Positions 1-64,000 of a DNA stretch of 64,000 nt are shown in pieces. Positions within the stretch are counted from its first letter, which is position 1. Each line of letters opens with the position of its first letter. The notes beneath the pieces are model-generated. The model did no database searches and was not told the origin of the DNA. It saw only the letters and a program-made list of their open reading frames with translations. Source of the DNA: Tubulanus polymorphus (taxonomy: Eukaryota > Nemertea > Palaeonemertea > Tubulaniformes > Tubulanidae); the NCBI RefSeq assembly GCF_964204645.1, contig NC_134027.1:26586485-26650484 (forward strand), given 5' to 3'. The translations under genes were made by a program, and so were the position numbers.

Positions 1-676
1 CGAGGATGTCAGACAAAGAGTCGGTCAGGAAATTCTGCCCTCTACACGCCCTCATACGGAACACGAAAACCAGGATGACGAGGCCTCACTGCCCCCACCT
101 ATCTACAAAGTGTGCTGAGTGATGTCAATGACGGGCATATCTGCGGGATTGCGCGGGATACAAATGGAGCGGTTATACTGGATTGTCACGCTACTAGCAT
201 TCATTGTGTCCTTGCGACCGCCCGGATGAGGGATGATTCTACTGTCACGCTCTTTGTTTCTGGTATTCTGAGTCGGCTGAGGGATGATTCTACTGTCACG
301 CTCTTTGATTTCTAGTTTGAGTGCTAGTTTTCATTGTGTCCTTGTGATAACCTCGGTCAGTGGATGAAGTCTCTCGTCGGCTTGTGAGTGCTAGTTTCAT
401 TGTGTCCTTGTGATAACCTCGGTCAGTGGATGAAGTCTCTTGTCACGCTTTTGGGTGCTAGTTGAGATCCTGAATCTCAACCCGGTCAAGCTGGTTGTAC
501 TGCGCTATTTGTGTTTCGTGCAATTTTACAGGTGTGTCCGTTACTGACGTCGCCCAGTACATCCTGCAGTTAGATGGGGAATGTGAGGCGTTGTCATTCT
601 GGTTTTCGCGTTCTGTGTGAGGGCGTGTAGAGGGCAGTATATTCCTGGCTGGCTCATTGTCTGGTGTTCTCGGCAT
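1..676. repeat. Diverged inverted duplication with a coding-like arm
   Basis: The left arm (1 to about 170) reappears reverse-complemented at about 490-672. Both arms encode similar peptides containing ILPSTRPHTE. On the minus strand (458-676) the arm is open for 72 codons. In the left arm the same frame (GAG GAT GTC...) meets TGA where the right copy has TGG, so it is decayed. I do not recognise the protein; it could be a fragment of a mobile-element ORF. Between the arms, 322-383 and 385-452 form a direct duplication of about 63 bp containing TCATTGTGTCCTTGTGATAA, and a shorter repeat (GGATGATTCTACTGTCACGC) occurs at about 230 and 281. Confidence 0.6.
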
Positions 677-767
677 GTGACCGGCGACGGAGAGCTGAAA
701 AGCTTTCGAACATTAGTTTTGTTCCGTACCAGGTTTTCATCGCTCTTCTCTTTTTTTTCATTTCAGG

Positions 768-835
768 ACTCCCAAGAAGTTGAAGAAGATGTTGAAGGCG
801 ACTACAACAAAGACGATGCCAAAAAAGAACACTGA
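768..835 (+). other. Possible terminal coding exon of a gene running off the left edge
   Basis: A strong polypyrimidine tract and TTTCAG precede GACTCCCAAG, followed by an open frame reading DSQEVEEDVEGDYNKDDAKK-E-H and a stop. The composition (acidic then lysine-rich) is typical of a protein C-terminus, but there is no upstream exon in the window to join it to. It is short enough to be chance. Confidence 0.2.
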
Positions 836-3800
836 ACTCAGCAATATTGAAAGTTAAGTTGATACACATGTAAATTACGATGCGTGATACGGAAAGGATT
901 GTGTAACTACAGAATATTGTTCTTTTACTCATTTCAGGTTAATCCAGAAAGGCCCATCTAAAATCTGCCCACTTGAAGTGCCCACAAAAGACTCCACCTT
1001 GAAGTACCACCAAACACCGAAAGACCTGCCACAACCGAACCTGGCAGTCTTGACCTCATCCTGCATGGCAACAGGAATACATACATACATAAAGCTAAGT
1101 TGATTTTTCATATCTGGGGTAGAATGCATAGGCGCTGGTTAAGCTCACCATCTCCGCACTACTTTATTGAAGCTCTGTGGCCGGTAGTAAATTGAAATAT
1201 AGCTAGGCAATGATTGCTTGAATATTTACAATATTAGACGAAATGATTGAGTGAGGTCCCTTAGATATTCTTTGGTCTGATAATTAAAATGTAGATTGGT
1301 CAGTTATTGATTAAAAGATTTCGTAAGTACGTACAATTAAGGTAAATTCAATATCTTATGTGACATTTGAAATTATTCGAATGTACCGTAGATATTTCAG
1401 GCCTCATATGACTATTGTTTAACTGACAATCAAGATCTAGATAGGACAATTTTTACTAAAAGATATATCAATTAAACTTTATCGTTGGTTGATAGATTTT
1501 TCTTTACAAATAATATATTAATAAATTTATTAAGATTGAGGCCATACTTCACAATATATACTGTGTGCTGCCTCACATATAACACTTATGAATTTCATAA
1601 GATAGTGTCTAGGGCTCTATCGAGGTCTGGTGTTATATGGGGAAAACTATGGACTACAGGTCTTTATGAAACAGTGATTTGGTCTCAACACTTTGATAAA
1701 TCCAGAATAAACCAAAGCTTTAATTGATCTAAGTCTTGTTTTTGGCGACGCATGATAATTGTTGTTTGACTGACAATTAGCATACAGCCAGAAAAAATGG
1801 CTTAGATATTCACAATTAAGATGAATTCAATATTTGATGTTAGATCAAAAACTTTTTATATCATAAATATTTATTGAAATATAGCTGAAATATATAATAT
1901 ATTTGAGCACATCTATAAGTGAATCAGTCTCATTGACTGATCAGTTCTGTATCGCCAACTGCCGCGCTTACGACGACTAGCCATGCTTTTCATTATTGGC
2001 AAAATTTACTCAAACCTAACTGATTCAATTAATATCTAAAAGCCATACTGTGTGTCAAGTGACACATATTATATATAGTTTAACTGAAAATTAGAATCTA
2101 AGATGAATTACTCATTAACGTATTACTTAGATCGATTAAGGTTAATTCAATTATTATGTGAAATTATTTCTAATTCCATGGACATTTAAAATGTAGCTGA
2201 TACATGTGTATCTGAGCACATTTATTTATCTGTATCTAAGTGAACCTATGGTGTCTTCACACAGCTGTATTAGTTTTGATACATATTGCCGAAATCATTT
2301 AACGCAGATTTACTACCGATCGAATCTGTGCACAAATACATTCCTGGATTTGGAAGGGGGAATATGTCAATTTCACTGTGTATGTCAGATTCAAAGCCTT
2401 ATTCTGACAGGATATCCTAAACTTAGGTCTTATTCCTCTTGCTAATAGCTCTCTTTTACTAACCCCTCTCCTTCAAACTATTTTCTAGCATCATGACTCG
2501 CACCGCACCAGGGAGGTCCGGTCATAACAAGGTCTTTTGGTCCTTATACACAGTGTACTATATAAGGGAAATAAAAATTATATGGCCATTCGGCTAAGGG
2601 AATTTCTAATTTACCACTAAAAATATGCTTTTTTATCTTTAATTTCTGATGAATTCAAATAGTGACGAATTCACCACATCTGAAATTCTACTCATGTAGA
2701 TTTTCAGGCTCCATATAAATATTGTTCAACTGACAATTAAAATATAGCTAGTATGATTACAAATTAATGGTTCGCTTAGATACCTAGAATTCAATTAAAA
2801 TCAATTCAATATAATGAATATAAGTGAAACTTATTCAAAATTGTGCAGTGGATTATAGGATCGACTGTATCGTGCAATGTCGTCTGCGTCTAACTGGGCC
2901 ACATGTGTGTGGGATCTGTTGAATCAGTTAGGTTTTAGGGAATTCTGGGTTAGTTAAGCTAGGTATCAAAAGCTCTGATGCAAAATCAGCAGTTCAAATA
3001 GTGATTAATTCAAATTCGTACCGGATCTGAAATTCTTCTCGTGTAGAAATTTCAAGCCCCATATAAAATATTGTCCGAGACAATTTCAATTATAGCTAGG
3101 ACATTATCAATTAACTAATTGATTAGGTATCTAATTCAGCATCTTCATATAAGGTAAAAGTGCTCAAATCTAAACTATAGGGGTTGATAAGACAACTGTA
3201 TAATTTAATATTGATTGATATATAAAGAATACTGGTTAACTGTTTTAACTCTGTCTCTTGTGCGTGGAATTTATTGAATCTTTAAGGCTTTGCAGAATTC
3301 TGGATTTGTCGAGGTGTGGGAATGATTGGAGGTTTCTTAGATCTGTAGAACCATGTTACTTATAGGATCGGTGTGCTCAATGCTGGCAGCGCACTCACTC
3401 TTCAGTTAGTTATATTATCATAATTACAAGATCATTTTATATATTAGGAGCAATATTTAGAATTAATGAAATGGATTAGAATACCATTCACTGGGTACAG
3501 ATCGCCATCTGTGGGTAGAAAACATCTCTTAAGTTTATTAACTGACGATGAAGTAAATTTGATAATACGAACGTGGTTTAGCTGACAATCGAAATATATA
3601 TAGGCCAATATTACTAGCAGGTTTGCACTGTATGATGGGCCTGGGTTTCAATAAAAGACACATCAAGAATTTCAAGAAGATAGAAAAGAAGACAGTTCAA
3701 AAACGATTCGATAAGATTGATTATATACATTACTAAATTTGTTGTAACTCTGGTATTCCTAGAGATGACTATAGATGCTTTAGTTGAATTGTTGTTAAAC

Positions 3801-4130
3801 TATAATAATCAACCATTGCTTAGATATTTAGAAAATAGATGAATTACTATATGAGTTAAATTTTATAATTATCATTTAAGCTTTTTATTAAAATCTACGT
3901 ATCGATCCACGTTGCTGATCTTATATATGAATTGACATGATAATTATGATCAGTGATATTCGAAAGGATTTTCTGCTCAAAAGGTTCTGCTCTTTTCTTC
4001 AGCTTGCCATTTCAGACTGATTGGAAGATAGTTTGAATGAACCGGAATCGAATTTCCCAATTATGTACTTCGATTTCTGATATACTCGAGAAAAACTACA
4101 ATAAACTTTAAAAAATTAGACAAATTTAAG
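836..4130. repeat. Gene-free stretch with a degenerate dispersed module
   Basis: No coding exon is visible. A decayed module recurs irregularly. Its recognisable core is a CAGGCCTCATATGAATATTG-like segment followed by TTTAACTGACAATTA and ATAGCTAGGACAATT, seen near 1397, 1760, 2068, 2705, 3050, 3570 and 3790, and again near 6168. Spacing is a few hundred bases, so this looks like an old tandem array that has drifted, not recent insertions. Confidence 0.45.
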
Positions 4131-5462
4131 TGGTGAAAACGACAAAAAAATTAAAGTTAGACAAAATTCTCCCACCTTGTAAACTTTCGGACTAGTTACA
4201 TGAAAAAAACCAAATATTGTAAAATATAGTTATTTCCAAAATCTCAATGTATTAAATTAGGCAGAAAAAAATAGATAAAATTATTCAACCTTGTAAACTT
4301 TCGGACTAGTTACATGAAAAAAACCAAATATTGTAAAATATAGTTATTTCCAAAATCTCGATGTATTAAATTAGGCAGAAAAAAATAGATAAAATTATTC
4401 AACCTTGTAAACTTTCGGACTAGTTACATGAAAAAAAAACCAAATATTGTAAAATATAGTTATTTCCAAAATCTCGATGTATCAAATTAGGCAGAAAAAA
4501 ATAGATAAAATTATTCAACCTTGTAAACTTTCGGACTAGTTACATGAAAAAAACCAAATATTGTTAAATATAGTTATTTCCAAAATCTCGATGTATTAAA
4601 TTAGGCAGAAAAAAATAGATAAAATTATTCAACCTTGTAAACTGTCGGACTAGTGACATGAAAAAAAAACCAAATATTGTAAAATATAGTTATTTCCAAA
4701 ATCTCTATGTATTAAATTAGGCAGAAAAAAATAGATAAAATTATTCAACCTTGTAAACTTTCGGACTAGTTGCATGAAAAAAAGACCAAATATTGTAAAA
4801 TATAGTTATCTCCAAAATCTCGATGTATCAAATTAGGCAGAAAAAAAGTTAACCCCAATCAGTCACTTAATGTGCTTCGACTATTTAAACGGTGAAAACG
4901 ACCAAAAGAATTGAAGTTAGACAAAATTATTAAACGTTGTAAACTTTCGGACTAGTTGCATGAAAAAAACCAAATATTGTTAAATATAGTTATTTCCAAA
5001 ATCTCGATGTATTAAATTAGGCAGAAAAAAAATAGATAAAATTATTCAACCTTGTTAACTTTCGGACTAGTTACATGAAAAAAAAACCAAATATTGTAAA
5101 ATATAGTTATTTCCAAAATCTCTATGTATTAAATTAGGCAGAAAAAAATAGATAAAATTATTCAACCTTGTAAACTTTCGGACTAGTTGCATGAAAAAAA
5201 GACCAAATATTGTAAAATATAGTTATCTCCAAAATCTCGATGTATCAAATTAGGCAGAAAAAAAGTTAACCCCAATCAGTCACTCAATATGTGCTTCGAC
5301 TATTTAAACGGTGAAAACGACCAAAAGAATTGAAGTTAGACAAAATTATTAAACGTTGTAAACTTTCGGACTAGTTACATAAAAAAAGAACAAATATTGT
5401 AAAATTATCTTCAACCTTGTAATATAGTTATTTCCAAAATCAGAATTAGGCAGAGTAAAAGA
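4131..5462. repeat. A-rich satellite, about 115 bp units, with higher-order structure
   Basis: About ten head-to-tail copies of a 110-120 bp unit carry CTTTCGGACTAGTTACATGA, CCAAATATTGTAAAATATAG and GAT(A)AAAATTATTCAACC. Units differ mainly in A-run length and single bases. Two variant units containing AACCCCAATCAGTCACT (4,850 and 5,266) are about 415 bp apart, so groups of units have also been duplicated as blocks. A related sequence (TTTGAATGAACC) flanks both ends, at about 4,033 and 5,466. Confidence 0.9.
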
Positions 5463-5644
5463 TTGTTTGAATGAACCAGAACCGAAATACCAATTATGTT
5501 CTTGGACTTTCAAAAAAAAGATCACGCCGATCACGCAACTGTATGTATCTGTACTTCGATTTCCGATTTTGAAAAAATGTTGTTTCGCTCCCGGCAGGTG
5601 TGGTAGGTTTGTAAGGGACACCAACTCGAAAAGTCAAACGAGAG

Positions 5645-6150
5645 CTTGAGGTCAACAACTCATCAAAAATCTGCCGATTAGAGAACAGTGCACAGAAACC
5701 AACCGACTTAGGAGATCCTCGTCGATGATGAAACCAGCAATCATAAAAGGTAACTTGGTATACATGGAATTATTACGATTAATTCTTATCGAAATATTTT
5801 GTCATTACAGGATATCTTCTTTAAATTATTGCAGCTAAATTTCAACTATAAGAAGAAACCCAGCTTGAGATCAACTACTCGTCCAAAATCGACCAACTGG
5901 AACAGCGAACAGATGAGGCCAACCAACTTTAGATAATCCACACCGATAACGAACCCAGCAATCATAAAAGGTAACTTGATATACATGGAGTTATTACGAT
6001 GATTTCTAAATGTCGTTATTACAGGATATATTTCTTTACTCATTGCAGCTAAGTTTCAACTATAATAAAGAGACCAGCTTAAATCAACTACTCATCTGAA
6101 ATCTACGGATTTGAACAACCCACAGAAGAATCAAACTCATTAGATGGAAA
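5645..6150 (+). repeat. Tandem duplication of an exon-like unit, about 215 bp x 2.4
   Basis: Copies begin at 5,645, 5,864 and 6,078 (the last partial). Each contains CAGCAATCATAAAAGGTAAC, then ATTACAGGATAT, then ATTGCAGCTAA(A/G)TTTCAAC, so a splice-acceptor-like and a donor-like site recur in every unit. The intervening sequence has no shared open frame. It may be a tandemly duplicated non-coding exon or a plain repeat. Confidence 0.6.
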
Positions 6151-8450
6151 TTACCGGTATATAGAAATTTCAGGCCTCATATGAATATCATTTGATAAGT
6201 GATTATCATTGAAATCTATTTACCTGTCTACATGGCTGATCTTAGAACTTTTATCTTTACTAGTCTTAGACCTTGGAGTAATAAATTTTTCAAATGATTA
6301 CTCCAAGCTTAAACATTGATGAACTAGTCCTACTACTGCAATTATTTATTGGGGTTTAAATCGGCAATTGACGTCAATGAATTTTACTAAGTGAAAAACA
6401 CAGTGGCTTGTTATTTGAAATGACATGTAAGTTATGATAAATCTGTCTAAAATGTTTTGCTTTCTTCACTTTGTTTCAGTCAAAATACATCCCGGAAATA
6501 ATGGCCTGAAGAAGACACAAGTAGACAAATACCCATTGACCCATTTAGTGATGAAAACTGCAGAAGCCCAGGTGATATAAGTTTAGGAGCCAGCGACGGA
6601 TTAATCACTCAACGATGGAATCTTCTACAATCGATGGTTGATTTCTATAAAACATTTTATCAGGAGCAGCAGAGATGATAGTGTATTTTATATACACTGA
6701 TTCGCGCAGCAAAGACGATGGATTATCTTATAAACACTGATTCAGGATAAACACCGTTTAAGAAGAAGCAAAGACAATGGTGTATCTCATAAACACTGAG
6801 ATCCAGCAGCGGCAAAGACCTTTGTAGTAAAGTATTGATTTTTTACTCTAATATCAGACCAGTCTGATAGGCAACATAGTTTACAAAATTTACCTGATTG
6901 CGTGGAATGGAGTATGAAAATAGTTATTGAGTCGAATATTGAAAATAGTTAGATAATTAGGTTCCTTCGGCCTGAGAAAGGAACTCTACGTTTGAATATT
7001 TCAATATAGAGAAAACTGTTTTATAATGAGTTTGTAAAAAGATGTGTCATGTGTTTTGCAATGTGACAGAAAAATACTTGTTAGAGTCTAATAAAAGCTA
7101 AGCTCCATTAATTCACAATATTGGTCTTCGATCTTAGGTTGAAAGATAAGTCGAGTTGGTTAGTCACTAGGAGTAAATGGCCGCGTCGAGCGCCTAGTTT
7201 TGAGTCGTAGGTCTGTTGAGTTAACTCCTAAACTGAGATATAGTTTCAACATGATATTGTAAGTTTTATTGTGCTTACCATAGTTAAACAGAGTCAACAC
7301 AGTGGCTTTGCCCTGTAGATATCACATAGTTAGGAAACATAGAATGTAACGTTCTATGTACAAATGATAAGTATTTGCAGAATTGTAGATGTACTAATTT
7401 GATGGTATTGATATTTTCCAAGGCCCGTGTAACCAATTTGAGAAATGAATCATAAATGTCGATTTTCACATGGAGTTGTAACTTTGAGCCTCCATCAATC
7501 TGTTCGATGATCAAAGCTACGTAATTGAAAGCAAAAGCTTTATCTAAAAGGAGACCATTATTTACATTTGAGAGGTAAAGCTAAAGTTATAGCTAGGACT
7601 AATTTTGAACGTTTTAACATTGTTTATAGCTGTTTGAACTCCTATTATTGTAATGGGTAAATAATGGGTAAATCCATATCACGAGATGGCTCTCATTAAT
7701 AATTACTTAGCTTCAAATCGGGTGTATAATGATTATTAAGGAGCGGCAGTGAATCAGTAGTGCTTTTCTAAAATGGCCCAGAACTTTACAGTAAAAAAAT
7801 GCCTGCAGTTGTAAATAGAGGAGTATAAATAATACATGATACAAAATACAAGTACATTAATAAATAAGAAAAACCAATAAATAAAAAATTATAAATAATA
7901 GATAGTAAATAATACAAAATGCAAGTTCATAAATAAATGAATAATATTTAAAAAAAAATAGATAAAATAATAAGCAACAATACAAACAATACAAACTCTA
8001 TTTACATGAAAAGGCATTTTTTCAAATATTTATTTATCAACAAGGTTTTCTCATTTATCGAACAACCTTCCCTAAGTATAGCGAAAACCCGAGATCTTTT
8101 CTGTTGTTGTTTTTAGCATTCTATCAACTCAGTTATTGTAATAAACAAAACAAATAACTATAAACCTTAACTAAATCGAATACACTTAAAAAAATAACTG
8201 ATATGATAGAATGTTTTGAATAACTGTGATGAAAGATCGACCCGTCCTTAGAACTAGCTGCGCTCAATCACTGCTGTGACCGTTGATTGTTATACGGGGA
8301 TAGATTTACTATCTAAAATCTGGTACATACATTTTACTTTTTAGAAAGAATGTAAAACAGCTATAAACTTAAGTTATTGATGTTATTGATTAGTTACCGA
8401 TTTTATGATTATGTTGATGTTTTCGAAGCTGCCAGAAAAAAACATCAGAA
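6151..8450. other. Non-coding stretch, one short tandem repeat
   Basis: I see no coding exon. Around 6,660-6,800 three imperfect 50-60 bp units occur, each with a GCAAAGAC(G/A)ATGG-like segment followed by ATAAACACTGA. 7,840-7,990 is AT-rich low-complexity sequence with many AATAAA-like words. Nothing else stands out. Confidence 0.4.
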
Positions 8451-8453
8451 TAC

Positions 8454-10495
8454 TTAGTATTTAATGCCAAGGTGCTTGGACATCTTTAAGACAAGGCAAA
8501 GTAGGCTAAATTCTAGTTTTCTAGTGAAAGTAATGATTAGTTGATACTTAGATTTCCAGAGTGAATCTGTATGTTCCATCTCTAGTATTAATGCTCTATG
8601 TTGGAGACTGTTATTGTAAACACATAACGCATGTTTGGAAATTAGGAACTTGCATGATGATTCCTTGTTTAAGATATTATTGTTGTGTGAATAAAACAAT
8701 GTACATTTTCATCATTCATGTTGAAACTTTTTAGTTGTTAATTTCTATAGCAACAATTCCATTGTGGTGCTTTTCAGTGGTTCATAAAATACTGTTTTAA
8801 TGAGCAGGAGCATAGAATAATAAGCTAGTTGATAATTAAAGAAATCTCTCAGACGAGGAAATTTTTGGCAACGTTTTTAGTTTTCTTGTAATAACTGAGA
8901 TTAATTAGTTTACCTTACGCTTTCCAGAGTGAGTGAATTTGTAGGTTTTAAATTGAAATGTTTTTTAAATAACTCTTTAGCGGGGTATAATTGTTGTGTA
9001 AGAATAAAATGATATACATGTTTCGTCATTCATACTGTGCTGCTCATCAATGGTTCATGAAATACTATTTTCATTAAGGCCCTTATGGAAATAGAGTAGC
9101 AAAATAGAGGAGCAGTCTCTTGATAAATGAGGATATATGAACAGTATTAATCAGTAGATTATGCTAGCTATAGACTCAAAACCATGGTTTAACAATGTCT
9201 ATATGGGTTCTGAAATATCTGCACAAGAAGCACATCAAAAAGTTAGTTATTGAGTCTTAACTTAATTGTAGCAAAGCCATTAGTTATTAGTAATTGCCCT
9301 AGCTCTATTAAAAATGGCAGTTGAACAATATTTATATACTCGATTTATATACTCTTGCTGGATGCATAGAAGAGAATACCTCCAAAATACTTTGCATTAA
9401 ATGTAACATTTGAGAAAATAACCAATTTGATAATGTCTTGAAACCTCTTAAAGACAAGGCAAAGGTGGCAAAACTAGCTATCTTGTAAAATAATGTTAAT
9501 GAAAATTAAATCAAACACTGTTTAGTTACTTATCTTAAGCTTTCCAGATTGAATTTGTGGTTTTATCTCCGGTTATAATGTTTTTTTGGAGACTTTTTTG
9601 AAATACAGGTCATGTTGTTTTTGTAAATGACTGAGGCACTTCATCCAGTACATAATTACCTGTCATTTACGTATAATTGTTGTTGTGGAGATAAAATGAC
9701 ATGTTCATGTCAATTGTTCATAAAACATTGATTTATTAAGGTCCTATCGAATAAAGTTGAGCTTTTTCTTGATAAATGAGATGTCCTCAATCGATGTCAT
9801 TTGAAAAGTTGACATGATAGATTCATATTTCATGAAATATAACAAAGTGTCGGTTACATTGACCTCATGAATTGTCAAATTCATAATCTTAGACTAGTCC
9901 AATTTTCGGGTTTTTTATGGATCAAAGTTTATAATTCTTTGTGTATTTTTGTTATTTTCCTATTGATGCAAATTGTATAAATCAGCTGTAGTGGAAATGT
10001 ATCATAGATAAAGACTTCTAAATACCTTACATGTAACTTTTGTGGTTTTTAAGTTAGTACAATTTCATACATAGTAATAGAAATAAAATTACTATTAGAA
10101 TGTGAGAAAATACGCTAAAAGTTAATAATATGATATGTGAAAATAAAATGATGTAAGAATGTAAATCAGATTGATTATTTAATCCTACGCTTTCCAGAGT
10201 ATTTTGCCAGGTTTATCTCTGGTTTTAGTGCGGGGAGCCATGGACTCACGGTTTAAGAGTCCATGGTTGTGGGCCATAGACGTTTCTGTTTTAGAGTCTA
10301 TGGTTGGACCATGGGCGTATTAACTCTCGTTTATAGTTTATACGCCTATGGTGGTTGGACTAGTTGTTTTTGAAAGTCCACGTGTTTGAGGAGCTTACGT
10401 TATAATTCCTCGAGCACAAACCTGGCATTTTGTATAATTGTTGTATGAGAATAAATATGATTTTGAAATTTGTCATTCGTTTCAACAAGTGTTAC
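8454..10495 (+). repeat. Four diverged copies of a repeat ending in AATAAAATGA
   Basis: Four blocks (about 8,461-8,760; 8,930-9,090; 9,420-9,750; 10,165-10,495) share the same order of landmarks. These are AAAGACAAGGCAAAG (in copies 1 and 3), then CTTTCCAGAGTGAATTTGT, then TTATCTCTGGTTTTAATG, then TATAATTGTTGTGTGAGAAT directly followed by AAAATGA, then CATTCAT and a TTCATAAAATACT-like segment. Identity is low, so the duplications are old. The recurring AATAAA at the same place resembles duplicated transcript ends, but no open frame is conserved. Confidence 0.5.
10238..10417 (+). other. Row of five stem-loops
   Basis: Five consecutive inverted repeats lie within 180 bp: 10,238-10,247 with 10,257-10,266 (10 bp, perfect); 10,274-10,281 with 10,296-10,303 (8 bp, perfect); 10,309-10,319 with 10,341-10,351 (11 bp, one G.U); 10,356-10,361 with 10,375-10,380 (6 bp); and 10,382-10,392 with 10,407-10,417 (11 bp, two G.U). 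The first three stems share the outer CCAT...ATGG and differ inside in a paired way. The block lies inside the fourth copy of the surrounding repeat. It could be a structured RNA or internally duplicated palindromes. Confidence 0.6.
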
Positions 10496-10688
10496 TAAAA
10501 CGAAGCACTACTAAAAACGAAAACTATATGCACCCGAGAAAACCGACCAGGCAATTTACGTTTCCGGCAGAGGTGGTACACAGCGCCCCAAGTGATGATT
10601 TCTTTGGACTTCTTTTTAGTCATGCATAGTTCTTATACCCCAAAGTGCATAGGTCTTCGTTTTAGTAGCGCATAGTTTTTAGTAACAC
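10489..10688. mobile_element. 200 bp foldback (MITE-like) element
   Basis: The left end, GTGTTACTAAAACGAAGCAC, and the right end are imperfect inverted repeats of about 45 bp, each containing ACTAAAAACGAA/TACTAAAACGAAG words and ending inward at TATGCAC. No coding capacity and no clear target duplication were seen. Confidence 0.7.
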
Positions 10689-10729
10689 CTCTATTTCACT
10701 GCCCTGCTATAAAATTAACTGCTTTTCAC

Positions 10730-11030
10730 GGCCGGCCCGTGAATCATTTTCACGAACCCAGGGCCACCTTCGGTCATTTGAGTTAGTCGACTATAGTCTA
10801 AACTAAACGAAACCGAATGTCCATTAGTCGGAACTATATTCCGGAAATAGTTCGAAAATAAAGCGCATTCGGTTATTAGTTTCGACCACTAGTCGACTAG
10901 ATACGGAAACCGAATTTGCCCCGCAGTATTGGACCGGCAACCAGTCTATCCCGAAGGTAGAGACCGGCAACCAGTCTAAACGTGAAATTTTACCGTGAGG
11001 TGCTGCCACCATATTGAGAACGGTTGGCTT
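10730..11030. repeat. Short palindromic and duplicated segments
   Basis: ACCGGCAACCAGTCTA occurs twice (about 10,931 and 10,965), and several GTCGACTA/TAGTCGAC words and CCGAA(T)/ATTCGG pairs fill 10,780-10,920. It is probably a decayed inverted-repeat element. No gene is seen from 10,730 to 11,451. Confidence 0.4.
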
Positions 11031-11460
11031 CTGAACTTAAGGTAAACAATATTGACAGTTCTTCGAAGTTCGATCGTTTTTTGCTAAAAAAGTGGCTCAT
11101 GTGTTGTTATGAAGTAGCCTGTCGCCTGCTGGTAATCCATTACTTGTATTCATTTCCAAACTGCATTTATTTCTGTGACTCTGCTGAGGGAGCTTATTGC
11201 TGACTGAAAATTATAGGCCAAAATTATATTATGACTTGTCTTAGCAGGCCTGAATTCAGTTGATTGTTTTGACTTGATTCAGCAGATTGAGATTGAGATT
11301 GATCTTATTCAAAGTTTTGATATTGCACCTAACTGTTATGAATTCATTTGATAAATTCTTAATTTCAGTAGGCCTACCGGAACAAGAGCATTGTTACAGT
11401 GTAAATTCCAGCTTAACGTTTTATGTATAGGCCCATTTCTTCTTTTAGTGTTCAACGAAG

Positions 11461-13822
11461 CGGTTCCTGAACTTCGCTGAAAAAGCTGAATCACTGAAAC
11501 GCTGAAACGCTGAAATAAAAACGCTGAAATTTCAGGGAATTTCCGAAAAACGCCGAAATTTCAGGGAATTCCCGAAAAACGCTGAAATCGTGCTAGGTAC
11601 CAACAATACACGTTTTGAAATATTTTCCGGGCCGGTGTCCGCTGCCGAGTCCTGAACCGTGTTTTAGTCTCTACCTTCGGTTACAGAGACATGCATGGAC
11701 AGTATGTGTGGAGTATATTTCTAGAGGGCCACTTGTTGGACAAATTAATTCGCTTGAAATCCGGATTTTTAATGCATACAGGCAGCATAATTAGGAAAAC
11801 CCATTCACAAACCGTGCAAGCCAACTTAAACACTATGCTCAATATTCCCTGCAAGACGCAAAATATCTTATTTGAACGTTCTTGTATAAAACATGCAGCA
11901 ACTTTTCTTTTGTCAACACGTTGATGGGCGACGGACTATGTCACTATGGTATTCTCTGAAGGAGGTAAATTAAATTTGACAGCTAGTTATATAAATGATG
12001 CAGCTTTTGGACAAAAGGGATCTAACTAAATTTCTTTTTAATTCACTGTGGAATGGAATGGAATGGATTGACGCCAATGGCATGCAGTAGGCCCCTACGT
12101 ATGGGTCATACTGATTAGCGTCAACCAATTAATCTAAATCGGGCTAACCATTCAACAACTGTGAATAATTTATTTGCTGTGGCATGATAATAATTAGTTT
12201 TTTTGAAGAAATGACATACCAACTGTTAGAAAAATGTACCGATTCTTAATTTTAGACTACTACTGAATCTATAAAAGGAGGAGTCATAGACAGAGTTGAT
12301 TTGCTTAGCTGGTGACACTTCTTGTCAAGTACATCATCTCAAGTACTGGGTGTTTTGTAAGTTTAATTTCAGTATTTATTTACTAAGTGCTGTTCTCTCG
12401 GACCTCAGTGCTTTCAAACTAGGCCCACCCCATAGGCTATATAGTCCAGGGTGCATTAGCCACTATTCTTTTATATCCGACTAAAATGCACCTTTTTCTA
12501 TTTTTAGATTCAGGCTTAGAATGTGCAAATTTTTTGAGATACTGAGAAATCAGATGGCACCAGTAAACTTCAACTGCGAAATTTGCAGCAGGATAGCTGA
12601 ACGACACAATTTTTAAAAATAAAATGGCTATTCGAATGCTATTTCAATAATAACTTGATTCAACCTGAGAGAAATAAGTCAATTGCGGATGTACAGTACA
12701 CCCACTTTTCTTCCCTGTTTCCTGGTACCAAATTTTTAGTCTTAAGCTAAGCGATATTCTAAGGTATACTAGTGGATTTCATTAGAATATGAAGCAATGG
12801 AACCAGAATTCTAGCCAGAGTTAAGCGAACTATTGATTCTGATATAATGTAAGAACTGATTTCCTTTGTATACTCTTGCAGAATGTGTTATGTTTTATTT
12901 CAAGCTGTTAAATAATATAGTTAGACAAATGTCCAATTATTGGATCTTTCTTGTTGACTCGTTTAATTTTGTGAGTTAAGAGTTCCAGTCAATCCACAAT
13001 GTGCAGTGCCTAGCCTTCATCTACACTAAAGCCAAGCCTGTGTATGGGAAAAAAATATCGTTCGACTCCTATAGGCCAGACACATCAAAGCATGCAATAC
13101 ATTGCAGATAGTAGTCTCCGGCTAGTCGAAAGAGAAAGTGAACCACCTACCCGGGAACAGAGACACTTAAAGATTCCTTCCTCCTTGTAGAAATTGTAGA
13201 AATATGGCACCCAATTGTAGCAATGCTAAGTACAGTATACTATGACGGTTGAACCTTTCTTAACGAATTTCAATGACACCGAAAATAGAATCAAAATAAT
13301 CATTAGTTCCATGCTAGCACTTAATTTGGGTTATCAGGTTCAGCCTAACTGTACTTTCATTCAGCTACTACTTGTATGAGACTTGGCAATGATAAGTTGC
13401 AAGAAATCACCAAACATAAGAAAAAATATTGTGAATTAATATTACTGTGATTAAGAATTTATTCAAATGAAGTGATAACTTCATTGTTAGATCGTACCGG
13501 TATATGCACATAAAACTATGGCAAAAAACACATCTAACAATCCACGCAATCCGCAATCGATCAAGTCAATCATGACGACGACCTTAAGGCATGTCTCTGT
13601 AACCGAAGGTAGAGCATAAAACACGGTTCAGGACTCGTCAGCGGACACCGGCCCGGAAAAAATTTCAAAACGTGTATTGTCGGTACCTAGCACGATTTCA
13701 GCGTTTTTCGGGAATTCCCTGAAATTTCGGCGTTTTTCGGAAATTCCCTGAAATTTCAGCGTTTTTATTTCAGCGTTTCAGCTTTTCAGTGTTTCAGCTT
13801 TTTCAGCGAAGTTCAGGAACCG
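11461..13822. mobile_element. Complete 2.36 kb Mutator-like transposon, apparently non-autonomous
   Basis: Terminal inverted repeats of 234 bp (11,461-11,694 and 13,589-13,822) begin CGGTTCCTGAACTTC. They contain two imperfect tandem copies of a 29-30 bp unit around ACGCYGAAATTTCAGGGAAT. The element is flanked by an exact 9 bp direct repeat TCAACGAAG (11,452-11,460 and 13,823-13,831), i.e. a target-site duplication. Long TIRs with a 9 bp duplication are the signature of Mutator-like elements; assignment beyond that is inference. The 1.9 kb interior has only ORFs under 80 codons and no transposase I recognise. The right end is 26 bp before the ATG of the tandem-C2 gene. Confidence 0.9.
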
Positions 13823-13847
13823 TCAACGAAGTCATTGATAGAATAAG

Positions 13848-16800
13848 ATGGGAAGCAATCAGAGTCAAAGCACGATTCAACATCAAGAACAAGAAAATGC
13901 AGATGACATCGAGCGAGGAATTACTGCAATGAAACATCCGCAACACGAGAAACTACAGAAACACGATGAATTACAACGTTTAGCTCACATTTATACAACA
14001 AGAAACTATCTACATAAACATAGAAACAATGTGTTAGACTATGACAGAATTGAATGCACCAAAGTAAGTCAAGTTGTTTCAGTGAGTTTCAGGGGAATCC
14101 AGTCCGGTATTCAGACTGCACTGTCTCACACAATCATTTATAACACCTAGGCCTACTGGTAACGGGAACTTCTTCAATCTAACAACTTAAGACCAGTTTG
14201 AGCTCATTTTAGTTCTATAGGTAATTGTCAAATGATCATAGGGACTTCAGTGACCACTGTGACCATCAACCATGGTATTCATTGGACCCATATACTATCA
14301 GTTGTGACAAGTCCCTGCAACCCCTCAGCCTGGACACTTTGTTTTAAGGAGTGAATTAGTCAATTAAAGTGTACCAGGGCTACAGATTGATATCTGTATT
14401 GTGGAGAGCTGTAGAAACTCATTTAATGTCAGTTTCTGGGGAACATCATAATCTGCACTTTATCCTCTTTAGTATCTGATCCTATTTGTCCACTTTAGTC
14501 TTGCTGTAAGTCCTCTCTAGTATCTGATATTTTTCTCCAGTATCTGCTGTTTGTCCCTTTAGTACATCTAATCCTATTTGTCCTGATCTTCACGAACGTA
14601 AATGTTTCATTTCAACAGGAGAACATGATTTTGGTGAAGCAGATTTTTAAACAGTTGGATCCGACGGTGATGAAATGTACGAATATCGAAGGTGATTTAC
14701 TGCTTAGTATGAAATACGACACGAGTCGTGAAACATTGATGATTAAAGTCATCAGAGCTCGTGATTTAACTCCGAGACAAATCAGAGGAGCCACTGCTGA
14801 TCCTTATGTTAAGGTATTTCAGATCACAATCCACTTGATTCAGTTGCAAGGCTTAAATTGAAGCCCAGGGGTCAGTTGCACAGTCGTGACTTAAGTGCAA
14901 AAGTTAAATCTAAGACTGGTCTTGAGTTATTAGATTGGCTATAGAACTAAGTCGGTCTTACACTGGTCTTAAGTTGTTAGATTGGCTATAGAACTAAGTC
15001 GGTCTTACACTGGTCTTAAGTTGTTAGATTGGCTATAGAACTAAGTCGGTCTTAAGTCTAAGCCCTGACTATGGAACCGGCTCCTGTTCTGTAGCCAATC
15101 AAACAACTTATAAGCTCATTTTGGTTCTATAGCCAATCTAATTACTTAAGACCAGTCTAAGCTCATTTTGATTCTATAACCAATCTAACAAATTAGCCTA
15201 AGACCAGTGTGAAAATTTAAGACCGTTTTTGTATCTGATTTGTTACTGCGAATGAATTTCATTTAAGAAACTGAAAGATTTTAATTATTGACTAATAATT
15301 TGTTTTTTAGTTGAAGCTGTTTCCCGACCATCATAGCCAGGGAATCAAAGAGACACGCGTAACTAAGAGAACTTTAAACCCGGTCTACCACGAGATATTC
15401 AGCTTCGATCTCCCGAAAGACGTCGTCTCAACTACAAAGCTCGCCGTTCAAATTTGGGATCACGATATTTTGAGTAACGACGATTTCATCGGCGAAAGTT
15501 TGATCGAATTGAAGAATTATGATTTCCAGTTGCAGCCGATCACAACAGCGTGGTTTCCTTTACAGAATGAGGTAGGCTTAATCGACGAACCTAGCTGTCT
15601 GTCTCTATTGTCCTCTCTTCGATGGGGTCCCAGGCATTCCATCCTCTGGATGCTGGGTCTGGATGCAACCACATTTCTATGGAGTGAAACTTGTTGCAAT
15701 TTGAACATCTATCATATTTATGTCTTATTACACTAAAAACATTGAATTGAAAATAAAAATTTGGAATCAAAAATAGTTAAAACGGTAATTTCAAAAATTG
15801 TATCATGTATAGACATAGTTGTATAGTGCAGTTGTTATCTTTAGAACTGCGTTATAACATAAAATGAATTATGATTTTATATGATGATTCGATGTGTGTC
15901 TATTTCAGACTGATTTATCTATAACTGGGACGTTGAATATTGCTTTAGGATATCGTTTCCCTCAGACTCTGCTCGTTACGGTAATCAGCGGCCATCAACT
16001 AGCGCCGCGAGATATAAATAATTCAGCCGATCCGTTCGTAAAAATCATGATTCCCGGTATTTCAACTATACATCAAACACAGGTATAGAATTAGAAATAG
16101 AATACCATGTTTTGATCGGATCACACTGGACTGTTGTTAAATAATCTTTATATTCTTCAGGTGAAAAAGAACACTTTAAATCCAGTTTGGAATGAGACAT
16201 TTGAATTTACAGTTCCATTTGAGGAATTCCCATACAGGTTTGTATGCACCAGTACTGTAGATTATCATTTTTTTAATTCCATGACCCAATTCATCGGTTG
16301 TGAATTCAATTTGTTTCTTATACATAGATATAATCCTACAACATTATCTGAACTCATAGTTGTGGAGCCATAATTCTTCCATTGAGCTTTATCAGTTTAT
16401 TTTGATAGATACATTGTTTTCATTGATAGATACATTGTTTTCAACACCGTTGATCATGATACCATTGGTGACAACGACAGTATGGGACAAATTATAATCG
16501 ACCTCGGCAACCTTGACCCTGATATTGGTTACTATGGAGACTTTGAATTAGCCGATTTGGTTCGTATTTTTCCTTGTATTTCATGAGTTTGATATTTCAC
16601 CTTTTGGACGTTGGTCTTCAATAAATTACAGAAAAACTACGAACTTTTCGTTTCAGAAAAATACGGACAGATTAAGATCGAAATGGTCACAAAAAGCTAT
16701 TGCTCAGGAGTTCAAGGAGGCATTGGTCGCGCATTCACAATTTACTATGCCTGATCTACTGTTTAAACGACATACAGGAAATAAAGTAAGTTTTGAAAAG

Positions 16801-17093
16801 AGATACTGTTAACTTCATGACAACAGGACCCGGTTTGACAGATATAAGATTTGGCTCATAATCAACTCAATGAATATAAACTCAGGACTCAAGAGTTTAT
16901 TCACAACTATGGAACTGGATCCTGTTGTCTTCAGATAAGCCCTGGTTGTAAGGACAACAGGAATCTGATAGAGCACTGCATCTACCCATAGTATTTCATG
17001 ATCTAATGATATTTTCAGGTGGTTTCATTGACATGTCGTAAAGCTGGAGCTTCAACTCGCATGAAACTGCTGGACGGTATACCAATTAGATAA
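13848..17093 (+). CDS. Tandem-C2-domain protein, synaptotagmin/Doc2-like, with a putative N-myristoylation site
   Basis: Eight exons (13,848-14,063; 14,619-14,813; 15,311-15,571; 15,909-16,082; 16,161-16,237; 16,430-16,559; 16,657-16,785; 17,019-17,093) join in frame to 418 aa with GT/AG junctions. An N-terminal segment of about 90 aa rich in Q/H/E is followed by C2A (about 95-224; ATADPYVK, QIWDHD, NDDFIGE) and C2B (about 228-355; SADPFVK, TLNPVWNETFEF, NTVDHDTIGDND), then a basic tail of about 65 aa. C2 domains of this type bind phospholipid, often with Ca2+. C2B keeps the usual Asp ligands. C2A has RQ where the first loop-1 Asp is expected, so its Ca2+ binding is doubtful. There is no transmembrane helix. 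Instead the start MGSNQS fits the G2...S6 myristoylation pattern, suggesting lipid anchoring. Polyadenylation signal candidate: AATAAA at about 17,405. The exact family member is not resolved. Confidence 0.88.
14867..15215. mobile_element. MITE with internal 47 bp tandem repeat, plus an inverted partner
   Basis: In intron 2 of the tandem-C2 gene. AGATTGGCTATAGAACTAAG recurs at 14,932, 14,979 and 15,026 (47 bp period, containing CGGTCTTACACTGGTCTTAA). Ends resemble inverted repeats (GTCAGTTGCACAGTCGTGAC versus GCCCTGACTATGGAACCGGC). From about 15,095 the same motifs continue in reverse orientation (TTCTATAGCCAATCTAA, CTTAAGACCAGTCTAAG). A weaker copy lies at 14,180-14,230. Confidence 0.65.
16826..16945. 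mobile_element. Short inverted-repeat element of the CCAGTTCCACAGTTGTGA family
   Basis: CAACAGGACCCGGTTTGACA at the left and ACAACTATGGAACTGGATCC at the right form imperfect inverted ends within intron 7 of the tandem-C2 gene. The right end matches the ends of copies at 35,591-35,758 and 47,477-47,680. Confidence 0.5.
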
Positions 17094-19040
17094 ACACTCA
17101 TACTACGAGTAAGAGAGGAGCTCCTGCTGCTGTTAAACTGCTGTCATATTAAATCTGTAATGTGAAAACTGATTTTATCATAAATCTGACCTGATGGATC
17201 TACTAGGCATTAGTAGCAAGTTTTTGTTTTCGATAGAATCAAATTTACCTTCAAACAGCTTACCGGTTATATTGATTCACAGCATACTACATGTATGATA
17301 TTTAGTTTAGTACAATCCGTCCATTGAAATGTATTATTTTGTTGAAAGGGACTCTGGCAATATATCCTGGCTGGTCCAGGTGTAACTGTGTCATTGCAAT
17401 CATTGAATAAATCAAAATCTATCTTATAGCTTTAAATCAATATTGATTATGTACACATCTGATAGATTTGTAGTTTTTTATGGGAACTTTGTTTCTAGTT
17501 TTCGCACAGAAATATATACTGGTATATACATGTATTTATTGATTGATTTGCTTAGAAATAAATAAGACAATCACCTAAAATCTGTTTTTGTTTTAAATTT
17601 GTCGTTGACATCAGCGGAATTCTGGATGATGCATTGCAGTATAAACTGTATGGTTCTGACGCTAATGAAGAGGATGTATCTAGTTATTACATACAGAACA
17701 TAACGATATTTTCACCATTATTGGAATTTTGCTGATCTGATTGCAAATCTTTTCAATGGTTCCTGATCCTTGATACTGATACTGTTTCTGAGTAAACCTG
17801 TTGGGGAAGTGGTAGGCCATCACTTGACAAATACATCTGAAATGCTACAGGGGATTTAGATGAGCATTGTCGTCAAATAGCGATGGATAAACAATCAATG
17901 TATGAAAATTGCAAACCATTATATAACTAGCCTTCTAAGAATATGTGTTAACTATAAGATGCAAACAGAAGGCTCAGATTAGATTCTGGTACTTGGCATT
18001 GTGAGGTAGAGGCCACTATCTAGATAAACAGATAAGATCTTAAGAAATAATTATTATCAAGGCTTATTCCACAATGAAGCTTATCACGTGATCAAATTGA
18101 TTATGAAATAATTGACAATGTTATGGAGAGCACAAACTTTCAAACAATTACCCATTGGTCGTGTTACTACCTACCACACAGGGCTTGAATCCTGTAGGTT
18201 TCAAATCCTGGCTCCTTTTTGGCTACAAAAATCTATTACTTCGTTAGTTTTTCATCATAACAATACCAACTATTTCATAATCAACCATTGATATTCAGCT
18301 GCATTCAAGCTGTATTCATCCAGACTAATTCATAACTCAAATAAGAGTACTAACCTCACATCAATTACATATACATGATTTTATTTCAACTAAAGCCAGC
18401 ATCAAATAAATTTTACATGCCATTAAATGGTCAAAGGCAAAGCTTTACTGAAAATAATAATTTCATACCTACAATTAGCTCTAAATTAGAAAGAAACTAT
18501 ACAAGATTTTACACAAAATAATTTGTGCAGATTTGATTTAAAAAAATACATCGCTTAAAAGCCAGTAAATTGCATTTGGAAAAACTTGAAAGTGGGCGGG
18601 ATAGAAATACTGCGATATATAAAGAGATTTAAGAGAAATATCACTAATACAATCGTAAATAAATCATCACAAATTTGTTTAAAACAATAGTTGAATTATC
18701 AATATTACAATCTATATCTATGTATATAATAATCAATAATACAATCGATATATCTACAATGTTTAAATTGTTTCGTCATTTTAAGGAAAATTCATCCATG
18801 TGTTATACATCACAAGTGTGTTTCATTCGACTAACAATTGATCACATTTAAAGCATATTAAAATCATTATGCATAAAAGTCTCTAACCGAGCGATTGTCT
18901 GCATTAAAGTATATTCATTTTTAATCATCCAGAGAATATGGAACTCCCATGTTGTGTAGGTGGTCAGTAATCATTTAGCACAGTTTCCTAAATCATCGAT
19001 CTTTTCACTGGGAAAGCTGACAAAATTCTCTAGTTCTCAG
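17094..19040. other. Convergent intergenic region with one foldback element
   Basis: Holds the 3' ends of the tandem-C2 gene (+) and the coiled-coil gene (-). 18,095-18,287 is a foldback element: TTGATTATGAAATAATTGAC at the left pairs with CAACTATTTCATAATCAA at the right. Its centre has GGTTTCAAATCC, which resembles a pol III B box, but no tRNA cloverleaf. Nothing else is recognised. Confidence 0.5.
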
Positions 19041-22000
19041 TCAGACGGCAGTCGACATAATGTGTAACTTTCCACTCGTTGAGTTCGTATCATCCTGAAA
19101 ATCAAATAAAAACAACTCATGTCGATTGAGGTGTTCGAGATGATGTAATATTTGGTTAAATTCCTTGGTTAAACAATAACTAATGAAACCTTTAAGAAAT
19201 CAATGAACTTATGTTAAAACGTGATTTTAACACCATGCATTGAACATCACCTTCATACAACGATATAAACTATCATACACCTATGAACAGAACCCACAGA
19301 TGATGATTTAACAGTTTATTCTGATAGTTTCAAAGTTTTGGCTAAACTTTATCATCAGAGAAATGAAAATCGTTTGTTTTTCTGATGAAGTTTAGATAAA
19401 ATTGTCAGAAAATAAATCGGCAATCATCACCTGCAGGTTTATTAACCCTGAAATACTGAGATCAGTACCAGTCATCCTATTCGAATTTTTTCTCGGAACA
19501 GAACTGAGGAGGTGCAGCCACCAATGAGAATACTAATTAAGATAAATATCAGTAAATTACATACCGACTACGAACGAAAAAATAATCTCTTCGCTCGTAA
19601 ACGCTAAACAGTCGAAAATAACATTTTATCTATCAACAGATTTATCAAATTCGAGTTTCAGGCGCGAAATTGAATTACTCACCTTTGCTTTCATTATGCT
19701 GTGTTTAGTTTTAAAATCGACAGAATTCGAAGTATTCTAAAATTATAAACATTCATTATAGAAAATAAAGAGAGAAGGGAAGCATAAGTCTAGTATACCG
19801 GTAACCGGTAAAAACTTACCGCGTTTTTATCCTTTGGAGGAGGTAAATTCTCCTGATTCTGTGTTGGTTTCTGTCTCGGAGTACGTTTTGAAAATGGCTT
19901 CTTGAAAACATCTTTGTCCTAGTAAAAAATTACAACCGTAATACAAAGGTACAATATCAAAAAATACATAAATGTATCATTTATTTTTTACGATAATCAT
20001 CAAAGCTTAGGTTTTGAGTTTCGAGGAAAATGAATTTACCTTCTGCGAGTTGAGAGAAATGTTGTGCCAAGATTTAGAAAGTACATCTTTTTTGTCCGCC
20101 ACTGATTCATATTTCTTCACCTGAAAATGAGCGTGGGACCAGTAAATTTCAAACTCACATTGATAAAGTACAGTGACTATAATATTTACAGCAGTCTTTA
20201 CACTACTGAGTAAGGCTGTGTCTTTACAGAGTAGAATAGTACAGGTCAGCAGTAAGAATTTACCTTTTTAGCTTGAGGTTTTTTAATAACAGTGTTTGTA
20301 TCTTTCAGGACACTGAGCTGATCCCATTCATAATCTACGTGGAGAGGTTCATCTTCACATGAGAACAAATTCCCGATTCCATCTGAAACGACAATAAATT
20401 CAATAAACGAGATATTTGCATGGACTTTTTATCCTGGCTTTGTGGATAGGTTGTTTGACCCAAACCAGTGAAACTAGCTCAAGATCAGCGGTTACAGACA
20501 GTTCTGAGAATCATCAACGGAATAAAGGAACTTAATCGGAAGAATAAGAAGAACATGATCGAGGGCCAGTTGCTCAAAGGTTGGTTAAGAATAACCAGCA
20601 GATAAAAACTATAGTTACAATGAACTTTTAATGATCACTACGTCAACTATCCACTAGTTAGCTCAAACTAACTTTTGAGCAATTGCAGCACCTCATTACT
20701 TTATTCAAGATAAGAATGTTCTCAACTTACGAGGAATAGAAGAAGTTTGATCTAGATGTGACGATGTTAAAGGACCGTGCGATATATCTTTATTGTTGTT
20801 GATATAATTATCTGATTGCGAGATTATCGAATACGGACTTGTGAGTCGAATATCTGAAACACTAATAAAAACAACATCAATGCATAAAATTTCATGTTTG
20901 GGGTCGAGGGGATGAAGATGACCCATTATTATACACAGGGTCCAAAAAGATCACAGTCATTCCTGGATATAAGTGTCTGCATCACTTTCAAATACCAATT
21001 ACTGTAGACTCCTCCTAAATCGATACTGTTTATCTCAGTAAACCATTAATTCAGTGGTTTTCTAAGCAAATTCTTATCCTTCACAATACTAAACTCAGTG
21101 TTTAATTTTGCAACCCTCTTATTGGGTAAAAACAAATCACAACTCTACCGACCTAGGCTTAGTCTACTGTCCAATTATAAACTAGATAAACATTTCAAAT
21201 TGCATATCTCCCAAAATTGAAAGAGTTGTAAAGGAATTTCAGGCATTTTGCTCAAATAAAAGGAATTTCAAGCATGTTTAAAAGTATTCTCCATTTAGAA
21301 GGAGTTTTTTAGGAATCAAGTCGCAAGGACCGTGTTCTATACTAACCCGGAAATGTGTAAATCAGATTTGTAACTTCTATCAGGCTGAACACTCATGTAA
21401 GACGTCATCGAAAGATTTCTTCTGTCAGACGAACGTGAAATATTCATCGAATTCACAGACATATTGTCCATATCTGAAATATCGGAGAGAAATTTACCAT
21501 TAATCGTAAGTAAGTTTAAATCTGAACTAGACGCAGTACATAATACGCCGTGTATATATCGACTTCATTTACCTATAACACACCACGAGTGACCTATATC
21601 ATTAGTATCGCATGCACGAAGAATCTCGGTAGACCCGGGCGCCATTTTAAAACATGCAGATCGTATTGAACTCGATCGATTTAAACCGTACATGTATTTA
21701 GTGTTTAATGATATAATACGTTTTTCAAGCGCAGCTTTCTCTTGAACTGTAAGCAACAATACAATGAGTAATAATACATAGAACTAACTAATCATAAACA
21801 TACAATCCCAGCACCTGAGCGCAGTACCACAATCATAGCTTAGATTTATAAACCAGCCTCAAACCAACAATAGTTCTACAGACTTCAGAGGAACCTTGTT
21901 ACAACAACCTCAGATGTAATTATTTACTGGGATTACAAACCTATAGAATTTAGTCCCAAAAAGGACAATCTCATTAATTTCATACCAGAGATAACAAACT

Positions 22001-24321
22001 CTCGGTTAAAACAAACAGATTTTCTGGTCTCCTGAAGTTCGTTGTAACGAGGTTTCACTCATAGCTAATCACACAACATTAAGACCTCTAAGTCATAACT
22101 ATATAACTAGTACCTGATCTAAAACAGTGTTACAACATTTCATACCTGTTTTTTCAAAGTTGTGTTGCTCCTCTTTCAATCGTTGTTTCAGTAATTTATT
22201 TTCACATTCGTGTTTTTCGAACAGCCGTCGTTCGTCCGCTCGTAGTTCCTGCGAACGACGTAACTCACACTGAACTCGCGCCAGCTCTATTCGACAACTC
22301 GCCAATATTTCTTTCATATCACGTTTTTCTTTATTCAGACTCTCAACTAATTCCTGTGAGTTAAAACATTGTGGGTTGAAACATTATACATCTCCCAATT
22401 CACTGTCTCTTGACCCTTTCAATGTGTCTACATGACACTGCCGTGTATAAATCGGTGATTAACTTTGCCAGTACACTGCATCGCAGTGTATTGATGAATT
22501 TGAGTAATTAGTTTTAATCTCTATTAAAAGATGACAGCACCAGTCAAACAGTGAAAACGATACACTGCACCATAGTGTAGACACACTTTTGTGGTATGCC
22601 TGTTATACAACTTTCAAAAATTTCTCATTTTGTAACATTTTACATTAGTTTTAATCTCTATTAAAAGATGACAGCACCAGTCAAACAGTGAAAACGATAC
22701 ACTGCACCATAGTGTAGACACACTTTTGTGGTATGCCTGTTATACAACTTTCAAAAATTTCTCATTTTGTAACATTTTACATTAGTTTTAATCTCTATTA
22801 AAAGATGACAGCACCAGTCAAACAGTGAAAATGATACACCGCACCATAGGATAGACACACTTTTGTGGTATGCCTGTTATACAACTATCAAACATTTCTC
22901 ATTTTGTAACATTTTACAGAATTTACCTTCTCAGATTTTGCTTCCTCTTCAAGTGATTTAATTTGAAAGATCAAACCCTGACGCTCCTCTTCAAAGCTAT
23001 TTTCTATTGTAGACCTCTCGGCTATGACTTTTTGAAGCTCAGTTTGTAAATTATTAAGCTGCACCGTCAGATTCTCAATCCTCGTCAAACTAAAACCATC
23101 TTTCTCTTCGAGAATTTTCAGTTTTTCGCATCTGGCATTTTCTTCCAACCTATTCGAAATCGCGATGTCCAATTCCTGACTGAGAATGGATATTTTCTGT
23201 TCAAACTCGTGTTTTAAAGCCGCGTGATGAGCGCCCTTCTCTAACTCAACTTTCAATTCAGTTTCCGCGTCGATGATCTTATCCATGAGATATTTCTCAT
23301 CCACTTTCCACTCATCTTGTTTAACGAAGAATTGTTTTATTCGTTCGTCACGTTCGGCTATCGTTTGTTTTAAAGTGTTCACATTATGCCGATCTTCGAC
23401 GTTGTAAATCTGATTTTGAGCCATTAATTCTTCGATGTCTTTATTCGCGACGAGAGCCTCGCGAAGTTTATCCTTCAACACTTCGATCTCTTTCACCATT
23501 TCGTCCCGTTCCGTTTCCAGATATCGAACATTCTCTAATTCGACGTTCAGTAAATCGTGAACCTCGTTCTCGCGATGACGCGCGTCGTTTAAAACCTCTT
23601 CGACATGTTTTAGTTTATTATTAAGATCAGTATTGTTAGAAAGCTCAGCTTCAAATCGGTTTCTACAAATCATCAATGACATATCAGCTCTCACCAACTG
23701 ATCTACGTTTCTGTACAAATCGACTTCAAGCTTTTCCATTTTCACGTTTAAATCATCTTTAATTTCCATCTGTTTTTCAGTTCGAAGTTTACTCAAATGT
23801 TCCGCCAAAGCTTCGTCTAATTTCTGAGTTAAATCCAACTCTAAATCGACGACAGATTTCTCTCGTTGATTTGACTCATATTTTTTAATATCTCGCTGCA
23901 GATTTTCAACCGTCGATTCTAAAGAATAGACAGTTTTCTGTAGCTGATCGAGAGTTTTGTTTTTACCGCAAATGATCTCATGAAATTGACGCTCACGATT
24001 CCTCATTTCAAGCAGTAAAGTTTCATTTCTTTGTTGCAGTCTAGTGACATCAGCAGTAGGGGTATCCTGACAGAGTGCAACAGTATCGTTGGTATCCTGA
24101 GAGGTTGCAATGTCGGTCTGATCCTGACAGGGTGCAGCAGTATCCAGTGGTCGGGGAATTTGGGAGGACTGAAGTTGTTGTAGGTCTTCACAACAGTTCA
24201 TTAGGCCTATTCCTTCCTGCTGCTGTGGATCTTCACACACTAACATAGACATTTTACTTCCATCGATTTCATTCTGCTTAATACAAATATCACTGTGATC
24301 ATCTTCGTGACCTGAATCCAT
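19041..24321 (-). CDS. Coiled-coil protein, 813 aa, family not recognised
   Basis: Ten exons on the minus strand (24,321-22,927; 22,353-22,146; 21,746-21,573; 21,473-21,347; 20,861-20,731; 20,382-20,264; 20,120-20,040; 19,918-19,820; 19,736-19,683; 19,094-19,041) join in frame with GT/AG sites. The first exon encodes 465 aa: an acidic/glutamine-rich start of about 90 aa, then a long coiled coil (repeated E/K/L heptads such as LRTEKQMEIKDDLNVKMEKL). The coil continues through exon 2. The C-terminal third is Ser/Asn-rich and basic (MDNMSVNSMNISRSSD; SKRTPRQKPTQNQENLPPPK). The general look (coiled coil plus Ser-rich basic tail) is seen in centrosomal and mitotic proteins, but that is only a resemblance. 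The acceptor of exon 5 was placed at TATTAG|TGTTTCAG because the nearer TTTCAG breaks the frame. Confidence 0.8.
20566..20692. mobile_element. MITE with GCCAGTTGCTCAAAGGTTGG ends
   Basis: Left end CAGTTGCTCAAAGGTTGGTT and right end AACTTTTGAGCAATTGCAG are inverted repeats. It lies in an intron of the coiled-coil gene. Related pieces occur at 47,715-47,775 (AACCAACTTTTGAGCAACTG) and 61,735-61,810 (GTCGCTCAAAAGTTGGTAAA). Confidence 0.6.
20936..21335. mobile_element. About 400 bp non-autonomous element, CAGGGTCC termini (hAT-like)
   Basis: Starts CAGGGTCC and ends GGACCGTG. The interior has CCAATTACTGTAGACTCCTC, CTGTTTATCTCAGTAAACCA, AATTCTTATCC and GTATTCTCCATTTAGAAGGAG. The same order of landmarks is seen at 30,080-30,350, 30,560-30,893 and 41,470-41,880, so this is a dispersed family. 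The best terminus (30,885-30,893, GTAGGGACCCTG) gives a CAGGGTCCCTAC end, which resembles hAT-type termini. No coding capacity. Confidence 0.65.
21889..22063. mobile_element. Pogo/Tigger-like MITE
   Basis: GAGGAACCTTGTTACAAC and GTTGTAACGAGGTTTCACTC are inverted ends about 175 bp apart. The CAGTGGAACCTCGTTA-type terminus is typical of pogo/Tigger-derived elements. Similar pairs lie at 27,641-27,802 and 39,403-39,560. Confidence 0.6.
22506..22917. repeat. Intronic 137 bp triplication
   Basis: Three near-identical copies start at 22,506, 22,644 and 22,781 (ATTAGTTTTAATCTCTATTA). The third has a few extra changes. The array ends about 10 bp before the donor side of exon 1 of the coiled-coil gene (22,927). 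It is recent, judging by identity. Confidence 0.95.
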
Positions 24322-25010
24322 ATTGAATTCTATCTTATTCCGCAGGAGTCTAAACCCTTGCCCTGTCTGTCAACACTAAACTATTAGGCCTGGGTGGGTT
24401 TGATTTTCTGTGATCTGCTGGTGTGTGTGGTCGTTTGTGCGTGGATAATTAATAAAAGACAGTATTGAAAGCACCGATTCCTACATGCTGAAAATAAAGT
24501 TCTTTTTCGTTGCACGCGTTGTTTTCCTCTGAAATCAGCAGTTCTATAGTTCAATCGCCGACTCAACGAACTAACAACATTATCAAAATCTTGTTTCATC
24601 AGTTTAAAGTTACCGGTGCCAATTCAATTCAATTTATTACTTCCGCGTATAGGCGCGCCATCTGTTACTACACAGAGCCAATACTCGCTTGCCAGGGTAC
24701 AATTTTATACAAAAGACGGTTCATAGCCTTTTATCCCACTTGCCAGGGGAGTTTTCTACAAAATAGCTTTTTTTTCATGCTTTACTGCAGAGCACGAGCT
24801 CTATACTTTGTAAATGCGAATCAACTGCAGCTCAAGCTAGCTGAAATCTTGACCGTTAAGTGCTGCCTCTATACATATCGTTAACGGTGAATATGTGAAC
24901 TAACTTATTACCCGCATGCTATAGTGGGAATATAGTGCCGTCGAATTAGTTCACGCGATCGCCGCTATTGTTTTATATAGGGGCAGCACTTGACGGTCAA
25001 TATCTGATGC
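24322..25010. other. 5' flank of the coiled-coil gene with a foldback element
   Basis: The upstream region of the minus-strand coiled-coil gene. 24,845-25,008 is an inverted-repeat element: TTGACCGTTAAGTGCTGCCT at the left pairs with GGCAGCACTTGACGGTCAA at the right, and the pairing continues inward (TGAACTAACT / GAATTAGTTCA). No TATA box is obvious. Confidence 0.55.
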
Positions 25011-28000
25011 AGCAATCTGACTGTCACAACTAAGAAATTATTGCAATTTGTTTAACTATCTTATAGCAATAAAATAAGACACCAAAGCACAATTTATTTA
25101 CATTTTGATTTAATCTTTATTAATATTAATATTAATATTATATACAGGTTTTTAGGATTAGCACATAAATATGTTAAAATTTAGTTATAAGTATTTATTT
25201 ACATTGAAGACTGATTCTATATTACACAGATCAGAATATCGTTACAAGCAAATGGATGCTTCGTATTTGTACATATGAATAATGAAATTATTTTGAAAAT
25301 TCAATAACAATCCATTATTGTCGGTCTTCCTTTAATTACGGGAGATTTTAATTGACATCTGTCGAACACAGAAATCCAGCAAACCTTTATAATATTGATA
25401 ACAATACCATACACAAACAATATGATTTATACTACACTAACAACTCTATAAGATGTTAGACAGGGCCCCAGGATACAAACTATACCTTACACTCATCTAT
25501 TATAGAAATCAATTCAAGTGAAAATTCATAACAATAGTAGATCATTAACAGCCCGGTCAGCGGTCCAACCAAACACATTTTGTATCATGGTTTATTCGAA
25601 GTTCATGATTGACTGAGCATTTCACTGTTCGAAGATTAAGGGCATGTAACATTTGACCCTAATCAAAGGATACTTATCTAATTATGCTAGTTAAACTGCT
25701 ATAACAGTTGGATCGTGGAACAGTCACACAGTGATTAGATTATACAGTATTCATATTTTGCAGTGAAGACCCCTTTGAAATGAATTTCAATATTCTTAGT
25801 ACACGCAAGCCATTATTTAGTTGCATATTCTATAGGATACCTCTACAATCAAAAGGCACTAAATTCATACCCTTTCAATAGATGGCTCTAGTACACAAAC
25901 AAACAAACATCTATCATTCAGAAATAGCACATATACGGTTTTTGTGGTAAGATTTTAGTAACAGGGCTGGAATGTGGAAGGAAGAAGAATATTTTTGATT
26001 AAATGGAACATTATTGCATAAAATGGATACACCTATATATTAGTCAAACACTAGTTTCGATGCAGTTTCACAAAAATGTTTCAACTCAAAGGTTGTTTGA
26101 ATTGCAGTCCGGACTCCTTGAAATCGTGAATACAGTAAACCACCCCTTACTTGGACATTGCCAACTTGGACTTTCGACTAACTCAGAGAAAAAACAGTAC
26201 CATCTTTGCAGATCCGAGTTTGCCCGAGTTAGGCAAGGTTTACTGTAATCACGATTAGACCAGAAATTTTATATGAACTTTTTTGTGAAACAGGAACCAG
26301 ATTCAAAACATGAAATATGTTCATACATCTTAAAAGGTAAATAAATGAATAGGAGTTTTACACTGGTTCGTAGTTACGCTTTGTAAGGCATCATCTCATT
26401 TTTATCATTAGTTCAGTTGATTCTTTTAATGTCAAAAGCTACGCGTACTGGTATTAACACATACATTATAAACAGTCAGAATTAGGTACAGACTTTATAC
26501 CTATAGATATCACAGAATAATCATCTTTAACATTTTTACTTATTTTCACTGTCATGTGCGTCATTAGTATCTGGGTATTATTCTTCAGTTAAGCCACATT
26601 TTAAGGGTTTTGTAAAATTCAATGTAAGTATCACTTGATTCAAGTTCAAATAAAGAACAAATTTGCATAATTTAACACAAAGTGTAACCACATTTGAATG
26701 ATGGTCAGTTCAGTGAAGGGCGATTAGTAAGGAGTGGAATAGTGGAAAAACAATCTCAATACAGAGCACAGTCTAGATAATCACTTCAACAACACACTTT
26801 CAGATTACATACATAGAAATATTTCTATCGTAAGAAGTCACATTATAACAAGTTTATAGAGAATCAGTCACAGTAATAACGCAAAAATAATATTAAGTCC
26901 GAAAATGTTTCCTTGAGCTTGAATAGTTTATTCAACATTTCAAATAAATTCCATTTTGATTAAATTAGTCATCTTCAGGAGAGTACTAATGGCAATTAGA
27001 ATACAGTCGAAATGCCAAATAAACTACTAGCTCGAGGAGACATTTTTGGACTATATTATTTCTATGTTATTAATGTGTGATTCTCTATAGATTATCAATG
27101 GTTTTTATAACAAGTTTTTTCAACAATAAAGAAGACATAAAAACTTTCATTTTCTCCGAATAAAATAGAGATCGAAGCTGATGACACAATAAACACTCAA
27201 ATAAACGGATCATCAAGGTTTTAAGGCAGAATCGAACTCTCAATTTGCAGTCATCATCAGATGAATCCAACTTTAGCAAGTAATATATATGTATATATAT
27301 TACATAGGGGATCATTCATTTATTTCATGTACGAAAAAAATTTGAATTTTTCAACTGTCCTCCCTTAAACCAGTACACAAAATTGGCCATTTTCTATGCA
27401 CTAAAGTAACCAATTGCACTTAGCTCTAACCCCTTGCACGTAACAAATGAATGACCCCGGCCTAGGTACCTTAAAAACTAGGTTTTTACGTACCACAGAG
27501 TATTAGCACCTGTGGTAAATTCGGAGGGACTTAATCATTACTACCGCATGTTCTATCTTGTTCATTTATTTCTGGTCGGCCAATATCAAAGAGCAGACGA
27601 TTTCATACTCATCTCTGTAAAAACAAATCATAGGATATTAACAGTGGAACCTCGTTCATGCAATGAACTTCAGGAGACCAGAAAATCCGTTCGTTACAAC
27701 TGATAGTCCATTATATCCAGTATGAAATGAATCAAATTTTCCTACTTGGGATGAAATTCCAAATTAAATTCCATAAATCATTATAACGATGTTCCACGGT
27801 AAAAATGCACAAATGTATCTACAGTATAAGTCCTTTATGATGCCACTGCTGGATTTGGCAAATTTGTTCTTGGAAAAATGCTGGTGTTAAAATAAGCAGT
27901 GGCATTAAAAAGGATGGCGTCAGACTTTGACTGTACATGCATTAATAGAATTAAAATGTTTCCCTATGAGCAAAATTTGATCAATAAATATAGATATCGG

Positions 28001-28049
28001 AATGCTGCTAATAGTCACAAACTATTCAGCTGTAGCGAAACTAGAGACA
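25011..28049. other. Long 3' flank of the LRP12-like gene with small elements
   Basis: No coding exon. It could hold a long 3' UTR of the minus-strand LRP12-like gene; TTTATT (AATAAA on minus) occurs repeatedly, for example around 25,095-25,115. Inverted-repeat elements: 26,132-26,246 (CAGTAAACCACCCCTTACTT ... AGGCAAGGTTTACTG), 27,641-27,802 (CAGTGGAACCTCGTT ... AACGATGTTCCACGG) and 27,821-27,939 (CAGTATAAGTCCTTTATGAT ... GACTTTGACTGTA). The last is related to 50,152-50,311. Confidence 0.45.
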
Positions 28050-31000
28050 TCATTCGTCCTGTTCAATTATTACCGTTGACGCTGGTTCATCTATTTCATC
28101 CAAACTGAAAGCTGGATTGTCCGAATAAGACGTTATAACCGCACGCCGATTCACAACCGGGGAATAATCGTCCTCGAGCGATTGAGTATTATCGATATCT
28201 ACAATCCTTTCATCGTCCTCCGCTAGAATACAAACGGAATTCGAACTATCGCTAGGTTTAATCAACGCTTCGTCCTCCTTGTCGTCGTCCTCGTCGTCGT
28301 CGGGTAGCGGTATTAAACTTATAGCACCATGATTTAAATTATCCTGAGTTGTCGATGAATCGTTATCGATAATTAAACACGACGACGACGCCGTACTCTG
28401 ACCGCTCGTATTACGAGATCGGTAACTATCGGATAAAATACATTCAGAATCGGAACTATCTCCGCTCAAACTACGACTGGCTCGATTAGTCTCTCCTGCT
28501 CCGTCTGCTCCGTGCTGCTGTCGATCGTCGCCGGTTTCTTCTTGTTGCGTGTGAATTATAACGTAATTATCGGGTAGTTCTTCCATCTGAGCAGCAGCAG
28601 ACGTGTCACCGGATTCCTCGTTATCGCAGTGAACTCGTTCATACAACGGATTCACACCTCCGGCTGCGGCTCCTCCGGATCCTCCTCGCTGGAGTCGCGC
28701 AGCGCGAATTTGAGCCATCACTTCTTCGAACGGTCGCGACGATCTCATCGCTTCGTGATACGGCGGCGGCGCCGGTATACGCATGAATTCGGCTTGTAAT
28801 CGAGACATCGGCGTATCGAATCCGCTACCGTTTTCGTGCAGACGTAACGCGAATAGTTTAATGGTACAACCGAGCGCGATAACGAGAACGAGGCCGCAGA
28901 TTAATGAACCGACTACAGCTGCTAGTATCACACGCACTGACGGCACAGCTTTATAAAATAATAAAACAATAACCCGTTATTCAATGTTGAATTCGTGATT
29001 CTAAAAAGAGGACTCTACGTTTGGGGCAAGCGTGGATCAAGCAGGTGTCGCTAGTGTGCATTAGGACACCGACTACTGCGGAGAGGATTCAAAGATTTTC
29101 AAATTCTTTGGACCTTGCTATATCTCAATCCTAAATATCAATCTGAGACCCTAAATATCAATCTTAGTTGATCAAGAAACATTATTTGTCTAATTTCTGA
29201 TTTTTAACTTGGTTGATACGCAGTACAACATCTAGCAGAATAGATGGCGCAGCATGCCATCTTGGGGGGTAACTGGTGCACGCAGAGCCCTCATTCTAGA
29301 CAAATCATCAATACCTGTACAATTGTGTTCATCACTTCCATCATCGCAGTCATTCGTACCGTCGCACAACCAAGATTCAAATATACATTTCTTGTTCGAG
29401 CATAGATAAGTACCATTATGAGGACCGCATATATCAGCACCTGAGAAGAGCAAGTTACAAGTTATCAGTTTCGTATGAAATGCATTAAAATCCAATAGTG
29501 AATACATGAAACCTTGCTTAGTACATAATTCCTACCATCAAAACCAAGAGTTGGAAAATGAGAAGGGAAATCAGAAAATGATTTCATTAGAATTATTCCA
29601 AAGTCTGAGTCAGGCGAGGTGTACTGCAGACAATCTTGGTGACAGGCTGCAAGACTGTTGAATAGTATCATTGTCTCTGCACAAAGCACGCTTATAATTT
29701 CATTACCTCAATTCCAAGACAAAACTGTTCAATGCATATTAATATTAAGACATGACGCATTACCCCGGAAGAGAGTGCGTTTTAAGTTTGCGACCTGAAT
29801 GGAATTACTTTGCTAAATAAATCATATAATTCTAAGACTTACTGCAATTGATTTCGTCTTTATTATCGAGACAGTATCCGAGACCATTACAACGTTCAGA
29901 CAGAGCGTAACAACGATTACTATCTGTGCTACACGGGAACGAGTCCGGAGTACCTTTACATCGAGCTTAAAATATACATCACATTATATAACATTAACCA
30001 TTATGTTTTCAATATTGTATTTACAGTTAGTGACCTAATCATTAGTCGTAAGCTTTACTTTACTTTACTACCAAATCAGTAAACAGGGTCCCTACAAATC
30101 GGTCATTCCTGGATATAAGGAGTTTTCAAGGAGTTTTAATGACAGAAATTTCAGAATTTCGAAGAAGCATCATTTTCATATCCCAATTACTCTAGACTTC
30201 TCGTGAAGGGGTACTGTTTATCTCGGTAAACCATTACCAGGTAATTAAACAGTTTTATAAACAAATTTTTATCCTTTACACTACCTAAACTCGACTTTTA
30301 ATTCAGCAACCTTCCGACTTAGGGAAGTTCATGTAAGATTTTAAATCGATGACAAATTTTCTACTTACGACAGTTTTTCTCATCCGATCCGTAACTCTTA
30401 CAATTCCAAACACCGTCGCATTTCTCGTAACTATCGTAACAGTTTATCTCTCCGTGACATCGCGTCTGATCAGGGAAACATATACCTGAATGATAAAACA
30501 CATAGTTATCAATTAATTATCAGTTAAGAAGGAATAACAGCATCATAATAAGCAGATCCAGTCTTAGGAATAACGGTTCCAGATTACAGTTTTAAAGGAG
30601 AAAATTTCAAATTTCGAGGAAGCGTCTGCATCATTTCATGTCCCAATTACAGTAGACTCTCCCATAAATTGGCACTGTCTTTATTTTTATCCTTAACACT
30701 ACCTTAACTCGGTACTAATTCAGTAACCGCCTCTTTGAGTAAAGAATCCTACTCCAAGCTGTACTGACTTAGGCATAGTTTGAAAATTGTACAAGATACC
30801 GAGGTATAAATGAGTTTTGGGAATTTTGCTCAAATTAAAAACATATTCCTGTTTAGGAGTTTTTAAGGATTTAGTAGTAGGGACCCTGACATACGAGTAC
30901 TCCAGAATGGATAGACCCAATCGAAATGTGCCTAGAAATGAACTACCATACCGCATCAAAACATCAATGGATGACACAAACCTTTTCGTTGATAAGTGAG

Positions 31001-34000
31001 GTTGAATCCGTGACCGATGATGCTTCCGAATGGTTGCGGATTATCGCTGTAGAATCTCAACACGAATTCACTGGACGTCGATTCTAGGAATCGCGGTGGA
31101 TGATTATTCATGTTGTATTTACCGACTCTTTTAGAGTATATCGGTCCGTCGTAGATCGTCAGATAGTCCGTCTCGACTCCGAAATCAAACGTTTTAAATC
31201 GCAGTTGAATCCTTACACCAGGTGGCGCATGTATCGACCATACGCAGTTCATATTAGCCGGGTAATACCCCTGAACGAAATGAGGCGTCTGGATAATTCC
31301 TAGCAATCCTTCGACGTGTCCTCCACATGAGCGTCGTTCTAGAAATTAGAATTCGAATAAATGTGTAGAACAATGTATGATAAACAGGGATGGATCTAGA
31401 AGGCCGAAAGAAAAGGAAGGCCTGATGCGAGGTTCCCCCTCTTTTGAATCTTTGAGGAATAAATTGAAGAACATGCACTTTCCAAGGCGATGAATATCAA
31501 AGTTGCATGTTTTAACAATTTCTATCTTGGGTCCAGACTCCCTAAAATCCACCATGAATTGATTCAAAACTTACGACAACCGATTTCATCGACTCTAGAC
31601 ACACAATCGTTGACTCCATCACATTTCTTCACGTTGTAAAAACATGTACTTCGTCCAGTTTTGACTGATATACAACTGAACTGTTCGATGTGACAGTATT
31701 CAGTTATCGGTGTCGGTCGGTGAATACCTGTCATATCAAATAAACATTCTTACAATACATTAAATGAATCGGGATATTTGAAATTTGCAACGTGTCACAA
31801 GAGGCAAAGGAAAAGTAGAGCACCAAATCAGAAAAGTTTGAACAATTCCGAATATTCGATTTTCCAATAAAAACTATTATGAAGGAATGATGATTCCTTG
31901 ATAATAGTTCTTAGTTGAAAACCAAAAATTCAGAGTTTATGGTTCGAAAAAAAAATTTCAGTTTTTTCATTAGGGTTAAACACCCAAGTCTGGGTGAATT
32001 CATTTAACATGAAGGGAAACTAAGATACAGTCACATACAATAGACTCTTGTCTCAGACTTCCAATTCCCTGTGGCCAGTTGCGCAGTCTTTGTTTAGATT
32101 TGAGACAAGTTTAGGATCAGTTTTATGACTCAGACAGCTTTTAGAGTTCTTCGACAGCTGCCTTGATTCTTTTCGTACAGAATAAGGTGAACAATACTTG
32201 AACTAACATTGTACGGGAGATTTGTTACTGACCTGCAGAACAACGATGTTCATCACTTCCATCAGAACATTCTCTCATTCCGTTACAACGCCATTTATCA
32301 TAGATACATTTACCGCTTAAACATTTAAATTCATCACTACGACAAGTATTATTGAAACGAACCGGACCTAAAAAAATTCAGATAGAAAAATTGAGAAAAT
32401 GAGATACAATGCCTGTAGTCCGTGTCGCGCCTAAAACTTCTTCCAAAGTGCCCTTTTCTCTAGGATTCTCTTCGGAAAGCAGGGGTGGATCTAGGGAAAA
32501 TTAGAAGTCATTTCTCAGATAGAGCAGCAAAGTTAAAGGCTTCTATTCGGGTTCCTCCCTCAGTTTAAGATATATCTTTAGATATTACAAGGTCGAAAGT
32601 TCCGAGAGGATGAATGCTTTTAACAGGTTTTAACGATCGCTTTCCCAAAAGAAAAGGCTGTCACTGGAAAGGAGCTAACTTAAGAAAAAATATGCAAATT
32701 CAACATTCATAGGTTCAGAGTTTGAAGTTCTTAGTTTCTATACATACCAGAAATATAATTCAAATTGAATCCTCTTCCTGTACCCTGACCTCCTGTTTGA
32801 TATGTCACTATCACCGATGAGTTACTCATAAATACAGGCGGCAAAATTTTCATTATATCTTTACAATATCGCCACTGGTTTTTATTCCCATCGGCTAATT
32901 CAACATAGCTATCACCACACATCCGACTCTTGCCCATCGGAAAGTCGAGATCATTGAAACTATAATAGCAAAAAACAGCAAATCATGAAAACATTCTTAA
33001 CGAGATACTTAACGAGAGAAATCCCACAATAACGAAGCCAAGATTGAAAAATCCAAAATCGGAATGATTATATTTGAGGAGGCGACGTTTCGGCTAACAA
33101 CTGTTAGCCATCATCAGGCGTACTAATGTAGATACTTATAACACCTATCTATATAACATAAAATCCCACACATGAGCTCGCATTATTCAAATTTTCAAAG
33201 ATATCCCAATAGACATTTTCAGGAATAATGATGTGTGTGACATAATTCTCAACAAAGAGAGTAAAGACAAGTCAGAATATAACATACGAATAAAGGGGTT
33301 AGAACCCTTAGCACCTTCTATCTCGAATGTAGGTTGGTTTATAGCTCCAGATGCTGGATGGATTAATTACCTGATAGTTAAAGTAGAACCAGCGGGTACA
33401 TTAATGCGCCATCGTTTACACGAGTTAGTCCGATAGTCCGGACTTCTGATTTCTCCGCGTATATCGTGTAATTTTACTGTCGGATATTTTAAACACGCTG
33501 AAAAATATATTAACGCAATAATTAAAACAGTGGAAACAGATTCTTACAGATCAGAGAATCTAGAATTCCGTGATTTTCCATGAACGTTGACCAAAATCCC
33601 CCGCAATAAATCATAAAATATCTTCAATGGGGGCGGTTTCTAATCAAGAGGTTCCTTGTGCCACTCATATCAGCAACAAAAAACACGAGACATCGTAAAT
33701 TAAACTTCCCCAACTTTTCAAGAAAGGGGTCAGAATTTCATAATTTTTCCTGCAGGAAAAAATAAATCCAGAATTCCCATATCTGTATTAACCTTGAATA
33801 CTTTAATTGTATAGGCCTATATATGGGTGAATCAATGAAAAAAAACAGACAACTACATACAACGCAGCGCATTATTACTGGATTCCACTGGAGCAATAGT
33901 ATCTGAAATTAATAAAACATCAGGTAAGAATCAATTCAACGAAGAAGGACAAAAAAACTCAATCAATAATCTCGATAAAAGACAGTAGCCTAGTGTGTGC

Positions 34001-34081
34001 CACCATCAAAAACTCACCACAGATAAATAAAACAGTCATGAAATGAATGACAAAGTTAACTTTCATTTTCAACCATGACAT
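28050..34081 (-). CDS. LRP12: LRP12/LRP3-type low-density lipoprotein receptor-related protein
   Basis: Eleven exons on minus (34,081-34,018; 33,902-33,861; 33,497-33,371; 32,959-32,748; 32,367-32,233; 31,727-31,575; 31,338-30,982; 30,485-30,369; 29,965-29,843; 29,440-29,315; 28,948-28,050) join in frame to 784 aa. Order: signal peptide ([16 protein letters not shown]), CUB1 (about 36-148), LDLa1 and LDLa2 (149-244, CDGVNDC type), CUB2 (245-363), LDLa3-5 (364-485, ending [14 protein letters not shown]), one transmembrane helix (about 490-515), and a cytoplasmic tail of about 270 aa. CUB-LDLa2-CUB-LDLa3-TM is the architecture of LRP12 and LRP3. The juxtamembrane tail ([11 protein letters not shown]...RLQAEF...APPPYHEAM) resembles theirs and includes a PPxY-type WW-binding motif. 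The tail is otherwise acidic and Ser-rich. Ligand and role are not shown by sequence; LRP12 relatives are endocytic/signalling surface receptors. Paralogue LRP12 versus LRP3 cannot be settled here. Confidence 0.93.
30080..30893. mobile_element. Two further copies of the CAGGGTCCCTAC element
   Basis: 30,080-30,350 starts CAGGGTCCCTACAAATCGGT and lacks its right end. 30,560-30,893 has the right end (TTTAGTAGTAGGGACCCTG). Both lie in introns of the LRP12-like gene and share the interior landmarks described for the copy at 20,936. Confidence 0.6.
33081..33120 (-). other. Hammerhead-ribozyme-like core motif
   Basis: On the minus strand CTGATGA (33,117-33,111) is followed by a stem GGCTAAC/GTTAGCC with a 4 nt loop (33,109-33,092) and then GAAAC (33,091-33,087) and GTC. 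This is the order of the hammerhead catalytic core: CUGAUGA, stem II, GAAA. Stems I and III are not convincingly paired, so activity is unproven. Such cores travel with Penelope-like elements and other retroelements in animals. It lies in an LRP12-like intron. Confidence 0.5.
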
Positions 34082-34842
34082 ATTCAACGTCAGCTGTTCA
34101 CTGCAGTTGGTAAGTCTGAAATTTAAAAAAAAGTCAAAATTTGATTGACTGTCTGGACTTTGAGTGAGAGTCTGACTCTGTCTGTCTCTGTTGAGGAGCC
34201 AGGAGGTTTTAATGATGTAAAATGTATTGGTTAACTACACGATGATATAGATTTAGATAAAATACATACACAGATCATGAAAAACAGGTTTTATCGCGAC
34301 ATAGTTTGTTTGATGATTATAATGATAATGTTTTAGGATTTTTTTGTTTTATTTACTTCCTGGTTCACAGCGCCACCTACTACACCATTATAGGTGAACG
34401 GATATTATTTCAATAAAGATCGGGAAATGGTTCAGTCTAAATTAATTGGTGATGATTTGAGTAAAATATTTAAAGATTTTTAATAAAAAAATAAATTTTT
34501 ATGCTAAATTTCGGTAAGAATTAAATTCCATTTACGCGATAATTAAGATATGTGGATTCCAATTCAATTTAAAAAGGGAATTTTTTATATTATAAGAATA
34601 GATGTGTTTGAAGTTCTTTACTATGGAAATTTCTTTACACGAATAAAACCTTTCCATCTAATCGTGAATCAAGTAATTAAGGGGTCGCCGATGGCTCGCC
34701 GAACCGACGTTAGTTCATGGAAACTCCGCCAGGGGACCGTACGGTGCTGCCACCAACCTTAAATCCAAAAGAGAATTTATTGACATTTCTAATCACTGAA
34801 ACGCCCCTGTGAATATACGGAAAAAAATCCCATCGATGAAAG
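34082..34842. promoter_or_regulatory. Shared head-to-head promoter interval, LRP12-like and N-WASP
   Basis: Start codons of the minus-strand receptor (34,081) and plus-strand N-WASP (34,843) are 761 bp apart, so the promoters of both must lie here unless non-coding first exons extend further. No TATA box is evident near either ATG. GCCACC-type and GTGCTGCCACC words occur at about 34,742. Confidence 0.5.
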
Positions 34843-37800
34843 ATGACAAACCCTTCACGACAGTTGAGGAATACTGGTTCAGCTTTATTAACAAATGAAG
34901 AGAATGAAAAACTGTTTAATTTGGTTGGAGCTAGATGCTTGGTTAGTACAAAAACCACCAAACCATTTGATTTAACCAAAAATAAACGATCCAAATTTAT
35001 CAATCATCTCTCATTCTCTCAATTTACTCATAAATCCAATGTCATATGTTTTGATTCTATTTTAAGGCGTTATCGTCAGCGGTAGTTCAGGTTTATATGT
35101 GCGATCCTCCGTCAACGAGACGATGGAATAAACGATGCTGCGGTGTCGCCACCTTCGTTAAAGATAATCCGAAACGATCGTATTACATCAGAGTTTTTAG
35201 TCTCGGCGTAAGTTGAAGAAGTTTAACGATGAATTTCTTGGGTATGACTGCAGTTTAGGTGTCCCTAATGGTTATGTACCTAACCTTACCATAACACTAT
35301 TCTTTAATAACACTAACGCCACCCAGTGGATAGGTGACCCAAACTGCAGTTAGACCATTTCGTGTATTACTTTATTTGAATCGCTATCTGAAGGTTTGTT
35401 CTGTATTTCAGGCTGATAATGGCGGTAATAATCTATTGTGGGAACAGGAATTGTACAGTCAGTTTAAATACGTCGTTGCGAGGCCTTATTTTCATACTTT
35501 TGATGCTGATGTGAGTATTAGCATACGCACTATGTCTCATATAGATTTAGGTGATAATATTTTCTCGCCCTCAATCCACTGACTAACACTCAGGATCCAG
35601 TTCCACAGTTGTGAGTTAAAATTTGACTCGGATTTGAATTCAGTTCCACAGTTGTGAGTTAAGATCTGACTCTAGGTTAACTCATTGAAAATAACTTATT
35701 TTAACTTAACTAACCAGAGTCAACTCTAACTCAGAACTGTGGAACTCTGGAACCAGGACATTGGAAGCAGGTTCCCCTCGACCCTGAGCGTCTCTCAGAA
35801 ATCATTAGCAGCATCAAGCAGAAAATTTATTTTCCCAATACCTTTTATACAGGGTGTGAATTTGGGAAACCTGACCTACAGCGATATATTATCATGGAAT
35901 GTTGTGGGTGGCCACAGCAATTTATCTAAAACCTACAACATTTTCATATGTCAAATCTGAAATTCATCATAGCAAATTGGTAATTCGTACAAATCACCAT
36001 CTCTAAATTATGGATAAGCAATTTTCAGGGCTGTACCTAGCATTTGAATTAGGAGGGGAAATCTGAAGAAAAAAAACATTTCTATCAGAAACAATGATAT
36101 TTGCAAACAGAGCACTTTCCAAAATTGCCCCTACCCCTACCCCTACCCCTGCTAGGTGCAGCCCTGTTTTTATCATTCAACCACTTAATATACTTACCTT
36201 TTAACTGCTACAGGCAATAAATTGATAGTTTATCATTACTTAAGGGCCGACAACACCTACAATGATTAGGCTAAGTACTATGTGTCATCCTCCCCCTGGC
36301 AGGGATCTCAACCTGATGGCATTGTTGGACTCAGCCACGGCACAAAACCCTGCCACACTAGACCGGGTGCGTGCTCTGGTACATGCGTGTTAGCTATAGA
36401 TAAAACTGGTATTGCCTCTTTAACAAATGTAACAAATGACTGACAGATCATGATCAGATCATCTATAGCCATTATGACAAACATAACAATGTATGTAATA
36501 AACCCACGGCATTTCACTGGAGTCAGTAAGGAAGGATACAAACCAGCAGCAATAGTTTTATTACCTGCTGCCAATGCCGCCTCTGCTGTTGTTAAATTCG
36601 AGGCATGCAATAAAAATACTTTGCCACTACTAGGATTAGAATTCACCCACTAGAGCCCAGTGACTGACAGCCGTTGAGAATCACTATTTCAGTTCATTTC
36701 GGGTAATTTGCTTCTTTATAACGATGGTTTATATGTGATGATATTGTAAATGTTTTTAAGGATTGTGCTGCTGGATTGAATTTCGCCGAAGAGTCCGAGG
36801 CGTCCGCGTTCAGAGATGTCGTCATTTCAAAACTGAAAGAAAGAGAAAAACGAAAAGAAGGTAAAGTAAATGAATTCTGAGGTAGTCACAGCGATAATGG
36901 GTTGGAGTGGAAAATTTTCCAGAAATTTAAGGCAATTGGCTGCATTATAAACAGTGTCCGGGATACAAGATAAACCTAAGCAATCATGGCTCTGTGGCAA
37001 ATGCAGTCCGGGGTATGTGATAATCTAGACAGTCGGGTCCCATCCAGGACGTGGGAGATACCGCAATCAGCTCGATCACAAGCTTGCGGTCCACTAACCG
37101 TGAAATGATCATCTATCTGGTTTATATTCATAGAGCGAAGACGCACTCACGGTGCAGCGCCTCCTGCTAGTAATAACAATCTACAAGCTCAACCAGTCAC
37201 TAAACTATCCGGTTCTACGCAGAGTCTACCGTCGTACGAGTCGGACACTTTGAAACGCAAGAAAGATAAAGATAATAAGAAGAAGAAGACTCGACTGACG
37301 AAAGAGGATATCAGTAATCCTACTGATTTCAGGTATTCATCAACATTCTACAAACTCTAACTCGGTTCATCCTTTAAAATATAACATTACTGAAGTCATC
37401 TCTATTTTTGGAGTCCCAAATTGTATTATTTCCAATTCAATATCATTTTGGACTTAAGTCATCAACATAATGATTGTCCCATATATGACGACTAAACTCA
37501 ATACCTCATCTGATAAGTCGTCTCATTACTAAAGTCATTTCTACTTTTTTAGCCTCAATTCTATTTACTAAGTGTAAGTCATCAACATAATGATTGTCCC
37601 ATATATGACGACTAAACTCTCTGATAAGTCATTGCATTACCTAAGTCATCTCTACTTTTTTAGCCCCAATTCTATTTACAAAGTGTAAGTCATCAACATA
37701 ATGATTGTTCGCAATATGAATGACTTATTCGAGTTTAACTGTTACATCAGCTTTGTATCATCAGTATTTGCTGGAAGTCCTGATTTCTTTGATCAAATAT

Positions 37801-39126
37801 CCTTTCTTATTTTCCCAGGCATGTAAGTCACGTAGGATGGGACCCAGAAAAAGGCTATGACGTAAGTTATTGCTATTTGCGGTTTTTCCAATCACTTCAC
37901 TAAAAAATTTTCGAAAAAATTAAATCTCGTTCTCGTTTAATTCGACAGACGAACAACATGGATCCGAGTTTGAAGAATTTATTCGATAAGATCGGCGTTT
38001 CCGAATCGCAGCTTAAAGATAAAGAAACGTCGAAATTTATTTATGATTTCATCGAGTCGCAAGGAGGTTTAGAAGCAGTTAAAGCGGAAGTGGATAGAGC
38101 TCCTCCTCCGCGTCAACGGTCGGCTCAAAGATCACCTTCATCTGCCGGTAAATATTACAAGTGTCAATTGGGGGCAGCACCGTATAATCATGAAGGCAAT
38201 GAATGCGATTAGGATGGGAAAAATATAATCAGAAGAAATCAGAAAAAAACATTTTGTTTTTGTGGGCGTTGATTTTGAGTTAGAATTGCCATGTCAGAAT
38301 GTTTCTGTAAAATGTTGTAATGTGTGCTTTCTATTCATTTTACAGTTGCTCCACCACCGCCTGGTCGAGGACACGTACCCCCGCCACCCCCATCGCGTGG
38401 ACCCTCCTCGGGACCTCCTCCCCCTCCTCCGACTCGTTCGGTAGGTCCTCCGCCTCCGACACGGAGCGCTAAACATTCGAGGCCGCCTCCGCCACCTACT
38501 GCTTCCCCTGCCTTCCACAGACAGCCCGCTGCTAACGTACCCCCGCCACCCCCTCCACCACCGATATCAGCGGGTGCACCACCCCCTCCCCCACCACCAC
38601 CACCCCCTCCATCGGGAGGAGGTATGCCACCCCCACCACCACCCCTTACCGGTGTACCATCAGCTGTAGCTAATCCGACTAACGGACGTTCGAATCTGTT
38701 GAGCGCAATACAACAAGGAGCTAAATTAAAACACGTAGATGAAGAGGATAAATCTGCTGGAGGAGCTGAAGGAGGACGTGACATGTTACTGAGACAAATA
38801 CAGGAGGGCAGAAAACTGAAACATGTAAGAATCAAACAACGTACGAATCAAAGTAATCTACGTAAAAAACAACGCTCATAATTGTTTACCCTTTAGGTCA
38901 AACCGGAAGACAATCCCGAACCAGCTGCGATGCCGTCTGGAGTTGGTATCGCAGGTGCTCTGCAAGATGCGCTGAATAAAAGATTTCGACAAAGGGATTC
39001 AGGTGCGTTTTGATCTCTTCACTCTCTCCTCCTTCTCTCCCTCCTCGCTGTGTAATTGAATGTTCGTTAATTATAGATGGCAGTGATGAAGATGACGATG
39101 ATTTTGATGATGAAGATTGGGATTAA
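34843..39126 (+). CDS. WASL: Neural Wiskott-Aldrich syndrome protein (N-WASP/WASP)
   Basis: Ten exons (34,843-34,941; 35,067-35,207; 35,412-35,510; 36,761-36,860; 37,134-37,332; 37,819-37,861; 37,949-38,147; 38,346-38,824; 38,897-39,002; 39,077-39,126) join in frame to 504 aa, close to the vertebrate N-WASP length. WH1 domain about 10-145 ([13 protein letters not shown]); basic stretch [24 protein letters not shown] ([20 protein letters not shown]) with the regulatory Tyr kept in FIYDFIE; polyproline region about 295-400; two WH2 actin-binding motifs ([15 protein letters not shown] and [15 protein letters not shown]); central segment [14 protein letters not shown]; acidic tail ending DDEDWD with the conserved near-terminal Trp. 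It links Cdc42 and PIP2 signals to Arp2/3-driven actin branching in the cytoplasm. Two WH2 motifs fit N-WASP rather than haematopoietic WASP. Confidence 0.97.
35591..35758. mobile_element. MITE, CCAGTTCCACAGTTGTGAGTTA ends
   Basis: CAGGATCCAGTTCCACAGTT at the left and AACTGTGGAACTCTGGAACC at the right are inverted ends, with an internal direct repeat of the left end (CAGTTCCACAGTTGTGAGTT at about 35,640). It lies in intron 3 of N-WASP. Confidence 0.7.
37360..37740. repeat. Intronic tandem repeat shared between two genes
   Basis: Units of about 110-120 bp contain AAGTCATCAACATAATGATT, GACGACTAAACTC and TCATCTCTACTTTTTTAG. Reverse-complement relatives occur at about 42,893-43,120 and 46,815-47,030 in introns of the neighbouring minus-strand gene (AGTAAATTGAATTAGAAATA; GGACTCAAAAATAG). 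Confidence 0.6.
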
Positions 39127-39402
39127 TCGACGACATTCCACTTAAATATGGCAGTAGTCAAACCGGCTTCATTCAGAGCAATCGGGACCAACATAATCCG
39201 GTTCATTAGAAATTCAAGTCTAAAAGTCATAATTTACACTTACCTATATCTATGTAAAGGTGGATAGTATCAATCTGGACCAACATCAGACCACCTGTTC
39301 ATTAGATATTCAAGTCAAACATCATAACTTACATACACCTATATCTATGTAAAGGTGGATAGTATCGCGGATCAAACAGAATTGACTGTACTAGAAAATA
39401 CG

Positions 39403-39560
39403 ATGGAGCCTCGTTACGACGAAAATGATTTTGGGACGTCAAAAGTAATAGTTTGTCAAATTCAGTACAAAATGATTAAAATTTCATATTTGTGACGAAA
39501 TTCTGTGTTTGTAATAACAGATAAATTATAATATCCGAGATCGATGTAATGAGGTTCCAC
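39403..39560. mobile_element. Pogo/Tigger-like MITE downstream of N-WASP
   Basis: GATGGAGCCTCGTTACGACG at the left and GTAATGAGGTTCCACTTG at the right are inverted ends. It lies in the 3' flank of N-WASP and may be transcribed as part of its 3' UTR. From here to 40,680 I see AT-rich sequence and no gene. Confidence 0.55.
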
Positions 39561-40682
39561 TTGCATCATGATTTACCTAAGACCAATAGTTTTAGCAGCT
39601 TTTGGTTGTGATATTATTGCAGAAACATTAGGAATAGAATTGAACTTGTATTACATGGTGTTATACGCATTCACAACTGAGGAAGTTAGATTGTATTTAG
39701 TGAAGTATATTTTACTGATATGTTCATTTAGATTGTTAATAATTCGTATGAGTAAAACTAATTATTAAATGTACATAACTAGTAAATAATTGGGAAGAGG
39801 AATTTCATTCATTTTAAGAAAGCATAAGTTTTGTTTAAAATGCTGCTTGCTTGTACCAGCTAGATATATATGTATACATATATTCATAATATAATATTCA
39901 AATCTTAAATTATCTGATAAACTGATTAAAATTCAGTGCAAATTGTTGATAAATATATATATTACTAATGCGTTAACAATTCATGTTTTGTGGTGTTTTT
40001 TTGTTCGGGATTTGGAGAAATCTTCTTGTTGCTCGCTGTAGATCAGGAATATTGTGATAGGATACAGCGTAGATGGTCTCACTTTGCGCGGACCCTGATA
40101 TACTTTAGAATTGTTATCGATTTCCTCGATAAACTTGAAAGACTACTACGATACAATTGATAAGTTCGATCCATTCCTTATGTTTCATGGCAGCTCGATA
40201 TTTCCCCATCTTTGTGTCGACTAGCGTTACTTCGATGCCTCTCACCAGAACAAAATTCAAATTTTCACAATTCATACTCATTAAGTTAACATATTTATTT
40301 CACAATGAATAAATCTTAAAATACAATAAACGTATGTTTATAAATATATATATAGATCTTAATAGAGAAATATAATCTATAGAATCACAGTCAATCATAG
40401 TAAAAAACCTAATGAATAGAAATAAACATCTTCAATATAAAATCTTCATTAATGGAAAACTGGACGACAATCTGAGTTGAGTGAGTACTGCAGTATTAGA
40501 ACATAGTTATTCATTCGTATATAATTAAATGAGTCGACACAACGCACAATAATGAATCTCATCTGGTCACTATTACACAAACTCAATAGGAGAAAATCAG
40601 TAATTACTGTTCAATAATCAATCATATATCTATTCATTCAGTAATCATAGACTTTCTCTAGCTCTCCAGCCTCGCTCATAGC

Positions 40683-40917
40683 AGGGACGTATGGTTCTCT
40701 GTTAGCAGGGAGACTGATAGCAGGGAGGTATGTCTCTCTGTTAGCAGGGAGGTATGGCTCTCTGTTAGCAGGGAGGTATGTCTCTCTGTTAGCAGGGAGG
40801 TATGTCTCTCTGTTAGCAGGGAGATTGATAGCATGGAGGTATGTCTCTCTGTTAGCAGGGAGGTATGTCTCTCTGTTAGCAGGGAGACTGATAGCAGGGA
40901 GGTATGGTTCTCTGATA
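40683..40917. repeat. 24 bp minisatellite
   Basis: About ten units based on GCAGGGAGGTATGTCTCTCT plus GTTA, with interspersed variants containing ACTGATA or ATTGATA. The period is a multiple of three, so a minus-strand frame reads a repeating LPANRETY peptide. Nothing else supports coding. Confidence 0.9.
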
Positions 40918-41144
40918 GCTCCCTTTTCTGAATTCACATTGTTAAGAAAAGAGCATTCCGTTTTGTGAGGAACAATGCCATTTTCCAGAATTTTTGACAA
41001 AATCGGGCCTTTGTTTTAACAGTAAGTGCCCTTTTCAGATATTAAGTGTCTTTGGTTGATTAAGGCACTCAGAATGTCAAAGGTTTTACATTATTTCATA
41101 AGAACCCCTGAATCTGCAATAGTACAAATAATTACTTATTTCTA

Positions 41145-44100
41145 TCACGTTTTTGTTAAATTCCACATTTTTGCTCGACCGTAATTAAAGTCGCCGCTAC
41201 CCATAACATCGATCCGTTGTTTATACTCGATGAGTGCTTTCTCGGTTAATGGTTCCCACGTTGTGAGGAAATGTTTATTATATTCTTCAGTCGATAAAAG
41301 CGGTTCGGAGAGACATCTATTGTTCGGCGTCGAAACTGCTGAAAATATACAACAATTAACTTGTTAAAATGTTTCCTTCCTTAATGAGAAATGAATACAA
41401 AGAAAAAGAGGAAACTAGTTATAACAAACTCAGATATTATGATTCACCAGATTTTACAACAAACTCAGGATTTCATCCTGAGCTTTAAACTATTTAATCA
41501 GTTTCATACTGGATACAGCTATCAGTTATCTAACGAACATTTCGAGGAAATATCCCAATTACATAAGACTCCTTCTAAATAGGTTCTGTTTATCTCTGTA
41601 AACCATTAATACAGTTTTTTTTGTAAGCAAATTTTTATCCTTTAAACTACCCTGATACCTAAACTCGGTTTCTAATTCGGTAACCGCCTAATTGAGTTTA
41701 AAAAAATCAAGGTCCAACTGTATCGATTTAAGGGTAGTTTACTGTGCAACTACAAACTGGACAAAAATTTCTAATTGTCTATTTCTCATAATTGAAAGAG
41801 GAGTTTTGGGCTTGGTTCAAACTATATGAGTTTCAAGCACCTTTGAAAGCATGTTCTGTTTTAATGGAGTTTTTAAGGTAGGGGCACACGAGCGTATTAT
41901 TTCGCCCGATCGAGGCGAATTTATCAATCGCCCGAAAAATTCACTCGTGTGGCCACTCACGACGACGACGATTTCGTCGGCCGACTCGATCGCCCGTATC
42001 AAACATTCGCCCGATTATTTTCGCCAGCGATCGGATCGCTCGCAAATTCGCTCGTCTGCCCGCATTCAGCGAATTTCGCCGAGCGATCCATTTTTATCAA
42101 CCAATAGGATGCATTGTTGATATCATGTGATTCGTTAACTCTCTCCCACTTAGTGCCAGTCGCTGACCGAAATTTGGTTTGATCGCTACGTGTGCCCGCT
42201 CGTATCGGGCGTATAAATTCGTCGGCGAAATCGCTGGCGAATTTAATCGTCGCGATCGGGCGAAAAAATACGCTCGTGTGTCCCTAACTTTAATTAATGA
42301 AAGAGTGAAACAGAGATCTCTATGACTCTTTGATTCGTTAACAGTGTGTTACGAGGTTCCACTGAATTAAACATACCTTTATTTGAATCATCACCGCAGC
42401 GAGCTGTCATCACTTTATTCAATGATTCAGTATTATCGTTATTCGCGGTGCTAACGAACTGATTTCGCGTTGTTTGCGACTCTTCGATCTCTTTACATCG
42501 TTTCCCGAAATCTCCCGTAACAACGGCCGCTTCATCGGTCATGAATCTCAACCGCGGCGCCGCGACGACCGTATTCGCGCGTTTCCGCGGCAGTACGAGC
42601 TCCTTCCAATCCTGTTCGTCCTGTTTCTGAGCGAGTATTTTCGCAGCGCTGAGTTTCGTAGTAGCTGATGAAGGCGCCGATAGTTTTTTCATACATTCAG
42701 ATCGATTTTCACTCGATAATGAATTCGTTCTGCTGGTTTTTGTCGAGTTCGGTTCCCTCAACCATTTCTCATAACTCTTCTCGCTAACCGTATCCTGAAA
42801 TCATTTCAAAATAGAATTCAGCACAAACGACGATGAAGTTCTCTTGAAAGAAAGTCATTGATAGCGATCTGATATAAATAGGGACAGATACCTAAAATGA
42901 CGATTTACACTCAGTAAATTGAATTAGAAATACAAATCCGGACTCAAAAATAGTGACAACTTCAGTAATGCGGTGCCTCATGACATATAATTAGTAAATT
43001 GAATTAGATAAAAATTGGGACTCAGAAATAGAAACGACTTCAGTGATAACTCATCCAATGGTGACTTACACTTAGTAAATTGGAAATACAATTTTGGACT
43101 TGAAAATATAGAAACCGCTAACAGTATGAAGTTTTTAAAATAATGCCACTGCTTGTTATCCACATTAATAGGGATATATTTGAAATGAATGCCACCACTG
43201 TTCGCAGGAATCATCTGCACAAATTTCTTAACTCTTTCAGAGTGGCCACTTTTATCTTACATCCTTTTCCCTGACTATTCCCTGACATGCACCTTGTTAT
43301 CAGCTTGGAATCCAATGAATTAACTCAGCCAAATACGTAAGACATAGATGGAAGCACAGGGGTTTGGCGATGGGCTTGGATTTTATTTCCGGGTTGTTGA
43401 TAATCTCGCGAGAATGGCGCTAAATATGAACTGCGAATAAATTCAAAATATCACGGAAATACCTTGTGTTTATATAGTTTATTTTATGCGCTATAAAGTT
43501 TCGATAAACAATCGGTCGTTAAGAATCATTATCAAACGGTTGTCATGCTTTACTATATAAAATCACAAGGGATGAAACGCTGTTCAAAATTGACAACTCC
43601 AAATTTATTACAAAAAACATGGTATATGTTGCGATGGTTGACTTACAGAATGAGTTTGCCACCATGAGGGTAGATATCTCTCGATCGTCTCTTCACCTTG
43701 TAGATCATTCAGATTCGGGAATGGATTATTGTGATGTAGAATTTCAGCTTTGTTTTCATTATTCACGGCCGATCGATACATCAGTTGACACTTTAGACTG
43801 TAAGATTGTACTGCCTGAGATACTGACTGATCCATTAATAAATCTATCTCCGGTACCTGTTATTGAATAAATGAATAAATTACAATCATTTAATGACGCT
43901 CATTTCTATGACATTTGCTGCAGTTACATTATCATTTCATGTCTTATTTCTATCTTATGGAAATAAGACATGAATTCAGGCTCGGATCCAGCCTACAATT
44001 GTTACCACTTGAGAAGATTTATTTTCCAAAAATAAAATGAAATTTTCACATCCCCACAAATGCTCAGAATGCATCTGGACCCCAACAATTCCCTTTTGGT

Positions 44101-47100
44101 CCAGTGATAATGTCTTCAAGCCGTAATCAGGATAAGAGGCTTGATTCACCACTGAAATTCAGGAAATACCTGACAAAACTAGCCGTAAAATTAGCAGATT
44201 AGATAGGTTAGAATATATGAACCTGATGCAGTTCTACATTTGAACTGATAATCAACTATTTGTATGATTGAATATTATCTTCATTAATTGTTACATCGTT
44301 CAAATGTTTAATTGGTCACATTTTGCACGGTTTAGTTTCATTTGGCTGTAAAAATCAAAGCAACAAACACCAGCGGACTATATATACAACACACTCGAGC
44401 CAGGTTGATGCAACGTTAGTTAGAATATTCTCAATCTAATCCGTTCCAATTCAAAAGGGACCAATTTAGGTCAATTCACGTCCGCTCTAAGCGTTCACAC
44501 TCTGAATAAGTCTATGCTGTTTGGAAAAATTTTTCGAAAAATTTTTCTCTGTAAGAATAGAAACTTTGCTTTAATTGCTGGTCAACAAGAGTTCCCTTGC
44601 ATTTAAAAACATGTGTGACCGCAGTGTTGATTTGGTCCGTTATAAATTGGTCTATTAGGAACAGGTAAAATCAGAATAGACTAGTCGCTGAAACTGCTAG
44701 TACTATTAGAAGGCTGCTCATGTAATGTGTTAACTCATTCGTGGATATCAATCAAGATCAAATGATTCAATATTAAATTAATGCAATGGAAATCCTTTCA
44801 ATTGAAGTTAATAAAAAGCGCACGCCCACACACAGGCTGGTTCATCCAAAAGGGCAGCTCAATATAGAGTATACCCAGTCAAATTCAGCAGGGGTAGATC
44901 GAGGGTGGTTTCAGGGATCCAGAACCCTGCCTTATTGAGACCTCTCTTTTAGTCAAGACAAGAGATTGTTAAAACCTGCTCGAAATATGACACTCATCCT
45001 CTCTCGAAAAATTGCATATTCTTGGATTTATTTCTTCAACATTTTTCTAAAACTGAGAATAAGACTCGGCTAGCAGCCACCACTAAGGATGGGACCCGGC
45101 TAGCAGCCACCACTAAGGATGGGCCCCGGCTAGCAGCCACCACTAAGGATGGGACCTGGCTAGCAGCCACCACTAAGGATGGGACTCGGCTAGCAGCCAC
45201 CACTAAGGATGGGACCCGGCTAGCAGCCACCACTAAGGATGGGACCCGGCTAGCAGCCACCACTAAGGATGGGACCCGGCTAGCAGCCACCACTAAGGAT
45301 GGGACCCGGCTAGCAGCCACCACTAAGGATGGGACCCGGCTAGCAGCCACCACTAAGGATGGGACCCGGCTAGCAGCCACCACTAAGGATGGGACCCGGC
45401 TAGCAGCCACCACTAAGGATGGGACCCGGCTAGCAGCCACCACTAAGGATGGGACCCGGCTAGCAGCCACCACTAAGGATGGGACCCGGCTAGCAGCCAC
45501 CACTAAGGATGGGCCCCGGCTAGCAGCCACCACTAAGGATGGGACCCGGCTAGCAGCCACCACTAAGGATGGGCCCCGGCTAGCAGCCACCACTAAGGAT
45601 GGGACCCGGCTAGCAGCCACCACTAAGGATGGGACTCGGCTAGCAGCCACCACTAAGGATGGGACCCGGCTAGCAGCCACCAATAAGGATGGGACCCGGC
45701 TAGCAGCCACAACTAAGGATGGGACTCGGCTAGCAGCCACCACTAAGGAATGTCCTTTCTTTTCTTCTAGACCCCCGCCGTCTAATTTTCCATCCACCCC
45801 TGCAACAATCATCGGTCTATTCGCTATAACCTACATTTTGCGCTGCTCTTTTGGATTTTTCTGCGGCTGATGTTAATTGATCTCGTGAGATTTGAATGAG
45901 AAATTTAATCAAGAGAAGCCAAGACTGCAGCATACAATACACAACTTACATCGTCTTTATCGTAGAAATTTCTCTTGACGGGAGTTTTATTTTGCTGCGC
46001 GCATTGTCGTATAAATGCACTGTAAGCTGCCTAAAATAACAGTGTATAGTTATAGAGTGTAAGTCGCCGAGAGACGATAGGAAATATAATGGAAATGAGA
46101 GGAAAAAAAAACAACACATTTTTGTCATTCGAGAAAATCTAACTGGAAAGAAAGAAAAGCCGACTGAGAAAATAATTTCTAAGAGAAAAGACACTGAAAT
46201 AATTCATATATCACAGAACACAGTAATGATATTAGATACAAGATACAAATGGAAGAAACTAGAGATACAGCGATAGAGATACAGGGATAGAGATACAGCG
46301 ATAGAGATACAGCGATAGAGATACAGCGATAGAGATACAGCGATAGAGATACAGCGATAGAGATACAGCGATAGAGATACAGCGATAGAGATACAGCGAT
46401 AGAGATACAGCGATAGAGATACAGCGATAGAGATACAGCGATGGAGATACAGCGATGGAGATACAGCGATAGAGATACAGCGATAGAGATACAGCGATAG
46501 AGATACAGCGATAGAGATACAGCGATAGAGATACAGCGATAGAGATACAGCGATAGAGATACAGCGATAGAGATACAGCGATAGAGATACAGCGATAGAG
46601 ATACAGCGATAGAGATACAGCGATAGAGATACAGCGATAGAGATACAGCGATAGAGATACAGCGATAGAGATACAGCGATAGAGATACAGCGATAGAGAT
46701 ACAGCGATAGAGATACAGCGATAGAGATACAGCGATAGAGATACAGTTATAGAGATACAGCGATAGAGATACATTGAAACTGCTGCTTAAGTCGTTGTAG
46801 TTGTAATGATCAATATGTTGATGACTTATTCAAATGACGACTTACATTTAGTAAATTGAATCGTAAATTTATATTTGGTCTCAAAAATAGAGACGACTTT
46901 CACTAATGTGAAAACTTATCAGATGACCGCTTTCTAACACCTAGTAAACTGAATTGGAAAAACAGTTTGGGACTCAAAAACATGAGATGATGACTTCATT
47001 AATGTGACGACTTATCCAAATAAAGACTTAACCTAAGATTGACTAAAGGTCTAAAAGATGTTCTAAGAATTTTGTTGATGATTTTCCGTCGCCTGATTCG

Positions 47101-48596
47101 GTTTCATGACAGATAATACCGTAATCGTGAATACGATTCCGTCGAACGTGAATCAATCGAAGAATCGTTGAACTACGTCACACAACAATTCATCATTCTA
47201 TAATCACTGTATCGTATCGAGTAACCATGGTAATAGATATATATATGTATATATATATATATAGATACCTTTAATTCCTGTTGAATTGCGCGATCTCGTC
47301 GTAACAGCCTATAAGTGGAATCTTTACGCAATTTCGTCCACAATTCATCAGCAGTCATTCCATCTATAACATAAAGAGTGTTAGAGATACTATTAATACC
47401 GGTGCATTGAATAGAAAACTCACTTTATATAGAGGTGACGCAACTGATATCACAGTCATATGTGTCATATTGGGACCAGGGACCAGGGTCCAGTTACACG
47501 GAGTTCAGATTTGACCCTGAGTTAACTCATTGAAAATTAACTAATTTTAACTCACAGATAACTCTAACAACTCACAATAGTGGTTCCAGTAGATTTGACT
47601 CAGAGTTAACTCATTGAAAATTAACTACTTTTAACTCAGAGATAATTCTAACTCACAACTGTGGAACTGGGTTCTGTTGTTTCAATAGTTGATTAAAGTC
47701 AACCGTCGGATCAGCACCGTGGTATGTCAACTATCCACTGGTTAACTTTAACCAACTTTTGAGCAACTGCAGCCACTGAACATGTATTCAAAAAGAAACA
47801 CGTGGTCAATAGCGTTATCCAGTTTTCCCAGATTTTTCCATGTTTATATAACACAATATTCCCTGAGAAATCTGTGACAGGAGAAAATTCTTGGCCAGAA
47901 ATCTTACAAATCATTCATTTTTCACAAATCGCAAATAGTTGAAGAAATGCATGGTTAATAGTGTATCCTAATTTCCTCGAGATTTTGAGTTTCTTTATGC
48001 AAAATTTGTCAAATTCCCTGATATTTTTCTGGCCACCCTGTTTAACATACCACACTATAGATATTCATCGACCGAAGTTCAAGCGTTCAGTTTCGATTCA
48101 ATGCAATAATTCTATATCGAGAACCGAATTCAGCGAGTAATTGACGATGGAGTTGTTAGTTTTTTTCTAGTTAATGCATAAAACTAATAAATCCTGCACC
48201 TAGACACAAAACACTATTATTGTGACTTATCAATGTAAATATTACGTAACTGTGAATAATAATTATTCATTCGTCTCTCGTACCTAGCTTAATGTTATTA
48301 TGTCGTTTTGGCTTCACAAATTGATTCATAATTTCCTGGTCGATTTTTGGATGAAGGAAGTCGTTCGCCTGCTCTCCGTACAATCGGTACAGTTGTATGT
48401 GGTGCCATGGTAACTCTTCCAGCATCTCGTCGCTGATCTCAAAATTCGAACTTCGTCGATTTCGTCGAGTTTCCGGTTCGTCCTGATTTTCGGATTCGAG
48501 ATTTTCTAAAACCGGCGAGAAACGACTGTCGGCCATGATTGAATCGACGTTGCCGCGGTTATGAGGTTTCGATAATTTCTCCGATCGTTGGTCCAT
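41145..48596 (-). CDS. Uncharacterised 366 aa protein, five exons
   Basis: Exons on minus (48,596-48,284; 47,363-47,269; 46,030-45,950; 42,794-42,377; 41,338-41,145) join in frame with GT/AG sites. The protein starts MDQRSEKLSKPHNRGNV and is polar and Arg/Ser-rich at first. It then has a segment with aromatic and Leu residues (LEELPWHHIQLYRLYGEQAN), a helical-looking basic stretch (LWTKLRKDSTYRLLRRDRAI), a Ser/Thr-rich linker (exon 4, 139 aa), and ends with a C-terminal region (TEEYNKHFLTTWEPLTEKAL ... FNYGRAKMW). There is no signal peptide or transmembrane helix. The conserved-looking W/Y-containing pieces separated by a low-complexity linker suggest a real protein, but I do not recognise the family. 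Introns 2 and 3 hold large minisatellites. Confidence 0.75.
41460..41878. mobile_element. Copy of the CAGGGTCCCTAC family, right end missing
   Basis: Shares TCTGTTTATCTCTGTAAACC, AATTTTTATCCTTTAAACTA, GAAAGAGGAGTTTTGGGC and TAATGGAGTTTTTAAGG with the copies at 20,936 and 30,560. The last ~20 bp (TAGTAGGGACCCTG) are replaced by the start of the next element at 41,879. Confidence 0.6.
41879..42292. mobile_element. CpG-rich foldback element with GGGACACACGAGCGTATT ends
   Basis: The left end, GGGGCACACGAGCGTATTAT, and the right end (reverse complement GGGACACACGAGCGTATTTT) are inverted and extend through TTCGCCCGATCG, about 50 bp per arm. The interior is full of TCGCC/GGCGA words and, unlike the surrounding DNA, rich in CpG. 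It lies in the last intron of the uncharacterised gene. No transposase. Confidence 0.8.
43937..43973. repeat. Perfect 14 bp palindromic hairpin
   Basis: TCATGTCTTATTTC (43,937-43,950) and GAAATAAGACATGA (43,960-43,973) are perfect inverted repeats with a 9 nt loop, in an intron of the uncharacterised gene. The stem is too short for a canonical microRNA precursor. Confidence 0.85.
45061..45750. repeat. 30 bp minisatellite, 23 copies
   Basis: Twenty-three almost identical units contain CGGCTAGCAGCCACCACTAA and GGATGGGAC. Only single-base variants are seen (C/T, A/C), concentrated at the GGGACCC positions. It lies in intron 3 of the minus-strand uncharacterised gene. The unit is divisible by three and has no stop in two frames, so both strands look open (TRLAATTKDG on plus). 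There is no start, splice or homology evidence for coding. Confidence 0.97.
46262..46775. repeat. 14 bp minisatellite, about 36 copies
   Basis: Unit AGAGATACAGCGAT repeated with rare variants (GGAGATACAGCGAT near 46,442, a GGGAT unit at 46,284 and a TTAT unit at 46,747). It lies in intron 2 of the uncharacterised gene, 230 bp from exon 3. Confidence 0.97.
47225..47680. repeat. AT microsatellite and a MITE near exon 2
   Basis: 47,237-47,264 is a TATATATA run abutting the donor of exon 2 (47,269). 47,477-47,680 is a copy of the CCAGTTCCACAGTTGTGA family (CAGGGTCCAGTTACACGG ... CACAACTGTGGAACTGGG), with an internal duplication of TGAGTTAACTCATTGAAAAT. Confidence 0.6.
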
Positions 48597-49081
48597 TATT
48601 TTTTCAATGTGAAATTCGACTTTAATTGAATAGAAACAGTTTCTGAAAATACAGAAATGAATAAATAGTTTAAAGCCGCATTCAGATTATCTAGAAGGGT
48701 CTAAATATGGTCCATTCCAATTTAGAACGGACCAAAAGCGTTCGCACTAGCAAAAAGTCAGTTCCGAAATTGCCCAGTTCCATTTTAGACCTCGATCAAT
48801 TTTAACCGTCCAAAAAGGAAATTGATGTATCTCAAGCAATATACATTGTACTTTGGCATTTAACAACAATATTTGCATTATTTGAACACAGATCCAACTG
48901 AAATGTTACAACATATCAGTATTTTTTTCTTCGAGCATTTCTAAATTTTGGAACGGACTAAATTTGTATGTTTGAACAGAAACTGGTTCCAGTTACTGAA
49001 AATACACGATGAATCAACAGTTTAAAGCGCGGGCGAATTGTGAATTAGGGCCTGCACAAAAACGCAAACGAAATCATTAGG

Positions 49082-49158
<77 letters not shown>

Positions 49159-50105
49159 ATGTCATTTGAACATTAAGAGCAATAAATTTCGTTTTTATAC
49201 GCGCTCTCGAGCACCAGACGCCCAAACGATAACAGAATTCATCAGGAAATGGTAGTCGCATCTTTTTTAGCAGGTTTTATCAGCGGTTGATGTCAATGCG
49301 GATAAATGTCTACGTAGTTCACTGATTCAATTATTTCAAACGATATAAACCCTCAGCGGGATTAGTTGTGGAGAGACGATAGATACAGGTATCCGAAGCA
49401 TTTTTAACCGAATTATACGCGGCGCGCGCGCGCGCTAAGTTAAACCGCTTTATTCCCGACCAAATACCGCGTTTTATCGTAATACACTTCCCTCATACTG
49501 ATTGCTTCTCTTGTGATGAATAAAGATATCATTATGCATCTCTTACTAGCTTTTATTGAATATTTGACCGATGATATAGAATTTCGCTCGAAGGTTCGCA
49601 CTCACAATCTACCTACTGTATCTAAAACAATGAGTAGATATGAAACGCGTTTAGAGTTAAATTGGTCGCGACTCGTATTTCAATCAAACCGCGGAACAAT
49701 AAACACACAACACTGGTCACAGTTAGAATTCGAATTTCAATGAATGATAGAATTGATTTGTTCAATGACGCTGCTTGTGCTGCTGTTACTGGTGCTGCTG
49801 ATGGTGTATTGGGGGAATATTGTAAATCGATATAAGAATTATTACACCCTGGTGGATTATTCAAGGGTTGCATCGGTCGTACTGGCTATTCACCAATACA
49901 TATACATACACAAACCCGTAATGAAGACAAAATGTCAGAAATTCAAATAAATCAATTCAGTTATAATAAACTAGATATATATATCAGATATATGCTAGAA
50001 TATCCTTCTGTTTATCAATAGGTATCGATTACATTTCTTGTGTCGTGAATAATCTTTTGATTTCGTAAGATATTTCAATATTCCGTTACAACAACACTAG
50101 TATAT

Positions 50106-50143
50106 CTGAGAATGACTATATAGGGACATAGTCGAAACGTTGA
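50106..50143 (+). other. Second hammerhead-like core, degenerate
   Basis: CTGAGAA (50,106-50,112) is followed by GACTAT (50,114-50,119), a loop, ATAGTC (50,128-50,133) and GAAAC (50,134-50,138), then GTTG. The layout matches the motif at 33,081 (core, stem II, GAAAC), but CTGATGA has become CTGAGAA, which should abolish cleavage. Probably a retroelement relic. Confidence 0.4.
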
Positions 50144-53100
50144 GAAATACAGTAAAAGTCCATTATAAAGCTACTTTTGGGACTGATGAAAATCATGGTA
50201 AATTTCGATGAATTTGAGATTAATTGAGCAGATAAGTTTTCTGAAAAATGTAGGCGTTAAAATGAACAGTGGGTTTAAAAACCGATGGAGTTATAATTGA
50301 CTGTACATCATAAAGTAAAGGAAATGTTTGCGCTCGTTGTAGGTTTTTATCATATTTTTCCCTGTCCCTTCATGAGAGGAATGAACACAGCTCTCATCGC
50401 AGTATCAACAGTAGACTACGCTCAAGTCGGATTTATTGGGACCTAAAAATGTGTCCAACTTTAGTGATATTCAAGTTGGATATCGCGTATTTCATATATA
50501 GCTTCACAAAAAATATTTCAATAAACATCAGAGTTGAATCCAGATTTAAATGTCTCTGGTCAAAAGCAAGAAACAGACCCAGAGCCCAGTTTTGCAAAAA
50601 CAAGTTCAACTCATCGACAGATTTAATTTCTTCATGGTGCCGTTTCTGGTTTAAAGCGATTTAAAGAGCAGTAAAACAAGCCCTTAAACAAAACTAAAAT
50701 GCTACATTTTAATCTATGATATAAAAAGTTTCAATGATGGAAAATAAACAATCAAAAATCGGATAGTCTTCCCACAGAAAACTATTCTACAGTTACTGAT
50801 CGTCTCCGATATAAAAACAGATAAAATGTATCAGGTCGTGATGAGTGATGTAGATGTAATGATTTATTTCTCGAGGTATAATCAACAAACCCCTGATTAT
50901 TGCTACCGATAATCAGATATCATCATCTCTCCGTAAACTCACTCACACATCCGTGGTTTTCATTTCTATATAATTATCTGTAGCTGTATTTGGTAACTCA
51001 GGGAGGGGAGGGAGGGGAGGGAGGGGAGGGAGGTGGAGGGAGGGGGAGCGAGGGGGGTTCGGCGGTCAGCTGAGAAAGTCTTAATGAGCAAAACAAATCA
51101 ACACTCATTATAATATTTCGATATATCCTGTCTTCATCGTGATCATCGGTGGCTATTGTTGATAGGGAGCTGGAGAGAAGAGTTTGAGTTGATGAATCAA
51201 TATACAATCGATGTACGCTTCACGAATGAAGCAAATTCCGATAGATGAAACCAAAATAATATTCTGGAAAACGTCTCGTTTGAGGAATCACCAAGATCTA
51301 AATATCCATAATTGTTAAAAGTTTATTCGAAATATCCCAGCATATAGAAATATTTCAGTGGTTCCTACCACCTTTAGACTGTAGAACAGTAGTCAGGTAA
51401 AAATGTCCTCTAGATTAAAGGGTGGTATATGTCCTACCTGAAATATTTCTAGTATTTCGAATAAACTTTTTAGTCTTTCGACAATTGTTGGATTTTGAAT
51501 TGATCGCTTCATCACAGATATCGTGATCTTACCGATTAGAGACTTTTCTTTCGAAATTTCGAGTCGATAATTGATAACGCAGAAACTGATTTCAAATGGT
51601 GCTAGAACCTTTCAACATTCATCTAAATCACCAAATGAAAGCAGTCGCAGCAGTTTATCATTGACGATATACCGGTAAAACCAACTATTGAAATGAAAAT
51701 TTTTTTCATTTCCTGAACGAGCATTAAGGGGATATTTTCAGGTTAGAAGATGTAAATACCTCGATACAGCACTGATTTCAAGTGGTGCTAGATAATGATT
51801 ATATATACATATACACTCTACCCGCCACTAGAGACCAGTCTATAAAGAGGTTGAATATATCGTCAAATCCTGTAATTACCTAACTGTATGAATTATAGAT
51901 TTACGTTTTATAGCCAGCAGCAGCAGCAGCAGCAGCGCCGGGATTGGATTAGATCGTAAAAATCACTTTCGAGACTACAACCTCCCCGAACCTCTCCGTA
52001 AAACCATTCCGGTACGCGAGAAATCTTAATTATCATGTTTTGTCACGCGATATAACGAATCATCATCGAAATGTCCGCGTGTAATGGAACTTAAATGAAC
52101 ATTCAGGTCATAGACAATCTGTCACTATAACAAAATACAGAATATAGTATCCATGTAGCACGTGGTGACAGCTGTTGTTCAGAGAGAGAGAGACAATCAA
52201 CCGTCCAGATTGCGTCGGCGGCCATGTTGACTTTTAAATCACCTGGATAAATACCAGCGGCGTAAAGATAAGTATTACGGGACGTTACATTGGAAATAAG
52301 ATCGATTTAGAATGAAACAAAACCCCGGAATCTAACGACACGCGTCCGGTAATGAACATCGATTTAGAAATTATATTTACCCCTAGAACGTTTAGAAACG
52401 GTTGAAGTCTTCGCATCAACGGATCGTTCGCGCCAATCGCAATATTTTGACATTTTCTTTTCTGTTCGATTGAAATCCGATGATGATGAGATCGGTCGTT
52501 ACGGTTGATGTTAAAGAGAGAATTCCTTTAATGTCTCGATGAGAGCAGCCAGCAGCATCATCACCACCATCAGCAGCAGCAGCAGCAGCAGCAGCAGCGG
52601 GAGAATGTGACACAGCTACCTGTAACCCGCACATCTCTGTCTCTCTCTCTCTCTCTCAATACTTGTATAGTAGTGATGAAACATATTGTTAATATTGACT
52701 GGTTCTCTCTCCTCTCTCTCCGCTACTGCTGCCTGCCGCCTAACTGACTGACCATTATTACCATGGCAATGTTGCCACACGACACACACACATACATACA
52801 ATGGAAGCTGGATTCAGTTTGTAATTACATCAGCAGCAGTTAGCGATGAATAGCAATAATTCATTCATTCATTCAGCTATAGTCCCATACACCGTGCACC
52901 ATACCCCTCGTCCGTCCGTCCATCTGCCTGAACCGCTGCTGCCTGGCGATTCAACAATCATCCCGCGATCAACAATGAGTTACAAATCTTAAGAAAGTGC
53001 ACTTTTATCCTCACCGAAATCCTGTAGATAATGAAAACCCCGCCTCCCGATTCACCAATTATAACGCAGTCGTATTAATTATGTTAGCTTCGCAGTCGTA

Positions 53101-53326
53101 TTAATTATGTTAGCTTCGTGATTAAAGGTGCTCAATGACCGGTGGGTTGACGGGTTACACAATACCGCGTAACATCATTAAAATTCCCGCATCAATCGAT
53201 GAGTCGTACAAGAAAACTATTCTTCTTGATCTATGAACATTTGGCTCGCGACGCGACGTACATCGTTTTCTAGTTTTATCTTAGTTATACGGTTTATAAC
53301 GAGTCAAGTCGGATACTAAAGAAATT

Positions 53327-53551
53327 AGGCTAGAAACAAAAATGATACCTTGTTTCTCCGCAGCGGCCGGGTCATTTTTGTTAAATATAATATAATTTGT
53401 AATCAGTTCATTTCTATAGCGGCCGGGTCTGTTATGGTTAGCTTGATCACGATTTTTTAAAAAGTAATGTACAGTGTAGATAGGCGGCCGACAGGGTCAA
53501 CTTTACAGCTCGACAGAAATGAGAAACAAGGTATCATTTTTTTAGCCTTAT
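53327..53551. mobile_element. 225 bp foldback element with three GCGGCCG segments
   Basis: TTAGGCTA...AAAAATGATACCTTGTTTCTC (53,327-53,358) is inverted at 53,521-53,551. Between the arms GCGGCCGGGTC occurs at about 53,363 and 53,419 and GCGGCCGACAGGGTC at about 53,484, in otherwise AT-rich DNA. No coding capacity. Confidence 0.75.
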
Positions 53552-56500
53552 TATCCAATTTTCATGCGTAGAAGTATTGGACATTTCAAACTACACGTGA
53601 AACTCGCCAGATTTTCATTTAATTCGAATGAAATGTTTGCTCCATTTAACCTGGAATCCACGTTAAATATTATTCATAATTCAGATTTTATTTCATTAGA
53701 AGAAATCTGGCCGCAATCCCTAATCATCCGTATTATAGTGAGTGAGCTCTACTGTTATAAATACAATCATATTTTCTACCGAGCTTCCACACTTCACTTA
53801 AGAGTAGTTAAATACCTACTTAAACATCACATTATGTGACATAATAGAATTGATAATAGAGTAAAACATCAGCAGAAATGCTCGTTATAAAGAAAAGTCT
53901 TAGAGAATTTTTCTAAAAGTTTCGATATCGACGCAGTTTCTAATGAAATGGTTTTGTCTCTAAAATGTTGATTAGATTTTAATGCATTTGGAAACTGATG
54001 AAATTTGAAACCAGTGAATGTGATATGTGAATTAATACAGCTGTCCAGCTGAGAGGATGATGACCAATCTATTATAACGCACAGTATGAGTGACGAACGA
54101 ACGTCTTCTAATAAGATGAGACCGACTATGAATGCATGAGTTCATACTCATAATGACAACCCGTGTATTTATAGCCAAAACCTTTATAGAGAGAGGGTCA
54201 CAGATATCATAGCAGCATTTCATGAAACTATACTAGAACTTGCTTAATGCTGATTTTCATTTACTTCATATGAAATATTTGGAACTATTTAAACTATAGG
54301 CCTAATTCATAATTCGGATTCTATTCATTCCCAACAAGTCATCGAAATAAACTCGCTTTATTCAGATTTCTCAATCTGGATTCTCAATTACTTTGGATCA
54401 AATATTTGATCCATTCAACCAGGAACTGTTTAAACTATTATTCATAACTCAGATTTACCTTAGAAATCTTAAGCAGTCTGCAGTCGAAATTGAGTGAGTT
54501 CTACTGTGTTTTTCAGAGAAACTTCATTCGAAGTCGATTCAGTCGTTTGGCTGTTTATAATGAATAATTGAACTGCAGTATGAATATAAAATGAGCGTCA
54601 CACTGTTACTATCGGTTTCTACTGTCAACTATTGCAAAATTTATCAGCGAATGTCAAGTGCCACATAATCAGCGCAAGTCGCATCTTCATCGAAACTTGT
54701 TGATGACATTAACATGGAAGATCGGCATCGAGAAAGATTTTATTTCAACGTGCGAATGATAAATTCTATAGAATATTCGGGGTTAGATGTACTTAATGCA
54801 CGAGGTGGGGGTAATGTTATATCGATTACGACACAGATGAAGTGTTGCATCGCGAGGCCTATCGACGATAAAACGTTATTGTCTACTATCTCCGGGGTAA
54901 TAAAAGATAACAGTTAAAAAGTGATCACACGCGGGACATGAAAACAGAATCGCGCGAAGAACCGTTTTAAGGTTACAACAGCTGAAGATCAAAGGTTGTA
55001 ATATCTACAGGTATCAGAGATGGAAAGTATGAAGACTATTGATTTCGATACAATGAAAGAAAGATTGTTGATAATATCGCGATGCGTCTCTGGTTCACGT
55101 CGATATTGCGCACGGGAGTATCGATTGTAATGATTAATTATCTACGAAGCTACAACAATAAGAGACTGCGATACCGTGGTGATGACTGACTGCGACGCAC
55201 AGCGAGTCGCGTGCTATATTCATTCATTCATTATCTCGGTTCCGTTTTATAATCAGATATAAGTGAACTCAACCAAATGTTAATTTATACTTTCACCATC
55301 TCATCTTGCCCCCCTCCTGACCCTCCTCCTCCTGCCCCCCTCTGCTCCTGCACCCTCCCCTCCAACCCCCATCCCTTCCTGCAGCCTAATCTGATAATGA
55401 TGATTAAAATACTGGTGATACAGCATTAGACATTTATATTAGAAAATTTTTATAAAAGAACTTGGAAATTGATTTAATTGATTACTTTTATATTTTTCTC
55501 CACACTTGGGTTTTAGAAGGGCTGCATTCATTGTTTAGTATATTACATCATAGTACTGAAGAAGCAAACCTTTTGATCAATAAAAAAGATATATAAAATT
55601 AAGCTTGACTTTATTTTCCAGATATAGACTTCCGATATGAAAATAACTCACTACTTTACAACGCAATTGACATTGCAAGCATAGCTCGATTGACAACAAA
55701 TTAAAATAGGGGCAGCAGATATTTTTACAGGAAGGGGAGTGCTGATTTTCATGGAACACAGTTAAGGGAATGGCTCAGATAAAGCGGCCACGCTGAGGCC
55801 TTGAACTGCGTTTCCCCATTGGTGTTTTTGAAGATATCCATCCCAAAAGATTTCTCGGAGGATCATTGTGTCTTGCCAACTCAACCTCAATGTAGCAATT
55901 TAGGGCGGAGAGATCTGAAATTTGAGTAGTTCCGAGATTTTTCTGATATGATTAAAGGCACAGCAGGCGGGTCAACAATAATGATGTAGGGAATCGAGCA
56001 GCTGTAACAATAAATACTGAAACTATCTTAACTTCTGGGGCTTTTTCAAATTCATCACTCATCATCTGTTCTTGTAGTAAACTTTTTTGTAGTTGCGCTG
56101 CGGCTATATATTATATAGCCAAATAAGATTTTACAGTGTTATACTACTGTTATGCCGAATTCATTCATTAAAATGTTTGGAATATACAATCAACCAATAA
56201 AAATCAGCTTTATAAATAGACAACAAGTCAACGTATCATTATTTATTTTCTAACAAAATTTTCGAAAAATTGAATTAATTTGATTTTGTTAATTCAAATT
56301 GTTATGAATTGATTTTGAATGAAGAAGTCTTCTTCATTCAATTCAATTTATGTTAGTAAACCATTGTGAAATCATGGGCATAAAGGGACACAAACTACAT
56401 TTGAGTGTTTCATGATCCACAACAATAACCTGAGAATTTAACAAAAACGAATATCTACCATTATCCGACGATCTTCAATCATTGAAGCGTGAGGATTTAG

Positions 56501-56800
56501 TGGTGAGCAGATTTTGAGTTGATGTCATCCACCATTTTGTTTACCGATGTCAGCGCTGAATTCATAGCCCAGAACGCTTCACTTTATAGCAGATCTTAGA
56601 TTATCAGTTAGGGAACCAAAAATAGCGAATTAACTAATTATTTTATTGTTTTAACTGCATTTGATAATAATTTTTCATTTTCGTGGCTTTTTATTGCGAA
56701 ATTGAACATTGACGAATCTTGCGCGCACTTGCATCGTCACCATGACTACTATTTGACTATCAGTTGCGAGCACGATTCCAAGTCCTAGTCCGCTGTTGAT

Positions 56801-57390
56801 AAGTGTTTCAGCCTCACAGTCCAACTGCCGACAATTAGTTTCCAATTGAAGATGGCGCTGCTGTATAAAGGTAAATTCAAGGTAAATTTATTGAATTTGA
56901 CAGTTCACCATTTGACAAGTGACAAAATCAAGGTGTTTACGTACGGGTTGGGGCCTACAGATGAATTAGGTGCTCTTTTTTGGTAAGAAACAAAAATCCC
57001 AAATCTATTTTCAATCCTACAACTTGTTTTATTGAATGATAGCTGAGAAATTGACTAAAAATTACAAAAATTAACTTGCTCAGATTCAGATTGAATTCAC
57101 TCAATAATGAAAATTCATATAATCATGCGCATGATTTTAATGAAAAACCTTAAGGGTTTTTTTGGTGAAAAACTAGGTCTAGGGTCAACCAAACTTAGTT
57201 TCAGGGAAGGCTGTGTAATCAGTAACCTGTCTGGGCGTTGTTGGTATAAAAGCTTACCACCACAAATTAGGTAAGTAACTAGATCTTGTGGAAGTCTATA
57301 TCCTAATCAAGATATTGTTTGGTATGTTTTAGTTTGAACTGAGGTGAACTGAAGCTTCATATATCATCATCAATCAATCAATCTTCAATC
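56801..57390 (+). promoter_or_regulatory. Probable 5' exon and promoter of the kappaB-Ras gene
   Basis: GAAGATGGCGCTGCTG (ATG at 56,852) is followed by a donor-like AAAG|GTAAAT at 56,871. It resembles the TISU/YY1 element (AAGATGGCG) found at start sites of short-leader mRNAs. A plausible acceptor (GTTTTAG, 57,332) precedes the kappaB-Ras coding exon. Joined there, the first ATG would give only a short upstream frame that stops at once. No transcript evidence is available. Confidence 0.4.
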
Positions 57391-60300
57391 ATGGGTAAAA
57401 CAAGTAAAGTGACTGTTTTAGGAGCGACTTCGACGGGTAAAACTGCTATCATCGAACAGTTGATATTCGGTAACCACATCATAGGAACTGTAAGTATTCG
57501 ATACCAATCAATAATTATCAGTTGTGATATTAATGAATTTTTACTGATAAGTTTTTGTTAAACCTCCCAAACAGAGGCTGGAACAGATTTCTCAAATTTG
57601 AGACTTTTTTCAGTTTTAAAGCGATTTTATTTATTTTTCTATAGAAAGATGATGAATTTGCTGATCAGGTAGTTTTTATATTATAACTATACAGTAGAAC
57701 CTGCTTAATTCACAAACTCATTTATGTTTAATGTCATATTGATAACCATTGATAAAACACTCCTAGTCCGTGGTCTGAGGATAATAGAAAATCCCACAAA
57801 AGTAATAAGTCTGAAATGTTTCCTTGAACTAGTAGTTTATGATTCAAGGTACTGAAGATGAGTATTAGGATATATTCAACATTTTGAATGAAATTAGAAC
57901 AAAGAAATATTTCAGACTCTATTTTATTCTTGGTGTGTGATTTTCTAAATTTTCATATTTGAACTTGAAAGAAATTTAAGGCACCGGGTACCTCCTGGCA
58001 GACCCTTGTAAAAGTACGTAGGTTCTTCTGCTGATATAAATAGTTGTTTTTTTGTTTTTGTCTTCTCGGAAATCACAAATAAGGAAACCAGAAATGCTAT
58101 TCAGCAGTTAGCAATGTTAAACCCTATCAATGCTATGTCTCTCTTCATTCTGCTTGAAATATCTGGATTCAGTCAATATGACCGAAAAGGAAAGTTTTAA
58201 AAGAACAGCTTTTCAGTTTTTGTAGAGAAGTTGAATTTTAAATCATCATATTTTTTACACAAGTTACATGTAGAACCTTCTTCTCAAATTCATCTGCCCC
58301 GCCCGTTGTTTTAAGGGTTTAAGTCAGGTGGTAAGATTTGATTTGTAAATGAATCATTTTTTGCGCAATACTGAACTCATTTCCACTTTAAATCAATGTT
58401 CAAAATTGTTTCTGGAATCTTGTCTTTTCTATTCTCCTTATACGTGTATTTCAAATTGACTCATATCATTGAAAATCATCTAATTCTTTTAGAATAATTT
58501 GTCATCTTCCATACATTTACACTATATTCTCATCTTATATAAATGAAGCTTAAAAATCGATATGATCTTTAATCAGATGAAGCAGGATGAATTTTTGAAG
58601 TAATTCTAAATGTTATCTATAAACTACAGGATGTAAAGGGTTGCAGGGATTTCGGTATATATCACTAGCTATCCGATACGCTTTATTTGTGAGCTAGTAA
58701 AGTATTATTCTATGGAGCAGTTCCTACCAATATCACAGCGTCGACACAGCTTTGAATGTTGTTGAATTCGGAGTTCCCCACATCCGATTCCACCTACCGG
58801 AAGATTACCTGTATCAAACAAATACATTTACCATTTACAGAGTCAAATTTCTATGAAAAAAAGCAATATTTGAATCCATTATATTATCTACAGTCGAACC
58901 AGTTTGATCTGGATCATTCGTTCAGGACCAATAAATGAAATTCATCGAAATATTTTCAAATAGATGAATGAGTCGAACTTGATCAATTTTCAATATGAAA
59001 TACATGGAAGTCTTTGGATAAAATACGAAATTAAACCCATTAAATTTGGTTTATGCAGGAACGATGAAATTCATCAAATTTATGAGAAATCATATTTTAG
59101 TGTTGCATACATTCATGTATAAATGGACTGTAAGAAAATAATAAGTGGATTACTTATAGAATTAAATGATATCTGTATCCATGGTCAAAATTCGGATTAA
59201 ACGAGTTTGAATATAAACTCAGTTTCTATACGATATCTCTGTAAATTGTAGCCAACTTTCTCAACAATTGAAGACACGTATGTCGCAATGATCGAGACCG
59301 ATCGAGGCGTCAAAGAAAAAGTCCGATTTTACGACACCGCTGGATTGGTAAGAAACAACAAACGGACTGAATCCTCCTTTACAGTATTTGCAGATTTATC
59401 TCCTCAAATTGATTATAATTTTGTAGGATCTGATGAAACCCGAGGTACCGAAACATCATATAGCAGTCAGTGACGTAAGTACTAATTATAGGCAAAGTTA
59501 AGTTGTACAACTTTTGGTGGCTTTTTCTTGTGTCGCTCCCAGAATTTTGAAGTTACATTTTCACCCGACAACTTCTGGCAATGTCTGTTGTAGAGTTTAA
59601 GTCATTCACTGAAACACAGATCTTCAGATCACAGATCTTCAATGCACATTTTTCCTTGGAGGAGAGCATTTGAACTTTTGTTTTACAATGTAATTACTGT
59701 GCTATATAAATTAAAATTATTATTATCATTATTATTATTATTATTATTATTTTAATTATTATTAACAGGGATACGTTTTAGTGTATGATATCAGTATGAT
59801 AGAAACATTTCGCTGTATTGAAAAAGTGAAGAAGGAAATTGATCGCGGTCGCGACAAAAAATCTGAAGTAAGTTGGATACAAGTTATTATTCTTCGAACG
59901 TGATATATCATTTTGCTTCAGACCTGTGCGGGTTACTCTGCAACATCAACTGAACTGAAAAATGTGTTCAATCCGATAAATAGTGATCGATTGATTTATT
60001 TGCAGGGATTCATTCTTGCTCTCGGTAATAAATCAGATATGGATAAAACGAGAGAAGTTGAATATACAGTCGCACAAAAATGGGCCCAAAAAGAGAAAGG
60101 TGAGTTTATCTACTGTCAGCGCCTCAGATCGATTCAGTAGATTCCTCTCAACTCAAATTCAGACGAAACCCGAATCTCGGAGCAACCGTGAATTAGATTC
60201 CAACTGAAATTATCACGTAGATCGTAACAGAAATCACTTGTCTCGGATCTGAGTGAGAATGAGTCAGCTGTCTACTGTATTTGAATACATCTTTAAGATG

Positions 60301-60553
60301 ATCATTTACTGGTTCAATTTGTAGTGAAACTATTTGAAGTAAGCGTCACTAATCGTCAGTCTCTGATCGAAGGGTTCGTTTGGTTAGCCTCGAAGATGAA
60401 TCAACCTAAAGGTAAATTTAGGTCACACTTTTAATCAATGAGTGATTTTTGCAATTCAGTAGCGATCAATATGTTGTTGTTGAACTTTCAGAGAAAAGCA
60501 CATTTGGTATCGGTAAAAAGAAGGCACCACCAACATCTAGTGTTGATACATAA
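57391..60553 (+). CDS. NKIRAS: kappaB-Ras (NF-kappaB inhibitor-interacting Ras-like) small GTPase
   Basis: Seven exons (57,391-57,489; 59,252-59,347; 59,427-59,474; 59,769-59,867; 60,006-60,099; 60,325-60,411; 60,492-60,553) join in frame to 194 aa. P-loop GATSTGKT (11-18), effector region PTFSTIEDTYVAMIETDRGV, G3 motif DTAGL (61-65), G4 motif NKSD (122-125). IETDRGV(K/R)E..VRFYDT, DGYVLVYD and EVSV...LASKM.QP are the hallmarks of the NKIRAS family. Relative to Ras, Gly12 is Thr and Gln61 is Leu; the family is known for lacking these residues, which keeps it GTP-bound. There is no C-terminal CAAX box (end APPTSSVDT). In mammals it binds IkappaB PEST regions and slows their degradation, and also restrains Ral. 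It is tail-to-tail with MCAT. Confidence 0.95.
57490..59251. other. Large first intron of kappaB-Ras
   Basis: About 1.76 kb without an exon I can support. It contains a pogo-like end (CAGTAGAACCTGCTTAATTC at 57,692) and an imperfect inverted repeat at about 57,800-57,920 (GTCTGAAATGTTTCCTTGAA ... AAATATTTCAGAC). Confidence 0.5.
59715..59766. repeat. ATT microsatellite next to an exon
   Basis: (ATT)n with minor interruptions runs to within a few bases of the acceptor of kappaB-Ras exon 4 (59,769), so it replaces a normal polypyrimidine tract. Confidence 0.85.
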
Positions 60554-60854
60554 TACAACAGTGAATACTTCCGATAATTTGTAAATTTGTACAGAACAAA
60601 ATACTCTTTAAAATTGATTATATTTTTACGTTACTGTCATGTACTGGTCTCGTTAGGGACCAATTAAACCTAGTCAATTAAATGTTCAACTAAATTCAAA
60701 TAAAAGATTATTAATTGAAATTGAGAGCCTACTTTTTGATTTGAATTCATGGTGTTTTAGCTTTATGCAGGTATCAATCTAGTGTTCTGCAGCCCCTTGG
60801 ACATTCTATCACCATTCTCCCAACTTTTGGATGTCCACACAATTTAGTTCCAGG

Positions 60855-60985
60855 GCCCAGTTTCACGAAAAGGTGTAAGCCTAACAGTTTAAGTTTGAAT
60901 TGTTGTCCTCATTGAAGAAATGAAGTAACCAATAGCGATTACACCAAAAATTTGAGTTAAACTTTTTTGTGAAACTGGGCTTAGG
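60855..60985. mobile_element. MITE between convergent genes
   Basis: GGGCCCAGTTTCACGAAAAG at the left and TTTTGTGAAACTGGGCTTAG at the right are inverted ends, 130 bp in total. It lies between the 3' ends of kappaB-Ras and MCAT. Confidence 0.8.
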
Positions 60986-61088
60986 TTCCAGATCGACTAG
61001 GTGTTTAAGATCGCTTTCAGCGTTTCGAAAGCAAAAAATATAAATAAAAAAACACAATTACATGAGTACAATATAAAACGTTTATTAA

Positions 61089-63355
61089 CTAAACTTCTAC
61101 AGATTTGTACGTTCGAAATGCTTTGCTATTAATCTGTCGAAGTATTGTACCTAATTGTTTACCGGGTCCTAGTTCATACGTCGAAGGAAAACTCTGTCCT
61201 TGATCGCGCGAATAAAGAACATGCATAGTCTGTTCCCACTTGACCGGTTTATAAACCTGCGACACTAGGTGATGAACTAACGATTTCTGATTGGCTCGTT
61301 TTGCCGTCACGTTATTGTGAACTGATATAAGAGGTTTATTGATTTGTATATTATTCAATGCTGATTTTAAAGGCTGTTTCACATCGATCATTAAATCCGT
61401 ATGAAACGCTCCACTCACTGGTAACATCTTCATGCGACGAATTCCGAATATCTTCGCGTTTGCTTTTATAAATTCCAGAGCCTGAAAAATATACATAACT
61501 CACGTTACCAATTGTCGATGTTTATCATGAAGATATGCAAAAGCGCTTTACATTAAAACAATTTCAAAGCCCTTTACAAAAAATACATTTTAAAAAAGTG
61601 ACGAACCATAAAACTATATGAATAAAGATGTGTTTAGAGCACGCTATAAAGAACTCCACTGAACATCAGTTTTCAATATCTATTAACAATTAATTCAAGG
61701 TGCAGAGATGATCATGAACGATAGAACTCTGAGGTCGCAGTCGCTCAAAAGTTGGTAAAGAGTTAACTGGTGGACAAATATAGTAACCAACTATCGAGCA
61801 ACTGAACTCAGACCGATAAAGTGATTCAATGAAACAGACTTGAAACCCAAGCAGAATTTTTGATAGATAACGAAAACTGAATAAGATGTGGTCACCTCAA
61901 TATTTCCAGCTACAACTTTAGCTTCCGGGCACAAATAGTTCGCGATTCGACAAACTGGGTTTTCTATGTTCCGCTTTTTCTTGCAATATTCAGTCGCCAC
62001 TTGACAGGCGTATCCAACTTGAGTTTCAGCACCGCAAAATACAGACATCATTCCACCAGCTACCGCTTCAGATGCCGCCTGCATCTGCTCGCCGCGAAGT
62101 TTCACAATATTCAAAGCTGCAAGAATTCATTTTGAAAACATAGAAATGCAATGACCAATAGCGAGAGACGATAGGGGATTTAAATCCATGTAAGGAGGAG
62201 GGTCAAATATTGGCTACTTCTCCCTACATACATAATGCTCACACACAACAATATTCAAATCCAAGAAATTCAAGAAAATGATTTGGTCATCCTCCAAATC
62301 AGATATATCGCAAAGAGTACAAGTTTCATCTATTATCAAATAGATTCATCCTCTACCCGCTTTTCATCATGGAGGGGACAGAAAGATGAGGAATATATGG
62401 CCTATGAATGTCCCATGGGGTAAAATGAGGTATGTTCTGCAGAATCAAGCGCAATATCACAGAAACACTAAGTTTCATCCATCATTAAATGGACTTTATT
62501 ATAGATGAACCCTACACTTGGAGCTTTTCATCAAAAGGGGGACAAAAGGGGTGGTATGTTGAAAATATGGTATATGATAAATCTATGAATACAAACCATC
62601 TTCGAATTCGAGCATTCCACTGAATACTAAAGCTGCATATTCACCGACACTGAATCCAGCAGTCGCGACGCATTTATCAATCACCTGAAATAACACCAGA
62701 TATATCAGAAACAGTTCACACATTTACTAACTTCAAATTCAAGCCTTAAACTTACCGAGGGCAAATCATCTCTCAACTTCTCCAACGCAGCCAAAGACGT
62801 AACGAAAACTGCAGGTTGACAGAATTCCGTTTTATCAAGTTTCTCTTTCGGTCCATTCAAACACAAGTTCAATAAATCGTACCCCAATATTTCGCTTGAG
62901 AGTTCGTATAACTTTTTAACATTCGGATATTGTAACAGTTTTTTACCCATACCGACAAACTGACTTCCTTGACCGGGAAACAGTAAAATAGAAGTATCTT
63001 TTGGATCGGCTCTGGGTCTATACGCGTATCTCTGCTGTAAGCGCTGTTTTTTTCTTCTCGCGAAATCAGACAGGAAATCATCTCGATTTTGGGGATCATC
63101 AGTTTCTACACTATAATCATTATTGGTATTCATTAAGTTTAAAATGTCTTCACTATTTTCATTGGGCGCGCGTTCAGTCTGGCGTTCTTGTTGTTCTACT
63201 TGTTGGTAGCGTCCGGTTCCGGCTCTTCGCCGCAAATCGCGGTTTTGTTGTAAAACGACACAAGATTGCCATAATTTACCACATATCACCGCAGGAACGC
63301 CTTGGCTGGCACTGCATGCTCCCCGTCCACACAAAAGTTCTCTTAATCTTATCAT
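61089..63355 (-). CDS. MCAT: Mitochondrial malonyl-CoA:ACP transacylase
   Basis: Four exons on minus (63,355-62,756; 62,684-62,597; 62,116-61,896; 61,481-61,089) join in frame to 433 aa. The N-terminus (MIRLRELLCGRGACSASQGV) is basic and hydroxylated with no early acid, as in a mitochondrial targeting peptide, followed by a variable linker of about 100 aa. The catalytic domain starts with FPGQGSQ (126-132). The nucleophile is Ser212 in GFSVGEYAAL, the substrate Arg lies in KLRGEQM, the catalytic His in SGAFHTDLM, and the end has ELGPGKQLG. It transfers malonyl from CoA to the acyl carrier protein in mitochondrial fatty-acid synthesis, which feeds lipoate production. The length is somewhat above the usual ~390 because of the linker. 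The stop is followed after 3 nt by AATAAA. Confidence 0.96.
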
Positions 63356-64000
63356 CGGGTAACCCTGAATCTTATTTTTGTCGTTAAAAAAGTCGAAAAT
63401 TGTCCATTTGATTTAAATCATGGGCGCAGCCATATTGAAAGTAGGTGGCGCTCGAACTGGATTACATGATTTGGATATTTTTGGAGTTATCCCCAAATCC
63501 AATAATGGGTAGCTGCCGCCATATGGATGCCCTGATGTGGATATTCTCGGAGCTACCCATTTCTCGATCCGCTAGGTTGCTATACTGGCGCGCTGGCGCT
63601 TCAATTTTCAATTTTCTATATTGATTCCACTCCACCTCTATCTTATAATCATCAAACTCTCATCTCAAGCTCAACGGACGCCGACTAATAGTGTCCGATA
63701 CTGTGTTGTGTTATACATTATTGAGGTGAGTGCAGAAAAAATATGCCGCAAAAAAGGCAAAAGACAAAAAGTTGAAGTATGCTTGAGAGAGAGACTAGAG
63801 CCTGCTGTGCTGGTTTTCGATTTTGTAATGATGATGGACAGACACAGCTCTCGACTCTCAAGTCAAGTAGTAGTAGTAGACAGACTACCAGTCTAAGACC
63901 AAGGCCTATATCTTGCGGACCCCTGATTGGGCTGAAAGAAAGTCAAGAGAGCAAAGAATGAAAGATGGTGTCCATCCTTGATCCTCCAATCGCCAATCGG
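63356..64000. promoter_or_regulatory. MCAT promoter, possibly bidirectional
   Basis: Contains GCAGCCATATTG (about 63,427) and GCCGCCATATGG (about 63,516), both YY1-like GCCAT motifs, in a CpG-containing stretch before the MCAT ATG. On the plus strand a donor-like TATTGAG|GTGAGTG occurs at 63,727, so a 5' exon of a rightward gene may start around 63,600. No coding exon can be identified to the window end. Confidence 0.4.

Follow-up and report, generated by a model that had tools for sequence, protein, structure and literature searches.

A probable Mutator-type non-autonomous DNA transposon directly upstream of a C2-domain gene in Tubulanus polymorphus

The element and the gene beside it

The window is a stretch of 64,000 nucleotides of Tubulanus polymorphus, and positions given without a contig are positions in it. 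Inverted-repeat comparison and direct reading of the sequence place a putative Mutator-type non-autonomous DNA transposon of 2362 bp on the plus strand at 11461-13822. Its terminal inverted repeats (TIRs), the left one at 11461-11694 on the plus strand and the right one at 13589-13822 on the minus strand, are 234 nt each, 97% complementary and separated by 1894 nt. An exact 9-bp target site duplication (TSD), TCAACGAAG, was read directly at both ends, at 11452-11460 and 13823-13831, without strand assignment. The preliminary description had reported inverted termini of 234 bp and an exact 9-bp duplication on both sides, and both were confirmed; its claim that these are the certain boundaries of an intact DNA transposon is supported by the TIR pair together with the TSD, and the unit itself was also recovered in 29 other copies. 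The outermost bases of the terminus are CGGTT, and bases 3-12 form the imperfect palindrome GTTC-CT-GAAC. Both TIRs contain tandem repeats with units of about 8 and 29 bp, represented in the left TIR by a tandem CGCTGAAA-type repeat and a subterminal 29-bp repeat.

The interior was said to contain no recognisable transposase, and this proved correct, with the longest frames reaching only about 100 amino acids and none passing the Pfam cut-off. A captured host gene, as in a Pack-MULE, was likewise not indicated by any Pfam match in the interior. Searches against Rfam and for tRNAs gave no match, and the right TIR, taken as a single DNA strand, folded no better than shuffled sequences.

Downstream of the element, an ATG at 13848 is preceded by an in-frame TAG (13839-13841) and has A at -3 and G at +4, which makes it a plausible start codon. 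It follows the last base of the element by 25 nt and the second TSD copy by 16 nt; the distance of 26 bp given earlier is right as a coordinate difference. The first coding exon (MGSNQSQS...IECTK, 72 codons) extends on the plus strand from 13848 to 14063, its border being placed by the donor motif GTAAGT at which it ends. The exons that follow encode C2 domains (Pfam, 5.2e-20 and 2.3e-6), in agreement with the earlier naming of the gene.

On the other side of the element, a splice-acceptor-like sequence on the plus strand at 11430-11448, with 11 pyrimidines in 12 positions and its AG at 11447-11448, is a candidate acceptor of a 5' intron or outron of the C2 gene. The insertion point is located 12 nt downstream of this AG. 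When the flanks are joined without the element, they read TTTCTTCTTTTAG, TGTTCAACGAAGTCATTGATAGAATAAG and the ATG in succession, and only 28 nt then separate the strong acceptor-like site from the ATG; the element interrupts the short leader between the two. By the same reading, an empty allele should have the sequence TTTTAGTGTTCAACGAAGTCATTGATAG; neither an empty-site paralogue nor an empty allele of the locus was found in the assembly. Further along the window, at 28053-31345 on the minus strand, frames were identified by eye which resemble a gene for a membrane protein with CUB and LDL-receptor class A domains.

A young family of copies

The genome searched was the window's own assembly, consisting of 267.8 Mb in 77 contigs. 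The left end used as a query gave 443 candidates and the interior 278, with 40 scored places each and an identity of 96-100% in both cases. The 26-base terminus has 411 matches in the genome with at most three mismatches, versus 0 for the reversed control, and the family is therefore estimated at about 200 copies. For the TSDs, 30 full-length copies were cut with their flanks, the window copy included; 24 have an exact 9-bp TSD, two an exact 10-bp TSD, one a 9-bp TSD with a single mismatch and three none, and the sequences vary from site to site with no clear consensus. The 29 other near-full-length copies are 98.4-99.7% identical to the window copy, gaps not counted, and identity between the copies and the consensus is 98.9-99.75%; the window copy carries six private changes relative to the family. 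The family has been amplified recently, in a burst of a non-autonomous DNA transposon to about 200 copies.

Exact 21-base termini were sorted by the preceding base (343 counted, 336 listed), and the listed ones form 126 facing pairs, the lengths of which peak at 2.34-2.40 kb and at 2.65-2.67 kb. The 2.66-kb form (L066) is longer by a segment of about 340 bp, and the parts that align differ by about 6%. Among the longer pairs, those opened or probed mostly proved to be this element interrupted by foreign DNA; for single-end copies and the majority of long pairs, the assessment relied on coordinates or short probes only. On most chromosomes (contigs C1-C12), the copies are concentrated centrally. 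The window copy is located near a chromosome end (C3, 26.60 of 27.81 Mb), unlike all but a few copies.

An autonomous partner was searched for with three transposase models. The MULE transposase model PF10551 gave 56 genome matches, the ZSWIM-type RNase H model PF21056 gave 19 and the Merlin-type model PF12762 gave 43, and none of the 56, 19 or 43 matches lies inside a pair of listed termini, a count which elements with changed termini, or matches outside the listings, could escape. The genome search with the TIR for a copy carrying a MULE transposase, proposed in the preliminary description, was thus run and found none among the terminus pairs. The two closest MULE-type matches lie just outside a copy and resemble a separate element; the MULE beside a copy in L065 and C28 was rejected as the partner, being a separate neighbouring element. 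Near copies at two loci (L065:3760-4623 and L070), a MULE-type gene was seen whose domains are ALS2CR8- and ZSWIM-like, possibly by chance or through a common insertion preference.

Several long pairs were also considered as autonomous copies and rejected. The 4.4-kb pair (L061) belongs to a duplicated region together with a copy on contig C2 (C2:14676276-14680687); both copies are 4412 bp long and share identical flanks and the TSD GTTAGGCGA, from which it follows that a region of contigs C4 and C2 is duplicated. The 6.3-kb pair (L062) consists of two or more copies and Gypsy-like pieces, and the pairs of 3.4, 3.9 and 5.1 kb (L067-L069) contain insertions into the same element. One copy (L068:772-1809) is interrupted by a Penelope-like frame of 346 amino acids with reverse transcriptase and GIY-YIG domains, recognised by eye. 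By probes, the 4.8- and 4.0-kb pairs were identified as the element with inserts, and the 8.5-kb pair on contig C5 was rejected with BEL/Pao-like frames seen by eye. The 11.5-kb pair on contig C3 consists of a piece of the element and a DDE_Tnp_4 sequence. The mobiliser may have been lost, may be absent from the assembly or may reside on an element with changed termini.

Superfamily assignment

MULEs are characterised by TSDs of 8-11 bp and long TIRs (PMC6446971). The present family has TSDs in this range, mostly of 9 bp (24/30, with 2/30 of 10 bp), and TIRs of 234 bp at 97%, long TIRs being usual but not universal in the superfamily. The terminal imperfect palindrome and the subterminal tandem repeats are found in Phantom/Muta elements as well, a likeness of form which does not imply homology. 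Mutator is the best reading and probably the correct one, judged from architecture, while membership stays short of proof. Of the original assignment, the part resting on TSD, TIRs and terminal motif stands, and none of the listed terminus pairs was found to enclose the MULE transposase that had been expected. Two outcomes had been named as speaking against it. A general lack of the 9-bp duplications in other copies did not occur (24 of the 30 have them exactly), and for an autonomous copy of another superfamily the only apparent case was a P transposase in an 8.8-kb copy, which proved to be nested.

Merlin elements, which produce duplications of 8-9 bp, were considered as a second source of such a non-autonomous transposon. 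The genome contains the 43 PF12762 matches, the TSD lengths overlap, and Merlin elements can also produce 9-bp duplications. However, an IS1595-type transposase within the same TIRs was not identified, the nearest Merlin match being 7 kb away from any listed terminus, and the long TIRs with subterminal tandem repeats and the occasional 10-bp TSDs suit MULEs better. A Merlin origin is thus very unlikely.

That the element is a Galileo-like foldback of the P superfamily can practically be dismissed, since the P-type transposase exons enclosed by the same TIRs in one 8777-bp copy (C6:11704481-11713257, 10-bp TSD GTGGCCTAGC; RNase H match 2.9e-9 after joining exons by hand) lie in a 6.4-kb insert with inverted ends and an 8-bp TSD of its own. 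In the alignment of this copy, element bases 1-651 are followed by the insert and then by element bases 644-2362, so that the 8-bp duplication corresponds to element bases 644-651. The inverted ends of the insert are perfect over 34 bp, and on either side of it the copy is an ordinary element with 96-98% identity. The P transposase was therefore rejected as the element's own. By coordinate comparison, most other close P copies are located away from these TIRs. The inserted P element of about 6.4 kb (within C6:11704460-11713280; L084, L087, L088) has several other transposase copies in the genome, with protein identities of 95-98%.

Possible effects on the gene and comparison to known elements

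The explanation likely to hold as a whole is that of a recent Mutator-type insertion, mobilised by a MULE and handled mostly as an intron in the transcript. The element would be a non-autonomous cut-and-paste transposon whose architecture is Phantom/Foldback-like and whose movement depends on a transposase acting in trans. This enzyme would recognise the TIRs and make a staggered cut of 9 bp, occasionally 10 bp; a MULE transposase is the presumed mobiliser, and MULE genes do occur in the genome. The ancestral acceptor at 11448 would now be located upstream of the element. Read towards the gene, the right TIR is a run of TTTCAG repeats mimicking 3' splice sites, so that an upstream donor or a spliced leader could be joined within 13759-13806; the 5' UTR remaining ahead of the ATG would then be only about 40-90 nt long. 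In this interval, six YAGs on the plus strand resemble 3' splice sites, with AG ends at 13759, 13773, 13781, 13789, 13797 and 13806. Within these 48 bp, the six sites compare to a shuffle mean of 1.79, and one of 500 shuffles had as many; under a stricter pyrimidine rule, three sites are left in the right TIR, which is marginal (29/500 shuffles), and none in the left TIR. The array is a by-product of the tandem repeat composition of the TIR.

The sequence is compatible both with splicing-out and with the use of an internal TATA box plus donor. From these motifs, removal of the element within a 5' intron or outron is tentatively favoured over expression loss or a new promoter, with a chance somewhat below even.

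It is doubtful, again on motifs, that the insertion silences the C2 gene or greatly reduces its expression. The 2.4-kb element does lie between the ATG and both promoter and acceptor, and if it stayed in the message, the region from 12300 to 13847 would place 27 ATGs ahead of the start codon; however, the C2 exons appear open, and the acceptor-like sites at the exit of the element would provide a bypass.

A new promoter supplied by the element is less probable still. Here, transcription might start from the TATA-box-like TATAAAAGG at 12270-12278 and a short non-coding exon might be spliced from the GTAAGT at 12357-12362, 87 bp 3' of the TATA-like motif, to the same acceptors in the right TIR or to the gene. 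Both motifs are on the plus strand, in the sense of the C2 gene, have the spacing of a genuine first exon and are present in 29/31 and 31/31 aligned copies, respectively. However, the copies are too young for this conservation to mean much, a GTAAGT should, by a rough estimate, turn up about once in 2.4 kb by chance, and the motifs were picked post hoc.

To return to splicing-out, TTTCAG repeats in both TIRs might act as 3' acceptors independent of orientation, so that copies which landed in exons would be spliced out at the exit end. We regard this generalisation as improbable; if true, it would describe an animal Mutator-type element which softens its own insertions. MULEs are little described in animals, and the family is an example from an animal genome of a non-autonomous element of this type which recently multiplied to high copy number, with one gene-proximal copy as a direct test case for splicing or promoter effects.

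The element is otherwise ordinary for its kind. It resembles introners with TIRs, in which the end of a DNA transposon can bring a 3' splice site and act as an intron (PMC9860276), and differs from them in that splice-like motifs alone are known here. With Rehavkus, it shares a 9-bp TSD and TIRs in the range of 26-400 bp (PMC6446971); Rehavkus is distinguished by a PHD-finger transposase, and the likeness concerns TSD and TIRs. The Tm1 Mutator/Foldback family of Meloidogyne has composite TIRs with tandem repeats, TSDs of 9 bp (8-10 bp) and one terminus beginning with CGGTT, given as CGGTTAA (PMC3169594), but, unlike the present element, it has asymmetric outer motifs, variable TIR lengths and a known MULE transposase. 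The architecture described above is also seen in Phantom/Muta1 of Aedes aegypti and its derivatives, which have long TIRs, subterminal tandem repeats and hundreds of non-autonomous copies, the Aedes MULEs showing TSDs of 8-9 bp and subterminal tandem repeats within long TIRs (PMC5225508). In contrast to Muta1, the palindrome here starts at base 3, the TSD is 9-10 bp instead of 8-9 bp, the repeat units measure about 8 and 29 bp, and an autonomous partner was not found. Muta1 also ends in a 10-bp palindrome whose positions 5-6 do not pair (PMC5225508), and the same form, an imperfect terminal palindrome of 10 bp with its two central bases unpaired, is present here.
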